From an uncultured Pelagibacteraceae bacterium (GTDB lineage: Bacteria > Pseudomonadota > Alphaproteobacteria > Pelagibacterales > Pelagibacteraceae), in NCBI GenBank assembly GCA_902624515.1, contig CACNYE010000002.1:1-55638 (forward strand): a stretch of 55,638 nt of DNA, in the 5' to 3' direction. Positions 1-55,638 of the stretch are shown here, in pieces. The translations under genes were made by a program, and so were the position numbers. Within the stretch, counting starts at the first letter, position 1. Each line of letters opens with the position of its first letter. Below the pieces are notes generated by a model that saw only the letters and a program-made list of their open reading frames with translations, was not told where the DNA came from and made no database searches.

Positions 1-1
1 A

Positions 2-649
2 ATATTTGGGTCAATAAATTATGGAAAAAGATTACATGATGACGAAATAAATTTAAATCCAGGAGTAAAATTAGACTTAGGGTATACTAAATTTAAAGCT
101 TTCAGGGAAAAGACAACATTAGGTGGTAACTTAGCGGATACTTTAATTTATCGAGATCAAAATATAAAAACTGCCCTAGCTACGATTGGAGTACTTTTTG
201 ATAATACAGATAAAAGGGAAGATAAAATAATTAATCATCATGGAAGGGTAGAATATGTAGGAGATTTAAGTCCATCCTCTAATGCAGAATTTTATTTTGT
301 TAATAGTCAAAGTACTATTTATAAATATAAAACAAATAATGATTCAAAGCATAATTACAGAATTGGATATGGTTTTGATATTACATCAATAAGTGGTTGG
401 TCAGTGGTTACAAATTTTGAAAGATTTGGTGCAAGTGGTAAAGGTTATAGTAATGAGTTTTATCTATCTTTAGGATATGTCCCAATAGATGAGACAAAAT
501 TTGCATTCCAATTAAATGATTTCAAAAATGCTGGCATAGATTTTACTAAAAAGGTAAATGAGCTAGATTTAAAAATAACTACAAATTACGATTTTTTAAG
601 TGTAGTACCAAATTACAATGCAAATATTTCAATAAGCAATAGTTTTTAA
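2..649 (+). CDS. C-terminal part of an outer-membrane beta-barrel / autotransporter-like protein (5' truncated by window edge)
   Basis: Frame is open from base 2 (IFGSINYGKRLHDDEINLNPGVKLDLGYTKF...) through the listed 404-649 ORF; alternating amphipathic strands and a terminal Phe (...SISNSF) fit an outer-membrane barrel. Confidence 0.6.
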   Translation: MFGSINYGKRLHDDEINLNPGVKLDLGYTKFKAFREKTTLGGNLADTLIYRDQNIKTALATIGVLFDNTDKREDKIINHHGRVEYVGDLSPSSNAEFYFVNSQSTIYKYKTNNDSKHNYRIGYGFDITSISGWSVVTNFERFGASGKGYSNEFYLSLGYVPIDETKFAFQLNDFKNAGIDFTKKVNELDLKITTNYDFLSVVPNYNANISISNSF

Positions 650-701
650 TATTTATTTTTTTTTTAAAAAAATAAGTATTATTTATTAATGTGAATTTAA
701 T

Positions 702-778
702 GGTGGATTGGTCCGCCTGTAAAGAGCATGAGTCTCATAATTTTAAAGTTGGTATTTTGATCCTTTTTTCTAATACTT
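702..778 (+). pseudogene. Decayed tRNA-Met(CAT)-like remnant
   Basis: Ungapped alignment at constant 986-bp offset to the intact tRNA-Met at 1688-1764; anticodon loop CTCATAA, AGAGC and GATCC retained; acceptor stem no longer pairs. Confidence 0.7.
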
Positions 779-839
779 AAATCTAAAATTATTAATAAAT
801 TGTTATTTAAAACTTATTATATTTCTGTATATCAGATCT

Positions 840-1538
840 ATGCTTAAAAAATATTTAAAAATAAATATTAAATTTTTTCAACGACCTTATAATGCAAATA
901 ATGTTAATAGTTATATTTGGCGACTAAAAAGTCATATCTTAAATAAATATATTAATCCAAATAAGAAATTAAAAATTTTTGATTATGGTTGTGGAGAAGG
1001 TTCAAATTTACTTTATCTCTCAAAAAACTATCAATATGATTGTTATGGTGTCGATACATCAAAAAGTGCTATAAAAGTTTGTAAAAAAAAAAAAATTAAA
1101 AATGTACGTTTAATTGACAATAAAATTGAAGAGGAAGATGATTATTTTAATAAAAAATTTGATCTAATAATTTCAACAAATACTTTATATTATTTTGATA
1201 AATACGATCTCCAAAAAAGATTAAAAAGTTTTGAGAATATGTTGAAGCCCAATGGATATGTTTTTTTTACAATGGTTAGTGTTAAGAGTAAGTATTTTAC
1301 AAAATGTTCTAATAGAATAATTGACAAAAATTCATTAACGAAAGTTAATTATTTAAAAGATCAAAATTTTAAATTTAAGTCAAATTATTATCAGTATATA
1401 AATTTTGTGAAAAATGAAAAAGATTTAGTCTCTAAATTTAAAATTTTTAAAAAATTAAATGTTGGTTTCTACGATCAGAGTTTGCAAGATACTAGTGATA
1501 GCACTCATCATTACACTTTTTTTGGAAAAAGAAGGTAA
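840..1538 (+). CDS. Class I SAM-dependent methyltransferase
   Basis: Motif I KIFDYGCGEGSNLLYL, followed by YGVDTS and DLIISTNTLYYF. Confidence 0.8.
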   Translation: MLKKYLKINIKFFQRPYNANNVNSYIWRLKSHILNKYINPNKKLKIFDYGCGEGSNLLYLSKNYQYDCYGVDTSKSAIKVCKKKKIKNVRLIDNKIEEEDDYFNKKFDLIISTNTLYYFDKYDLQKRLKSFENMLKPNGYVFFTMVSVKSKYFTKCSNRIIDKNSLTKVNYLKDQNFKFKSNYYQYINFVKNEKDLVSKFKIFKKLNVGFYDQSLQDTSDSTHHYTFFGKRR

Positions 1539-1687
1539 ATAAAATCTTTAGTCTATTTTCTTTGTAAGGTTTTTAAGATTTGATGGATTTTTTTTAGGGA
1601 AGATAAATGTTATGCAAGTAGTATTAAATTTAGTCAAAACTTGTTTGTAAAAAAAAAATAAGTAGTATATATCATCGTGATTTGAAT

Positions 1688-1764
1688 GGCGGGGTAGCTC
1701 AGTTGGTTAGAGCGCGGGACTCATAAGCCCGAGGTCAGTGGTTCGATCCCACTTCCCGCTACCA
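1688..1764 (+). tRNA. tRNA-Met (anticodon CAT)
   Basis: GGCGGGGTAGCTCAGTTGGTTAGAGCGCGGGACTCATAAGCCCGAGGTCAGTGGTTCGATCCCACTTCCCGCTACCA; cloverleaf and encoded CCA recognisable. Confidence 0.93.
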
Positions 1765-1765
1765 T

Positions 1766-2293
1766 TTAATGCCCTGGAAATTCAATTAAGTTTTCTACTT
1801 TGTAATTTTTTTTTAATAGAGAATCACACCCACCCAAATCAAATAAATTTATCACAAAAATAAAAGCTGAAACCTTTCCTTTTGATATTTCAACAAGTTT
1901 TGCTGCAGCTTCAGCTGTGCCACCTGTGGCTATAAGATCATCAATAATTAAAACATTTTCATTTTCATTTATAGAGTCTTTGTGCACCTCAATAGTTGCT
2001 GTTCCATATTCTAGTTCAAAATCTACAGAATGTACGTCTGCAGGAAGTTTATTTTTTTTTCTTAACATTATGAAAGGTTTCTTTAAAACATAGGAAACTG
2101 CCGATGCGAATACAAATCCCCGAGACTCGATTGCAGCTATTTTATCAAATTGATAATTTTTTGATTTTTCAACTATTTGATTAATACATTCAGCAAAAGC
2201 TTTTTCATTTTTGATTAAAGTTGTTATGTCTCTAAAAAGAATTCCCTTTTTAGGATAATCAGGTATTGATCTAATATATTCTTTTAAATCCAT
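1766..2293 (-). CDS. apt: Adenine phosphoribosyltransferase
   Basis: PRTase signature VLIIDDLIATGGTAEAA; IPDYPKKGILFRDIT N-terminus typical of Apt. Confidence 0.95.
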   Translation of the reverse strand: MDLKEYIRSIPDYPKKGILFRDITTLIKNEKAFAECINQIVEKSKNYQFDKIAAIESRGFVFASAVSYVLKKPFIMLRKKNKLPADVHSVDFELEYGTATIEVHKDSINENENVLIIDDLIATGGTAEAAAKLVEISKGKVSAFIFVINLFDLGGCDSLLKKNYKVENLIEFPGH

Positions 2294-2334
2294 AATAATT
2301 TAAGTTATATAACTAAATAAATTATTTTTTTGAT

Positions 2335-3207
2335 ATGGCAAATAATAAATTAGCTATAATTGGTGGGAGTGGTTTATATGATGTTGAAGAATTTAAAAAT
2401 AGAGAACATTTAGATTTAAATACTCCTTGGGGCTCACCATCCGATCAAATATTAAAAACAAATTATAATAATAAAGAAGTTTATTTTTTACCAAGACATG
2501 GAAGAGGACATTTTATTTCACCTTCTAATATTAACTTTAGAGCAAATATTGATGCTTTAAAACAATTAGGAGTTACAGATATCATCTCTGTTTCTGCTGT
2601 TGGATCTTTAAAAGAAGATTTACCTCCTGGAAAGTTTGTTATTGTTGACCAATTTATTGATAGAACATTTGCAAGAGCAAAAACTTTTTTTGATGACGAA
2701 ATTGTAGCTCATGTTTCTATGGCACACCCTACATCTAATGGACTCATGAATGCTTGTGAGGATGCTATTAAAAAAGAAAAAATAGAGTACCAAAGAGGAG
2801 GCACATATGTTGTTATGGAAGGACCACAATTTTCAACATTAGCCGAGTCTAATTTATATAGATCTTGGAAAGCTGATGTAATTGGTATGACTAACATGCC
2901 CGAAGCTAAATTAGCAAGAGAAGCAGAAATTAGATATGCATCAGTTTCAATGGTAACGGACTATGATTGTTGGCATCCAGATCATGAAAATGTTGATGTA
3001 CAACAAGTAATAAAAGTTTTATTAGGAAATGCTGTTAAGGCAAAAAATATGATTAAGAACTTAATAGAAAATTTTGAAAATCATATTGATCCTAATGATC
3101 CAACAAATAATTGTTTAGATGTAGCTATCATTACTGCTCCTGAAAAAAGGACGCAAAAAACAAAAGATAAACTAAAAACAATTGCAGGAAGGATACTAAA
3201 TAAATGA
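2335..3207 (+). CDS. mtnP: S-methyl-5'-thioadenosine phosphorylase
   Basis: AIIGGSGLYDVEEF, FLPRHGRGHFISPSNINFRANI, GMTNMPEAKLAREAEI: MtnP family motifs. Confidence 0.93.
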   Translation: MANNKLAIIGGSGLYDVEEFKNREHLDLNTPWGSPSDQILKTNYNNKEVYFLPRHGRGHFISPSNINFRANIDALKQLGVTDIISVSAVGSLKEDLPPGKFVIVDQFIDRTFARAKTFFDDEIVAHVSMAHPTSNGLMNACEDAIKKEKIEYQRGGTYVVMEGPQFSTLAESNLYRSWKADVIGMTNMPEAKLAREAEIRYASVSMVTDYDCWHPDHENVDVQQVIKVLLGNAVKAKNMIKNLIENFENHIDPNDPTNNCLDVAIITAPEKRTQKTKDKLKTIAGRILNK

Positions 3208-4112
3208 AAAAAATTATAACAATATTAATTATCTTTTTTTTTAACACGAATGTGTTTGCTGATAAAATGACTAAGAGTGGATTTTTGACTAATAAAGTTA
3301 ATTATTTAAAAGAACAAAAAATAGATAATCCACAAAATAAAATTCTATTAATTTATAATCATGGTCAAACCACCCACGATGGTCCTTCTAATGATTGTGC
3401 ATGGAAGGGAGGAATGAATAATATGTCATCTTTAGTAGGAAAAAAGGTTAAAGATAAAGAGATAGTTGTTTACCTTTTTTGTACAGGCAAACTTAAAGGA
3501 GATGATTATAAAAGATTATGGAATAAAAAAAAATTTACAGAGCCATATAAAGGTAAGCCGAAACTCGAAAAGAGATTAGATGCAAATTTAAAACTTATTG
3601 AGGATTTTACTGCTCAGGGATTTAATAAAAAACTTATATTTTTAACTGGACGATCATGTGGTGGATGGATGACAATGATGTTGCTTAGCAGATATCAAGA
3701 TATTGTAGCTGGAGGTATTTCTTTTGTACCGGAATGTTATGGTCGTTTAACAAAAGCGTACAAAGTTAAAAAAGTTGGTGTGGAGGATGCTTTAAAAAAA
3801 TTTAAGGAAAAAGAAGGCCCTGGTCCAGCTAATATGAGACAAATGCAAATTGATGAAATTAAAAAAAGCCTAAATTTACCTGTCTTAGTCTTTACTCATC
3901 CTAAGGATCCATTTGGGGGATTAGTATCTGATTGGGTTGAAGAGATCTCTGGTGTTGAAAGAATAGTTATTTCTCAGGACAACAAGGTCAACAAAAAAAT
4001 CTGTAGTGTATGGGGAAAACCAATCAAAAATTATCATGATATGGACAGAGCAAATTGTTTTAGAGAATTTAATCCAAAAATTTTAGATTTTATTGCTTCA
4101 AGAATTGATTAA
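3204..4112 (+). CDS. Exported alpha/beta hydrolase-fold protein, function unknown
   Basis: N-terminal signal peptide (MKKIITILIIFFFNTNVFA); nucleophile-elbow-like GRSCGG (GxSxG); plausible catalytic Asp in HPKDPF and His in YHDMD; ATGA overlap with mtnP. Confidence 0.65.
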   Translation: MKKIITILIIFFFNTNVFADKMTKSGFLTNKVNYLKEQKIDNPQNKILLIYNHGQTTHDGPSNDCAWKGGMNNMSSLVGKKVKDKEIVVYLFCTGKLKGDDYKRLWNKKKFTEPYKGKPKLEKRLDANLKLIEDFTAQGFNKKLIFLTGRSCGGWMTMMLLSRYQDIVAGGISFVPECYGRLTKAYKVKKVGVEDALKKFKEKEGPGPANMRQMQIDEIKKSLNLPVLVFTHPKDPFGGLVSDWVEEISGVERIVISQDNKVNKKICSVWGKPIKNYHDMDRANCFREFNPKILDFIASRID

Positions 4113-5183
4113 ATGAAAATAGAGGGAAAAGAATATCGTACCATTTGGTTTGAAAACAATGTTGTAAAAATTATTGATCAAACAAAACTTCCACATCAAT
4201 TTATTATTAAAGATCTTAAAACAGTAAAAGATGCAATTAATGCAATCAAAGTAATGGAAGTACGAGGTGCACCTTTAATAGGAGCAACAGCTGCTTATGG
4301 ATTGGTTTTAGCTATTATCGAAAATAATGATCAATCATTTTTAAATCAATCAGCTGAAAGTTTAATTAGCTCAAGACCAACAGCTATAAATTTAAAATGG
4401 GCTGTTGATAGAATGTTAAAAAAATTATCAGGTGTAAATAGTGATAAGATTTTAGAAATAGCCTTGAATGAGGCAAAAGAAATTTGTGAGGAAGATATAA
4501 AGTTTTGTCAAAATATAGGATTAAATGGTTTAAAAATTATAGAGGAAATTTACAATAAAAAAAAAGATACAGTTAATATTCTTACTCATTGTAATGCAGG
4601 TTGGCTCGCAACAATAAATTGGGGAACAGCAACTTCTCCAATATACCATGCACATAAAAAAGGAATTCCAGTTCATGTTTGGGCTGACGAAACAAGACCA
4701 AGAAATCAAGGAGCTAATTTAACTTCTTATGAGTTAAATGAAGAGGGGATTAAAAATACAATAATTACAGATAACACTGGTGGTATTTTAATGCAAAGAG
4801 GTGAGGTTGATATGTGTATCGTTGGAACAGATAGAACTTTAGCCAATGGAGATGTTTGTAATAAAGTTGGAACTTACTTAAAAGCACTAGCGGCAAATGA
4901 TAATAATGTTCCTTTTTACGTAGCATTGCCGAGCTCTACAATTGATTGGAATATAAAAGATCATAAAGACATTCCTATTGAGGAGAGAAATTCAGAGGAG
5001 CTATCTCATATTGAAGGTATAGATGAAGATGGAAAGATAAATAAAATACAAATATATCCAAAGAAAAGTAAAGCAATGAATTTAGCTTTTGATGTTACAC
5101 CAGCAAAATATGTAACTGGATTAATAACTGAAAAAGGTATTTGTAGCGCATCAACAGAGGGGTTAAAGAAGTTATTTAAATGA
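4113..5183 (+). CDS. mtnA: S-methyl-5-thioribose-1-phosphate isomerase
   Basis: EVRGAPLIGATAAYGL, HCNAGWLAT, VWADETRPRNQGANLTSYEL, VGTDRTLANGDVCNKVGTY. Confidence 0.95.
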   Translation: MKIEGKEYRTIWFENNVVKIIDQTKLPHQFIIKDLKTVKDAINAIKVMEVRGAPLIGATAAYGLVLAIIENNDQSFLNQSAESLISSRPTAINLKWAVDRMLKKLSGVNSDKILEIALNEAKEICEEDIKFCQNIGLNGLKIIEEIYNKKKDTVNILTHCNAGWLATINWGTATSPIYHAHKKGIPVHVWADETRPRNQGANLTSYELNEEGIKNTIITDNTGGILMQRGEVDMCIVGTDRTLANGDVCNKVGTYLKALAANDNNVPFYVALPSSTIDWNIKDHKDIPIEERNSEELSHIEGIDEDGKINKIQIYPKKSKAMNLAFDVTPAKYVTGLITEKGICSASTEGLKKLFK

Positions 5184-5836
5184 AAAATTTAGATCAAAGA
5201 AATAAAATTATTAAATATTCTTTAAAATTAAATTCTACAAATCTTTCACCTCTTAGATCCGGCAATATATCATTAAGAGGTAGAGAGGATGATAAAGATG
5301 GATATTTAATTACTCCTTCTGGAAAAAAATATGAAACTTTAAAACCGGAAGATATTGTTTTTATGGGTTTAAAAGAAGAAGCAGAAAATAACGACTCAAT
5401 CAATAAACCTTCATCTGAATGGAGATTTCATAGAGATATTTACGTTAAAAAAAAAGACGCTCGAGCTATTGTCCACGCTCATTCTCCACACGCAACAGCT
5501 GTATCTTCACATGGAAAAACAATACCACCATTTCATTACATGATTGCACTTGCTGGAGGTGAGGACATTAAATGTGCTGATTACGCTACTTTTGGAACAG
5601 AAGAGCTTTCTAATAACATAATTAAAGCTTTAGAAAATAGAAGTGCTTGCTTAATGTCTAATCACGGCCAGGTTGCTTTTGGAAAAAATTTAGAGGAAGC
5701 TTTTGAACTTGCACAAGAGATAGAAAATATTTGTCATCAATACACTATTGCTCTAAAGTTAGGAAAGCCAAAGATTCTTTCTTTTGAAGAAATGATGAAA
5801 GTTTTAGATAAGGCTAAAAATTATAAAAAAGGGTAA
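5180..5836 (+). CDS. Class II aldolase/adducin family, probable 5-methylthioribulose-1-phosphate aldolase (Ald2-like)
   Basis: Zn-binding HAHSPHATA and SNHGQVAFG; ATGA overlap with mtnA; substrate inferred from operon context. Confidence 0.75.
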   Translation: MKNLDQRNKIIKYSLKLNSTNLSPLRSGNISLRGREDDKDGYLITPSGKKYETLKPEDIVFMGLKEEAENNDSINKPSSEWRFHRDIYVKKKDARAIVHAHSPHATAVSSHGKTIPPFHYMIALAGGEDIKCADYATFGTEELSNNIIKALENRSACLMSNHGQVAFGKNLEEAFELAQEIENICHQYTIALKLGKPKILSFEEMMKVLDKAKNYKKG

Positions 5837-5837
5837 G

Positions 5838-6878
5838 ATGATAAAAGTTGGGGAGCATATTACTTTAGATATAATTGGAACTACTAAGGAATACGATCCT
5901 TCAGTTTATGAAAGAGTTATCAATAAAATTGCTAAAGCTGCAGACGTTACTATTCTTAATATTTCTAAATATAAATTTGAACCTCAAGGATTTACAATTT
6001 TAGCCTTACTTGCTGAAAGCCATATAAGCTTTCATACTTTTCCTGAGAAGGGGATTATAAGTTTTGATTTTTTTACATGTGGAAAAATTAGCCCTTCAAT
6101 AGCAATAGAAATTGTTAAAAATGAATTTGAACATAAAAGAATAGTCAAAAAAGAATTCAATAGAGATACTAGAGCATTATACCATGACATTTATAGTTCA
6201 CCCGGTCTTCAAAAAGCATACGTTGTTAATGATGTCTTAGAAGATTTTAAATCTAAAGTCGGTCAGCATATTGAAATTTTAGATCTCGAACAATTTGGAA
6301 AATCTTTATTTATCGATGGAGAAATTCAAGTAGCTGCTTCAGATGAACATTTATATAGCTCGACATTTGTTGGAGCAGGATTGAAATTAAACAAAAGCAA
6401 TGAAAGGGCAGCAATAATTGGAGGAGGTGATGGTGGAGTTGCAAGAGAATGTATTTCTAAAAAATTTAATTTCATAGATTGGTTTGAGCTTGATCCTGAG
6501 GTAGTAGAAGTTTGTAATAAACATTTAGGAGATATTGGTAAAAAAGCTATTGAAAAAAATTCGGTAAAATGTGTATGGGGAGATGCTTTTGAAAGTATCA
6601 AGTCAGTAAAAGATGATAGCTACGATCATATATTTGTTGATCTAAACGATGATCAATTTTGTATTGATTTAGCTGCAAAAAATATGGACTCGCTTGTTAG
6701 AATTTTAAAACCAAAAGGAGTAATTACCGCTCAAGTTGGTAGTCAAGATAAAAAACCACAACAGGTTGAAAATTGGTTAAATGTATTTCACCATCATTTT
6801 GGAAATACTAAATTATCAAGGATTTATGTGCCTAGTTTTGATTGTTCATGGAATTTTTCTTCATCGATTAATCATTAA
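5838..6878 (+). CDS. speDE: Fused S-adenosylmethionine decarboxylase (SpeD) - spermidine synthase (SpeE)
   Basis: SpeD pyruvoyl-type site LAESHISFHTFPE in N-terminal part; spermidine synthase motifs LFIDGEIQVAASDEHLY and IIGGGDGGVARECI in C-terminal part; single uninterrupted ORF. Confidence 0.9.
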   Translation: MIKVGEHITLDIIGTTKEYDPSVYERVINKIAKAADVTILNISKYKFEPQGFTILALLAESHISFHTFPEKGIISFDFFTCGKISPSIAIEIVKNEFEHKRIVKKEFNRDTRALYHDIYSSPGLQKAYVVNDVLEDFKSKVGQHIEILDLEQFGKSLFIDGEIQVAASDEHLYSSTFVGAGLKLNKSNERAAIIGGGDGGVARECISKKFNFIDWFELDPEVVEVCNKHLGDIGKKAIEKNSVKCVWGDAFESIKSVKDDSYDHIFVDLNDDQFCIDLAAKNMDSLVRILKPKGVITAQVGSQDKKPQQVENWLNVFHHHFGNTKLSRIYVPSFDCSWNFSSSINH

Positions 6879-6935
6879 TTTTTCTTTTTAAAATCTCTAA
6901 TTTATGAAATACTATTTTTTTAATTAAAGGAGAGA

Positions 6936-7766
6936 ATGATGAATATATTCAAAAAAACTATTTTTTCAGTTTTACTTTCTTTGTTAATCATTGGAAATGT
7001 TCATGCTGATAAAATAAGAATTGGAACAGAAGGTGCTTACCCTCCATGGAACTCAAAAAATGAGTCCGGTAAATTAATCGGATTTGAAGTGGAGTTAGCT
7101 TACACACTTTGCAGATATATTGGACAGCAATGTACAATAGTTGAGCAGGACTGGGATGGAATGATACCAGCATTAATTATGAGAAAATTTGATGCAATTA
7201 TGGCAGGAATGTCTATTACTGCAGAAAGACAAAAAGCAATTAGCTTTTCTCAAGGTTATGCAGATGAAGTTGCTTCTCTAGCCGTTATGAAAGGTTCAAA
7301 TCTTGAAGGTTTAGATACTCCAGCTGGAATTAATTTAACTAAACCAAATGCTGCTGCGAAAAAAGCTTTAAAAACTCTTACAGCAGCTTTAGCAGGTAAA
7401 ACAGTTTGTGTTCAGACTGCAACAATTCACCAAAACTTTTTAGACTCTGGTGATGTTGGTAAAGTAAATGTCAGAACCTACAAAACACAAGATGAGGTTA
7501 ACCTAGATTTAGCATCAGGTAGATGTGATGCTGCATTAGCTGCTGCGGTAGCATTTAGCGATTATGCAGAAAAATCAGGCAAGCCAGTTGTTTTAACTGG
7601 ACCAACTTTTTCAGGTGGTGCGTTTGGAAACGGTGTTGGAGTTGGTATTAGAAAAGATGACACTGAACTTTTAAAAGCTTTTAACAAAGCAATAGATAAA
7701 GCGAGAAAAAATGGAGACATTAGTAGAATAGCTACTAAATGGTTCGGTTTCGACGCTTCTATGTAA
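6936..7766 (+). CDS. Polar amino-acid ABC transporter, periplasmic substrate-binding protein (HisJ/OccT-like)
   Basis: Signal peptide, then IRIGTEGAYPPWNSKNESGKLIGFEVELA; SBP family 3; good SD (ggagag) upstream. Confidence 0.9.
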   Translation: MMNIFKKTIFSVLLSLLIIGNVHADKIRIGTEGAYPPWNSKNESGKLIGFEVELAYTLCRYIGQQCTIVEQDWDGMIPALIMRKFDAIMAGMSITAERQKAISFSQGYADEVASLAVMKGSNLEGLDTPAGINLTKPNAAAKKALKTLTAALAGKTVCVQTATIHQNFLDSGDVGKVNVRTYKTQDEVNLDLASGRCDAALAAAVAFSDYAEKSGKPVVLTGPTFSGGAFGNGVGVGIRKDDTELLKAFNKAIDKARKNGDISRIATKWFGFDASM

Positions 7767-7775
7767 TTCAATTTT

Positions 7776-7809
7776 AGATTTGGCGACTATCATGTATAGT
7801 CGCCAATCT
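7776..7809 (+). repeat. Strong inverted repeat/hairpin between substrate-binding protein and permease genes
   Basis: AGATTTGGCGACTAT-CATGT-ATAGTCGCCAATCT: about 14 bp stem with a single T bulge, ending 2 nt before the ATG at 7812. Confidence 0.85.
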
Positions 7810-7811
7810 GT

Positions 7812-8504
7812 ATGGAACTTCTAGCATTTGGAGATACTGGTTGGGGTGACGAGCTATTTCGTGCTACTCTAATGACAATAGCTGTATCAATTACATCAAT
7901 GTTAATTGGTTTTAGTTTTGCTGGAATTTTTACCCCGTTAAAGTTATCTAAATTTAAATCTCTTAATCTAGTTGCAAATATTTATACAACAGTCATCAGA
8001 GGCGTTCCTGAATTATTAGTCATTTACCTTTTCTTTTTTGGTGGAAGTGGAGCAATTATGTTTGTGGCCTCCATGTTTGGTTATAATGAATACATAGAGA
8101 TCAATGCATTTATCACAGGCTCATTTGCAATAGGTATTATTTCTGGTGCATATTCTACTGAAGTTTTTAGAGGAGCAATCCAATCAATTGATAAAGGTCA
8201 ATTCGAAGCTGCAAAAGTTTTAGGTTTAAGTAAATTTGCACAATTTTATAAGATTACACTTCCCCAAATGTTAAGACTTGCAATACCAAATTTAAGTAAT
8301 GTTTGGCAAATTACACTTAAAGATACATCTTTAATTTCAGTCACAGGCTTAGTCGAGATCATGAGGCAATCTTATATTGCAGCTGGATCCACAAGGGATC
8401 CTTTATTCTTTTATTCTTTTGCAGCAGTTTTATATCTGTTGCTGACTTTCTTAAGTATGAAATTGATAAACAAATTAGAAGTTAAGTATAGTAGGGGGTA
8501 TTAA
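7812..8504 (+). CDS. Amino-acid ABC transporter permease (HisQ/OccQ-like)
   Basis: Membrane protein with permease motif GAYSTEVFRGAIQSIDKGQFEAAKVLGLS. Confidence 0.9.
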   Translation: MELLAFGDTGWGDELFRATLMTIAVSITSMLIGFSFAGIFTPLKLSKFKSLNLVANIYTTVIRGVPELLVIYLFFFGGSGAIMFVASMFGYNEYIEINAFITGSFAIGIISGAYSTEVFRGAIQSIDKGQFEAAKVLGLSKFAQFYKITLPQMLRLAIPNLSNVWQITLKDTSLISVTGLVEIMRQSYIAAGSTRDPLFFYSFAAVLYLLLTFLSMKLINKLEVKYSRGY

Positions 8505-9178
8505 TGGATTTTGAATTGATGATTAATAGTTTTCCAAAGTTATTAAATGCTGCTGTTATAACTTTAAAACTTTTATCCGTATCTTTAATTGTAGGATTAT
8601 TCATCGGATTATTATTTGCAATTCTTAGATTAAATAAAAATGTTTTTATTAATAAATTTGCCTATGGATATTCATACATATTTAGAGGAACCCCACTTCT
8701 TGTACAGATATTCATTATTTATTTCGGATTAGGACAGATTGAATATTTGAGATCAACATTTTTATGGGTAATTTTAAAAGAACCTTATTGGTGCGCAATT
8801 ATTGCTTTTGCATTAAATACTGGTGCTTATACATCTGAAATTTTAAGATCAGCATTTCAAACAATTAAACCTGGTATAATTGAAGCTGGACAAAGCCTTG
8901 GTATATCAAGCAAAATTATTTTTTACAAAATTCAAATTCCAATTGCTATCAGACAATCTTTACCAGCTTACGGTAATGAAATTATTTTGATGATGAAAGG
9001 TACCTCTTTAGCTAGTACAGTTACATTAATGGATTTAACTGGAGTTGCAAAATATATAATTTCCACTACTTTTAAACCAATAGAAGTGTTTATTGTAGCT
9101 GGTGGAATTTACTTATTTATGACTTTTATAATTCATAATGTGATTAAATTTTTAGAAAAAAAATATAGCTTTAATTAA
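8504..9178 (+). CDS. Amino-acid ABC transporter permease (HisM/OccM-like)
   Basis: FRGTPLLVQIFIIYFGL and GAYTSEILRSAFQTIKPGIIEAGQSLG. Confidence 0.9.
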   Translation: MDFELMINSFPKLLNAAVITLKLLSVSLIVGLFIGLLFAILRLNKNVFINKFAYGYSYIFRGTPLLVQIFIIYFGLGQIEYLRSTFLWVILKEPYWCAIIAFALNTGAYTSEILRSAFQTIKPGIIEAGQSLGISSKIIFYKIQIPIAIRQSLPAYGNEIILMMKGTSLASTVTLMDLTGVAKYIISTTFKPIEVFIVAGGIYLFMTFIIHNVIKFLEKKYSFN

Positions 9179-10326
9179 AGTATAACCAAATCTAATATTT
9201 GTTTACCCAGTCTTTCGTTACCTTTTTCAGTAACTAGATAAGTTTCACCTAAATTCATTGCTAATTGATTTTCTGAGTCCATTAAAATCATATGCATAAA
9301 GAAAACATTTCCAGGCTTAATAATATAAGGATTTCCAGTGTACAACATAGGCCAATCCATCCAATTAGGTGAAAATGTAGTACCCAAGGAATAACCACAT
9401 GCATTCATTCTAGCTTTATTAAAACCAAGATCATCAAAAGTTTCTGCATGAGCATCAAAAACTTCTCCGATTTTATTTCCTGGTTTTAATTTATCTTCAC
9501 AATTATTTAATGCTTCAACACAAGCTTCATGCATTTTATGATGTTTAGGATCTGCTTTACCAATAGGTATGGTTCTAAACATTGCAGAATGATAATGTCT
9601 ATAAGTTCCAGCCCATTCCACAGTTAATTGGTCTTGGTTATTTAGAATTTGTTTTTCTGCTTGATAACGACAAAGGAGAGCATTTTTTCCTGAACCAATA
9701 ATAAATTCATTTGCAGGATAATCACCACCTCCCTCAAATATAACTTTATTCATTTCTGCTAATATTTTAGATTCACTTACACCAGCTTTTGCATATTTCC
9801 ATACTTCATCAAGAGCTTTGTCAGCAAGCTCTGCAGCTTTTTTAACATAAACTATTTCTTCTTTAGATTTTACTACTCTTAACTGTGTAATTAAGTCTGA
9901 TTTATCTTCAATAGCACAATAGTTTTCTAAAGACTTGTTAAGTCTAAGTGCATTACGTCCAGTTAAACCGTAAGCTTCATATTCAACTCCTAATTTTTTT
10001 CCTTTAAGATTTAGCTCATTCAAAATAACTTTAAGATCATCAGTTGGGTTTGAACCGTCTTTATCAACCCAAATTCTAATATCTTCTATATTAGATGTAT
10101 TTTGAGCCTGTCTTAAATCAGGAGCTCTTGTTAGTAATATTATATTTCCATTTTTATCTAAAATTAATGTTTGAAAAAAAACGTATCCAAAGGTGTCGTA
10201 TCCAGTTAACCAATACATAGACTCTTGCCTAAACATTAAAAGAGCATCTATATTTTGCTTTTTCATTGAATTTAAAACTTTAGATTTTCTTGATTTAAAT
10301 TCTTCTTCTGAAAAATGAAGTCCCAT
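9175..10326 (-). CDS. M24-family metallopeptidase (Xaa-Pro peptidase/creatinase-like)
   Basis: Creatinase N-domain (MYWLTGYDTFGYVFFQ) plus M24 pita-bread C-domain (ESKILAEMNKVIFEGGGDYPANEFIIGSG...). Confidence 0.8.
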   Translation of the reverse strand: MGLHFSEEEFKSRKSKVLNSMKKQNIDALLMFRQESMYWLTGYDTFGYVFFQTLILDKNGNIILLTRAPDLRQAQNTSNIEDIRIWVDKDGSNPTDDLKVILNELNLKGKKLGVEYEAYGLTGRNALRLNKSLENYCAIEDKSDLITQLRVVKSKEEIVYVKKAAELADKALDEVWKYAKAGVSESKILAEMNKVIFEGGGDYPANEFIIGSGKNALLCRYQAEKQILNNQDQLTVEWAGTYRHYHSAMFRTIPIGKADPKHHKMHEACVEALNNCEDKLKPGNKIGEVFDAHAETFDDLGFNKARMNACGYSLGTTFSPNWMDWPMLYTGNPYIIKPGNVFFMHMILMDSENQLAMNLGETYLVTEKGNERLGKQILDLVIL

Positions 10327-10725
10327 TTAATAATTAGTGTACTCTTTAATTTCTTTGATTTTTGATCCTGTATGATTGTTAATTTCTAATTTAATTTTTG
10401 CACGATCATCATTTAAAAAATGGACATCCCTTGAAAGTTTAATAAATTTTTCTCCAAAATCTTTATCTTTTTCACATTGTCTTTTGTCATCTTCAATAAT
10501 CCAAAGCTTAGCATTTATTTCTTTTAAAGATTGATAAAGATCATTAAGTTTGTCATTAGAATTAATATTTTTTTCTAATTGATCTTTGAGAATAGAGTGT
10601 TCATTGTTGATAAATTTTAACTTTTCAGGATCTTTTATTTTTTCCTGTTTAATCTCTAAAATTGAAATTTTATCTAAAAGTTCTCCAATTGAAACTTCTA
10701 CTATAATTTTATTCATAAAATCCAA
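10327..10725 (-). CDS. Small conserved protein, DUF6165-like
   Basis: NKIIVEVSIGELLDKISILEIKQEKIKDPEKL resembles the DUF6165 N-terminus; family assigned from memory. Confidence 0.55.
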   Translation of the reverse strand: MDFMNKIIVEVSIGELLDKISILEIKQEKIKDPEKLKFINNEHSILKDQLEKNINSNDKLNDLYQSLKEINAKLWIIEDDKRQCEKDKDFGEKFIKLSRDVHFLNDDRAKIKLEINNHTGSKIKEIKEYTNY

Positions 10726-10748
10726 TACTGTGCTATCTTGTTATAAAT

Positions 10749-11687
10749 ATGTCTAATATTTTAATAATTAAACATGGTTCACTAGGAGATATAGCTCAAG
10801 CCAGTGGTGCAATTCAAGATATATCTGAAAACCATAAAAATGATCAAATATTTCTGCTTACAACTAAACCTTACTTTGATTTATTTAAGAAAAATCCTTT
10901 TATTCACGGGGTGATTTTAGATAAGAGATTACCTAGATATAATTTAATTTATTTGTATTTTTTAATGCGGGAATTAAAGAAGCACAACTTCTCAAAAGTT
11001 TTTGATCTTCAAAATTCATCTAGAACTAATTTCTATAAAAATATTCTTTTTCCAAAAGCTGACAAAATAGTTTGGTCAAGTTCAATTACAACACTACCAT
11101 CAGATAGAAATAAAGAGGAATTTGATAAAACATCGGTACTTGAAAGATTTGATTATCAATTACAAGAATCTGGCTTAAATACATCATATACTTTAAAACC
11201 TGACTTTAGTTGGGCTTCTACAGATATTAGTGAAATAAAAAATTTTTATAAGCTTGATAAATATATTTTGCTATTTCCTTTTTGCTCTCCCCATTTGACA
11301 ATTAAAAAATGGCCTTATTACAACGATCTTATTAAAAAAATTTCTAACAAATATGGAAATAGCTATAAAATTGTAACTGCACCTGGTCCTACAGAAATTA
11401 AAGACGCAAAAGAGATAAATGCAATTGCATTATTAGATAATGGTAGAGCATTAGATATATCCCAATTAACTTCTTTGATTAAAGGGAGCTCTTGCGTAAT
11501 TGCTAATGACACTGGTCCAGCGCACATAACAGCTCATACTGGTACTAAAGGTTTTACATTATTTGGCAAACACACAACAGCTTATAAGGTTAGTATTGAG
11601 AGAGAAAATTTTAAAGCAATTGAGGTAACAGACTTAAATAATTTATCTGCAGAAAAAGTTTTTGAGAGATTAATTAATTTATTATAA
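10749..11687 (+). CDS. Glycosyltransferase family 9 (heptosyltransferase-like)
   Basis: ILIIKHGSLGDIAQASGAIQDI N-terminus; VIANDTGPAHITAHTGTKGFTLFG C-terminus. Confidence 0.85.
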   Translation: MSNILIIKHGSLGDIAQASGAIQDISENHKNDQIFLLTTKPYFDLFKKNPFIHGVILDKRLPRYNLIYLYFLMRELKKHNFSKVFDLQNSSRTNFYKNILFPKADKIVWSSSITTLPSDRNKEEFDKTSVLERFDYQLQESGLNTSYTLKPDFSWASTDISEIKNFYKLDKYILLFPFCSPHLTIKKWPYYNDLIKKISNKYGNSYKIVTAPGPTEIKDAKEINAIALLDNGRALDISQLTSLIKGSSCVIANDTGPAHITAHTGTKGFTLFGKHTTAYKVSIERENFKAIEVTDLNNLSAEKVFERLINLL

Positions 11688-12761
11688 AATTTTTTTATAT
11701 TCCTCAACTGTATTAGACCAGTTAAACTTTGAAGAATATTCTTTTGCATTTTTTCCAAGTTCAATATACCTTTTATTTTCTATCATAGAGTGAAGTGAAG
11801 AATAAATATCTTCAAGATTATTTCCATCACAAATTAAACCAGTTTTATCATGTTGAATAGCATCAGAGGCACCACCGTCTTTGCCTCCAAGAGATGCAAC
11901 GCCATATTGGGCTGCTTCAACATAAGCTATACCAAAACCTTCAACAGATTTTTTATGTATAATGGATGGCATTACAAAAACATTAGACTTTGCCACTAAA
12001 GCATTTTTTAAATCCTCACTAATATCTTTAAAAAATATGACCTGTGTTCCTAAATCAAGCTCATTAACCAATTCTTTTATGTTTTCTTCTTCTTCACCAT
12101 AACCAATGCAAATATAAACAATATTTGGATATATCTGTTTTAAATTTCTTAATGCCATTAGGACTTTTTCATGATTTTTTCTTTTATCAAATCTTGAAAC
12201 AGTAATTAATCGAGGTGTTTTTATTTTTAACAAACTTTCTACTTTATCTAATGACTTTGTATTTAGTTCCATGGCAGTATTTACTCCAGGATTTATCACT
12301 ACTATTTTTGTTTGATCGACACCGATATTGATTGCTAATTTTTTTGTATATTCTGAATTAGCAATTACTTTTTCAACATTATTTAAAACTTTTACTATTT
12401 TTTTATTTTGAAAACTTCCTTTAGGATGATTAATTTCTTTTCCATGTATTAAGCAATATTTTTTTTTTGTAGTTTTAATTAACTCTAAACTTTTCCAATG
12501 ATCAGCTATTATTCCTTGAACTTTATTTTCTTTTAAAAACTCATTTATTAATTGAGCTTTTCTTATTTTTCTCAAAAATTTGATACCTCCAACTCTTTCA
12601 ATTGAAAAATTAACTTCTTTATCAAATTCTTTATGATTTTCTTGATAGTCAGCAAAAACCTTAATCATAAAGTTTTTGGACATTTCTTTAGTGAGACCCC
12701 ACATTAAGCTTTGCATACCACCTAATTCAGGTGGGAAAGATCTTGTTGCAATTAAATACAT
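11682..12761 (-). CDS. Glycosyltransferase family 4
   Basis: RSFPPELGGMQSLMWGLTKEM; TVSRFDKRKNHEKVLMAL; VEGFGIAYVEAAQYGVASLGGKDGGASDAI. Confidence 0.85.
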   Translation of the reverse strand: MYLIATRSFPPELGGMQSLMWGLTKEMSKNFMIKVFADYQENHKEFDKEVNFSIERVGGIKFLRKIRKAQLINEFLKENKVQGIIADHWKSLELIKTTKKKYCLIHGKEINHPKGSFQNKKIVKVLNNVEKVIANSEYTKKLAINIGVDQTKIVVINPGVNTAMELNTKSLDKVESLLKIKTPRLITVSRFDKRKNHEKVLMALRNLKQIYPNIVYICIGYGEEEENIKELVNELDLGTQVIFFKDISEDLKNALVAKSNVFVMPSIIHKKSVEGFGIAYVEAAQYGVASLGGKDGGASDAIQHDKTGLICDGNNLEDIYSSLHSMIENKRYIELGKNAKEYSSKFNWSNTVEEYKKIL

Positions 12762-13315
12762 TAATTATTTTTCCACTTAATACTACATCCAGCGCTTGGA
12801 GTTTGTTGCTCTGGCCCCTTACCAGTTTCTGAAATTTGTTTCATCGCTTTAAATAAATCACTCTCACCATCTCTTACTGGTACTAAATTTTTAAGCTCTC
12901 TTAATCTACCTCTATACTGAAGCTTTAATTCTTTATTATAACCAAAGAAATCTGGCGTACATACTGCATCATAAGTTCTAGCAATCTCTTGTGTTTCATC
13001 AACTAAATAAGGAAAATCAAATTGATTTTTTTTGGCAAACAAAATCATGTTATTAAATGAGTCTTCTGGGTAATTTTTGGCATCATTAGCACAAATCGCA
13101 ACAGAATTAATACCTAAGTTTTTTAATTTTTTACAATCTTCAACAATATCTTTTGTAACAGCTTTAACATAAGGACAATGGTTACAAATAAACATTATTA
13201 AAGTTCCATTTTCACCTTTTGCATCCTCTAGGGAAATAATTTTATTATCAGTTGATTTAAGCTTAAAGTCGTGGGCCTTTTGGCCGAAATCACATATTGG
13301 AGTTTGTATTGGCAT
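12761..13315 (-). CDS. Thioredoxin-fold redoxin (AhpC/TSA-like) protein
   Basis: LIMFICNHCPYVKAV and CTPDFFGYNKELKLQYRGRL: thioredoxin family. Confidence 0.8.
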   Translation of the reverse strand: MPIQTPICDFGQKAHDFKLKSTDNKIISLEDAKGENGTLIMFICNHCPYVKAVTKDIVEDCKKLKNLGINSVAICANDAKNYPEDSFNNMILFAKKNQFDFPYLVDETQEIARTYDAVCTPDFFGYNKELKLQYRGRLRELKNLVPVRDGESDLFKAMKQISETGKGPEQQTPSAGCSIKWKNN

Positions 13316-13335
13316 AATGTAATAATATATAAATT

Positions 13336-13848
13336 ATGTTTTACGATTTAAAAGATAAAAAACCAAAAAACTCAGGTGAAAATTGGGTAGCTCCAAATGC
13401 TGTAGTAATTGGGGACGTTACTTTAGAAAAAAATACAAGTATTTGGTTTAATGCAACTTTAAGAGGAGACATAGAAAATATTCACATAGGTGAGGGTTCA
13501 AATGTCCAAGATGGCAGTGTTCTTCATACAGACCCAGGTTGTCCTCTAATAGTTGGAAAGGATGTAACTATCGGTCATTTAGTAATGCTTCATGGATGTA
13601 CGATAGGGGACAATAGTTTAATTGGAATTGGGGCAGTGATTCTTAATAAGGCAAATATTGGAAAAAATTGTATTATAGGAGCAAAAGCTCTTATAACTGA
13701 AAATAAAGAAATACCTGATAACTCTCTAGTAATTGGCTCGCCCGGCAAGGTTATAAGAGAAGTTACTGAAGAAGAAAAAAAAGCTGTTTGGGAAAACACC
13801 AAACATTATCAAGATAATTGGAAAAAATATTCTAAATCTATTTTTTAA
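13336..13848 (+). CDS. Gamma-carbonic anhydrase-family left-handed beta-helix protein
   Basis: Hexapeptide repeats; [36 protein letters not shown]. Confidence 0.88.
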
Positions 13849-13885
13849 AGTACCATTGTCTTTCCATTCATTGTAATGTTAATTA

Positions 13886-15250
13886 TTGAAGAGATTATTA
13901 GTTAACAATATTAGAAGAAGACAGTTTTTAAAAACTTCTTTATCAGGAATGATGTTTGCTGCATTCCCAAGTATTTCTTTTTCACAATCTAATCCTGACG
14001 TTGTAGTTATTGGTGCTGGATCATCAGGCTTAGCTGCTACTGCTGAATTAATGAGAAGAAATATATCTGTTCTTTGTATTGAGGGGATGAATAGAATTGG
14101 TGGTAGATGTTACACTGACACAACATCTTTTAATGGACTACCAGCAGATCATGGCGCTCATTGGCTTCATGCTAAAAAAGGTAATGAACTTTATAAATTT
14201 GGTAGAGAAAATAAAGATAGATTTAAGATATATGACGAACCTTCCACATCAGTTGTTTATGATGGAAAAAATAAAGTAAGCGGAAGTACTTTTTGGAGTA
14301 CATATAAAAAAATTAAAAAGATTTATTCTGAGGGCGGCATAGACGAACCACTGATGAACAAAATCCCAAAAAAATTAAAAAAAAATCCTTGGTTTGACAC
14401 AGCTCATGCAGCAATTAACGCAAGAGACTTTGATAATCTTTCTATTGCTGATGACAGTCTGAATTATGAAGATAATTATTGGGAAAGTGGAAATGCACTT
14501 TGCAGAGAAGGATATGGAACATTGTTAGCTTACTATAGAAAAGATGTGCCTGTAAAATTAAATACAATCGTAAGTGAAATAAAATGGGGTGGAAAAGGAG
14601 TGCAAATTGAAACTAACAAAGGGACTATTAAAACAAAAGCATGTATTGTAACCACATCTGTTGGTGTTTTAAGAGCAGAAAAAATAAAATTTTCACCAAA
14701 ATTACCTTCAAGAAAATATGAGGCTTTTGAGGGAATTACTATGGGACCATCTAATCGAGTAATAATAGAATTAAAGAAAAAATTTGTAAGTAAATTTAAA
14801 AAAGATACCAATTTTTATTCCAAAATTAATAGCAACGGTGCAAAATCACCAGAAGGGATTGGTTATGGTTTGCTAAAAATGGGTGGAACAAATTTATGTC
14901 TTTTTGCTCTTAATGGAGAATTTTCAAAAGGTTTAGAAAATGAAGGCAGTGAAGCAATGATAGATTTTGTCATTAATCAACTCAAATCGAATTTTGGTTC
15001 AAAGTTTTATGATAAATATTTTGTTAAAGCCATAGCTACAGGGTGGAATAAAAATCCATTCACTTTAGGTGCTTACTCTGGCGCAATACCAGGTAAAGCA
15101 AATTTAAGACCTAGATTAAAAAGACCGGTTGGAGAAAGAATTTTTTTTGCTGGTGAAGCTACTGCTAGTGCTTATGGAACTGTTCACGGTGCTAATAGGA
15201 GTGGAATAAGAGCTGCTACTGACGTTTTTATCTCAGATGCGTTAGGTTAG
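13886..15250 (+). CDS. FAD-dependent flavin amine oxidase with Tat-like signal
   Basis: RRRQFLKTSLSG Tat-like motif; VVVIGAGSSGLAATAEL dinucleotide-binding; NRIGGRCYTD; GERIFFAGEATASAYGTVHGA; TTG start. Confidence 0.85.
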   Translation: MKRLLVNNIRRRQFLKTSLSGMMFAAFPSISFSQSNPDVVVIGAGSSGLAATAELMRRNISVLCIEGMNRIGGRCYTDTTSFNGLPADHGAHWLHAKKGNELYKFGRENKDRFKIYDEPSTSVVYDGKNKVSGSTFWSTYKKIKKIYSEGGIDEPLMNKIPKKLKKNPWFDTAHAAINARDFDNLSIADDSLNYEDNYWESGNALCREGYGTLLAYYRKDVPVKLNTIVSEIKWGGKGVQIETNKGTIKTKACIVTTSVGVLRAEKIKFSPKLPSRKYEAFEGITMGPSNRVIIELKKKFVSKFKKDTNFYSKINSNGAKSPEGIGYGLLKMGGTNLCLFALNGEFSKGLENEGSEAMIDFVINQLKSNFGSKFYDKYFVKAIATGWNKNPFTLGAYSGAIPGKANLRPRLKRPVGERIFFAGEATASAYGTVHGANRSGIRAATDVFISDALG

Positions 15251-15299
15251 ATTCAGGAACTATTTAAAAATTTTTATTATAATCAAAACTTTTTTTTAA

Positions 15300-15331
15300 G
15301 GGGCGTTCTGTTGCCAGGTGCCCCAAACCCC
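15300..15331. other. GC-rich hairpin-forming island (candidate structured RNA or terminator-like element)
   Basis: GGGGCGTTCTGTTGCCAGGTGCCCCAAACCCC in a very AT-rich intergenic; GGGGC/GCCCC stem; T8 tract immediately 5' on + strand. Confidence 0.5.
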
Positions 15332-15338
15332 AAAGAAT

Positions 15339-15545
15339 TTATCCTTTAAATAATTCTAAAGCTTTATTTAATAATTCTTCTGACTTAGCATGATCACCAC
15401 TTTTATGTGCATTCATACCTGCATCTCTTAATTCTTGAGCCTCTGCAATTTTGGCATCAATATTTTTTGCCATCATCGGACAAGAACCCGCAAATGCTGA
15501 TCCAGAAAATAAAATTATAAAAGCTGTTATTAAAAACTTTTTCAT
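15339..15545 (-). CDS. Small secreted helical protein (68 aa)
   Basis: Signal peptide MKKFLITAFIILFSGSAFA then SGDHAKSEELLNKALELFKG, half-TPR-like. Confidence 0.6.
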   Translation of the reverse strand: MKKFLITAFIILFSGSAFAGSCPMMAKNIDAKIAEAQELRDAGMNAHKSGDHAKSEELLNKALELFKG

Positions 15546-15558
15546 AATTATTCCTTTG

Positions 15559-15687
15559 TTAAAATCCCATATTTGACCAGTTATCTTTATCGTTATACCT
15601 GTCTAGTTCTTTTTTTGAAAAAGGTCTAAAAAGCACAAGTCCAACAACAACTGCCAAAATTATAAGAATTATTGTTTCCATAACCAT
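15559..15687 (-). CDS. Small single-pass membrane protein (42 aa), absent from supplied ORF track
   Basis: Translation MVMETIILIILAVVVGLVLFRPFSKKELDRYNDKDNWSNMGF*; TM helix plus polar tail; 13 bp upstream of the 68-aa gene on the same strand. Confidence 0.55.
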   Translation of the reverse strand: MVMETIILIILAVVVGLVLFRPFSKKELDRYNDKDNWSNMGF

Positions 15688-15755
15688 TATATAGTTTTAA
15701 AGACATTTACTTCACTGCGACTTAAAAACATTTATAATTATCTTCTTGAAGAAAT

Positions 15756-16058
15756 TTATAATACTTTTTCAAAACCTTCAAAATTGGGGTGGCCAATATA
15801 TAAATCGCTATGTTTTCCTGCATCCTTGTGCGCAAGTCTAAAAGCTTCTGATTTTGTCCAATTCCAAAAATCCTCTTTGGTCTCCCAAATACTATGCGAA
15901 GCATATAAAGTATGATCATCTTTTGTTTCGCTTTTTACTAGATTAAAATTTTTAAAACCTGGTACTTTATCTAAATGAGTTTCTCTATTTTTCCAAACAT
16001 TTTCAAACTCAGCTTCTTTTCCCTTAACAATCTTAAATCTATTCATAGCAATAAACAT
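15756..16058 (-). CDS. Antibiotic-biosynthesis-monooxygenase / IsdG-like fold protein
   Basis: MFIAMNRFKIVKGKEAEFENVWKNRETHLDKVPGF...YASHSIWETKEDFWNW: ABM domain; AGGAGG SD upstream. Confidence 0.85.
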   Translation of the reverse strand: MFIAMNRFKIVKGKEAEFENVWKNRETHLDKVPGFKNFNLVKSETKDDHTLYASHSIWETKEDFWNWTKSEAFRLAHKDAGKHSDLYIGHPNFEGFEKVL

Positions 16059-16067
16059 TTTTTCCTC

Positions 16068-16184
16068 CTATATTTTTCCTAATCCAAAAAAAGCACCCGC
16101 GATTATTATTAACCAAATTATTCCTTTAATCAGAAAAAAGGAAAAACCACCTACTAATAAATACTTTTTAAATTTTTTATTCAC
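16068..16184 (-). CDS. Small membrane protein (38 aa), GTG start, absent from supplied ORF track
   Basis: Translation (V/M)NKKFKKYLLVGGFSFFLIKGIIWLIIIAGAFFGLGKI*; its TAG stop overlaps the AGGAGG SD of the ABM gene. Confidence 0.5.
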   Translation of the reverse strand: MNKKFKKYLLVGGFSFFLIKGIIWLIIIAGAFFGLGKI

Positions 16185-16264
16185 TATACTTAACTATCAG
16201 CTCAAAATATTCTATCTATGCGATATTTAGACTTATAAAATATCTAGATTACAAGCTACTTGCT

Positions 16265-16864
16265 TTAAGGAACTAGCCAAGAATTCTTATTAGTTTCTAA
16301 ATCAAACTTTGCTCTTCGATGTCCTTTGGCAGTAAGATACAACCATTCAATAGACTTCATTTTACATTTAATGACTGTAAAGTTTTTGTAACCTTCTTCA
16401 CTTTGTTCCATTGTGTAATCAAAATCTTCTAATTTAGATATCATTCCAGAAGTTGGATTTTTTGAAGCAGTTCCTGGAGGGCTATCAGTTAAATAACAAC
16501 GTCTGCTTATATGTTGAGTTTTTTTCCAAGACTCTTCAGTTGTAGAATTTTGATTATTTACTTCACACTCTACTTTTACTCTTAATTGTATCTTTTCCTC
16601 TTTATCGTAAAAAACTAGAGATGCATTCTTATTTTTTTTAAGAATATCCACCTTTGGAGATCTTAAATCAGTATGAAATTGTAATAGATTATTTGCTCTA
16701 TCTGATTTACGTAAAACAACAATTCTACCATCCACTTTATCTTGGTTAGCACAAATAAAGACAGGAATTCTAAACGGTGAACCTCTATTGGTCACTGCAT
16801 CATCTAACATTGACCAGTATTTATTTTTAATTTCCTCTAGGTTTTCATAGTATGCTGGCTGCAT
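16265..16864 (-). CDS. Pyridoxamine 5'-phosphate oxidase-family FMN-binding protein
   Basis: GRIVVLRKSDRANNLLQFHTDLRSPKVDIL, C-terminal WLYLTAKGHRRAKF resembles PNPOx-like proteins. Confidence 0.75.
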   Translation of the reverse strand: MQPAYYENLEEIKNKYWSMLDDAVTNRGSPFRIPVFICANQDKVDGRIVVLRKSDRANNLLQFHTDLRSPKVDILKKNKNASLVFYDKEEKIQLRVKVECEVNNQNSTTEESWKKTQHISRRCYLTDSPPGTASKNPTSGMISKLEDFDYTMEQSEEGYKNFTVIKCKMKSIEWLYLTAKGHRRAKFDLETNKNSWLVP

Positions 16865-16867
16865 ACA

Positions 16868-17737
16868 TTACTTTCTAAATCTTTTTATTAAACTTGATGT
16901 GTCCCAACGGTTTCCGCCTAAGCCTTGAACTTCACTATAAAATTTATCAACAAGCTCTGTAACAGGTAATAGTGAACCATTATTTTTTGCTTCATCAATT
17001 GCAATTTTCAAATCTTTTCTCATCCAGTCAACCGCAAAACCAAAATCAAACTTATCATCAATCATTGTTTTATATCTATTTTCCATTTGCCAAGATTGAG
17101 CAGCACCTTTTGAAATTACTTCAATAACATCTTCCATGTTTAATCCAGCTTTCATTCCAAAGTTAATTCCCTCAGATAATCCTTGAACAAGTCCTGCTAT
17201 ACAAATTTGATTAACCATTTTTGCAAGTTGTCCACTTCCTGCATTACCAAGTAATTTCATTTTTTTGCTGTAGCAATCAATTTTATCTTTTGCTTTATCA
17301 AAGTCAGCTTGATCACCACCAATCATCACAGTCAATGCGCCATTCTCGGCACCAGCTTGTCCACCTGATACAGGAGCATCTAATGCACCAAATCCATTTT
17401 TCTTAGCGTAGTCAAAAATTTCTCTTGCGATAGTTGCTGATGCTGTGGTGTTATCAATATAGACTGCACCTTTTTTTATAGTTTTAAATGAACCATTGTC
17501 ACCAAAAGTAACTTCTCTTAAATCATTATCATTTCCAACACAGGTAAAAACATATTCTGCATCTTTTACAGCTTCCGCTGGAGTTTCTGCCATTTTACCT
17601 TTGTATTCTTTAATCCATTTTTCTGCTTTAGATTTTGTTCTGTTAAAAACAGTTACATTGTGACCACCTTTTGATATATAACCAGCCATTGGATAACCCA
17701 TGACACCAAGACCAATGAAAGCAACGTTACAACTCAT
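16868..17737 (-). CDS. 3-hydroxyisobutyrate dehydrogenase-family NAD(P)-binding oxidoreductase
   Basis: VAFIGLGVMGYPMAGYI, ALDAPVSGGQAGAENGALTVMIGG. Confidence 0.9.
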   Translation of the reverse strand: MSCNVAFIGLGVMGYPMAGYISKGGHNVTVFNRTKSKAEKWIKEYKGKMAETPAEAVKDAEYVFTCVGNDNDLREVTFGDNGSFKTIKKGAVYIDNTTASATIAREIFDYAKKNGFGALDAPVSGGQAGAENGALTVMIGGDQADFDKAKDKIDCYSKKMKLLGNAGSGQLAKMVNQICIAGLVQGLSEGINFGMKAGLNMEDVIEVISKGAAQSWQMENRYKTMIDDKFDFGFAVDWMRKDLKIAIDEAKNNGSLLPVTELVDKFYSEVQGLGGNRWDTSSLIKRFRK

Positions 17738-17745
17738 AATTTTTT

Positions 17746-18954
17746 ATGTTTAAAAGTTTAAGTTTAAAAGTAATTATATTTGGTTTTATTTTTACATTTT
17801 TTTCCAGTTTTGGACAGAGTTTTTTTTTGGGTTTGTTTAATTCTAGTATTAGAGAAACACTTTCAATTACTCACGGACAATTTGGCTCAATATATGCCTC
17901 AGCAACATTGCTAAGTAGTTTTCTTTTAATTTGGGTTGGAAAAAAAATTGATGATATCAATATCTTTAAATTCGCTTTTTATGTAACTTTATTTTTATCT
18001 TTTTCTTGTTTTTTCTTTTCAAAGATTTCATCAATAACTTTTTTATTTATTGCTGTTTTTTTAATGAGATTTTCCGGACAAGGCTTAATGTCTCATACTG
18101 CAACAACAACTATTACTAGATACTTTACAATTTCTAGGGGTAAAGCTCTTAGTGCTGGATGGTTTGGTCTTTCAACTGCAGAATTTATTTTACCTGTATT
18201 AATTGTTTATCTACTTACAATTACTGCTTGGCAAAACATTTGGATATCAATATCTATTTTAACTTTAATATTTTTACCAATAACATCATTTTTTTTAGTA
18301 AAAAAATTAAATTTCGATACAAGAGAGCAAGTAGCTCCTAGCGATTCTGAGATAAAAGAAATTAAACAATGGAAAAGAATTGAAGTAATTAAGGATTACA
18401 GATTTTATATTATTTGCTTAAACATGTTAGCAATGCCTTGGATTGCAACAGGTGTATTTGTATATCAATCATTTATTACTGAAGCTAAAGAGTGGGGTTC
18501 TTTTGTTATTGCCCAATCATTTATGGTTTATTCAATATTGTCAGTAGTCACTTTATTAGGATCAGGATTTCTAATTGATAAATTTACTAGCAGAAAACTT
18601 TTGATCTTTATGAACATACCTTTGTTGATTTCTACAGTTGTTTTATTTTACTTTGATAATCCTTTTACTTCTTTTATTTTTCTTGGCTTAGTAGGCATTT
18701 CAAACGGTTTAGCCAATGTTTTAGGCTCATCAACATGGGCTGAAATTTATGGTGTAAAATTTATTGGATCAATTAAAGCTTTAACTACAGCTTTAATGGT
18801 TTTTTCTACTGCTTTTGGAACAGCTTTATTTGGTTTTTTGATAGATAGAGGTTTTTCTATTGAGCAAATTGCTATGGTGTCATTTTTCTATATTTCTATC
18901 TCTTTGATCTTGTTATTTTTTGTTAGAAACAAGCTAAATCCAAAATATATCTAA
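17746..18954 (+). CDS. Major facilitator superfamily transporter
   Basis: About 12 hydrophobic segments; MFS-like spacing. Confidence 0.85.
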   Translation: MFKSLSLKVIIFGFIFTFFSSFGQSFFLGLFNSSIRETLSITHGQFGSIYASATLLSSFLLIWVGKKIDDINIFKFAFYVTLFLSFSCFFFSKISSITFLFIAVFLMRFSGQGLMSHTATTTITRYFTISRGKALSAGWFGLSTAEFILPVLIVYLLTITAWQNIWISISILTLIFLPITSFFLVKKLNFDTREQVAPSDSEIKEIKQWKRIEVIKDYRFYIICLNMLAMPWIATGVFVYQSFITEAKEWGSFVIAQSFMVYSILSVVTLLGSGFLIDKFTSRKLLIFMNIPLLISTVVLFYFDNPFTSFIFLGLVGISNGLANVLGSSTWAEIYGVKFIGSIKALTTALMVFSTAFGTALFGFLIDRGFSIEQIAMVSFFYISISLILLFFVRNKLNPKYI

Positions 18955-18997
18955 AAATCTCCTTGATTTTTTTTAACTCACTGTGTAGATACTCCGC

Positions 18998-19528
18998 ATG
19001 GCTAGAGTTACTGTAGAAGATTGTATTGATAAAGTTGAAAGCCCTTACGAATTAGTTTTAGTTGCAAAAGAAAGAGCAACTCAACTTAATTCAGGTATTG
19101 AGCCAACTCTAGATAAAGACAAGGATAAAAACACCGTTATAGCTTTAAGAGAAATTGCTGAAGAAAATATTAAGGTTACAGATTTAACTGAAAGCGCTGT
19201 TTACAAATTAAGAAAACATGTTGAACAAGTAGATGATGGAGCTGAAGATGATGAAGATATAGGTGATGATTTTGAGAACTTATATAAGGGTGAAATTTCT
19301 AAAAGTGGCACACCTATACTACCTTCAAAAAGAGCAAGAAAGGCTCCTGAAAAAATTCAAGTATCAAAAGATGATTTAGCTGAACTATCTCAAACAGCTC
19401 AGCCAGAGGTTGAGACACCAACATCAGATGAAAAAAATGATGAAAACGTATCTTTAGAGGAAGTTTCTGCAAGTGAAAATCAAGAGCAAGAAGTGAATCT
19501 AGATGAAACAGATGGTTCAAACTCTTAA
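18998..19528 (+). CDS. rpoZ: DNA-directed RNA polymerase omega subunit with long acidic C-terminal tail
   Basis: MARVTVEDCIDKVESPYELVLVAKERATQLNSG...NTVIALREIAEENI. Confidence 0.92.
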   Translation: MARVTVEDCIDKVESPYELVLVAKERATQLNSGIEPTLDKDKDKNTVIALREIAEENIKVTDLTESAVYKLRKHVEQVDDGAEDDEDIGDDFENLYKGEISKSGTPILPSKRARKAPEKIQVSKDDLAELSQTAQPEVETPTSDEKNDENVSLEEVSASENQEQEVNLDETDGSNS

Positions 19529-19550
19529 TAAAATTATCTAATATCTTAAA

Positions 19551-20534
19551 ATGAAAAGAACAGTTTCTGTAGCTCCAATGATGGACTGTACAGACCGTCA
19601 TGAAAGATATTTTTTAAGGCTAATCTCTAAAAATACTCTTTTATATACTGAGATGATTGTTGATGAAGCAATCAACAGAGGTGATAAAAAAAAATTACTA
19701 GAATTTAATATCAATGAAAAACCTGTTGCTCTACAAATAGGCGGTTCTTCACCGAAGCTATTAGCTGAAGCATCTAAAATTGGCGAAGATTTTGGTTATG
19801 ATGAGATAAATTTAAATCTAGGTTGTCCAAGTAAAAAAGTCGAAAAAAATAAATTTGGTGCTTGTTTAATGAAAGAACCAAACCTAGTAGCAGACTGTGT
19901 TAGTAAAATGCAGGCTTCCACAAAACTTCCCGTAACGATTAAAACAAGAATTGGTTACGATAACGTGGAAGAATATGAAAATTTTTATAATTTTATATCT
20001 ATTTTAAAATCAACTGGAATAAAAACTTTTATAATACATGCTAGAAAAGCAATGTTGGGAAAGTTTACTCCCAAACAAAATCTAAATATTCCCCCACTAA
20101 AATATGATTATGTATATAATATTAAAAAAGATTTCCCTAAAGAAGAAATTATTATTAATGGAGGTATAACATCTGTTGAAGAAGTCAATGATCATCTTAA
20201 AAAAACAGATGGTGTTATGATCGGTAGGGCTGTGTATCACACACCATACTTGCTAGCCGATATTGAAAAAAAAATTTTTAAAAATCAAACTATTCCAAGT
20301 AGACAAGAAGTGATTGAAAATTTGATACCATATGTAAAAGAGGAATTAAAAAACGGAACAAGATTAAATCAAATTATGAGACATACTTTGGGTTTGTTTC
20401 ATGGTCAGTCAGGTGCAAGTTATTGGAAAAGATATTTAAGCGAAAATATGTGTGTACGTGATGCTGATATTCAAAAAATTGATCATATTATGGATAGGAT
20501 AAAATATAACAATGTTGAAAGAAGAGTAGGTTAA
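19551..20534 (+). CDS. dusA: tRNA-dihydrouridine synthase A
   Basis: VAPMMDCTDRHERYFLRLI, LNLGCPSKKVEKNKFGACLM, FIIHARKAMLGKFTPKQN. Confidence 0.93.
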   Translation: MKRTVSVAPMMDCTDRHERYFLRLISKNTLLYTEMIVDEAINRGDKKKLLEFNINEKPVALQIGGSSPKLLAEASKIGEDFGYDEINLNLGCPSKKVEKNKFGACLMKEPNLVADCVSKMQASTKLPVTIKTRIGYDNVEEYENFYNFISILKSTGIKTFIIHARKAMLGKFTPKQNLNIPPLKYDYVYNIKKDFPKEEIIINGGITSVEEVNDHLKKTDGVMIGRAVYHTPYLLADIEKKIFKNQTIPSRQEVIENLIPYVKEELKNGTRLNQIMRHTLGLFHGQSGASYWKRYLSENMCVRDADIQKIDHIMDRIKYNNVERRVG

Positions 20535-20583
20535 TCTGCTTAATTCAATTTTATCTAATCAATATTCTATTTATATTATCTTA

Positions 20584-21369
20584 ATGATAGTAACAGCCTT
20601 TCCAGTCGGTTTTTTCGCTGGTTTGTTTGGTATTGGCGGTGGATTAATTACTGTCCCTTTTCTTTTTTTTATATTTGAGGCATTAGGTATAGATAAAAAT
20701 TATTTGATGCATTTAGCTGTTGGAACCTCTTTTGCAATCATCATTCCAACTTCCATAGTATCTGTGTATACACATAATAAACACAAATCTGTTGACCCTA
20801 ATTTAGTCAAAACTTATGGTTTATTTGTAATTATTGGAGTTTTATTAGGAACAACTTTTGCTGCATTAGCAAAAACAAAATTATTAGTTGTTTTTTTTAC
20901 AATTGTTGTGTTTTGTCTAGGAACTTATTTATTAATAAACTCTAATCAACAAAAAATTAGTAAAAATAAATTTAAATTACATTTCAGAGTTATTTTTGGA
21001 TTACTTTCCGGTTTTATTTCAGCCCCTATGGGCATAGGTGGTGCAGTAATGAATGTACCAATCTTAAAATATTTTGGTTACCCAATAAAAAAAGCTATTG
21101 GTAGTGCTGCAACAATAGGTTTTATTATAGCTTTTTGTGGCGCAATTGGTTTTTGGTATACAGGATCAATTTTAAACGTAAAATTACCTTTAAGTTTCGG
21201 TTTTATAAATGTTCCTGCTTTTTTAATTTTTATTCCTATCACAATGTTTATGGCAAGGATCGGAGCGAATTCAGCTCACAAAATTAATAAGACTAAACTT
21301 CAGGTACTTTTTGGACTTTTTTTATATGTGGTTGGAACGATTTTTGTTTTCAGATATTCAGGATTATAA
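20584..21369 (+). CDS. Sulfite exporter TauE/SafE family membrane protein
   Basis: FFAGLFGIGGGLITVPFLF and ISAPMGIGGAVMNVPIL repeat motifs. Confidence 0.88.
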   Translation: MIVTAFPVGFFAGLFGIGGGLITVPFLFFIFEALGIDKNYLMHLAVGTSFAIIIPTSIVSVYTHNKHKSVDPNLVKTYGLFVIIGVLLGTTFAALAKTKLLVVFFTIVVFCLGTYLLINSNQQKISKNKFKLHFRVIFGLLSGFISAPMGIGGAVMNVPILKYFGYPIKKAIGSAATIGFIIAFCGAIGFWYTGSILNVKLPLSFGFINVPAFLIFIPITMFMARIGANSAHKINKTKLQVLFGLFLYVVGTIFVFRYSGL

Positions 21370-21376
21370 AAAGAAA

Positions 21377-21404
21377 GGGTGGTTTCAGTCTCCCTCTACC
21401 ACCC
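21377..21404 (+). terminator. Hairpin downstream of TauE-family gene
   Basis: GGGTGGT-14 nt-ACCACCC perfect 7-bp stem 7 nt after the stop codon; no clean U-tract. Confidence 0.5.
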
Positions 21405-21473
21405 ATAAAATTATTTTAAGTGATTCTCCAAATAAATGATAGCACGCAGTAATTGAATTTATATTATTTAAAT

Positions 21474-21785
21474 CTAAGGAAGTGGCTCTTCCTCCAATAC
21501 TTCTGAAAAGGTTATATCAATGACTTTATAACTTGAAATGATAATTGGATTTTGTATTTCATTTTTTTCGGGTAAAATTTTAGATAAATCAATAGTTTTT
21601 TTTTTAGATGAAATTTCATATGAAACTAACTCATTCATTATTTTCCCAGTACTATATGAAATAGAGGCTTGATAAATACTCCCTGTTTTTGCGCCAGTTA
21701 TAATAGGCCCTAAAAATGCGGATCCTGGAGTCGCACAACTATTAAGAAAAATTAGAAAGATGATTATAATTAGTTTTTTGTTCAT
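21474..21785 (-). CDS. Small lipoprotein-like protein
   Basis: MNKKLIIIIFLIFLNSCATPGSAFLGP: lipobox-like FLNSC. Confidence 0.6.
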   Translation of the reverse strand: MNKKLIIIIFLIFLNSCATPGSAFLGPIITGAKTGSIYQASISYSTGKIMNELVSYEISSKKKTIDLSKILPEKNEIQNPIIISSYKVIDITFSEVLEEEPLP

Positions 21786-21973
21786 TTAAATTTTTAAAAA
21801 CCTAATATATGATTCTGCGTAAATTGAATTTTTAAAATTTATAAGTTGTTAATAAAATTACACGCTTTGATTGTATTTTTTTTAATTTTCAGCTAATAAA
21901 CAGGATAAAATAATTAGCTCAATTTAAACACACGTGCCATATTTAAATAAGATTAAAATTGTAAAATTAAATC

Positions 21974-23068
21974 ATGGTGAAAAAAAATAGATTTAAAAAT
22001 AATATTAATTTTCTAAAGATAAGAAAATCACCTTTAAACTTTTTAAAAGATACCAAAGATAATATCACGAATTATTATGAAAAATTTAAAAAAGATAGAG
22101 AGAAAGAAAGAAAACTCACGGAAAAAAGAAAAGTCATTGAATTACGAAAAGAACTAACAAGACAAAAAAAAGAGGAACAAAAAGAACGTTTAGAAAAGTT
22201 AAGACTTGAGAAAAAACAAATTATAGCACAAAAAAAATTAATTATTGATAATGAAAAACAAGTAAGAAAAAACGAGGAAAAAAGACGAAACATAGAAGCT
22301 AAAAGAATAAAAATTGAACAACAAAAATTAAAAGATGAGGAGGCCAGAAAAATTAGAGAGGATGCAAGAAGATTAAGAGAAGAAGAGCTCCGTATAAAGA
22401 TGCTCGAAAGACAGAGAATAAGAGAGGAAAAAAACAAAATAAGAGAAGAGCAAATTAGGTTAAAACAAGAAAATGCTGAAAGATCTAGAGAAGAAAAGGA
22501 AAAACAAAGACAAGAACAATTAAAGTTAAAAGATATTGAGAGACAAAAAAGGCTTGATGAAGAACAAAAAATTCGAGAAGCCTCAAGAAAATTAAAATAT
22601 GAAGAAAAAAAATTACGAGAAACCGAAAATAGGTTAAGACAACTCGAGATAGATAGACAACAAGAACTTCAGAGACAATTACTGAAAGAACAAGCTATTC
22701 AAAGGGAAAAAGAGGAAGAACTTAGACTTAAGGAGGAAAAAATTAAGGCTGCTGAACAAGAAAGGCTTAGAAAAGAAAAAGAGCAAAGAGAAAAAGAAGA
22801 AGAATTAAGAAAAGAAGAGGAAAAACAAAAAAAGATGGAGGAAGAGAGGGAGTTAGCCCTTAAAGCTAAAATCGAAGAAGAAGATAGAATTAGAGAAGAA
22901 AATAAAAGAATTAAAGAGTGGGAAGATAAATTTGATCAGGAACAAAAAATAAAAGAAGAAGAATTAATCAAAAAATTTTACAACGATCAAACTTCGTCTA
23001 AATTGAGTGAAAATATAAATGATGTATCAGAAAATATAGAAAACCAAAATTCTGAAAAGGAAAAATAA
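21974..23068 (+). CDS. Highly charged (K/E/R/Q) coiled-coil or single-alpha-helix protein
   Basis: About 300 residues of near-continuous R/K/E/Q-rich sequence (EEARKIREDARRLREEELRIKMLERQRIREEKNK...). Confidence 0.6.
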   Translation: MVKKNRFKNNINFLKIRKSPLNFLKDTKDNITNYYEKFKKDREKERKLTEKRKVIELRKELTRQKKEEQKERLEKLRLEKKQIIAQKKLIIDNEKQVRKNEEKRRNIEAKRIKIEQQKLKDEEARKIREDARRLREEELRIKMLERQRIREEKNKIREEQIRLKQENAERSREEKEKQRQEQLKLKDIERQKRLDEEQKIREASRKLKYEEKKLRETENRLRQLEIDRQQELQRQLLKEQAIQREKEEELRLKEEKIKAAEQERLRKEKEQREKEEELRKEEEKQKKMEEERELALKAKIEEEDRIREENKRIKEWEDKFDQEQKIKEEELIKKFYNDQTSSKLSENINDVSENIENQNSEKEK

Positions 23069-23073
23069 AATAA

Positions 23074-24528
23074 TTAAATTTTTTGATCGTATTTACCAAC
23101 TTTATTGGTTTTTTGGAGAAGATTATCTATAAATCTAAATATCTTTAATTTTCTCTCATTAGAAGTGGGACTTTCAGTAACTATAACTAACGAAGGTTTA
23201 TTAGATGATGCTCTTATTAATCCCCAAGATCCGTCTTCAAATGAAAATCTTATTCCATTAACAGTTAAAATTTCTTTAATTTCTTGATTATCAATTTTAA
23301 ATTTTTCTTTTTTTAGAATTTCTATTTTATTTTTTAATTGATCAACAACCTTATATTTTTCTTTATCTTCACAAAATGGAGCCATTGTTGGAGATTGATA
23401 TGTTTTAGGAATTTGCTCAATTATTTCACTCATTTTTTTATTTTGACCATTCAGAATGTGACAAACTTGAATAGCAGAATTTATACCATCATCATATCCT
23501 AATCCGATTGGTTTATTAAAAAAAAAGTGACCACTTTTTTCAAATCCTGCTAAAGCTTTTTCTTCATTTACTTTCCTTTTAATGTGGGAATGTCCTGTTT
23601 TCCAGTAAGTGGTTTTGCAATTATTTTTATTTAGAACTTTATCATTAGAATAAAGTCCAGTTGATTTTACATCAACAATAAAATTAGAATTTTTATACAC
23701 TGATGATAAATTTCTTGCTATTAATAAACCTATTTTATCAGAAAAAATTTCTTTTCCCTTATTATCAATGACTCCAACTCTATCTCCATCACCATCAAAT
23801 CCAAAACCAATATCAGCTTTATTTTTTATTACACATTTAGAAATTTCATTTAGCATTTTTAGATCTTCAGGATTTGGATTATATTTTGGAAACGTCCAAT
23901 CTAAATTACAATCTAGTTCAATTACTTCACAACCTACACCTCTTAAAATATCAGGAGCGAATATCCCTGCTGTACCATTGCCACAAGCAACAACAGCTTT
24001 GATTTTTTTACTTATCTTATTTTTTTCTATTAAATTTTTTTTGTAGATTTCTTGAAAATTTTTAATTTCAATTTCTTTTCCTTGTCCACTAGTAAATTTT
24101 TTATTCAATGTAATTTCTTTCAACTCTACCATTTCTTCAGGTGCATGAGTTAAACCTTTTTTAATTCCCATTTTAACCCCAGTCCAACCATTTTCATTGT
24201 GGCTTGCAGTTATCATTGCAACTCCATCTGCATCTAAATAAAATTGTGCAAAATAAACCATTGGTGACAACGATAGCCCTATATCTTCAACAAAACATCC
24301 TGTTGAAACTAAACCTTCCTTTAATGCAATTTTTATATTCTCACTATAAGATCTAAAATCATGTCCTACTATTACTCGTGGATTAGTTTTTTTTGTATGT
24401 TTTATTATTTGTGTTCCTAGTCCTTTACCAAGATGATTGATTCCATTCCCATTGATATCTTTTTCATAGATCCATCGTGCGTCATATTCTCTAAATCCAT
24501 ATGGATCTATTTTTATTGATTGATTCAT
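23074..24528 (-). CDS. Phosphomannomutase/phosphoglucomutase
   Basis: PYGFREYDARW, MITASHNENGWTGVKMG, GFGFDGDGDRVGVID, ALAGFEKSGHFFF. Confidence 0.92.
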   Translation of the reverse strand: MNQSIKIDPYGFREYDARWIYEKDINGNGINHLGKGLGTQIIKHTKKTNPRVIVGHDFRSYSENIKIALKEGLVSTGCFVEDIGLSLSPMVYFAQFYLDADGVAMITASHNENGWTGVKMGIKKGLTHAPEEMVELKEITLNKKFTSGQGKEIEIKNFQEIYKKNLIEKNKISKKIKAVVACGNGTAGIFAPDILRGVGCEVIELDCNLDWTFPKYNPNPEDLKMLNEISKCVIKNKADIGFGFDGDGDRVGVIDNKGKEIFSDKIGLLIARNLSSVYKNSNFIVDVKSTGLYSNDKVLNKNNCKTTYWKTGHSHIKRKVNEEKALAGFEKSGHFFFNKPIGLGYDDGINSAIQVCHILNGQNKKMSEIIEQIPKTYQSPTMAPFCEDKEKYKVVDQLKNKIEILKKEKFKIDNQEIKEILTVNGIRFSFEDGSWGLIRASSNKPSLVIVTESPTSNERKLKIFRFIDNLLQKTNKVGKYDQKI

Positions 24529-24605
24529 GCTGTTAATTACTTACCTTTTTTTTATTTTTATACTTGAATTATTTTAGTAGTGTTCTATAAATGTTCTATT
24601 GATTT

Positions 24606-24652
24606 ACTGTTTATATAGTATATTGATACTAAGCGTACACAACATATAGTTG
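24606..24652 (+). promoter_or_regulatory. Tandem NrdR-box-like sites upstream of nrdA
   Basis: ACTGTTTATATAGTAT (24606-24621) and ACACAACATATAGTTG (24637-24652), in phase 31 bp apart, resembling consensus acaCwATATaTwGtgt. Confidence 0.65.
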
Positions 24653-24686
24653 TTTTCGTAATAATAACAAAATATAATATTAAATA

Positions 24687-26624
24687 ATGAATAAAATTCT
24701 ATCTCAGGCCCTAAAGAAAGCTGTCTCTGAATATAGCCCGCAAGTTAATGAAGTATCGAGAAATAACAGACCCGATCTTTTTTCACTAAATAATGAAACT
24801 GAGTTATTTCAAAATGACAAGGGTATTATAATTAAGATAGATAGATCTAGAGATGCTAATTTAACTGATTTTGGAAAAGCAACTTTAAAAGACAGATATT
24901 TAGGTCAGAACGAATCTTTTCAGGATTTGTTTGCAAGGGTGGCCAGTACTTATGCAGATGATAATTTACATGCACAAAGAATTTATAATTACATAAGTAA
25001 TCTTTGGTTTATGCCAGCAACGCCTGTTTTATCTAATGGCGGAACAAAAAGAGGTTTACCGATTTCATGTTTTTTAAATGAAGCCTCTGATAGCCTTGGA
25101 GGTATTTTAGATCTTTGGAGTGAAAATGTTTGGTTGGCCGCTAAAGGTGGAGGTATTGGAAGTTATTGGGGTAACTTAAGATCAATCGGTGAAAAAATTG
25201 GAAGAGTAGGAAAAACTTCAGGAATAATTCCATTTATTAAAGTTATGGATTCATTAACAATGGCAATAAGCCAAGGTTCTTTAAGAAGAGGTTCAGCAGC
25301 ATGTTATCTTCCAATTGATCATCCTGAAATTGAAGAGTTTATTGAAATGAGAAGACCAACTGGTGGTGATCCAAATAGAAAAGCTCTAAATTTACATCAT
25401 GGTGTTTTGATTTCTGACGCTTTTATGCGTGCAGTTGAAACAGATGAACAATGGGCCCTGAAGAGTCCAGTAGATGGAACTGTTCAACAATCTATATCAG
25501 CAAGAAATTTATGGATTAGATTATTAACAGCAAGAATTGAAACTGGTGAGCCATATATAATTTATATTGATACAGTAAATAGACAGATACCTCAGCATCA
25601 CAAGTTAGCCAATCTTACGGTTAAAACATCTAATTTATGTAGTGAAATAACTTTACCTACAGGGATTGATAAAGATGGTAAAGACAGAACTGCAGTTTGT
25701 TGTTTATCTTCTTTAAATATCGAAAAATACGAAGAATGGAAAGATGATCCTAATATGATCAATGATGTTATGAGATTTCTTGATAATGTTCTATCAGATT
25801 TTATTAGTAAGGCTCCAGAACAATTTAAGGACGCAAAATATTCAGCAGAGAGAGAAAGAAGTGTAGGCTTAGGTGTAATGGGTTTTCATTCCTTTTTACA
25901 AAAAAATAGAATTCCACTTGAGTCAGTAATGGCTAAAGCTTGGAATAAAAAAATTTTCAAGAATATTCATGAAAAAGTTAATCAAGCATCAAAAGATTTA
26001 GCTGAGGAAAGAGGTTCATGTCCGGATGCTGCCGAGTATGGATATAAAGAAAGATTTTCTAATAAAACTGCAATTGCTCCAACAGCTTCTATCTCAATTA
26101 TTTGTGGAGGGGCTTCGCCAGGAGTTGAACCTATAGCTGCTAATAGTTACACACACAAAACTTTATCAGGATCCTTTAATGTTAGAAATAGATATTTAGA
26201 GGAAATTTTAGAAAGTCATGGTAAAAATGATGATGAGACTTGGTCTACTATCACAACTAATCAAGGATCAGTATCACATCTAAATTTTTTAACAGATTTA
26301 GAGAAAGATGTTTTTAAAACAGCTTTTGAATTAAATCAGCATTGGATTATTGATTTGAGTGGAGATAGAACGCCATATATTTCTCAAGCACAGTCCGTAA
26401 ATTTATTTTTACCAGCTGATGTACATAAAAAAGAATTACATAGAATTCATTTTGATGCTTGGAAAAAAGGCTTAAAAAGCCTTTATTATTGTAGGTCAAA
26501 ATCAATTCAAAGGGCTGAAAATATTAATGATGCTAAATCAACAGATATTACAGCGAATGTATATAAATCTAAAAATCAACAATCAAACGAACAAGAGTAT
26601 GAGGAGTGTTTATCATGTCAGTAG
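24687..26624 (+). CDS. nrdA: Ribonucleoside-diphosphate reductase large subunit (no N-terminal ATP-cone apparent)
   Basis: MPATPVLSNGG, AAKGGGIGSYWGNLRSIG, NLCSEITLPT, C-terminal CLSC. Confidence 0.93.
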   Translation: MNKILSQALKKAVSEYSPQVNEVSRNNRPDLFSLNNETELFQNDKGIIIKIDRSRDANLTDFGKATLKDRYLGQNESFQDLFARVASTYADDNLHAQRIYNYISNLWFMPATPVLSNGGTKRGLPISCFLNEASDSLGGILDLWSENVWLAAKGGGIGSYWGNLRSIGEKIGRVGKTSGIIPFIKVMDSLTMAISQGSLRRGSAACYLPIDHPEIEEFIEMRRPTGGDPNRKALNLHHGVLISDAFMRAVETDEQWALKSPVDGTVQQSISARNLWIRLLTARIETGEPYIIYIDTVNRQIPQHHKLANLTVKTSNLCSEITLPTGIDKDGKDRTAVCCLSSLNIEKYEEWKDDPNMINDVMRFLDNVLSDFISKAPEQFKDAKYSAERERSVGLGVMGFHSFLQKNRIPLESVMAKAWNKKIFKNIHEKVNQASKDLAEERGSCPDAAEYGYKERFSNKTAIAPTASISIICGGASPGVEPIAANSYTHKTLSGSFNVRNRYLEEILESHGKNDDETWSTITTNQGSVSHLNFLTDLEKDVFKTAFELNQHWIIDLSGDRTPYISQAQSVNLFLPADVHKKELHRIHFDAWKKGLKSLYYCRSKSIQRAENINDAKSTDITANVYKSKNQQSNEQEYEECLSCQ

Positions 26625-27631
26625 TAGAGAAAATCAAAGTAGAGAATAAAGAAATAATTCAACCAAAAAAAATGGGGTTACTAGTTGAAAATCCTGTTTA
26701 CAAACCTTTCAGATACCCATGGTGCTATGATGCTTGGTTAACTCAACAAAGAATACATTGGTTGCCGGAAGAAGTACCTCTTGGTGATGATGTAAGAGAC
26801 TGGCAAAAAAACTTATCTCAACCTGAAAAAAATTTATTAACTCAAATTTTTAGATTTTTTACACAAGCAGATGTTGAGGTTAATAATTGTTATTTAAGAC
26901 ATTACACAACAGTATTTAAACCAACAGAAGTTTTAATGATGATGACAGCTTTTGCTGCAATGGAAACCGTACATGTTGCTGCCTATTCTCATTTGCTTGA
27001 CACAATTGGTATGCCTGAATCTGAATATTCAGCTTTCATGAAGTACAAAGAAATGAAAGATAAGTATGATTATATGCAAGGTTTTAATGTCAATTCAAAA
27101 GAAGATATTGCGAAAACTGTAGCTGTATTTAGTGCTTTTACTGAAGGACTTCAATTATTTGCAAGTTTTGCAATCTTATTAAATTTTCCAAGACACAATA
27201 AAATGAAAGGAATGGGCCAAATAGTTACCTGGTCTGTTAGAGACGAAACCCTTCATTGTAACTCAATGATAAGGATTTTTAAGGAGTTTATAAATGAAAA
27301 TCCGGAAATTTGGACACCAAAATTAAAGAAAGAACTTTATGAAGCTTGTAGAACAATAATTGAGCATGAAGATGCGTTTATTGATTTAGCTTTTGAAATG
27401 GGTCCAATGCAAGGCTTAACAGCAAAAGAAGTTAAAGATTACATAAGATTTATCGGTAATAGAAGATTAGTTCAATTAGGCTTGGAACCAATTTATGATG
27501 TTCAGAAAAATCCCCTAGGATGGTTGGACACAATGTTAAATGCTGTTGAACATATGAACTTTTTTGAAGGACGGGCTACGGAATATTCAAAAGCATCAAC
27601 CCAAGGAACTTGGGCAGAAGCTTTTAGTTAA
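26606..27631 (+). CDS. nrdB: Ribonucleoside-diphosphate reductase small subunit
   Basis: TAFAAMETVHVAAYSHL, WSVRDETLHCNSMIRIF; true start may be the ATG at 26615. Confidence 0.93.
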   Translation: MFIMSVVEKIKVENKEIIQPKKMGLLVENPVYKPFRYPWCYDAWLTQQRIHWLPEEVPLGDDVRDWQKNLSQPEKNLLTQIFRFFTQADVEVNNCYLRHYTTVFKPTEVLMMMTAFAAMETVHVAAYSHLLDTIGMPESEYSAFMKYKEMKDKYDYMQGFNVNSKEDIAKTVAVFSAFTEGLQLFASFAILLNFPRHNKMKGMGQIVTWSVRDETLHCNSMIRIFKEFINENPEIWTPKLKKELYEACRTIIEHEDAFIDLAFEMGPMQGLTAKEVKDYIRFIGNRRLVQLGLEPIYDVQKNPLGWLDTMLNAVEHMNFFEGRATEYSKASTQGTWAEAFS

Positions 27632-27654
27632 AAATTAAATCTTTTCGCCAAAAT

Positions 27655-28218
27655 ATGGAAAGTAATTTTTTCCAAAAGAGAAGATCTGTTCTTGCAAAAA
27701 AAATGGTAGCAAAAACAGTTCCAAAAGAAGATTTAAAAAAAATCTTAGCAGCTGGTATAAGAGTTCCAGATCATGGCGCTCTTAACCCTTGGAGAATAAA
27801 AGTAATCACAGGTGAAAAAATGAAATTCATCGATGAAGAAATTATTTTAAGCGAATTTAAAAAAGAAAATTTAGATGCAAATGAAACTCAACTAGCAACA
27901 GAGTCAAAAAGATTACAAAGAGCATCAGTAGTCATAGCTGTTTTATCAACTCCAATTAAACATTCAAAAATACCAGAATGGGAAATGATATTATCTTCAG
28001 GAGCAGTTTGTATGAACTTATTGTCATGTGCACAATCTTTAGGATATGCTTCCCAATGGTTAACTGAGTGGTATGCTTATAATAATAAAATGTTAGAATA
28101 TTTAGGAGGTCGAAAAAATTTGGATAAGATTTCTGGTTTTATATATATCGGTCATAAAACTGAGGAACCAAATGAAAGAAGAAGACCCGATCCTGAAAAA
28201 ATTATAAGTTATCTTTGA
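27655..28218 (+). CDS. Nitroreductase-family protein
   Basis: FFQKRRSVLAKKMV, RVPDHGALNPWRIKVITG. Confidence 0.88.
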   Translation: MESNFFQKRRSVLAKKMVAKTVPKEDLKKILAAGIRVPDHGALNPWRIKVITGEKMKFIDEEIILSEFKKENLDANETQLATESKRLQRASVVIAVLSTPIKHSKIPEWEMILSSGAVCMNLLSCAQSLGYASQWLTEWYAYNNKMLEYLGGRKNLDKISGFIYIGHKTEEPNERRRPDPEKIISYL

Positions 28219-29333
28219 TTAATTTGAACCACTTTTCGATGTTGGTTACCTTTGTAACTTGCTAGTGGTCTAATTAATTTGTTAGCAGCATGCTGTTCCA
28301 TAATATGTGCTGACCATCCAGTTATTCTTGAAATTACAAAAATTGGTGTAAAAAAATCTGTATCAAAACCCATTAAGTGATATGTTGGGCCTGTTGGGTA
28401 ATCAACATTAGGGTGAATGTTTTTTCTTTCAATCATGACTTTTTCAACTATGTCATATATTTTTTCAAATTTCTTATCTTTTTTAATCTTTGCGACTTTT
28501 GCAAAATACTTTCTCATAGTGGGAACCCTCGAGTCTCCTGATTTATAAACTCTATGGCCAAAACCCATTACTACCTCTTTATTTTTTAATGCATCATTAA
28601 TCCACTTTAACGCATTCTCTGGCTTTTTAATTTTATTCATCATGTTCATTACTTCCTCATTTGCGCCACCATGTAGTGGACCCTTTAAGCTTGCTATAGC
28701 ACCAGTAATTGCACCATGAATATCTGACAGGCTACTAGTTATTGTTCTTGCTGTAAAAGTCGAGACATTAAAACTGTGTTCTGCATAAAGTATTAGAGAA
28801 ACATCAAAAGCCTTAACTATTTCTTTTTGAGGAACTTTTCCAAAACACATGTAAAAAAAATTTTCTGCAATATTTAAGTTCTTTTTAGGCTTAATTATTT
28901 TTTTCCCTTTTCTAATTCTATAGAAAGCTGCCAAAGCGGTTGGTGTTTTAGCTAAAATTCTAATTGCTTTTCTCATATTAGCTTCCTGAGAAGAGTCGCC
29001 TGTTTCTTTATCTTCTAAACCCATTACACTTACTGCAGTTCTTGCAACATCCATAGGATGTGATTTTTTAGGCATCTTTTTAATGATAGAGTAAAGATCT
29101 TTAGACAAGTCTCTATTAGTTCTCTCTTCCTTTTCAAATTTTCTTAGTTGAATAGTATTTGGCAGATCTTTATTTAAAATTAAATAAGCAACCTCCTCAA
29201 ACCTACAATATTCACATAAATCTTGCGCCGCATAACCTCTGTAGGTAAGAGAGTTTATTTCAGGCATTACTTTTGAAACTTCAGTTTCATCAACAACTAT
29301 TCCAAGTAATCCTTTTTTAATATCATCACTCAT
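28209..29333 (-). CDS. prpC: 2-methylcitrate synthase / citrate synthase family
   Basis: LYAEHSFNVSTFTAR, GPLHGGANEEVMNM, MGFGHRVYKSGDSR; co-oriented with prpB and prpD. Confidence 0.9.
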   Translation of the reverse strand: MSDDIKKGLLGIVVDETEVSKVMPEINSLTYRGYAAQDLCEYCRFEEVAYLILNKDLPNTIQLRKFEKEERTNRDLSKDLYSIIKKMPKKSHPMDVARTAVSVMGLEDKETGDSSQEANMRKAIRILAKTPTALAAFYRIRKGKKIIKPKKNLNIAENFFYMCFGKVPQKEIVKAFDVSLILYAEHSFNVSTFTARTITSSLSDIHGAITGAIASLKGPLHGGANEEVMNMMNKIKKPENALKWINDALKNKEVVMGFGHRVYKSGDSRVPTMRKYFAKVAKIKKDKKFEKIYDIVEKVMIERKNIHPNVDYPTGPTYHLMGFDTDFFTPIFVISRITGWSAHIMEQHAANKLIRPLASYKGNQHRKVVQINQR

Positions 29334-30229
29334 TATTCATGACCTTCAGAACTAAAATTATAAATCTTTTCATCTAAATTATTATATTTTTCGTAATCAA
29401 CAAGTTCATACAATCGTTTACGTGTTTGCATTTTATCAATTATATTATTTTGATGTCCATTAGCATAAATGTCCCTCAAACCATCTTCTACACTTTTCAT
29501 AGCTAATCTTTGAGTTGTAACTGGATAAATAACTATATTATATCCAAATTCCTCTAATTTTTTGTAATCAAGTAATTTAGTTTTTCCAAATTCTGTCATG
29601 TTAGCTAAAAGATAACAAGAGAGTTCTTTTCTAACTTTTTCAAAATCTTTTTCATCATGTAAAGCTTCAGGAAAAATTATCTCAGCACCTGCATCAATAT
29701 ATGCTTTACATCTTTCAATCATTTTATTGATACCTTCGACACTCTTTGCATCAGATCTAGCAATAATTTTAAAGTTTTTATCTTTTTTGGCAGCAACACA
29801 TTCTTTTATTTTTTTAACCATTGCATCTGATGAAATAAGTTCCTTGTTATCTAAGTGTCCACACCTTTTTCTCTCTATTTGGTCCTCCAAATGTACCGCA
29901 GAAATTCCAAATTTTTCAAAAGTTTCAATTGTTTCTTTGCAAGATTTAAAACCAGTATCTATATCAACAATAGTTGGAAGATTAGTTACTCTTGAAATAA
30001 GATAAGATCGAGTACTTACATCTTGAAGAGTAGTTAACCCAATGTCTGGAAAACCAAGATCGTTCGCCATTACTCCACCAGAAACATAAACAGCATCATA
30101 ACCAATTTCTTCAATTAATTTTGCAGTAAGAGGATTGTAGGCACCAGGAACTCTTAAAATTTTATTAGACTCTAATTTTTTATTAAAATCTTCTCTTTTT
30201 TGACTTGGATCTTTTTCTACAAAATGCAC
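29333..30229 (-). CDS. prpB: 2-methylisocitrate lyase
   Basis: RVPGAYNPLTAKLIEEIGYDAVYVSGG, AVHLEDQIERKRCGHL. Confidence 0.92.
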   Translation of the reverse strand: MHFVEKDPSQKREDFNKKLESNKILRVPGAYNPLTAKLIEEIGYDAVYVSGGVMANDLGFPDIGLTTLQDVSTRSYLISRVTNLPTIVDIDTGFKSCKETIETFEKFGISAVHLEDQIERKRCGHLDNKELISSDAMVKKIKECVAAKKDKNFKIIARSDAKSVEGINKMIERCKAYIDAGAEIIFPEALHDEKDFEKVRKELSCYLLANMTEFGKTKLLDYKKLEEFGYNIVIYPVTTQRLAMKSVEDGLRDIYANGHQNNIIDKMQTRKRLYELVDYEKYNNLDEKIYNFSSEGHE

Positions 30230-31731
30230 TAAAAAATTCCTTTTCTCAAATTTCTCTTAAGTTTACTTTTTTTTATTTCTATATTCAATTTATCTAATTG
30301 ACCTGACTTTATTTTTCTTAGATTTTGTACTATTTTTAGAAATCTATCACTTTCTTTTTTACTCAAAATATTTTCAGTCAAAGTTAAAAATTTATTGATA
30401 TAATCTTTTCTTTTAAAAGGACGTGAACCGTAAGGGTGCGCATCAGCAACACCTTGCTCTTCAACTATTTTTTTTCCGTTTTTTAGGGTTATTATGACTT
30501 TTGCACCAAATGCTTTTTTCTTAGGGTTTGGATTATGATATCTTTTCGTCCATTTTTTGTCTTCATGAGTTTTTATTGATTTCCATATTCTTATCGTACT
30601 TTTTCTTTTAGCTCTTGATTTTGAATAAGATTTTACGTGGTGCCAATTTCCATCTTCTAATGCTACAGCAAATATATACATAATTGAATGATCCAATGTT
30701 TCTCTCGAAGCGTTTGGGTCCATCTTTTGAGGATCATTGGCACCAGTTCCAATTACATAATGCGTATGATGACTTGTATAAATATCAATTTTTTTTATTT
30801 GATTTAAATTTTTTACTTTTCTTTTAAGTTTTTTTGCTAAATCGATTAATGCCTGTGATTGATATTCAGCAGAATATTCTTTTGTATAAGTTTCAAGAAT
30901 TGCTTTTTTGGTTTCATTTTTTTTAGGAAGAGGAACTTTGTACAAAGCCTTTTTTCCATCAAGAATTCTTGCAATCACACTATCTTCACCTTCATAAATT
31001 GGACTAGGTGCGCCCTCACCACGCATAACTCTATCAATAGCTTCTATGGCAAGTTTTCCAGCATGAGCTGGCGCATAAGCTTTCCAACTTGAGATTTCTC
31101 CTTTTCTAGATTGTCTTGTTGAAATTGTAGTATGTAGTGCCTGCTGTACTGCTTGATAAATAGTTTCAATTTTAAGTTTTAGCATCGAACCTATTCCTGC
31201 TGCAACGCTCGGACCTAAGTGAGCAATATGATCAACTTTATGTTTATGTAAACAAATTCCTTTAACTAAATTAACTTGAACTTCGTAAGCAGTTATTATT
31301 CCTCTTAAAAGATCTAAACCACTTTTTTTATTTTGTTGAGCAACACTAATTAATGGAGGTATATTGTCTCCTGGGTGACTGTAATCTGCAGCTAAAAAAG
31401 TGTCATGAAAATCAAGTTCTCTTACTGCTGTTCCATTAGACCAAGCTGCCCATTCGCAATCAAATTTTAATTTACTATTAACACCAAATAGTGTAGCACC
31501 ATATTTTCTTGGATGTTTTAAAGCCATTTCTCTTGATGAAACTACAGGTCCCCTATTAAGAGAAGCAATAGCAACTGAAGCATTGTCAATTATTCTATTG
31601 ATTGCCATTTCAATTGCATATTTATCTAGTATTGAATTGTCATTTGCTATTTCAGCAATTTTCCATGCAAGTTGTTTTTTTTTAGGTAAATGAATTTTAG
31701 ATGGATAAACTTTTACATTATGTACTATCAA
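30229..31731 (-). CDS. prpD: 2-methylcitrate dehydratase (MmgE/PrpD family)
   Basis: [43 protein letters not shown]-type C-terminal region; prpDBC gene order. Confidence 0.9.
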
Positions 31732-31785
31732 AATAACTCCTAATTAACGGATTAGTTTTTAATAGTTAAAAAAAAATAATCAATA

Positions 31786-32475
31786 TTAAAGATATTTTGA
31801 TACTATTTTTTCAATACCTATAAAGTCTTTTACTAGATGATTGTGGTAAATTTCAGTTGTATTTTTTTCAGTATATCCATCTTCAAGCAAAATAATTGGA
31901 ATACCTGCAGCTTTTGCTGCATTAGCATCAGTTTCACTATCCCCAATCATTAGTGATTTTTTTATATCTCCATTTAATATTTCAACTACAGAAGTTAAGT
32001 GTCTTGGATCGGGCTTGCAATATTCAAAAGTGTTATGACCAGCTACGTATTCAAAAAAATCATAAATACCAATTTTTTTTAAAAGATCTATCGCTAAATG
32101 TTCCTGCTTATTAGTACAAACAGCCATAGATATATTGTTGTCTTTAGACCATATTAAAAAATCTTTGACGCCATCAATTAGTGTACTTTCATTGACAATA
32201 TTATTTCCATAGAAATTTATAAAATCTTTCACCATTTCTTTTTTTATTGTTTCGTCCTGAACTTTTCCAAATTCTTTTTTGGCTTGTCCCCAAATAGATC
32301 TTCCAAGCATTGCGCCTGCACCTTGGCCAACAAGATTTCTAATTTCTTCAGTTGACTTTGTCGGATAACCAAATTTTTTCATGACATGATTATGTGCACG
32401 CATTAAATCTGGTGCTGTATCTACCAAAGTTCCATCTAAATCAAAAAGAATTGTAAATTTTTGTTTCATAATCAA
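31786..32475 (-). CDS. gph: HAD-family phosphoglycolate phosphatase
   Basis: LFDLDGTLVDTAPDL, VCTNKQEHLA, MIGDSETDANAAKAAGIP. Confidence 0.85.
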   Translation of the reverse strand: MIMKQKFTILFDLDGTLVDTAPDLMRAHNHVMKKFGYPTKSTEEIRNLVGQGAGAMLGRSIWGQAKKEFGKVQDETIKKEMVKDFINFYGNNIVNESTLIDGVKDFLIWSKDNNISMAVCTNKQEHLAIDLLKKIGIYDFFEYVAGHNTFEYCKPDPRHLTSVVEILNGDIKKSLMIGDSETDANAAKAAGIPIILLEDGYTEKNTTEIYHNHLVKDFIGIEKIVSKYL

Positions 32476-32540
32476 AAGTATTTTTAAGAAATATTTTGTG
32501 AATTAAGAAACGTATATACTTAATATAAAGAATTTCATAG

Positions 32541-33164
32541 ATGAAACAGTTAAATTTACAAAAACTCCAAAATCACCTTAGACATAAATTTTTACAGATG
32601 GGAGTTAAAATGCTTGGTCCTGAGACAATTTATTTTTCAAAAGATACTAAGATAGGAAAAAATGTAATCATTGAACCTTATGTGGTATTTGGTGAAAAAG
32701 TGAAAATTGGAAATAATGTTACTATTAAATCTTTTTCACATCTTGAAAATTGTAAAATAGAAAACAAAGTTGAAATTGGACCTTATGCGAGAGTTAGACC
32801 TGGAACAATACTAAAAGAGGGATCAAAAATTGGAAATTTTGTAGAAATCAAAAAAAGCACACTTGGTAAAAAATCTAAAGTAAATCATCTAACTTACATT
32901 GGTGATAGTGTGATTGGCAAATCAGTCAATGTTGGAGCAGGAACTATCACTTGTAATTATGACGGAGTTAAGAAAAATAAAACTAATATTAAAGATAATG
33001 TATTTATTGGATCAAACTCATCTTTGGTTGCACCTCTTACACTTGAGGAAGATAGTATAATTGGGGCAGGATCTGTTATAACTAAAAATGTTAGTAAGAA
33101 ATCATTATCATTTACAAGAAGTTTACAAACTGAAATTAAAAATTACAAAAGAAAGTCAAAATAA
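32541..33164 (+). CDS. GlmU C-terminal (left-handed beta-helix acetyltransferase) domain-only protein
   Basis: IGPYARVRPGTILKEGSKIGNFVEIKKSTLGKKSKVNHLTYIGDSVIGKSVNVGAGTITCNYDG matches GlmU C-domain; no nucleotidyltransferase domain. Confidence 0.85.
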   Translation: MKQLNLQKLQNHLRHKFLQMGVKMLGPETIYFSKDTKIGKNVIIEPYVVFGEKVKIGNNVTIKSFSHLENCKIENKVEIGPYARVRPGTILKEGSKIGNFVEIKKSTLGKKSKVNHLTYIGDSVIGKSVNVGAGTITCNYDGVKKNKTNIKDNVFIGSNSSLVAPLTLEEDSIIGAGSVITKNVSKKSLSFTRSLQTEIKNYKRKSK

Positions 33165-33166
33165 TT

Positions 33167-34987
33167 ATGTGTGGAATAATTGGCATTAATAGCAATAAAC
33201 CTGTTTCAGCAACTATTATTAATTCTTTAAAGAAATTAGAATATAGAGGTTATGACTCTGCAGGTATAGCAACACTTTTTGATGGATCAATCAATGAGGT
33301 AAAATCTGAGGGTAGAGTAGATAATCTTGAAAAAAATTCTTTAGTTCAAAATATGGAGGGTACTATTGGCATTGGTCATGTAAGATGGGCAACTCATGGA
33401 TTACCTAATAGTATCAATGCACACCCTCATTCATCCCAAAATGTTTCGGTTGTTCACAATGGAATAATCGAAAATTCAACTTTACTAAAAAAATTTTTAG
33501 TTGGCAAAGGACATATATTTAAATCACAAACTGACACTGAGGTTATAGTTCATTTGATAACAGAAAATCTGAAAACTGAGAATATTGTAAATTCAATTAA
33601 AAAAACTTTAAAATCTTTACATGGTAGTTTTGCTATTGGGATTTTATTTAAAGATCAACCAGACTTGATAGTTGGTGCTAGGAGAGGTTCACCTCTAGCA
33701 GTTGGATATGGACCAAATGAAAATTATTTAGGTTCTGACTCTTACGCACTTAAATCGATGACAAATAAGATAACTTATCTAAATGATGGTGAGTTCTGTA
33801 TTATTAAACGGGATCATGTGGAATTTTTTAGTGAAGAAGGAATAAAAGTAAATAAAAAAGTCTTAGAACTATCATCATCTGAAGAAAAATACGAAAAAGG
33901 TGATTATAAGCATTTCATGGCAAAAGAAATAGAGGAACAACCCACAACTCTTAAAAATGGAATTAATGAATATTTAGATACATCTCATAACGATATAAAT
34001 ATCTATAATTTTCCATGGAAAACTAATGAAATATCTTCTGTAACTTTGATTGGTTGTGGTACTGCCTACCATTCATGTTTAATGGCAAAATATTGGTTTG
34101 AAGAATTAACGTCTTTAGATGTCAATATAGATATTGCATCAGAATTTAGATACCGAAAAAACCGATTTAAAAAAGACACTTTATACATATTTGTATCTCA
34201 ATCTGGAGAAACTGCAGATACTTATGCAGCATTGGATTTATGTAAAAAAAATGAAATGAAAACTTGCGCAGTTGTTAACGTTATTGAAAGTTCAATTGCA
34301 AGGGACTCTCAATTTGTTTTACCAATACATTGCGGAACCGAAATTGGCGTTGCCTCTACAAAAGCTTTTTTGGGTCAAATTCTAATTTTATATATCTTAG
34401 CTTTAAAACTTGGATCATTAAGAAAAGATATTGATAAAAAGATTTTTGAAGAGAAAATAAAAGATCTAAAAAAACTTCCCAAATTAGTAGAACAAACATT
34501 ATTAGTAGATAATAAAATTCAAACAGTATCCAGTACTTTTAATAAAGCTAAAGGTTCCATGTTTTTAGGTAGAGGTTTTTCTTTTCCAATTGCACTAGAA
34601 GGGGCATTAAAACTTAAAGAATTATCCTATATACATGCTGAAGGTTACCCAGCAGGTGAAATGAAACATGGACCTTTAGCATTAATCGAAGAGGGTATGC
34701 CAGTTGTTGTGTTAGCTCCAAGAGATAATTATTATAAAAAAACAATTTCGAATATGCAGGAAGTAATTGCAAGAGGAGCTAAAGTTTTACTGGTTACAAA
34801 TAAAAGTAAAGATGAGGTGGTTTCAGAAAACATTTGGGAAAAAATAGAGGTTGAAAGTGCCAATCAAGATCTATTACCATTTCTTTTAACAATTCCTTTA
34901 CAAAAATTAGCTTATTATTCAGCCCTTAAAAAGGGTTATGATATTGATAAACCTAGAAATTTAGCTAAATCAGTAACAGTAGAATGA
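33167..34987 (+). CDS. glmS: Glutamine-fructose-6-phosphate aminotransferase
   Basis: MCGIIGIN, GYDSAGIA, HVRWATHG, SQSGETADTYAAL, C-terminal DKPRNLAKSVTVE. Confidence 0.97.
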   Translation: MCGIIGINSNKPVSATIINSLKKLEYRGYDSAGIATLFDGSINEVKSEGRVDNLEKNSLVQNMEGTIGIGHVRWATHGLPNSINAHPHSSQNVSVVHNGIIENSTLLKKFLVGKGHIFKSQTDTEVIVHLITENLKTENIVNSIKKTLKSLHGSFAIGILFKDQPDLIVGARRGSPLAVGYGPNENYLGSDSYALKSMTNKITYLNDGEFCIIKRDHVEFFSEEGIKVNKKVLELSSSEEKYEKGDYKHFMAKEIEEQPTTLKNGINEYLDTSHNDINIYNFPWKTNEISSVTLIGCGTAYHSCLMAKYWFEELTSLDVNIDIASEFRYRKNRFKKDTLYIFVSQSGETADTYAALDLCKKNEMKTCAVVNVIESSIARDSQFVLPIHCGTEIGVASTKAFLGQILILYILALKLGSLRKDIDKKIFEEKIKDLKKLPKLVEQTLLVDNKIQTVSSTFNKAKGSMFLGRGFSFPIALEGALKLKELSYIHAEGYPAGEMKHGPLALIEEGMPVVVLAPRDNYYKKTISNMQEVIARGAKVLLVTNKSKDEVVSENIWEKIEVESANQDLLPFLLTIPLQKLAYYSALKKGYDIDKPRNLAKSVTVE

Positions 34988-34997
34988 TTTATTAATT

Positions 34998-35822
34998 TTG
35001 AGTAAAGAAAAATATACTTTCAATCAAATAAGATTTACTGCAGATGTAAAAAATATAGATCATTTTGCAATTCTTGATAGAGCTTTCAAATTAAAGATGT
35101 TGGATGTAGATGAAAAAGAAAAAAATATATTATTTAATTTTATTAATTCTATAAAAGGAAAAAGTAAATTCATTAAATCTCAATTATATCAAGATGTTTT
35201 TGCTGATTTTTTAATTAAAAATAATTACAACAAAACTTTCTTAGAATTTGGTGCCACAGATGGTATAGATTTGTCTAATACACATTTTCTTGAAAATTAT
35301 TCAAAATGGAGAGGTGTTTTAGGAGAACCTGATCCTCAATGGCATGAACAGTTAAAAAAAAATAGACCTGATAGTAAAATAATTACGAAATGTATTTGGA
35401 AAAAGACTGGTGAAAATTTAGATTTTTTAAGTTCCGAAAATGGAGTTTTATCTACAATAAATTCATTTAGATATAGTGATAAAGATAGTATGTCTGAAAA
35501 TTCAAAACTTAGAAATAAGAAATTTAAAAATTTTAAAATTGAGTCTATATCATTAAACGATCTTATAAGAGATGAATTTAATGATACAGTCCCCTCTTAT
35601 ATCTCTGTAGATACAGAAGGTTCTGAATTTGAAATATTAAAAAATTTTGATTTTAAAAAATATCAACCAATATTTTTTACTGTTGAGCACAATTATACTT
35701 TTAATCAAAAAAATATAGATGAATTAATGATTGCAAATGATTATGTGAGAATTTTTAGAAAAATTACGTCATTTGATGCTTGGTACGTGTTAAAAGATGC
35801 CTTAGATATTAAATATTTTTAA
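34998..35822 (+). CDS. FkbM-family methyltransferase
   Basis: KTFLEFGATDGIDLSNTHFLE, PSYISVDTEGSEFEILKNFDF; TTG start. Confidence 0.82.
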   Translation: MSKEKYTFNQIRFTADVKNIDHFAILDRAFKLKMLDVDEKEKNILFNFINSIKGKSKFIKSQLYQDVFADFLIKNNYNKTFLEFGATDGIDLSNTHFLENYSKWRGVLGEPDPQWHEQLKKNRPDSKIITKCIWKKTGENLDFLSSENGVLSTINSFRYSDKDSMSENSKLRNKKFKNFKIESISLNDLIRDEFNDTVPSYISVDTEGSEFEILKNFDFKKYQPIFFTVEHNYTFNQKNIDELMIANDYVRIFRKITSFDAWYVLKDALDIKYF

Positions 35823-35865
35823 AGTTTCTTGAATTGCTAAAAAACTCTGATAAAACAATTTCAGG

Positions 35866-37251
35866 TTGAACATGAAAAATTGGAAAATTAATAGTTGGAG
35901 AAAGTTCCCAGTTAAACATATTCCTGAATATCAGGATAAAAAAGAATTGGATCAGGTTTTGAATAAAATAAAATCTTTTCCCCCACTTGTTTTTGCTGAA
36001 GAGACAAGACACTTAAAACAACAACTTGCAGAAGTTGTGGATGGGAAAGCTTTTTTATTACAGGGAGGAGATTGTGCAGAGAGTTTTGCAGAATTTAATC
36101 CAGATAATATAAGAGATTTCTTTAAAGTAATTCTTCAGATGTCATTAGTATTAACTTATTCAGCTTCACTCCCAGTAATTAAACTAGGAAGAATAGCAGG
36201 TCAATTTGCAAAACCTAGAAGTGCACCGACTGAAAAACAAAATGATACAGAACTACCAAGTTACCTTGGTGATAATGTGAATGGTATAGAATTTACAGAA
36301 AAAGCTAGAAAGCATGATCCAAAAAGATTGTTTAAAGCTTACTCACAATCAGCTTCAACATTAAATCTTTTAAGAGCATTTTCACATGGTGGGTTTGCAG
36401 ATTTGAAAAAAGTTCACTTATGGAACTTAGGCTATATTAAAAAAAGTCCTCAAGCTAAAAGATTCAAAGAATTAGAAGACAAGATTGCCGATGCGTTAGC
36501 ATTCATGGATGCTTGTGGAATAAATTCTGAATTTAATAGAAGATTAAAGACAGTAAATTTTTGGACGTCTCATGAAGCTTTACACTTACCTTTTGAAGAA
36601 AGTATGACGAGAATTGACTCAACTACAGGGGAACATCACGCAACATCAGCTCATTTTGTATGGATTGGTGATAGAACAAGACAATTAGATGGAGGTCACG
36701 TTGAATATTGCAGGGGTATAGAAAATCCTATTGGAATAAAATGTGGACCTACAAGCAAACCTGATGAAATAGTAAAGATTTGCAATTTGATCAATCCTGC
36801 AAATGAAAAAGGTAAAATTACTTTAATATCAAGATTTGGACATGACAGCGTTGGAAAATATTTACCAAAACTTATTCGTGGAATTAAAAAAGAGGGTGTA
36901 AATGTCATTTGGTCATGTGATCCAATGCATGGAAATACAATTCAATCTACCACTGGTTTTAAAACAAGGCGTTTTAATAACGTATTAAAAGAGGTTAAAG
37001 ATGTATTTGCTGTACACCAAAGCGAAGGATCTTATGCGGGTGGATTACATATTGAGATGACTGGTCAAAATGTAACTGAATGCACTGGTGGAGCTAAAAA
37101 TATTCAAGATCAAGATTTGTCCAGCAGATATCATACTCATTGTGATCCAAGACTTAATGCAGATCAAGCTTTAGAATTAGCTTTTTTAATTTCAGATGAG
37201 ATAAAAAAGAATAGCAGTTATTCTAAAAATGCTATTCAAGCGGCATCTTAA
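35866..37251 (+). CDS. Class II 3-deoxy-7-phosphoheptulonate (DAHP) synthase
   Basis: QGGDCAESF, KLGRIAGQFAKPRSAPTE, DPMHGNT, GGLHIEMTGQNVTECTGG. Confidence 0.95.
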   Translation: MNMKNWKINSWRKFPVKHIPEYQDKKELDQVLNKIKSFPPLVFAEETRHLKQQLAEVVDGKAFLLQGGDCAESFAEFNPDNIRDFFKVILQMSLVLTYSASLPVIKLGRIAGQFAKPRSAPTEKQNDTELPSYLGDNVNGIEFTEKARKHDPKRLFKAYSQSASTLNLLRAFSHGGFADLKKVHLWNLGYIKKSPQAKRFKELEDKIADALAFMDACGINSEFNRRLKTVNFWTSHEALHLPFEESMTRIDSTTGEHHATSAHFVWIGDRTRQLDGGHVEYCRGIENPIGIKCGPTSKPDEIVKICNLINPANEKGKITLISRFGHDSVGKYLPKLIRGIKKEGVNVIWSCDPMHGNTIQSTTGFKTRRFNNVLKEVKDVFAVHQSEGSYAGGLHIEMTGQNVTECTGGAKNIQDQDLSSRYHTHCDPRLNADQALELAFLISDEIKKNSSYSKNAIQAAS

Positions 37252-37289
37252 GCTATTGCTATAATAATGTAGATTGTTAAATAAGTATT

Positions 37290-38027
37290 ATGAATCCTTC
37301 GGAAAAAGTAAAATACATATCAAATTGGATTAAGTCCTATGTTGAAAAAATGCCAAATAGAGCTCAATCATTAGTGATTGGAATTTCTGGAGGCATAGAT
37401 TCGTCTGTATCGAGTACATTGAGTGCAATGACGGGTTTAAAAACTATTGTGTTAACAATGCCTATAAAGCAAAAAGAAAATCAACACGATTTAAGTTTAA
37501 AGCATCAACAATGGCTAGTAAAAAATTTCAAAAATGTCGAAGCTTATACTTTAAGCTTAGATAAACTCTTTGAGACATTTTCTACAACACTAAATAAATT
37601 TGATAACGAACATGGTTTTGCTAATTCAAGAGCTAGACTGAGAATGACCACCCTTTATCAGGTTGCGGCTGCAAACAAAGGAATCGTAGTTGGAACAGGT
37701 AATAAAGTAGAGGATTTTGGAGTAGGTTTTTATACAAAATATGGAGATGGTGGTGTTGATATATCTCCTATAGCAGATTGTAACAAAACTGAAGTATGGG
37801 AATTAGGCAAAGAATTAGGTATTTTAAAAGAAATTATCGATGCTCCACCTACAGATGGTTTATGGGATGATGGAAGAACAGATGAGGGTCAATTAGGATT
37901 TAAATATTCAGAACTTGAAGATGCAATGGGTAATCCAAATTCACCCCACAGAGAAGAGTACGAAAAAATTAGAAATCAAAACTTGCATAAAATGGAGCCA
38001 ATTCCAGTTTGCAAGATTCCTGGTTAA
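37290..38027 (+). CDS. nadE: NAD(+) synthase, ammonia-dependent type
   Basis: LVIGISGGIDSSVSSTL, GTGNKVEDFGVGFYTKYGDGGVDISPIADCNKTEVW. Confidence 0.93.
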   Translation: MNPSEKVKYISNWIKSYVEKMPNRAQSLVIGISGGIDSSVSSTLSAMTGLKTIVLTMPIKQKENQHDLSLKHQQWLVKNFKNVEAYTLSLDKLFETFSTTLNKFDNEHGFANSRARLRMTTLYQVAAANKGIVVGTGNKVEDFGVGFYTKYGDGGVDISPIADCNKTEVWELGKELGILKEIIDAPPTDGLWDDGRTDEGQLGFKYSELEDAMGNPNSPHREEYEKIRNQNLHKMEPIPVCKIPG

Positions 38028-38078
38028 TCAATTAGATTAACAAATCATCAAATAAGGTATATTTCTTAATTAACTGAT

Positions 38079-39422
38079 ATGGATATTTTTTTAACAAATA
38101 ATTTAAGTAATAAAAAAGAACTTTTTGCTCCTATAGAAAAAGCAAATGTGAGGATGTATGTTTGTGGACCCACAGTTTATGATGATCCACATATAGGAAA
38201 TGCAAGGCCATTAGTAATTTTTGATATCTTATTTAAATTACTAAAAAACAATTTTACAAAAGTTACTTATGTAAGGAATATAACAGATATTGATGATAAG
38301 ATTATCAAATCTTCTCAGGAACAAAAAATCTCAACAAAAGAACTCACAGAAAAAGTAACCTTAAGTTTTTTGAAAGATTGTGAGTTTTTAAATTGTGAAA
38401 ATCCTACTCATCAGCCAAAAGCTACTGAACATATTAATCTAATGATTGAGATGATTAATGATTTAATTAAAAAAGGATTTGCATATGAAAATAAAAATCA
38501 TGTTTATTTTGAAGTTAAAAAATTTTCTGACTATGGCAAATTATCAAATAAAAATTTAGAGGATTTAGTTGCTGGATTCAGAGTGGAAATAAGTGAAAAT
38601 AAGAAAAATTCTGAGGATTTTGTATTATGGAAACCATCAAATAATGATGAACCAGCCTGGGATTCCCCTTGGGGTAAAGGCAGACCAGGTTGGCATTTAG
38701 AGTGTTCAGCGATGTCAAAAAAATTCTTAGGAAATGAATTTGATATTCATGGTGGAGGTATAGACTTAATTTTTCCTCATCACGAAAATGAAATAGCTCA
38801 ATCTAGATGTGCCAATAATACAAAAGTTTTTGCAAATTATTGGATCCACAATGCATTTATTACATTGTCTAATGAAAAAATGGCTAAGTCTCAAGGCAAC
38901 ATTCTAAAAATAAAAGATTTTAGAGATAAGATTAGTGGCCAAATTATAAGGTTAGCTTTAATGAGTGCACATTATAAACAACCATTAGATTGGAACAATA
39001 AACTATTAAGTAATTGTGAAAGTACTTTAGATAAATGGTATAAAGTATATTCATCAAGTTTAAAATCTATAAAAGTTCCAGATGAAATTTTAAAACCACT
39101 GTATGAGGATTTGAATACCCCTGGATATATTGCAAACCTTCATAAGTTATTTGAAAAAGCTAATAAAGGTGAAAATGTAGACTTATTTATTTCAGCTTGT
39201 AAATTTATTGGATTGATGAACGAAAATGCTGAGGAATGGAATGAATTTAAAAAGAAAAGAGTCTCAATAACGGAATCTGAAATTGAAAATATGCTTAGTT
39301 TAAGAGATAAGGCTAGAGAAAATAAGAATTATAAAGAAGCAGATAGAATTCGTGATGAACTTTTAGACAAAGGTGTTTTAATAGAAGATAAAGATGGTAA
39401 AACACTGTGGAAATTTAAATGA
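38079..39422 (+). CDS. cysS: Cysteinyl-tRNA synthetase
   Basis: MYVCGPTVYDDPHIGNARP, GWHLECSAMS, DLIFPHHENEIAQS, KMAKSQGN. Confidence 0.97.
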   Translation: MDIFLTNNLSNKKELFAPIEKANVRMYVCGPTVYDDPHIGNARPLVIFDILFKLLKNNFTKVTYVRNITDIDDKIIKSSQEQKISTKELTEKVTLSFLKDCEFLNCENPTHQPKATEHINLMIEMINDLIKKGFAYENKNHVYFEVKKFSDYGKLSNKNLEDLVAGFRVEISENKKNSEDFVLWKPSNNDEPAWDSPWGKGRPGWHLECSAMSKKFLGNEFDIHGGGIDLIFPHHENEIAQSRCANNTKVFANYWIHNAFITLSNEKMAKSQGNILKIKDFRDKISGQIIRLALMSAHYKQPLDWNNKLLSNCESTLDKWYKVYSSSLKSIKVPDEILKPLYEDLNTPGYIANLHKLFEKANKGENVDLFISACKFIGLMNENAEEWNEFKKKRVSITESEIENMLSLRDKARENKNYKEADRIRDELLDKGVLIEDKDGKTLWKFK

Positions 39423-41020
39423 GTAAAGAAAAATTATACATATTTGATACTACTCTAAGAGATGGAGCTCAAACACAAGGTGTTGACTTTTCTTTAGAAG
39501 ATAAAGAAAAAATTGCCTTAGCTTTGGATAATTTGGGTGTGGATTATATTGAGGCTGGATGGCCTGGGGCTAATCCAACTGATACAGAATTTTTTCAAAA
39601 AAAACATAATTTTACAAATTCAAAACTAACATCTTTTGGTATGACTAAGAGATCCGGCCGAAGTGCAGAAAATGATACTGGGTTATCGGCGATTATGAAT
39701 TCTAATACTTCTGCAGTTTGTTTGGTAGGAAAATCTTGGGATTTCCATGTTGAAGTTGCTCTAGGAATTTCAAATGAAGAAAATTTAGATAATATTTCAG
39801 AAAGTGCCAAACATTTTGTTAAATCAAAAAAAGAATTTATGTTTGATGCAGAACATTTTTTTGATGGTTATAAAGCAAATCCAAAATATGCGCTTTCATG
39901 TATTAAAGCTGCCTATGATCAAGGAGCAAGATGGATTGTTTTGTGTGACACGAATGGTGGAACACTACCGCATGAAGTTTCTAAAATTGTGTCTGAGGTA
40001 TCAAAGGTCATTCCAGGAAAAAATTTGGGTATTCATGCTCATAATGATACTGGTAATGCAGTCGCAAATTCTTTAGCTGCAGTAATATCAGGAGTACGTC
40101 AAATCCAAGGAACTATTAACGGATTAGGAGAAAGATGTGGTAATGCAAATTTAATGTCATTAATCCCAACAATTTTTTTAAAAAAAGATTTTTCATCTAA
40201 ATTTGAAATTGGCATAAAATCTGACAGTATTAAAAATTTAACTGATTGTTCGAGATTGTTAGATGAAATTTTAAATAGAAAACCTAATCAACATTTACCA
40301 TATGTTGGTGCAGCTGCTTTTTCCCACAAAGGAGGATTGCATGTTTCAGCTGTTCAAAAAGATCCAAAAACTTATGAGCATATAGATCCTGAAGAGGTAG
40401 GTAACAACAGAAATATTGTTGTTTCTGATCAGTCGGGTAAATCAAATATTATTTCAAGATTAAAAAGTATCAAAATTGATATTGAGGAAAATGACCCTAA
40501 AATTAAGAAATTATTAGATGAAGTTAAAGACAGAGAATTTATTGGTTATAGTTATGATGGAGCTGATGCATCATTTGAATTATTGGCTAGAAGAATTATT
40601 GGTGAAATACCAAGATATATATCAATTAATGAATATGATGTTTCGGTAAAAAAAAATAAATCAGGTGATATAGTTTCATCTGCAAAAGCTCAATTAGAAG
40701 TTGATGGTGAAAAAATTGTTTGCGAAGGTGAAGGTAATGGCCCAGTAAATGCTTTAGATAATGCTATAAGACAGAATGTTGATCGATTAGCAAAATATTC
40801 TAAATATTTGAAGGATTTAAAATTAGTTGATTATAAAGTTAGAATTTTAAATACAGGAACAGAGGCAGTTACAAGAGTCTCTATTGAAAGCACAGATTCC
40901 AAAGGAAAAAATTGGTTTACTATTGGTGTATCAACAAACATTATTGACGCTTCATTCAAAGCATTGATTGATAGTTTAGATTATAAATTGTTTAAAGATA
41001 ATGCTCCTGCCAGTAAGTGA
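39419..41020 (+). CDS. cimA: Citramalate synthase
   Basis: YIFDTTLRDGAQTQGVDFSLEDK, VDYIEAGWPGANPTD; HAHNDTGNAVANSL; LeuA allosteric-type C-terminus. Confidence 0.92.
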   Translation: MSKEKLYIFDTTLRDGAQTQGVDFSLEDKEKIALALDNLGVDYIEAGWPGANPTDTEFFQKKHNFTNSKLTSFGMTKRSGRSAENDTGLSAIMNSNTSAVCLVGKSWDFHVEVALGISNEENLDNISESAKHFVKSKKEFMFDAEHFFDGYKANPKYALSCIKAAYDQGARWIVLCDTNGGTLPHEVSKIVSEVSKVIPGKNLGIHAHNDTGNAVANSLAAVISGVRQIQGTINGLGERCGNANLMSLIPTIFLKKDFSSKFEIGIKSDSIKNLTDCSRLLDEILNRKPNQHLPYVGAAAFSHKGGLHVSAVQKDPKTYEHIDPEEVGNNRNIVVSDQSGKSNIISRLKSIKIDIEENDPKIKKLLDEVKDREFIGYSYDGADASFELLARRIIGEIPRYISINEYDVSVKKNKSGDIVSSAKAQLEVDGEKIVCEGEGNGPVNALDNAIRQNVDRLAKYSKYLKDLKLVDYKVRILNTGTEAVTRVSIESTDSKGKNWFTIGVSTNIIDASFKALIDSLDYKLFKDNAPASK

Positions 41021-41731
41021 ATGAATAATAATATCTTTTTTATTTTACATAAACCACAATTATCTGAAAATATAGGTGCTTGCGCGAGAGCAATCAAAAA
41101 CTTTAATTTTAAGAAATTAGTTTTAATTAATCCTAAACCCATTTTTCCAAACGATAAGATTTTAGCTACATCTGTTGGAGCTAAAGATATTATTAATCAA
41201 AGTAAAAATTATGACTCTTTAGAAAAAGCTATAAATAAAATTGATATTATTATTGCTACGTCCGCGAGATTTAGAAATAAAAATATAAAACATATCAACT
41301 TGGATGATCTAAAAAAAATAAATTTTAAAAAGAAAATAGGTTTTTTATTCGGATCAGAAGCATCAGGTTTATCAAATGACGAGATTAGTTATGCAAATTA
41401 TACACTACAAATACCCACTAACCCTGATTTTAAGTCTCTCAATCTATCCCATAGTTTAATAATAATAGCTCAATATGTAGCTAGTATTAATAAATTAAAA
41501 AGTGTCCCATTTAGAAAATCAAAAAAAGTTAAATCAGCAAGTAAAAAAGAAATCCAATCGATGTTAAGTATTTGTATTAAAAATTTAGATGAAATTAATT
41601 TTTTTAGACCTAAAGAAAAGAGACCTAAAATGTTAGAGAACCTTAGAAATATTTTTTATAAAATGGACTTATCTGATAAAGAAACTCGTATATTATCAGG
41701 TGTATTTGCGAGTTTAAGTAAAAAACGTTGA
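41021..41731 (+). CDS. SpoU/TrmH-family RNA methyltransferase (TrmJ-like)
   Basis: FILHKPQLSENIGACARAIKNF, IGFLFGSEASGLSNDEI, LNLSHSLIIIAQY. Confidence 0.87.
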   Translation: MNNNIFFILHKPQLSENIGACARAIKNFNFKKLVLINPKPIFPNDKILATSVGAKDIINQSKNYDSLEKAINKIDIIIATSARFRNKNIKHINLDDLKKINFKKKIGFLFGSEASGLSNDEISYANYTLQIPTNPDFKSLNLSHSLIIIAQYVASINKLKSVPFRKSKKVKSASKKEIQSMLSICIKNLDEINFFRPKEKRPKMLENLRNIFYKMDLSDKETRILSGVFASLSKKR

Positions 41732-41759
41732 TTGACAAAATAATGAGTAAGTTTATAAA
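41732..41759 (+). promoter_or_regulatory. Sigma70-like promoter for rpsD
   Basis: TTGACA (41732-41737), 16-bp spacer, TATAAA (41754-41759), 12 bp before the rpsD ATG. Confidence 0.6.
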
Positions 41760-41771
41760 ACCTCTTACTAA

Positions 41772-42389
41772 ATGACAAAAAGATTAAACTCTAAACACAA
41801 AGTCGATAGAAGATTAAAGGTTAACCTTTGGGGTAGACCCAAGAGTCCATTTAATTCAAGAGCATATGGTCCTGGACAGCACGGACAAACAAAAGCTTCC
41901 AAACCTTCAGATTTTGGTATCCAGCTTCAAGCGAAACAAAAATTAAAAGCTTATTATGGAAATATTAATGAAAGACAATTCAGAAATATTTATAGAAAAG
42001 CAACAATGCTTAAAGGTGATACAGGAGAAAATTTAATTGGATTACTAGAGAGAAGATTAGATGCAGTGATTTATAGAGCAAAGTTTGCTACAACAATTTT
42101 TTCAGCTCGACAATTAATTAATCATAGTCATGTCAAGGTTAATGGAAAAAAAGTTAACATCGCAAGTTATTTAGTTAAAGAAGAAGACACAATTGAAATT
42201 AGAGATAAATCTAAACAATTAGCAATAATAGACATTGCTTTAGCAAATAAAGAAAGAGAAACACCAGAATACATTCAATTGGATCAAAAAAATAAAAAGT
42301 TAAAATTTGTTAGAGTTCCAAAGTTTGAAGAAGTTCCTTATCCAATTGTTATGGAGCCTAACTTAGTTATTGAATATTATTCAAGATAA
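41772..42389 (+). CDS. rpsD: 30S ribosomal protein S4
   Basis: [58 protein letters not shown]. Confidence 0.97.
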
Positions 42390-42398
42390 CCTTCACAA

Positions 42399-43082
42399 AT
42401 GTCTAAAATAAAATATGATGGCTATGAGCTTGAATATTTTGATTCAGCCTCTAATTTTAGAGATTATCAACTTAAATTAATAAAAGATCACTTATCAGGT
42501 GATCTTGCAGAAGTTGGGCCAGGAAGAGGAGAGTTTGTTAATTATTATAAAAAATATTTAAGTTCTATAAAATTAATTGAACCAGACAAAAATCTTTTTA
42601 ATATTTTAAAAAAAAAACATAAAAAAAAAAATATTAGAATTGAAAATAATACTATTGATAAAATAAAAAATAAATTTAATACAATAATTTATTTTGATGT
42701 TTTAGAACATATTAAATATGATTTAAAAGAAGTAAAAGAGGCCAAAAAAAAATTAAAAAAAAATGGTTTACTAATATTTAGCGTCCCTGCATATCAAATC
42801 TTTTATAATCAATTTGATAAATCAGTTGGACATTTTAAAAGATATAATAAAAATGATTTTAAAAAAATATCATATAAAACAAACCTTAAAATAGAAAAAA
42901 TGATATATTACGACAGTGTTGGTTTATTTTTATTAATAATTAATAAATTATTTAATTTTTCAAATAAAAATTTGAAGAATAATATAAAAATTTGGAATTT
43001 TTTAATACCATTTTCAAAATTTGTTGATTTCATAACCTTTAATAAATTTGGTAAATCATTACTATGTATTTTAAGGAAATGA
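42399..43082 (+). CDS. Class I SAM-dependent methyltransferase
   Basis: DLAEVGPGRGEFVNYYKKY, IIYFDVLEHIKYDLKEV. Confidence 0.8.
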   Translation: MSKIKYDGYELEYFDSASNFRDYQLKLIKDHLSGDLAEVGPGRGEFVNYYKKYLSSIKLIEPDKNLFNILKKKHKKKNIRIENNTIDKIKNKFNTIIYFDVLEHIKYDLKEVKEAKKKLKKNGLLIFSVPAYQIFYNQFDKSVGHFKRYNKNDFKKISYKTNLKIEKMIYYDSVGLFLLIINKLFNFSNKNLKNNIKIWNFLIPFSKFVDFITFNKFGKSLLCILRK

Positions 43083-44659
43083 TTAAAACTCAAAAGATAG
43101 CCTTTTATCTTTTTATTATAATTTATTTAGTTGTTGGTATTTATCTGAGTATTACAACTGGGATTACAAGTGACGAGTCTTTTGAGCAAATGAATTGGGA
43201 AGAAAATATTTCTGGAATTATAAGTTTATTTAATTACGGTCATTACGATACTTTTTTAAAGTATTTAGATAAATATCACGGAATTGCATTCCATTACATA
43301 AGTCAACCAATTCAGTTTCTAACATCAAATTATATCTCTGATCTAAATGAGGTCAGTGATTATGGTGGACTTTTAATGTCTAAACATTCCGTAGTTTTTT
43401 TCATTTATTTTGTATCTGGAATATATTTTTACAAATTTATAAACAAAATAACTAATAATTTATCTTTTTCTATTTTATCGACTTCTTTGTACCTTTTATA
43501 TCCATATTTGTTTGGTCATTCTTTTTTCAATATGAAGGATATACCGTTTTTATCAATATGGTTAATCACTTCGTATTATTTTTTGAATATTATTGAAAAT
43601 ATTTATTTAGAAAAAAAAGTTGAATTTAAAAAATTATTTATTGTTTCTTTATTAGCGGCATATCTAATTAGTATCAGAATTTTAGGTGTTTTAATTTTTT
43701 TTCAGGTTTTAGTTTCATTAATTATTCTTTTTAATATCAAAAATATAAAGCTTAAATATTTTATAAAAGATAACTATAAAAATTTTTTGATTTTTTTAAC
43801 ATTATTAATTCTATTTGTTTATTCTATGAATCCCATTTTGTGGTTAAACCCATATGAATTCATTAATTCAATAAATTATATGGGTAATTATTTTAATAAT
43901 ATATGTACTTTAACTTTAGGGGATTGTATGGATTCTTTAAATTTACCCTCAAGTTATTATTTTATATGGTTATTTTTTAAATTGCCAATTTTAATAATTG
44001 CAGGAGTTATAGTTTTTCCATTTGTGGAAAAAAAGATTTTCGAAAATAGTATAAATTCAATTTACTATGGTACTTTTTGTTTTTCAGTTTCAGGAATAAT
44101 TTTTATATTTATTTTATTTAGTGTAAATATTTATGATGAAATAAGGCATATCATGTTTCTTTTACCATTGTTATTTCTCATAGGTTTAACAAATTTATAT
44201 TATTTAAATAAAAAAATTTCTTTTGTTTTAAGTACTTTAACAATAATTTTTTTTACTTTAGAAAATATATCTCTAAACCCTTACCAATATACATGGCTTA
44301 ATTCTTTTGCAAAATTTACAAAAATTCAAAAAAATTTTGAAATTGATTATTGGGGTGTAAGTGGAAAAAATTTGTCACAAAAAATTTCTGAATATGTAAA
44401 AAAAAATAATTTAAGAAATGATATTTGTATTTATGGTGATGAATTTGCAAAAGATTATTTAATCAAACATGGCCTTACTTGTTTTAAAAGATATCAACAG
44501 CTCGATAGTGCAAAAATTAGGCCCGCTTTAGCTTACAAAAATTTGCGTAACGCTAAAAGATCAAATCCTCGCGATTGTAATTTAATTTGGGATGAGACCT
44601 ATAATTATACCTTCACCAGTAAAAAAATTAGTGTTGGGTCAGTTTGGTTATGTAATTAA
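43064..44659 (+). CDS. Multi-pass membrane protein, GT39/ArnT-like glycosyltransferase
   Basis: Many TM segments with early acidic loop GITSDESFEQMNW, GT-C-like. Confidence 0.6.
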   Translation: MYFKEMIKTQKIAFYLFIIIYLVVGIYLSITTGITSDESFEQMNWEENISGIISLFNYGHYDTFLKYLDKYHGIAFHYISQPIQFLTSNYISDLNEVSDYGGLLMSKHSVVFFIYFVSGIYFYKFINKITNNLSFSILSTSLYLLYPYLFGHSFFNMKDIPFLSIWLITSYYFLNIIENIYLEKKVEFKKLFIVSLLAAYLISIRILGVLIFFQVLVSLIILFNIKNIKLKYFIKDNYKNFLIFLTLLILFVYSMNPILWLNPYEFINSINYMGNYFNNICTLTLGDCMDSLNLPSSYYFIWLFFKLPILIIAGVIVFPFVEKKIFENSINSIYYGTFCFSVSGIIFIFILFSVNIYDEIRHIMFLLPLLFLIGLTNLYYLNKKISFVLSTLTIIFFTLENISLNPYQYTWLNSFAKFTKIQKNFEIDYWGVSGKNLSQKISEYVKKNNLRNDICIYGDEFAKDYLIKHGLTCFKRYQQLDSAKIRPALAYKNLRNAKRSNPRDCNLIWDETYNYTFTSKKISVGSVWLCN

Positions 44660-44675
44660 TTTTATTGTTTGAGAT

Positions 44676-44903
44676 TTAATCAAGTTCTTTATTTTCAGCT
44701 TCAATAAGTTCTTGTTTAATTTTTTTTATAAATCTATTTAAAAGTATTGCATCTTCTTTTGAAAGGTAACGGTCTTTATTGATTGCTTTATTAATCTCAT
44801 CTCTCACTTTATCGACTGTTTCACGCCTTCCTTCTTTCGTAAGAATAGAGTCAGTTTTATCTTTTAATGAAGCAATTATAGATTTATAAATAAAACTTCT
44901 CAT
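44676..44903 (-). CDS. Small conserved hypothetical protein (75 aa)
   Basis: Follows grxD with 2-bp spacing on the same strand; charged helical. Confidence 0.6.
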   Translation of the reverse strand: MRSFIYKSIIASLKDKTDSILTKEGRRETVDKVRDEINKAINKDRYLSKEDAILLNRFIKKIKQELIEAENKELD

Positions 44904-44905
44904 AA

Positions 44906-45238
44906 TTATTTTTTGAAAGCTATACTTTTATCAGATAAAATTTTTTTTAATTCACCTGTCTCATACATTTCCTTGACAATGTCACATCCACCAATAAATT
45001 CTTTTTTTATATATAATTGAGGTATAGTAGGCCAATCACTAAAAATTTTTATACCTTCTCTTAGTGATTGATTTTCTAAAACATTAACACCTTCAAAATT
45101 TACTTCTAAAATTTTAAGCATATTCGAGACTGCCATTGAGAATCCACATTGAGGTGCATCAGGAGTTCCTTTCATAAACAAACATACTTCATTTTTGTCT
45201 ATGTAATCTTGAATTAAATTCTTAATATTATCATCCAT
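44906..45238 (-). CDS. grxD: Monothiol glutaredoxin Grx4
   Basis: VCLFMKGTPDAPQCGFSMAV, WPTIPQLYIKKEFIGGCDIV. Confidence 0.95.
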   Translation of the reverse strand: MDDNIKNLIQDYIDKNEVCLFMKGTPDAPQCGFSMAVSNMLKILEVNFEGVNVLENQSLREGIKIFSDWPTIPQLYIKKEFIGGCDIVKEMYETGELKKILSDKSIAFKK

Positions 45239-45468
45239 TATTGTTCCTTTGTTTTTATTGCTAAAGCATGTAATTCATTTCCCATCTTACCTTTTAAAGA
45301 ATTATATACCATCTTATGTTGTTCAATTTTACTTTTTCCAGAAAATTTTGATGATGTGATGGTTGCTGAATAATGATTTCCATCTCCTGCCAAATCCTGA
45401 ATTTCAACTAAAGCGTCAGGTAATGCCTCTTTAATATATCTTTCAATTTCTTTTAGGTCCATTGCCAT
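45238..45468 (-). CDS. bolA: BolA-family protein
   Basis: IERYIKEALPDALVEIQDLAGDGNHYSATI, KMGNELHALAIKT. Confidence 0.92.
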   Translation of the reverse strand: MAMDLKEIERYIKEALPDALVEIQDLAGDGNHYSATITSSKFSGKSKIEQHKMVYNSLKGKMGNELHALAIKTKEQ

Positions 45469-45470
45469 AA

Positions 45471-47660
45471 TTAAATCATATATTTTTTAAGCCAATTAGT
45501 ATTATATGATTTTAATTCGTCAATTGTAACTTTTGTCTTTCGATTTAAAACTAGATCTTTATCAATTATCTCGCCAATTTCATCATGATGTACAGAATTT
45601 TTATCAAGAATGTTGATAACTTTTTTTAAATCTTTAGGATTTACTTCAACAATGTATCTCCCTTGATCTTCAGAAAAAAAATATTCAATTTCACTCATCA
45701 AAAATTTAGGTTTTTTAAATTCAAAACCTTTATTACCTTTAATACACATTTTACAAATTGCGGTAAGAATTCCACCTAGAGAAATATCATGAGCACTTTT
45801 AACGAAGTCATTCTTAATTAATTGAAGTAAAGTTTCACCATTATTTTTTTCATTAAAAAGATTTATTTCAGGTGGTGGGCCATTTTTTTCATCTAATATA
45901 GATCTTGAAAATAGACTTTGATCCATATGACCTTCAGTTTTACCAATTATCAAAATTAAGTTATTAACTTCTTTAAAATCCATAGTAACCATTTTTGAAT
46001 AATCTTTAATTAATCCGACTCCCCCGATAGATGGTGTTGGTTTAATTCCAACTTCTTTCGTTTGATTATAAAAAGATACATTTCCTGAAACGACGGGAAA
46101 ATTTAAATATTTAGATGCTTCCCCAATCCCTTGAACACACTCAACAAATTCACCCATGTTATCTTCATTTTCAGGGCTTCCAAAATTTAAACAATTAGTT
46201 ATAGCTATTGGAGTTGCTCCAACAGAAATCAAGTTTCTCCAACTTTCGCAAACAACTTGTTTTCCGCCTGATAGAGGATGAGCCCAACAATATACCGCAG
46301 ATGAGTCAACTGTTGCAGCAACAGCTTTGTTAGTGCCATGAACTCTTACTACTCCTGAGTCACCACCAGGTTTTTGAATTGTATCACCCATTACGGTATG
46401 ATCGTATTGTTGCCAAATCCATTCTTTACTACATACATTTGGATTGGATAAAATTTTTCTTAAAACATCTTTTATTTTTAATTTAGTAAAATTTTCTTTT
46501 ATAATTTTATTTTTTTTAGGAAGTTTTGTTTTTTTCCATTTTCGATCATACATTGGAGAATTTTCAACTAGAGTATTTACAGGAATATTAGCCACTTGTT
46601 TATTTTTATTGTATAACTCAATATTTTTTGAATTGGTTGTTTTTCCTATGACAGCAAAATCTAAATTCCATTTATCAAATATTTTTTTTGCTTGATCTTC
46701 TTTTCCATTTTCTAAAATGATAAGCATTCTCTCTTGACTCTCTGAAAGCATAATTTCATAAGGTGTCATTTTATTTTCTCGGCAAGGTACTTTATCTAAA
46801 TTTATTTCAATTCCTAAGTTACCTTTAGATGCCATTTCAATACTTGAAGAAGTGAGGCCTGCGGCCCCCATGTCTTGAATTGCAATAATTGAATCACCCG
46901 CCATTAGTTCTAAACAAGCTTCTAGAAGAAGTTTTTCTGTAAAAGGATCACCAACTTGAACTGTAGGTTTTTTTTCCTCAATTTTTTCATCAAAACTTGC
47001 TGAAGCCATACTTGCTCCATGAATTCCATCTCTCCCAGTTTTAGAACCTACATAAATTACAGGTTTGTTTAAACCTGCGGCTTTGGAATAAAATATTTTA
47101 TTTTTCTTGACCAAACCTAATGTCATGGCATTTACTAAAATATTTCCATTATAAGAACTATCAAAAGATGTTTGACCACCAATAGTTGGAACACCCATAC
47201 AATTTCCATATCCTCCAATTCCATGAACCACACCTCTTAATAAATTTTTAGTTTTTTTATTTTGTGGTGAACCAAAATGAATTGAATTTAAATTTGCAAT
47301 AGGTCTTGCACCCATTGTAAAAACATCTCTCATTATACCACCAACACCAGTTGCTGCACCTTGATAAGGCTCAATAAAAGATGGATGATTATGGCTTTCA
47401 ATTTTAAAAACAATCGCATCTCCGTCTTCAATATCAATTACACCAGCATTTTCTCCAGGTCCTTGAATTACCTTTTTTCCAGTTGTTGGTAATTTTTTTA
47501 AATGCAGCCTTGAAGATTTATAAGAGCAATGCTCATTCCACATTGCTGAAAATATTCCAAGTTCGGTAATATTTGGTGTCCTTTTAAGTAGCTCACAGAT
47601 TTTTTTATACTCATCTTTTTTTAGACCATGGTCTATTGCAGTTTGTTCATTAACTTCCAT
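45471..47660 (-). CDS. purL: Phosphoribosylformylglycinamidine synthase subunit PurL
   Basis: [48 protein letters not shown]. Confidence 0.97.
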
Positions 47661-48343
47661 TATTTAATATTATTAATTAGATTTTTAAAAAATAATGATC
47701 CATCATCCCCAGACAAACTTTTATCAATCATTCTCTCAGGATGAGGCATCATACCTAAGACATTTTTTTCTTTATTAAAAATACCTGCAATATTATTTAA
47801 TGAACCATTTGGGTTAAATATTTCTTCTGTTTTACCATCATTATTACAATAATATATAGCAACCTGGTTGTTATCCTCAATTTCTTTAAGTTGATCACTG
47901 GTGCAAAAATAATTCCCTTCATTATGAGCAATATGAAATTCAAATACCTCTTTATCCAAATTTTTAAAATAAGGGTTATCTTTATTATCAATTTTCACAA
48001 AAATATTTTTACAAATGAATTCTAGATACTTGTTTCTTAGCAAAACTCCTGGAACTAAGCCTGTTTCAACTAATATTTGAAAACCATTACAAATTCCCAT
48101 AACTAAGCCACCTGATTTGGCAAAAGTTATAACAGACTCCATTATTTTTGATTTTGCAGCCACGCTTCCACATCTAAGGTAATCTCCATAGGAAAAACCA
48201 CCTGGTAAAATCACTAAATCACTCTTAGGTAATTCCTTTTCGTCATGCCAAACCATTTTATTTTTAAATCCAAATTTTTTTAAGGCAACATCCATATCTC
48301 TATCACAATTTGAACCAGGAAAGGTAATTACAGATGATTTCAT
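47660..48343 (-). CDS. purQ: Phosphoribosylformylglycinamidine synthase subunit PurQ
   Basis: [43 protein letters not shown]. Confidence 0.97.
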
Positions 48344-48346
48344 TAA

Positions 48347-48589
48347 TTATTGTGTTTCAATAATTTTGTAGTTCTCAATAACAAGATTAGCTAAAAGTTT
48401 TTTACACATGTCTTCTACAATTACTTTAGCTTTCGATGGATCATTTTCTTTTACATTTATTTCAAAATATTTTCCTTGTCTAACTTCATTGATATTTTTA
48501 AAACCCATACCATCTAAAGTTTGATGAATAACTTTTCCTTGTGGATCTAAAACATCCTTTTTAAGAGTTATAATTGCTGAAACTTTCAT
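48347..48589 (-). CDS. purS: Phosphoribosylformylglycinamidine synthase subunit PurS
   Basis: ITLKKDVLDPQGKVIHQTLDGMGF; between purQ and purC. Confidence 0.95.
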   Translation of the reverse strand: MKVSAIITLKKDVLDPQGKVIHQTLDGMGFKNINEVRQGKYFEINVKENDPSKAKVIVEDMCKKLLANLVIENYKIIETQ

Positions 48590-49372
48590 TTATTTTTTTT
48601 TTTTTACTGAAGATAATTTTGTAACATTTACTGCAGTAACATTTGATTGTTCGTGTAAAATTCCCAATCTTTTAGCTACTTCAGTATAGGCTGGAATTAA
48701 ATCTCCTAAATCTTTTCTAAATCTATCTTTGTCCAATTTTTTTTCTGTAATGGAATCCCATAATCTGCAAGTATCAGGACTTATTTCATCAGCTAAAATG
48801 ATTTCACTTTTATTACTTTCATTAGTAAAACCAAATTCAACTTTAAAATCGACAAGTTTTATACCTACACCTCTAAACATTCCTAAAAGAAAATCATTTA
48901 AACGTTTTAGATTACCATCAACTAAATCTAATTGAGCTTTACTTAACCAATTAAAAGTTATTATGTGCTCTTTACTTATTATTGGATCACCAAGTTTATC
49001 ATCCTTAAGACAATACTCAATCAGAGGACGTTCTAATACAGTTCCATCTTCAATACCTAATCTTTTTGTTAATGAACCTGTTGCAATGTTTCTTACAATA
49101 AATTCTATTGGGATAATATCTACAAGTTTTACTAATTGTTCTCTCATATTAAGTCTTTTAACTAAATGATTTTTAATTCCTACTTGGGATAAATTTGAAA
49201 GAATATGTTCAGAAATTCTATTATTTATAACACCTTTACCCTCTATGTTACTTTTTTTCAGATTATTAAAAGCCGTCGCATCATCTTTAAAATATTGAAT
49301 AACTAAATTTTTATCTGGTGTAGCATAAATTATTTTTGCTTTACCCTCATAAAGTTTTTTTCCTTTTTTCAT
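48590..49372 (-). CDS. purC: SAICAR synthetase
   Basis: LYEGKAKIIYATPDKN, VRNIATGSLTKRLGI, LADEISPDTCRLWD. Confidence 0.97.
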   Translation of the reverse strand: MKKGKKLYEGKAKIIYATPDKNLVIQYFKDDATAFNNLKKSNIEGKGVINNRISEHILSNLSQVGIKNHLVKRLNMREQLVKLVDIIPIEFIVRNIATGSLTKRLGIEDGTVLERPLIEYCLKDDKLGDPIISKEHIITFNWLSKAQLDLVDGNLKRLNDFLLGMFRGVGIKLVDFKVEFGFTNESNKSEIILADEISPDTCRLWDSITEKKLDKDRFRKDLGDLIPAYTEVAKRLGILHEQSNVTAVNVTKLSSVKKKK

Positions 49373-50664
49373 TATTTAAATACCCGTCTATAAATTAAAT
49401 TTACATTTTTAAAATGTTTTGAATAATTAAAAATAGATCTTAATTTTTTTAGTGAAATTTTACTCATGATAAATTTATCTTTCATTACAATATTAATTAA
49501 ATCCACATCTTCAGCAAAACATTTTTTTGCATAATTTTGAACCATCTTATAAGATTTTTCTCTACTCAACCCTGATTTTGTCAACTCTAACATTAGTTCT
49601 TGAGAAAAAATTAGACCTTTAGTTAAATTTAAATTGCTCAACATTTTTTTGGGATAAATAATCATGTTATCTAAAATATTTGCCAATCTCGTTAAAGCAA
49701 AGTCTATAGTTATATTTGCATCAGGCCCTATACTTCTTTCAACACTTGAATGAGAAATATCTCTTTCATGCCATAAAGCTATGTTTTCAAGAGCTGGTAT
49801 AACTGAACCTCTTACTACTCTAGCTAAACCTGTCAGATTTTCGCTTAATATTGGATTTTTCTTATGCGGCATAGCTGAAGAACCTTTTTGATTTTTTGAG
49901 AAATATTCTTGCAACTCGTATACTTCTGTTCTTTGAAGATGTCTAATTTCAATTGCTATTCTTTCTAATGTTCCAGCTATAATACCAAGAACTGAAAAAT
50001 AAAATGCATGTCGATCTCTTGGAATTACTTGTGTTGAAATAGGTTCAATTTTGAGATTTAATTTTTTGGCAACATGTTTTTCAACATTAGGATTAATGTT
50101 TGCAAAAGTTCCTACAGCACCTGAAATTGCACACGTTGACACTTCATCAATTGCTTCAACTAATCTTTTTCTGTTTCTTTTAAATTCTTCATAGAAGGAA
50201 GCTAATTTTAATCCAAATGTAATTGGTTCAGCATGAATACCATGACTTCTGCCCATACAAGGTGTAAACTTATATTTTTTTGCTTGTTTTTTTAATACTT
50301 TTAAAATTTGATCTATATCTTTAAGTATTATTTTACCTGATTGAACTAATTGTAAGTTGAAGCTTGTATCTAAAACATCAGACGATGTCATACCTTGATG
50401 AAGGTATCTAGCTTTCAAACCAGCTTTTTCAGTTATAGATGTTAGAAAAGCTATCACATCATGTTTAACTTGACTTTCTATTTGATGAATTCTTTTAACA
50501 TTAATTTTTGCTTTTTTTTTAACTATAGACGAAACACCTCTTGGAATTTGACCAAGTTTTTCCATTGCTTCAGCTGCAGCTATTTCAACCTGAAGCCAAA
50601 TTTTATATTTGTTTTCTTCTGACCAAATATCAGTGAGTTCTTTACGAGAGTATCTTTTTATCAT
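49372..50664 (-). CDS. purB: Adenylosuccinate lyase
   Basis: GMTSSDVLDT, GRSHGIHAEP, KGSSAMPHKKNPILSENL. Confidence 0.96.
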   Translation of the reverse strand: MIKRYSRKELTDIWSEENKYKIWLQVEIAAAEAMEKLGQIPRGVSSIVKKKAKINVKRIHQIESQVKHDVIAFLTSITEKAGLKARYLHQGMTSSDVLDTSFNLQLVQSGKIILKDIDQILKVLKKQAKKYKFTPCMGRSHGIHAEPITFGLKLASFYEEFKRNRKRLVEAIDEVSTCAISGAVGTFANINPNVEKHVAKKLNLKIEPISTQVIPRDRHAFYFSVLGIIAGTLERIAIEIRHLQRTEVYELQEYFSKNQKGSSAMPHKKNPILSENLTGLARVVRGSVIPALENIALWHERDISHSSVERSIGPDANITIDFALTRLANILDNMIIYPKKMLSNLNLTKGLIFSQELMLELTKSGLSREKSYKMVQNYAKKCFAEDVDLINIVMKDKFIMSKISLKKLRSIFNYSKHFKNVNLIYRRVFK

Positions 50665-51437
50665 TAATTGTAAGGTGGCTTAGAATATCCTTTAGCAGAT
50701 TCTGTAAAAATTTCATAACCATTTTCAGTAATTCCTAATGTATGTTCAAATTGTGCTGATAAAGATTTATCTTTTGTTACAGCAGTCCAACCATCATTAA
50801 GTATTTTTACATCAAATTTACCTGCATTGATCATTGGTTCAATTGTAAAAGTCATACCAGGTTTAAGTTCTATCCCAGTATTTTTACTTCCATAATGTAG
50901 TATATTAGGTGGTTCATGAAAAGTTTTACTAATTCCATGTCCGCAAAAATCTTTAACAACAGAAAATCCTCTTTCTTCTACATATGATTGGATTTCATAA
51001 CCAATATCGCCAAGTTTTATACCGGGTTTTAATATTTGAATTGCTTTCATCATAGACTCATATGTTGTATTAATTAAATTATTTAATTTTACAGAAGTTT
51101 TACCTATACAAAACATTCTACTCGTGTCTCCATAATGTTCATTTATTATTGCAGTTATATCTACATTAAGTGCGTCACCATCTTCTAAAATTCTATCCTT
51201 AGAAGGAATTCCATGGCATACAACATGATTTAGTGACGTACATAAAGATTTCTTAAACCCTCTATAGTAAAGCGGGGCAGAATAACCTCCATTATCTCGA
51301 ATAAATTCATAACCGAGTTTGTCTATATGATTAGTTGATACACCTTCTTTAATGTTATCGGTTAACATATCTAAAGTTTGAGCAGCAAGCTTGCCGGCTA
51401 TTCTCATCTTTTCAAACTTTTCAGAATAATCACTCAT
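50664..51437 (-). CDS. map: Type I methionine aminopeptidase
   Basis: SLNHVVCHGIPSKDRILEDGDALNVDIT, FCGHGISKTFHEPPNI, LKPGMTFTIEPM. Confidence 0.96.
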   Translation of the reverse strand: MSDYSEKFEKMRIAGKLAAQTLDMLTDNIKEGVSTNHIDKLGYEFIRDNGGYSAPLYYRGFKKSLCTSLNHVVCHGIPSKDRILEDGDALNVDITAIINEHYGDTSRMFCIGKTSVKLNNLINTTYESMMKAIQILKPGIKLGDIGYEIQSYVEERGFSVVKDFCGHGISKTFHEPPNILHYGSKNTGIELKPGMTFTIEPMINAGKFDVKILNDGWTAVTKDKSLSAQFEHTLGITENGYEIFTESAKGYSKPPYN

Positions 51438-52143
51438 TTATAATTTTTAGTTTTTTTTCTATAAAAATCTTTTTTGGATTTATATAACACCTATAAGCTA
51501 AAAAATTAACACCTGCTTTTTTTGCAATAAGATAATTCTTATAATAATCAGCATCTATATCTTTTGCTATCTTAAAGTTTTCCATATTCTGTATTTGAAT
51601 TAGAAAAATTAAATAAGATTTATAACCTTTTTTGATGGCATCAACTAGGGTAAGTAGATGTTTTGATCCTCTTGAAGTTATGGCATCAGGAAATTCAGCA
51701 GTTTCTTTATCTCTAAAAAGAGTAACATTTTTAACTTCAACAAAACTTTTTTTCTTATTTTGTTCTATTATAAAATCAAATCTAGTTTCTTTATTAAAAA
51801 AAACTTCCGGTTTGATGTTTTTACTATTTTTTAATTCTTTAATAAGATTATTGGACAGAGCGTGGTATACAATTTTATTAGCTAAATGAGTATTAACACC
51901 CACTAGATTTTTTTTTGCTTTGATAATTTCAAGAGTATATTTAAGCTTTCTTTTAGGATCATCATTCTTTAGAAGATAAACTTCATTACCTTCATCCAAC
52001 AATCCTTTCATTGACCCTGTATTAGGGCAATGAGCTGTAACTTTTTGTTTATTCAATTTAACGTCTACAAAAAATCGCTTATATCTTTTGATTAATTTGC
52101 CTTTTATTAAAGACTTGGTAAATTCCATTTTCAAATTATACAT
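51430..52143 (-). CDS. sfsA: SfsA-family protein
   Basis: FTKSLIKGKLIKRYKRFFVDV, AHCPNTGSMKGLL, SFVEVKNVTLF, FPDAITSRGSKHL. Confidence 0.92.
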   Translation of the reverse strand: MYNLKMEFTKSLIKGKLIKRYKRFFVDVKLNKQKVTAHCPNTGSMKGLLDEGNEVYLLKNDDPKRKLKYTLEIIKAKKNLVGVNTHLANKIVYHALSNNLIKELKNSKNIKPEVFFNKETRFDFIIEQNKKKSFVEVKNVTLFRDKETAEFPDAITSRGSKHLLTLVDAIKKGYKSYLIFLIQIQNMENFKIAKDIDADYYKNYLIAKKAGVNFLAYRCYINPKKIFIEKKLKIINE

Positions 52144-52148
52144 ATAAA

Positions 52149-52898
52149 ATGATTAAAAACATAAAAGTAAATGCCGCTATATTGATAATTGGTAATGAAA
52201 TTCTTTCTGGTAGAACTCAAGATACCAATACTAGTACTTTAGCTACCTGGTTAAATTCTCTTGGTGTTAAAGTTAACGAAGTAAGAGTTGTTCCCGATGA
52301 TGAAAAAATTATTATTGATACTCTCAATCTATTAAGAAAGACTTATAATTATGTTTTTACGACTGGTGGAATAGGGCCTACACATGATGATATTACCGCA
52401 GAGTCTGTTTCAAAAGCTTTCAATCGAAAGTATCAAATACATAAAGAAGCTTTTAAATTATTAGAAGCTTATTATAAGCCAGGCGAATTTAATGAAGGTC
52501 GGCAAAAAATGGTATGGATGCCTGAAGGAGCTGAACTAATTTTAAATCCTACAAGTGGTGCCCCAGGTTTTAATGTTGATAATGTATTTTGTTTACCAGG
52601 AGTTCCTTCAATTTTAAAATCAATGTTAGGTGGCTTAAAAAACAAAATAGTAGGGGGTGAGCCAATTTTAAGTCACACTATTAGTTTGAGAACAGTAGAA
52701 AGTGAAATTGCAAATTCTTTAACTAAAGTTCAAAAGCAAAACAAAGATGTTGAAATAGGTAGTTACCCTTTTTTTCATGCAGGCAAACTTGGTGTTTCAA
52801 TAGTTATCCGTTCAGAAAATCAATCTAAAATTGATAAGTGCAACTCACAAATTTTAGAATTTATTAATGAAAAAAAAATAGAACTAGTAGAAAGATAA
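52149..52898 (+). CDS. CinA-like molybdopterin-binding domain protein
   Basis: ILIIGNEILSGRTQDTNT, VFTTGGIGPTHDDITAESV, CLPGVPSILKSML. Confidence 0.88.
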   Translation: MIKNIKVNAAILIIGNEILSGRTQDTNTSTLATWLNSLGVKVNEVRVVPDDEKIIIDTLNLLRKTYNYVFTTGGIGPTHDDITAESVSKAFNRKYQIHKEAFKLLEAYYKPGEFNEGRQKMVWMPEGAELILNPTSGAPGFNVDNVFCLPGVPSILKSMLGGLKNKIVGGEPILSHTISLRTVESEIANSLTKVQKQNKDVEIGSYPFFHAGKLGVSIVIRSENQSKIDKCNSQILEFINEKKIELVER

Positions 52899-53306
52899 AT
52901 GTTATATTTTGCTTACGGGAGTAACCTTCATCATTTCCAAATGAAACGTAGATGCAAGGATAGTATTTTTCTTAAAAAAATTAAACTAAAAGATTTTAGA
53001 TTAACTTTCAGAAGTAAATATAGAGCTGCTGATATTGAGCCTAAAAAAAATTCAATTGTTCCTGGTGGTTTATTTGAAATATCAAAAAGTGATGAAAAAA
53101 AATTAGATGTTTATGAAGATTATCCAATTCTATATAGGAAATATTATTTTTTTTATTATGGAAAAAAAGTGATGACTTATACCATGGTAAAAAAAACGAC
53201 ATTTAGATATCCTACTGAAAGATATCTTAACATTGTTAAAAAAGGATATCAGGATTGTAAGCTAGATAAAATGTTTCTAATTAGATCTTTAAAAAATAAT
53301 TATTGA
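52899..53306 (+). CDS. Gamma-glutamylcyclotransferase-like protein
   Basis: MLYFAYGSNLHHFQMKRRC; VPGGLFEISKSDEKKLDVYEDYP. Confidence 0.85.
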   Translation: MLYFAYGSNLHHFQMKRRCKDSIFLKKIKLKDFRLTFRSKYRAADIEPKKNSIVPGGLFEISKSDEKKLDVYEDYPILYRKYYFFYYGKKVMTYTMVKKTTFRYPTERYLNIVKKGYQDCKLDKMFLIRSLKNNY

Positions 53307-54119
53307 TTATTTCTTTAAGAAAAAAATATTAACACTATTTTTTTTAAATAATTGTTCTAAAATTTTTCCTTTTTTTAATTTTTGTATTTTAATTTTGGAA
53401 AGCTTTATTAATTTGTTATTATTAAAATCAAAAAAAAAACAGTTATATTTATTTCTTAAAAAATTATAAATTTTTGTAAAATTACTCATATTATATTCAA
53501 TGAGTATGACAGGTTTAAATTTGTTGATACAATTTTTCATACCATATAGAACTAAGTGATCTAGTCCTTCAACATCAAGTTTAATAAAGCACACCTCCTC
53601 TTTTATTTTAAGATTATCAAATTTCTTAAGATTTAATTTTTGAGATTTTAAGATAAATTTATTTGATTTATCACCATAATTTTCAAAGAGTTTTTTTTTG
53701 ATATAATTTCTATCAAAGCTATTATTAAAATGAAAAAAAATATTCTTATAATAGGCTTTATAAAGTTTTTTTATATTTTTTTTATTTGATAATCCATAAG
53801 GATGTATTATTAAATTTTCATCTTTTTCCTTTATCTTATATAAATATAATCTTATTAAATCTTTATCAGGTTCAAATAAGTGAATTATGTTATTTTTAAA
53901 ACCTAGCTCTCTAAAACCAATACTTGATAATCCAATATTACCGCCTACATCTAAAAAGGCTCTTTTTTCATTTTTAGAAAATAAAAGTCTTAAAGCATAA
54001 TAATCTTTATCGTGTGGGAATAAGAATTTAAAAAATTGTAAATTATTGTAAATAAAAATTTGTAGTAAAGGAATTTTTTCAATATTTTTTATTAATTGAT
54101 GTTTAAGTTTTGTTAACAT
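53307..54119 (-). CDS. FkbM-family methyltransferase
   Basis: RAFLDVGGNIGLSSIGFRELG, CFIKLDVEGLDHLVLYGM. Confidence 0.8.
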   Translation of the reverse strand: MLTKLKHQLIKNIEKIPLLQIFIYNNLQFFKFLFPHDKDYYALRLLFSKNEKRAFLDVGGNIGLSSIGFRELGFKNNIIHLFEPDKDLIRLYLYKIKEKDENLIIHPYGLSNKKNIKKLYKAYYKNIFFHFNNSFDRNYIKKKLFENYGDKSNKFILKSQKLNLKKFDNLKIKEEVCFIKLDVEGLDHLVLYGMKNCINKFKPVILIEYNMSNFTKIYNFLRNKYNCFFFDFNNNKLIKLSKIKIQKLKKGKILEQLFKKNSVNIFFLKK

Positions 54120-54826
54120 TAATTTATAAAAAACTTATATTTTATAAGACTGAAAAGAGCTATTAAACCATCAAATGAGGAAATTTTTTTACCATCCCCA
54201 TATGTTCTTCCATTATACGAAATTGGAATTTCTTTAATATATAAATTCCTTTTTGAAAGTTTTGTAGTTACTTCGGGACAAAATGCAAATCCCTTTTCTT
54301 TTAGATTAATTCTTTTAAATATTTTAGATTTGAAAACTTTATAACATGTGTGAGCATCAGTAAGATTTTGATTATTTATAATATTTGAAACATTAGTTAA
54401 AAAAACATTTCCCCATATTCTAATTAGATGAGTAAAATTTCTAGTATTTTGATATTTATTTTTATTTAATACCCTTGAACCATAAACAACATCAAAATTA
54501 TTCTTTTTAATAAATTTATAAATCTTAATTAAATCTTTGGGGTTATATTCTAGATCAGCATCTTGTATGCCAATATAATCTCCTCGTATATATTTTTGCG
54601 CAGATTTAATTGCTGCACCTTTTCCCTTATTGGTTTCATGAAAAATTATTTTATCAATTATCTTAAGATTTTTGAATTCTTTATTTAATATCTCTGTTGT
54701 TCCATCAGTAGAGCCATCATCCACAACAATTACTTGTTTTTTTATATTTTTAATTTTGATTATTTTTTTTAATATCTTTCTAATGAATTTTTTTTCATTA
54801 AATACCGGAACTATAATTGTTAACAT
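54119..54826 (-). CDS. Family 2 glycosyltransferase (polyprenyl/dolichyl-phosphate sugar synthase-like)
   Basis: TIIVPVFNEKKFIRKIL, IVVDDGSTDGTTEIL, GIQDADLEYNPKDL. Confidence 0.9.
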   Translation of the reverse strand: MLTIIVPVFNEKKFIRKILKKIIKIKNIKKQVIVVDDGSTDGTTEILNKEFKNLKIIDKIIFHETNKGKGAAIKSAQKYIRGDYIGIQDADLEYNPKDLIKIYKFIKKNNFDVVYGSRVLNKNKYQNTRNFTHLIRIWGNVFLTNVSNIINNQNLTDAHTCYKVFKSKIFKRINLKEKGFAFCPEVTTKLSKRNLYIKEIPISYNGRTYGDGKKISSFDGLIALFSLIKYKFFIN

Positions 54827-54860
54827 TTTTAAATCTTGTTGATATATCAGTAGTATACAT

Positions 54861-55638
54861 ATGAATATTTTATTTCAATATTTAATACTTTTTTCACAAA
54901 TTTACTTAGCCACTGTATTCATAAGTGGATGTGGTTTTTTATTAAAAAAGTACATTTTTAATTATGATGACAAACATTCTTTTGAAGATAATAATTTATG
55001 GGGCTTTATTTTTATATCTTTTATAGCTTTAGGATTGAATTTTATTATCCCGCTCACTTTACTTAATAATTCTATTGTTGTTTTAGGTTTATTGCTAATA
55101 ATTCTATGGAATAAATATTTTGATCAACCAATAAAAAATTTTTTCAAAAAATCTATAATTGTAACTCTTTTAGCATTTATTTTGATTGTTTATTCAAATG
55201 TAAATAATCCAGATGCATTATTATATCATTTGCCATATTCAAGAATAATAAATGAATACAAAATTTTAATTGGATCATTTAATATTCATCATCGATTTGG
55301 TCATATATCAATTATTCAATATCTAAATAGTTTTTTTAATTTATTATTTTTTAATGAAAAAGGTTTATTGCTTCCTTTGAGTATTTTAGTTTCAAGTTTT
55401 TTTGTTTATACATTAAAAGAATTTAAATTACTTTTTAAATCTAATGTATCAAGAATTAATTCGTTAGTCATTTTTTGCATTTTAATTGTCTCTATTTACT
55501 CATTTAGTCGTTATAGCAATTATGGAAATGATGCGCCGGTTCATATCTATTATTATCTTATAATAATTTATATCTTTAAATATAACTTTGATTTTAGTAA
55601 TAATTTATTATTAAAACAAATCTCATTACTATCTTTAT
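54861..55638 (+). CDS. Multi-pass membrane protein, GT-C-like (3' truncated by window edge)
   Basis: ATG at 54861 opens MNILFQYLILFSQIYLATVFISGCGFLLKKYIFNYDDKHSF...NPDALLYHLPYSRIINEY with no stop to the window end. Confidence 0.6.
   Translation, partial: MNILFQYLILFSQIYLATVFISGCGFLLKKYIFNYDDKHSFEDNNLWGFIFISFIALGLNFIIPLTLLNNSIVVLGLLLIILWNKYFDQPIKNFFKKSIIVTLLAFILIVYSNVNNPDALLYHLPYSRIINEYKILIGSFNIHHRFGHISIIQYLNSFFNLLFFNEKGLLLPLSILVSSFFVYTLKEFKLLFKSNVSRINSLVIFCILIVSIYSFSRYSNYGNDAPVHIYYYLIIIYIFKYNFDFSNNLLLKQISLLSL

Follow-up and report, generated by a model that had tools for sequence, protein, structure and literature searches.

How did a degenerate second copy of a tRNA-Met gene, upstream region included, come to lie 986 bp upstream of the intact gene? 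The question is raised by the window analysed here (the whole stretch of 55,638 nucleotides from an uncultured Pelagibacteraceae bacterium), in which a methyltransferase gene is the sole gene between the two copies (Table 1). SAR11 genomes are streamlined and thought to be poor in mobile elements; tRNA genes are well-known targets of integration. A preliminary description of the window, made from its letters, had interpreted the similarity as a segmental duplication and had proposed an old insertion or duplication at a tRNA locus.

The ungapped match between positions 671-778 and 1657-1764, at a constant offset of 986, was confirmed with 65/108 identities. When the same 108-mer was scanned over the whole window, the mean was 27.0 identities (sd 4.3), the next-best placement reached 46 on the forward strand and the reverse strand gave at most 47. 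In 3000 dinucleotide shuffles of 601-900, the test by which the preliminary description had proposed to judge chance, the maximum was also 47. The similarity extends upstream of the tRNA, as had been noticed, with 24/31 identities between 671-701 and 1657-1687, and it covers tRNA nt 1-63 (702-764; 35/63, shuffle maximum 29, p=0.0003). At tRNA nt 64-77 (765-778) it falls to 6/14, which is close to chance. On the left, identity continues a few bases beyond 671, to ~666, and on the right it stops at the GATCC of 761-765 (tRNA nt 63-64). Since the terminal 13-14 bases of 671-778 are at chance level, the true extent is ~666-765, and the 3' limit first proposed lay ~13 bases too far. The putative insert is flanked by a direct repeat of a partial tRNA gene (671-765 and 1657-1751). 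In a control scan with tRNA nt 1-63 over as much as 6 kb of sequence preceding tRNA-Met at ~95 loci, no placement in any direction exceeded 32/63 outside the undecayed fragments described below, a maximum that the window remnant surpasses. Chance resemblance, which a window of 71% AT might be thought to produce, is practically negligible against these scores. A further match in the window's own genome, on contig C27, was judged to be chance.

Table 1. Features of the tRNA-Met locus in the window, with the evidence for each.
Feature	Position	Strand	Evidence
Remnant: decayed tRNA promoter region of element type, AAAAAAATAAGTATTATTTATTAATGTGAATTTAAT	666-701	+	24/31 identities over 671-701; element-type promoter consensus
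Decayed tRNA-Met 5' fragment (nt 1-64), putative attL-like scar	702-765	+	35/63 identities over nt 1-63; 3' limit (nt 63) as in fresh fragments of 8 genomes
Presumed element left arm / cargo leader	766-839	+	Position only; spacing from 732 to ATG = 108
Putative cargo: class I SAM-dependent methyltransferase, 232 aa, intact ORF	840-1538	+	PF13847, E=1.4e-16
Intact tRNA-Met: promoter region of element type	1637-1687	+	Resembles the conserved right end TTGTTTGAAAGAAAAAAAATAAGTAGTATAAATC; promoter score 35/48
Intact elongator tRNA-Met(CAT), attR-like, putatively rebuilt gene	1688-1765	+	ARAGORN; Rfam RF00005, 62.6 bits
apt (adenine phosphoribosyltransferase-like), conserved right flank	1766-2293	-	Follows tRNA-Met by 0 to ~9 kb in most related loci

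The two copies differ at 43 positions which, counted with the intact copy as ancestral, comprise 29 changes from GC to AT and 5 from AT to GC, bearing out the AT-biased decay already suspected. This strong bias argues against a retained function of the remnant, be it as a structured RNA or as an att site under selection. By inspection, G-U or A-U pairing could still form at several stem positions, and the anticodon loop CTCATAA is intact. However, the only tRNA-Met call of ARAGORN and Rfam was the intact copy at 1688-1764. The low-cutoff RNA-family search, which the preliminary description had put forward as a check, gave no match to the remnant on 600-1800 even with Rfam at E≤10. We consider retained function very improbable.

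An interpretation of the remnant is offered by related genomes. At least 13 genomes of the same genus carry an undecayed 5' fragment of tRNA-Met (nt 1 to 49-63) located 1.0-4.5 kb upstream of the intact copy, with foreign cargo in between; fragment frequency in our set of 97 loci, which were picked by match quality, is not a population estimate. A pattern for tRNA-Met devoid of its normal 3' end, which retrieves near-exact occurrences only, matched in 8 genomes of the genus out of 399. In every one of them the fragment stops at nt 63, with the junction GATCC|CCTAAATT or a close variant, and each carrier has an intact, same-strand tRNA-Met 1.0-3.8 kb downstream. The ~60-bp non-tRNA arm located 3' of the fragment, CCTAAATTTCCTAATTAATTTAAGCAAACATAAATATTGGTCCACTGGTGGTCCACTGATAA (the GGTCCACTGGTGGTCCACTG arm; there is also a GATCACACATAGATCACAGTG arm), is nearly invariant across the eight elements. 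One of the eight carriers (G321) consists of one 1.2-Mb contig, a point against misassembly. Five more loci (L145, L160, L162, L163 and L164) have a fragment that ends at nt 49-57, and most cargo segments measure 0.9-3.8 kb. A promoter-like stretch, TTGTTTGAAAGAAAAAAAATAAGTAGTATAAATC, is conserved at the right end of the fresh elements, but in several genomes a different sequence precedes the left fragment. This pattern is expected if the element brings the promoter together with the 5' part of the tRNA.

Most of the elements also share a nearly fixed leader. Counted from the GACTC of the anticodon arm to the first cargo start codon, the spacing is +103 in L102, L103, L104, L105, L107, L108 and L163, +105 in L046 and +108 in L160, L162, L058 and L059, although the cargo is mostly unrelated between elements. 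The methyltransferase of the window also starts at +108, from the GACTC-equivalent at 732 to 840. The fragment limit, the spacing of the first gene and a promoter of element type before the intact tRNA all make the window fit the 5'-fragment type.

In the fresh elements the arrangement can be read directly from the sequence. From the extent, promoter type, spacing and position of the window remnant, we infer that it has the same origin. Positions 671-765 are probably the decayed attL-like junction left by the site-specific integration of a small element at tRNA-Met, and not a plain segmental duplication; the remnant is most likely the scar of a ~1-kb mobile element which carried a methyltransferase gene and inserted into tRNA-Met. 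The insertion half of the preliminary proposal, with the methyltransferase lying between the copies, is strengthened by the fresh insertions of the same layout in relatives.

Such an integration would probably proceed as follows. Beside a crossover core, a small circular element would carry a promoter for tRNA-Met and the first ~63 nt of the gene. A tyrosine recombinase, probably acting in trans, would recombine this circle with the resident tRNA-Met, the crossover falling somewhere from the anticodon arm to the T arm. At the right junction (1637-1765) a complete tRNA-Met would result from the promoter and 5' part of the element joined to the 3' end of the host gene, so that the promoter region 1637-1687 is presumably the contribution of the right end of the element. 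At the left junction, the old promoter and 5' fragment would be joined to the element arm and its cargo, here the methyltransferase, and this redundant fragment would then decay towards AT.

The alternative of an ordinary small duplication supposes that tandem duplication or gene conversion gave rise to a second functional tRNA-Met with its promoter, that the methyltransferase arrived by an unrelated event and that the left copy became a pseudogene. It would account for a homology that covers promoter and tRNA together, and it is favoured by the absence of a visible element arm beside the remnant: at 766-839 a similarity search for the arm was not significant and global alignments gave p=0.05-0.32. 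An unrecognisable arm is expected after such decay and leaves room for this alternative. However, a tandem unit of 986 bp should repeat one of its flanks, and neither is repeated (21/81 identities at 560-640, 45/122 at 779-900). The absence of any repeat outside the promoter and the 5' part of the tRNA speaks against plain duplication, as do the limit at nt ~63, which is the fixed limit of the fresh 5' fragments, and the +108 spacing of the start codon, both as found in the integration products of relatives. We therefore regard the duplication half of the preliminary proposal as rather unlikely. The ORF to the left of the remnant, described there as autotransporter-like and truncated, does encode an autotransporter beta-domain (PF03797); its open end is due to the window beginning at base 1 of the contig and is not biological.

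The promoter of the remnant is itself of the element type, which suggests that an earlier insertion had its right end at the remnant. This likeness (24/31), implying at least one earlier integration, could also indicate that successive, different elements left the remnant and the intact tRNA, and that the methyltransferase is perhaps resident DNA trapped between independent events. Tandem arrays are indeed known at this tRNA (L110 and L112). Yet the methyltransferase occupies exactly the position of a first cargo gene (+108), in the sole slot for cargo that separates the copies, and we hold such a composite history to be distinctly unlikely. In both arrays, two segments of 1.1-1.9 kb, each closed by a 3' tRNA-Met fragment, lie downstream of one intact tRNA-Met (L110: 8046, 9955, 11024; L112: 7897, 9585, 11303).

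Integration of a single element remains our preferred reading, and the methyltransferase would be its cargo. The closest relatives of this protein are 51-53% identical, occur in 2 of 300 genus genomes and in neither case at tRNA-Met; it was absent as cargo from the fresh tRNA-Met elements found, which counts against this reading, and as a marker of co-transfer in genome contigs it gave one distant Parcubacteria match only. Cargo functions were assigned from Pfam alone. At locus L115 (G221:C5), a 53%-identical methyltransferase (8401-9102, minus strand) lies ~80 bp from the 3' end of the tmRNA gene (8014-8324); tmRNA is another common integration site. The window remnant is much more decayed than every other detected tRNA-Met fragment, and none of the detected fragments is intermediate in decay between it and the fresh elements, a further point against.

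Two of the fresh elements encode a tyrosine integrase of family PF00589, of 328 aa in L163 (4486 bp) and 314 aa in L164 (2554 bp). On its gene content, L163 is a candidate autonomous member. It spans 2032-6517 of its locus (G245:C12), adjoins the 5' tRNA-Met fragment and also carries a 529-aa ORF with no Pfam match. The other elements showed no ORF resembling an integrase, with part of their ORFs scanned against Pfam; the putative window element, in which the methyltransferase stands alone between the copies, has none, and its own genome (~60% complete) gave no PF00589 match, which also counts against integration. The window genome and the eight nt-63 carriers yield 0 to 3 such matches each: zero in G061 (90% complete) and one, a 325-aa frame, in G321 (99% complete). 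These few matches are probably housekeeping Xer proteins. The recombinase would be supplied in trans.

In the IMG/VR contig L120 (4605 bp) tRNA-Met adjoins a PF00589 integrase, and contig L122 (4.9 kb) carries tRNA-Met and a 424-aa ORF closely similar to that of L120. This content indicates that tRNA-Met is used or carried by integrase-encoding elements resembling phages or satellites, and both contigs are possible satellites or helpers of the site. L120 and L122 have several small ORFs in common, and in each tRNA-Met lies near the 424-aa integrase-like ORF. Exact patterns for the element arms had no match in IMG/VR. When a phage database was searched with the tRNA region, the matches were mostly tRNA genes encoded by phages.

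The comparison of synteny around tRNA-Met, recommended in the preliminary description, supports insertion. Across same-genus loci the distance from tRNA-Met to apt ranges from 0 to ~9 kb and the interposed genes vary by genome, which marks the site as a hotspot. A 3' fragment of tRNA-Met downstream of the intact copy was also found, in 6 of 399 genomes by a pattern again limited to near-exact matches. These fragments, with those of L047, L119 and L149, span about nt 24-31 to 76 and lie 0.86 to 2.3 kb from the next copy. We tentatively propose a broader model, which we hold to be possible although somewhat short of probable. In this genus tRNA-Met may be an exchangeable cassette site for minimal integrase-less elements of ~0.9-4 kb, with constant ends, a constant leader that sets the first cargo start codon 103-108 nt from the anticodon arm, and a built-in promoter and 5' half. 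Recombinases acting in trans, from phages or satellites, would insert them successively, each delivering one or few accessory genes (protease, HNH, helicase, methyltransferase) to a streamlined genome, the essential tRNA always being rebuilt. A ~1.5-kb serine-protease-like segment with tRNA-Met-derived ends, with no intact tRNA-Met nearby, is found in L058 (8244-9746) and in L059 (from 8383), apparently as an ectopic insertion.

The elements follow the same principle as tRNA-integrating elements and tycheposons, from which their polarity, size and lack of an integrase set them apart. As in tRNA islands and prophages, tRNA-derived direct repeats flank the insert, one junction restores the tRNA and some members encode a tyrosine integrase (here L163, L164 and L120). 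In mycobacteriophages the usual att core measures 30-45 bp and includes the 3' half of the tRNA (PMC10865867), so that the element supplies the 3' end; here, in contrast, the elements supply the promoter and the 5' 49-63 nt, the broken copy lies upstream, and most elements are of 0.9-3.8 kb with no integrase seen. According to PMC10872708, tycheposons of Prochlorococcus and Methylophilaceae are likewise marine cargo elements bordered by tRNA genes, tRNA-Met included, but measure 4-200 kb and carry a xerD tyrosine recombinase, whereas ours are mostly <4 kb and without recombinase; by the definition given there, the window element (~1 kb, no recombinase) is not a tycheposon. Phages with tRNA-dependent lysogeny also target an essential tRNA gene and secure a functional tRNA, which they encode as a separate complete gene (PMC10865867), while here the functional tRNA would be rebuilt at the right junction. 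The SAR11 regions HVR1-4 share strain-variable gene content with this site, HVR4 being flanked by tRNA genes and HVR2 containing an integrase; the consulted portion of PMC2217521 does not describe a small element or att structure at tRNA-Met/apt. Our searches of an open-access library gave no description of integrase-less elements of such small size which restore a tRNA by means of a promoter and 5' half that they bring along.

If this interpretation is true, a recurrent slot at an essential tRNA, occupied by minimal integrase-less elements, would explain part of the variable gene content, and the fragment end and arm would provide a simple sequence signature for counting gene gain and for tracing cargo to its helper phages. 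Past insertions overlooked by annotation would be recorded in decayed scars like that at 671-765. At L160, the fragment that an element has left behind (2540-2612, minus strand) was called as a second tRNA-Met by ARAGORN, and genome annotation may therefore overcount tRNA-Met.
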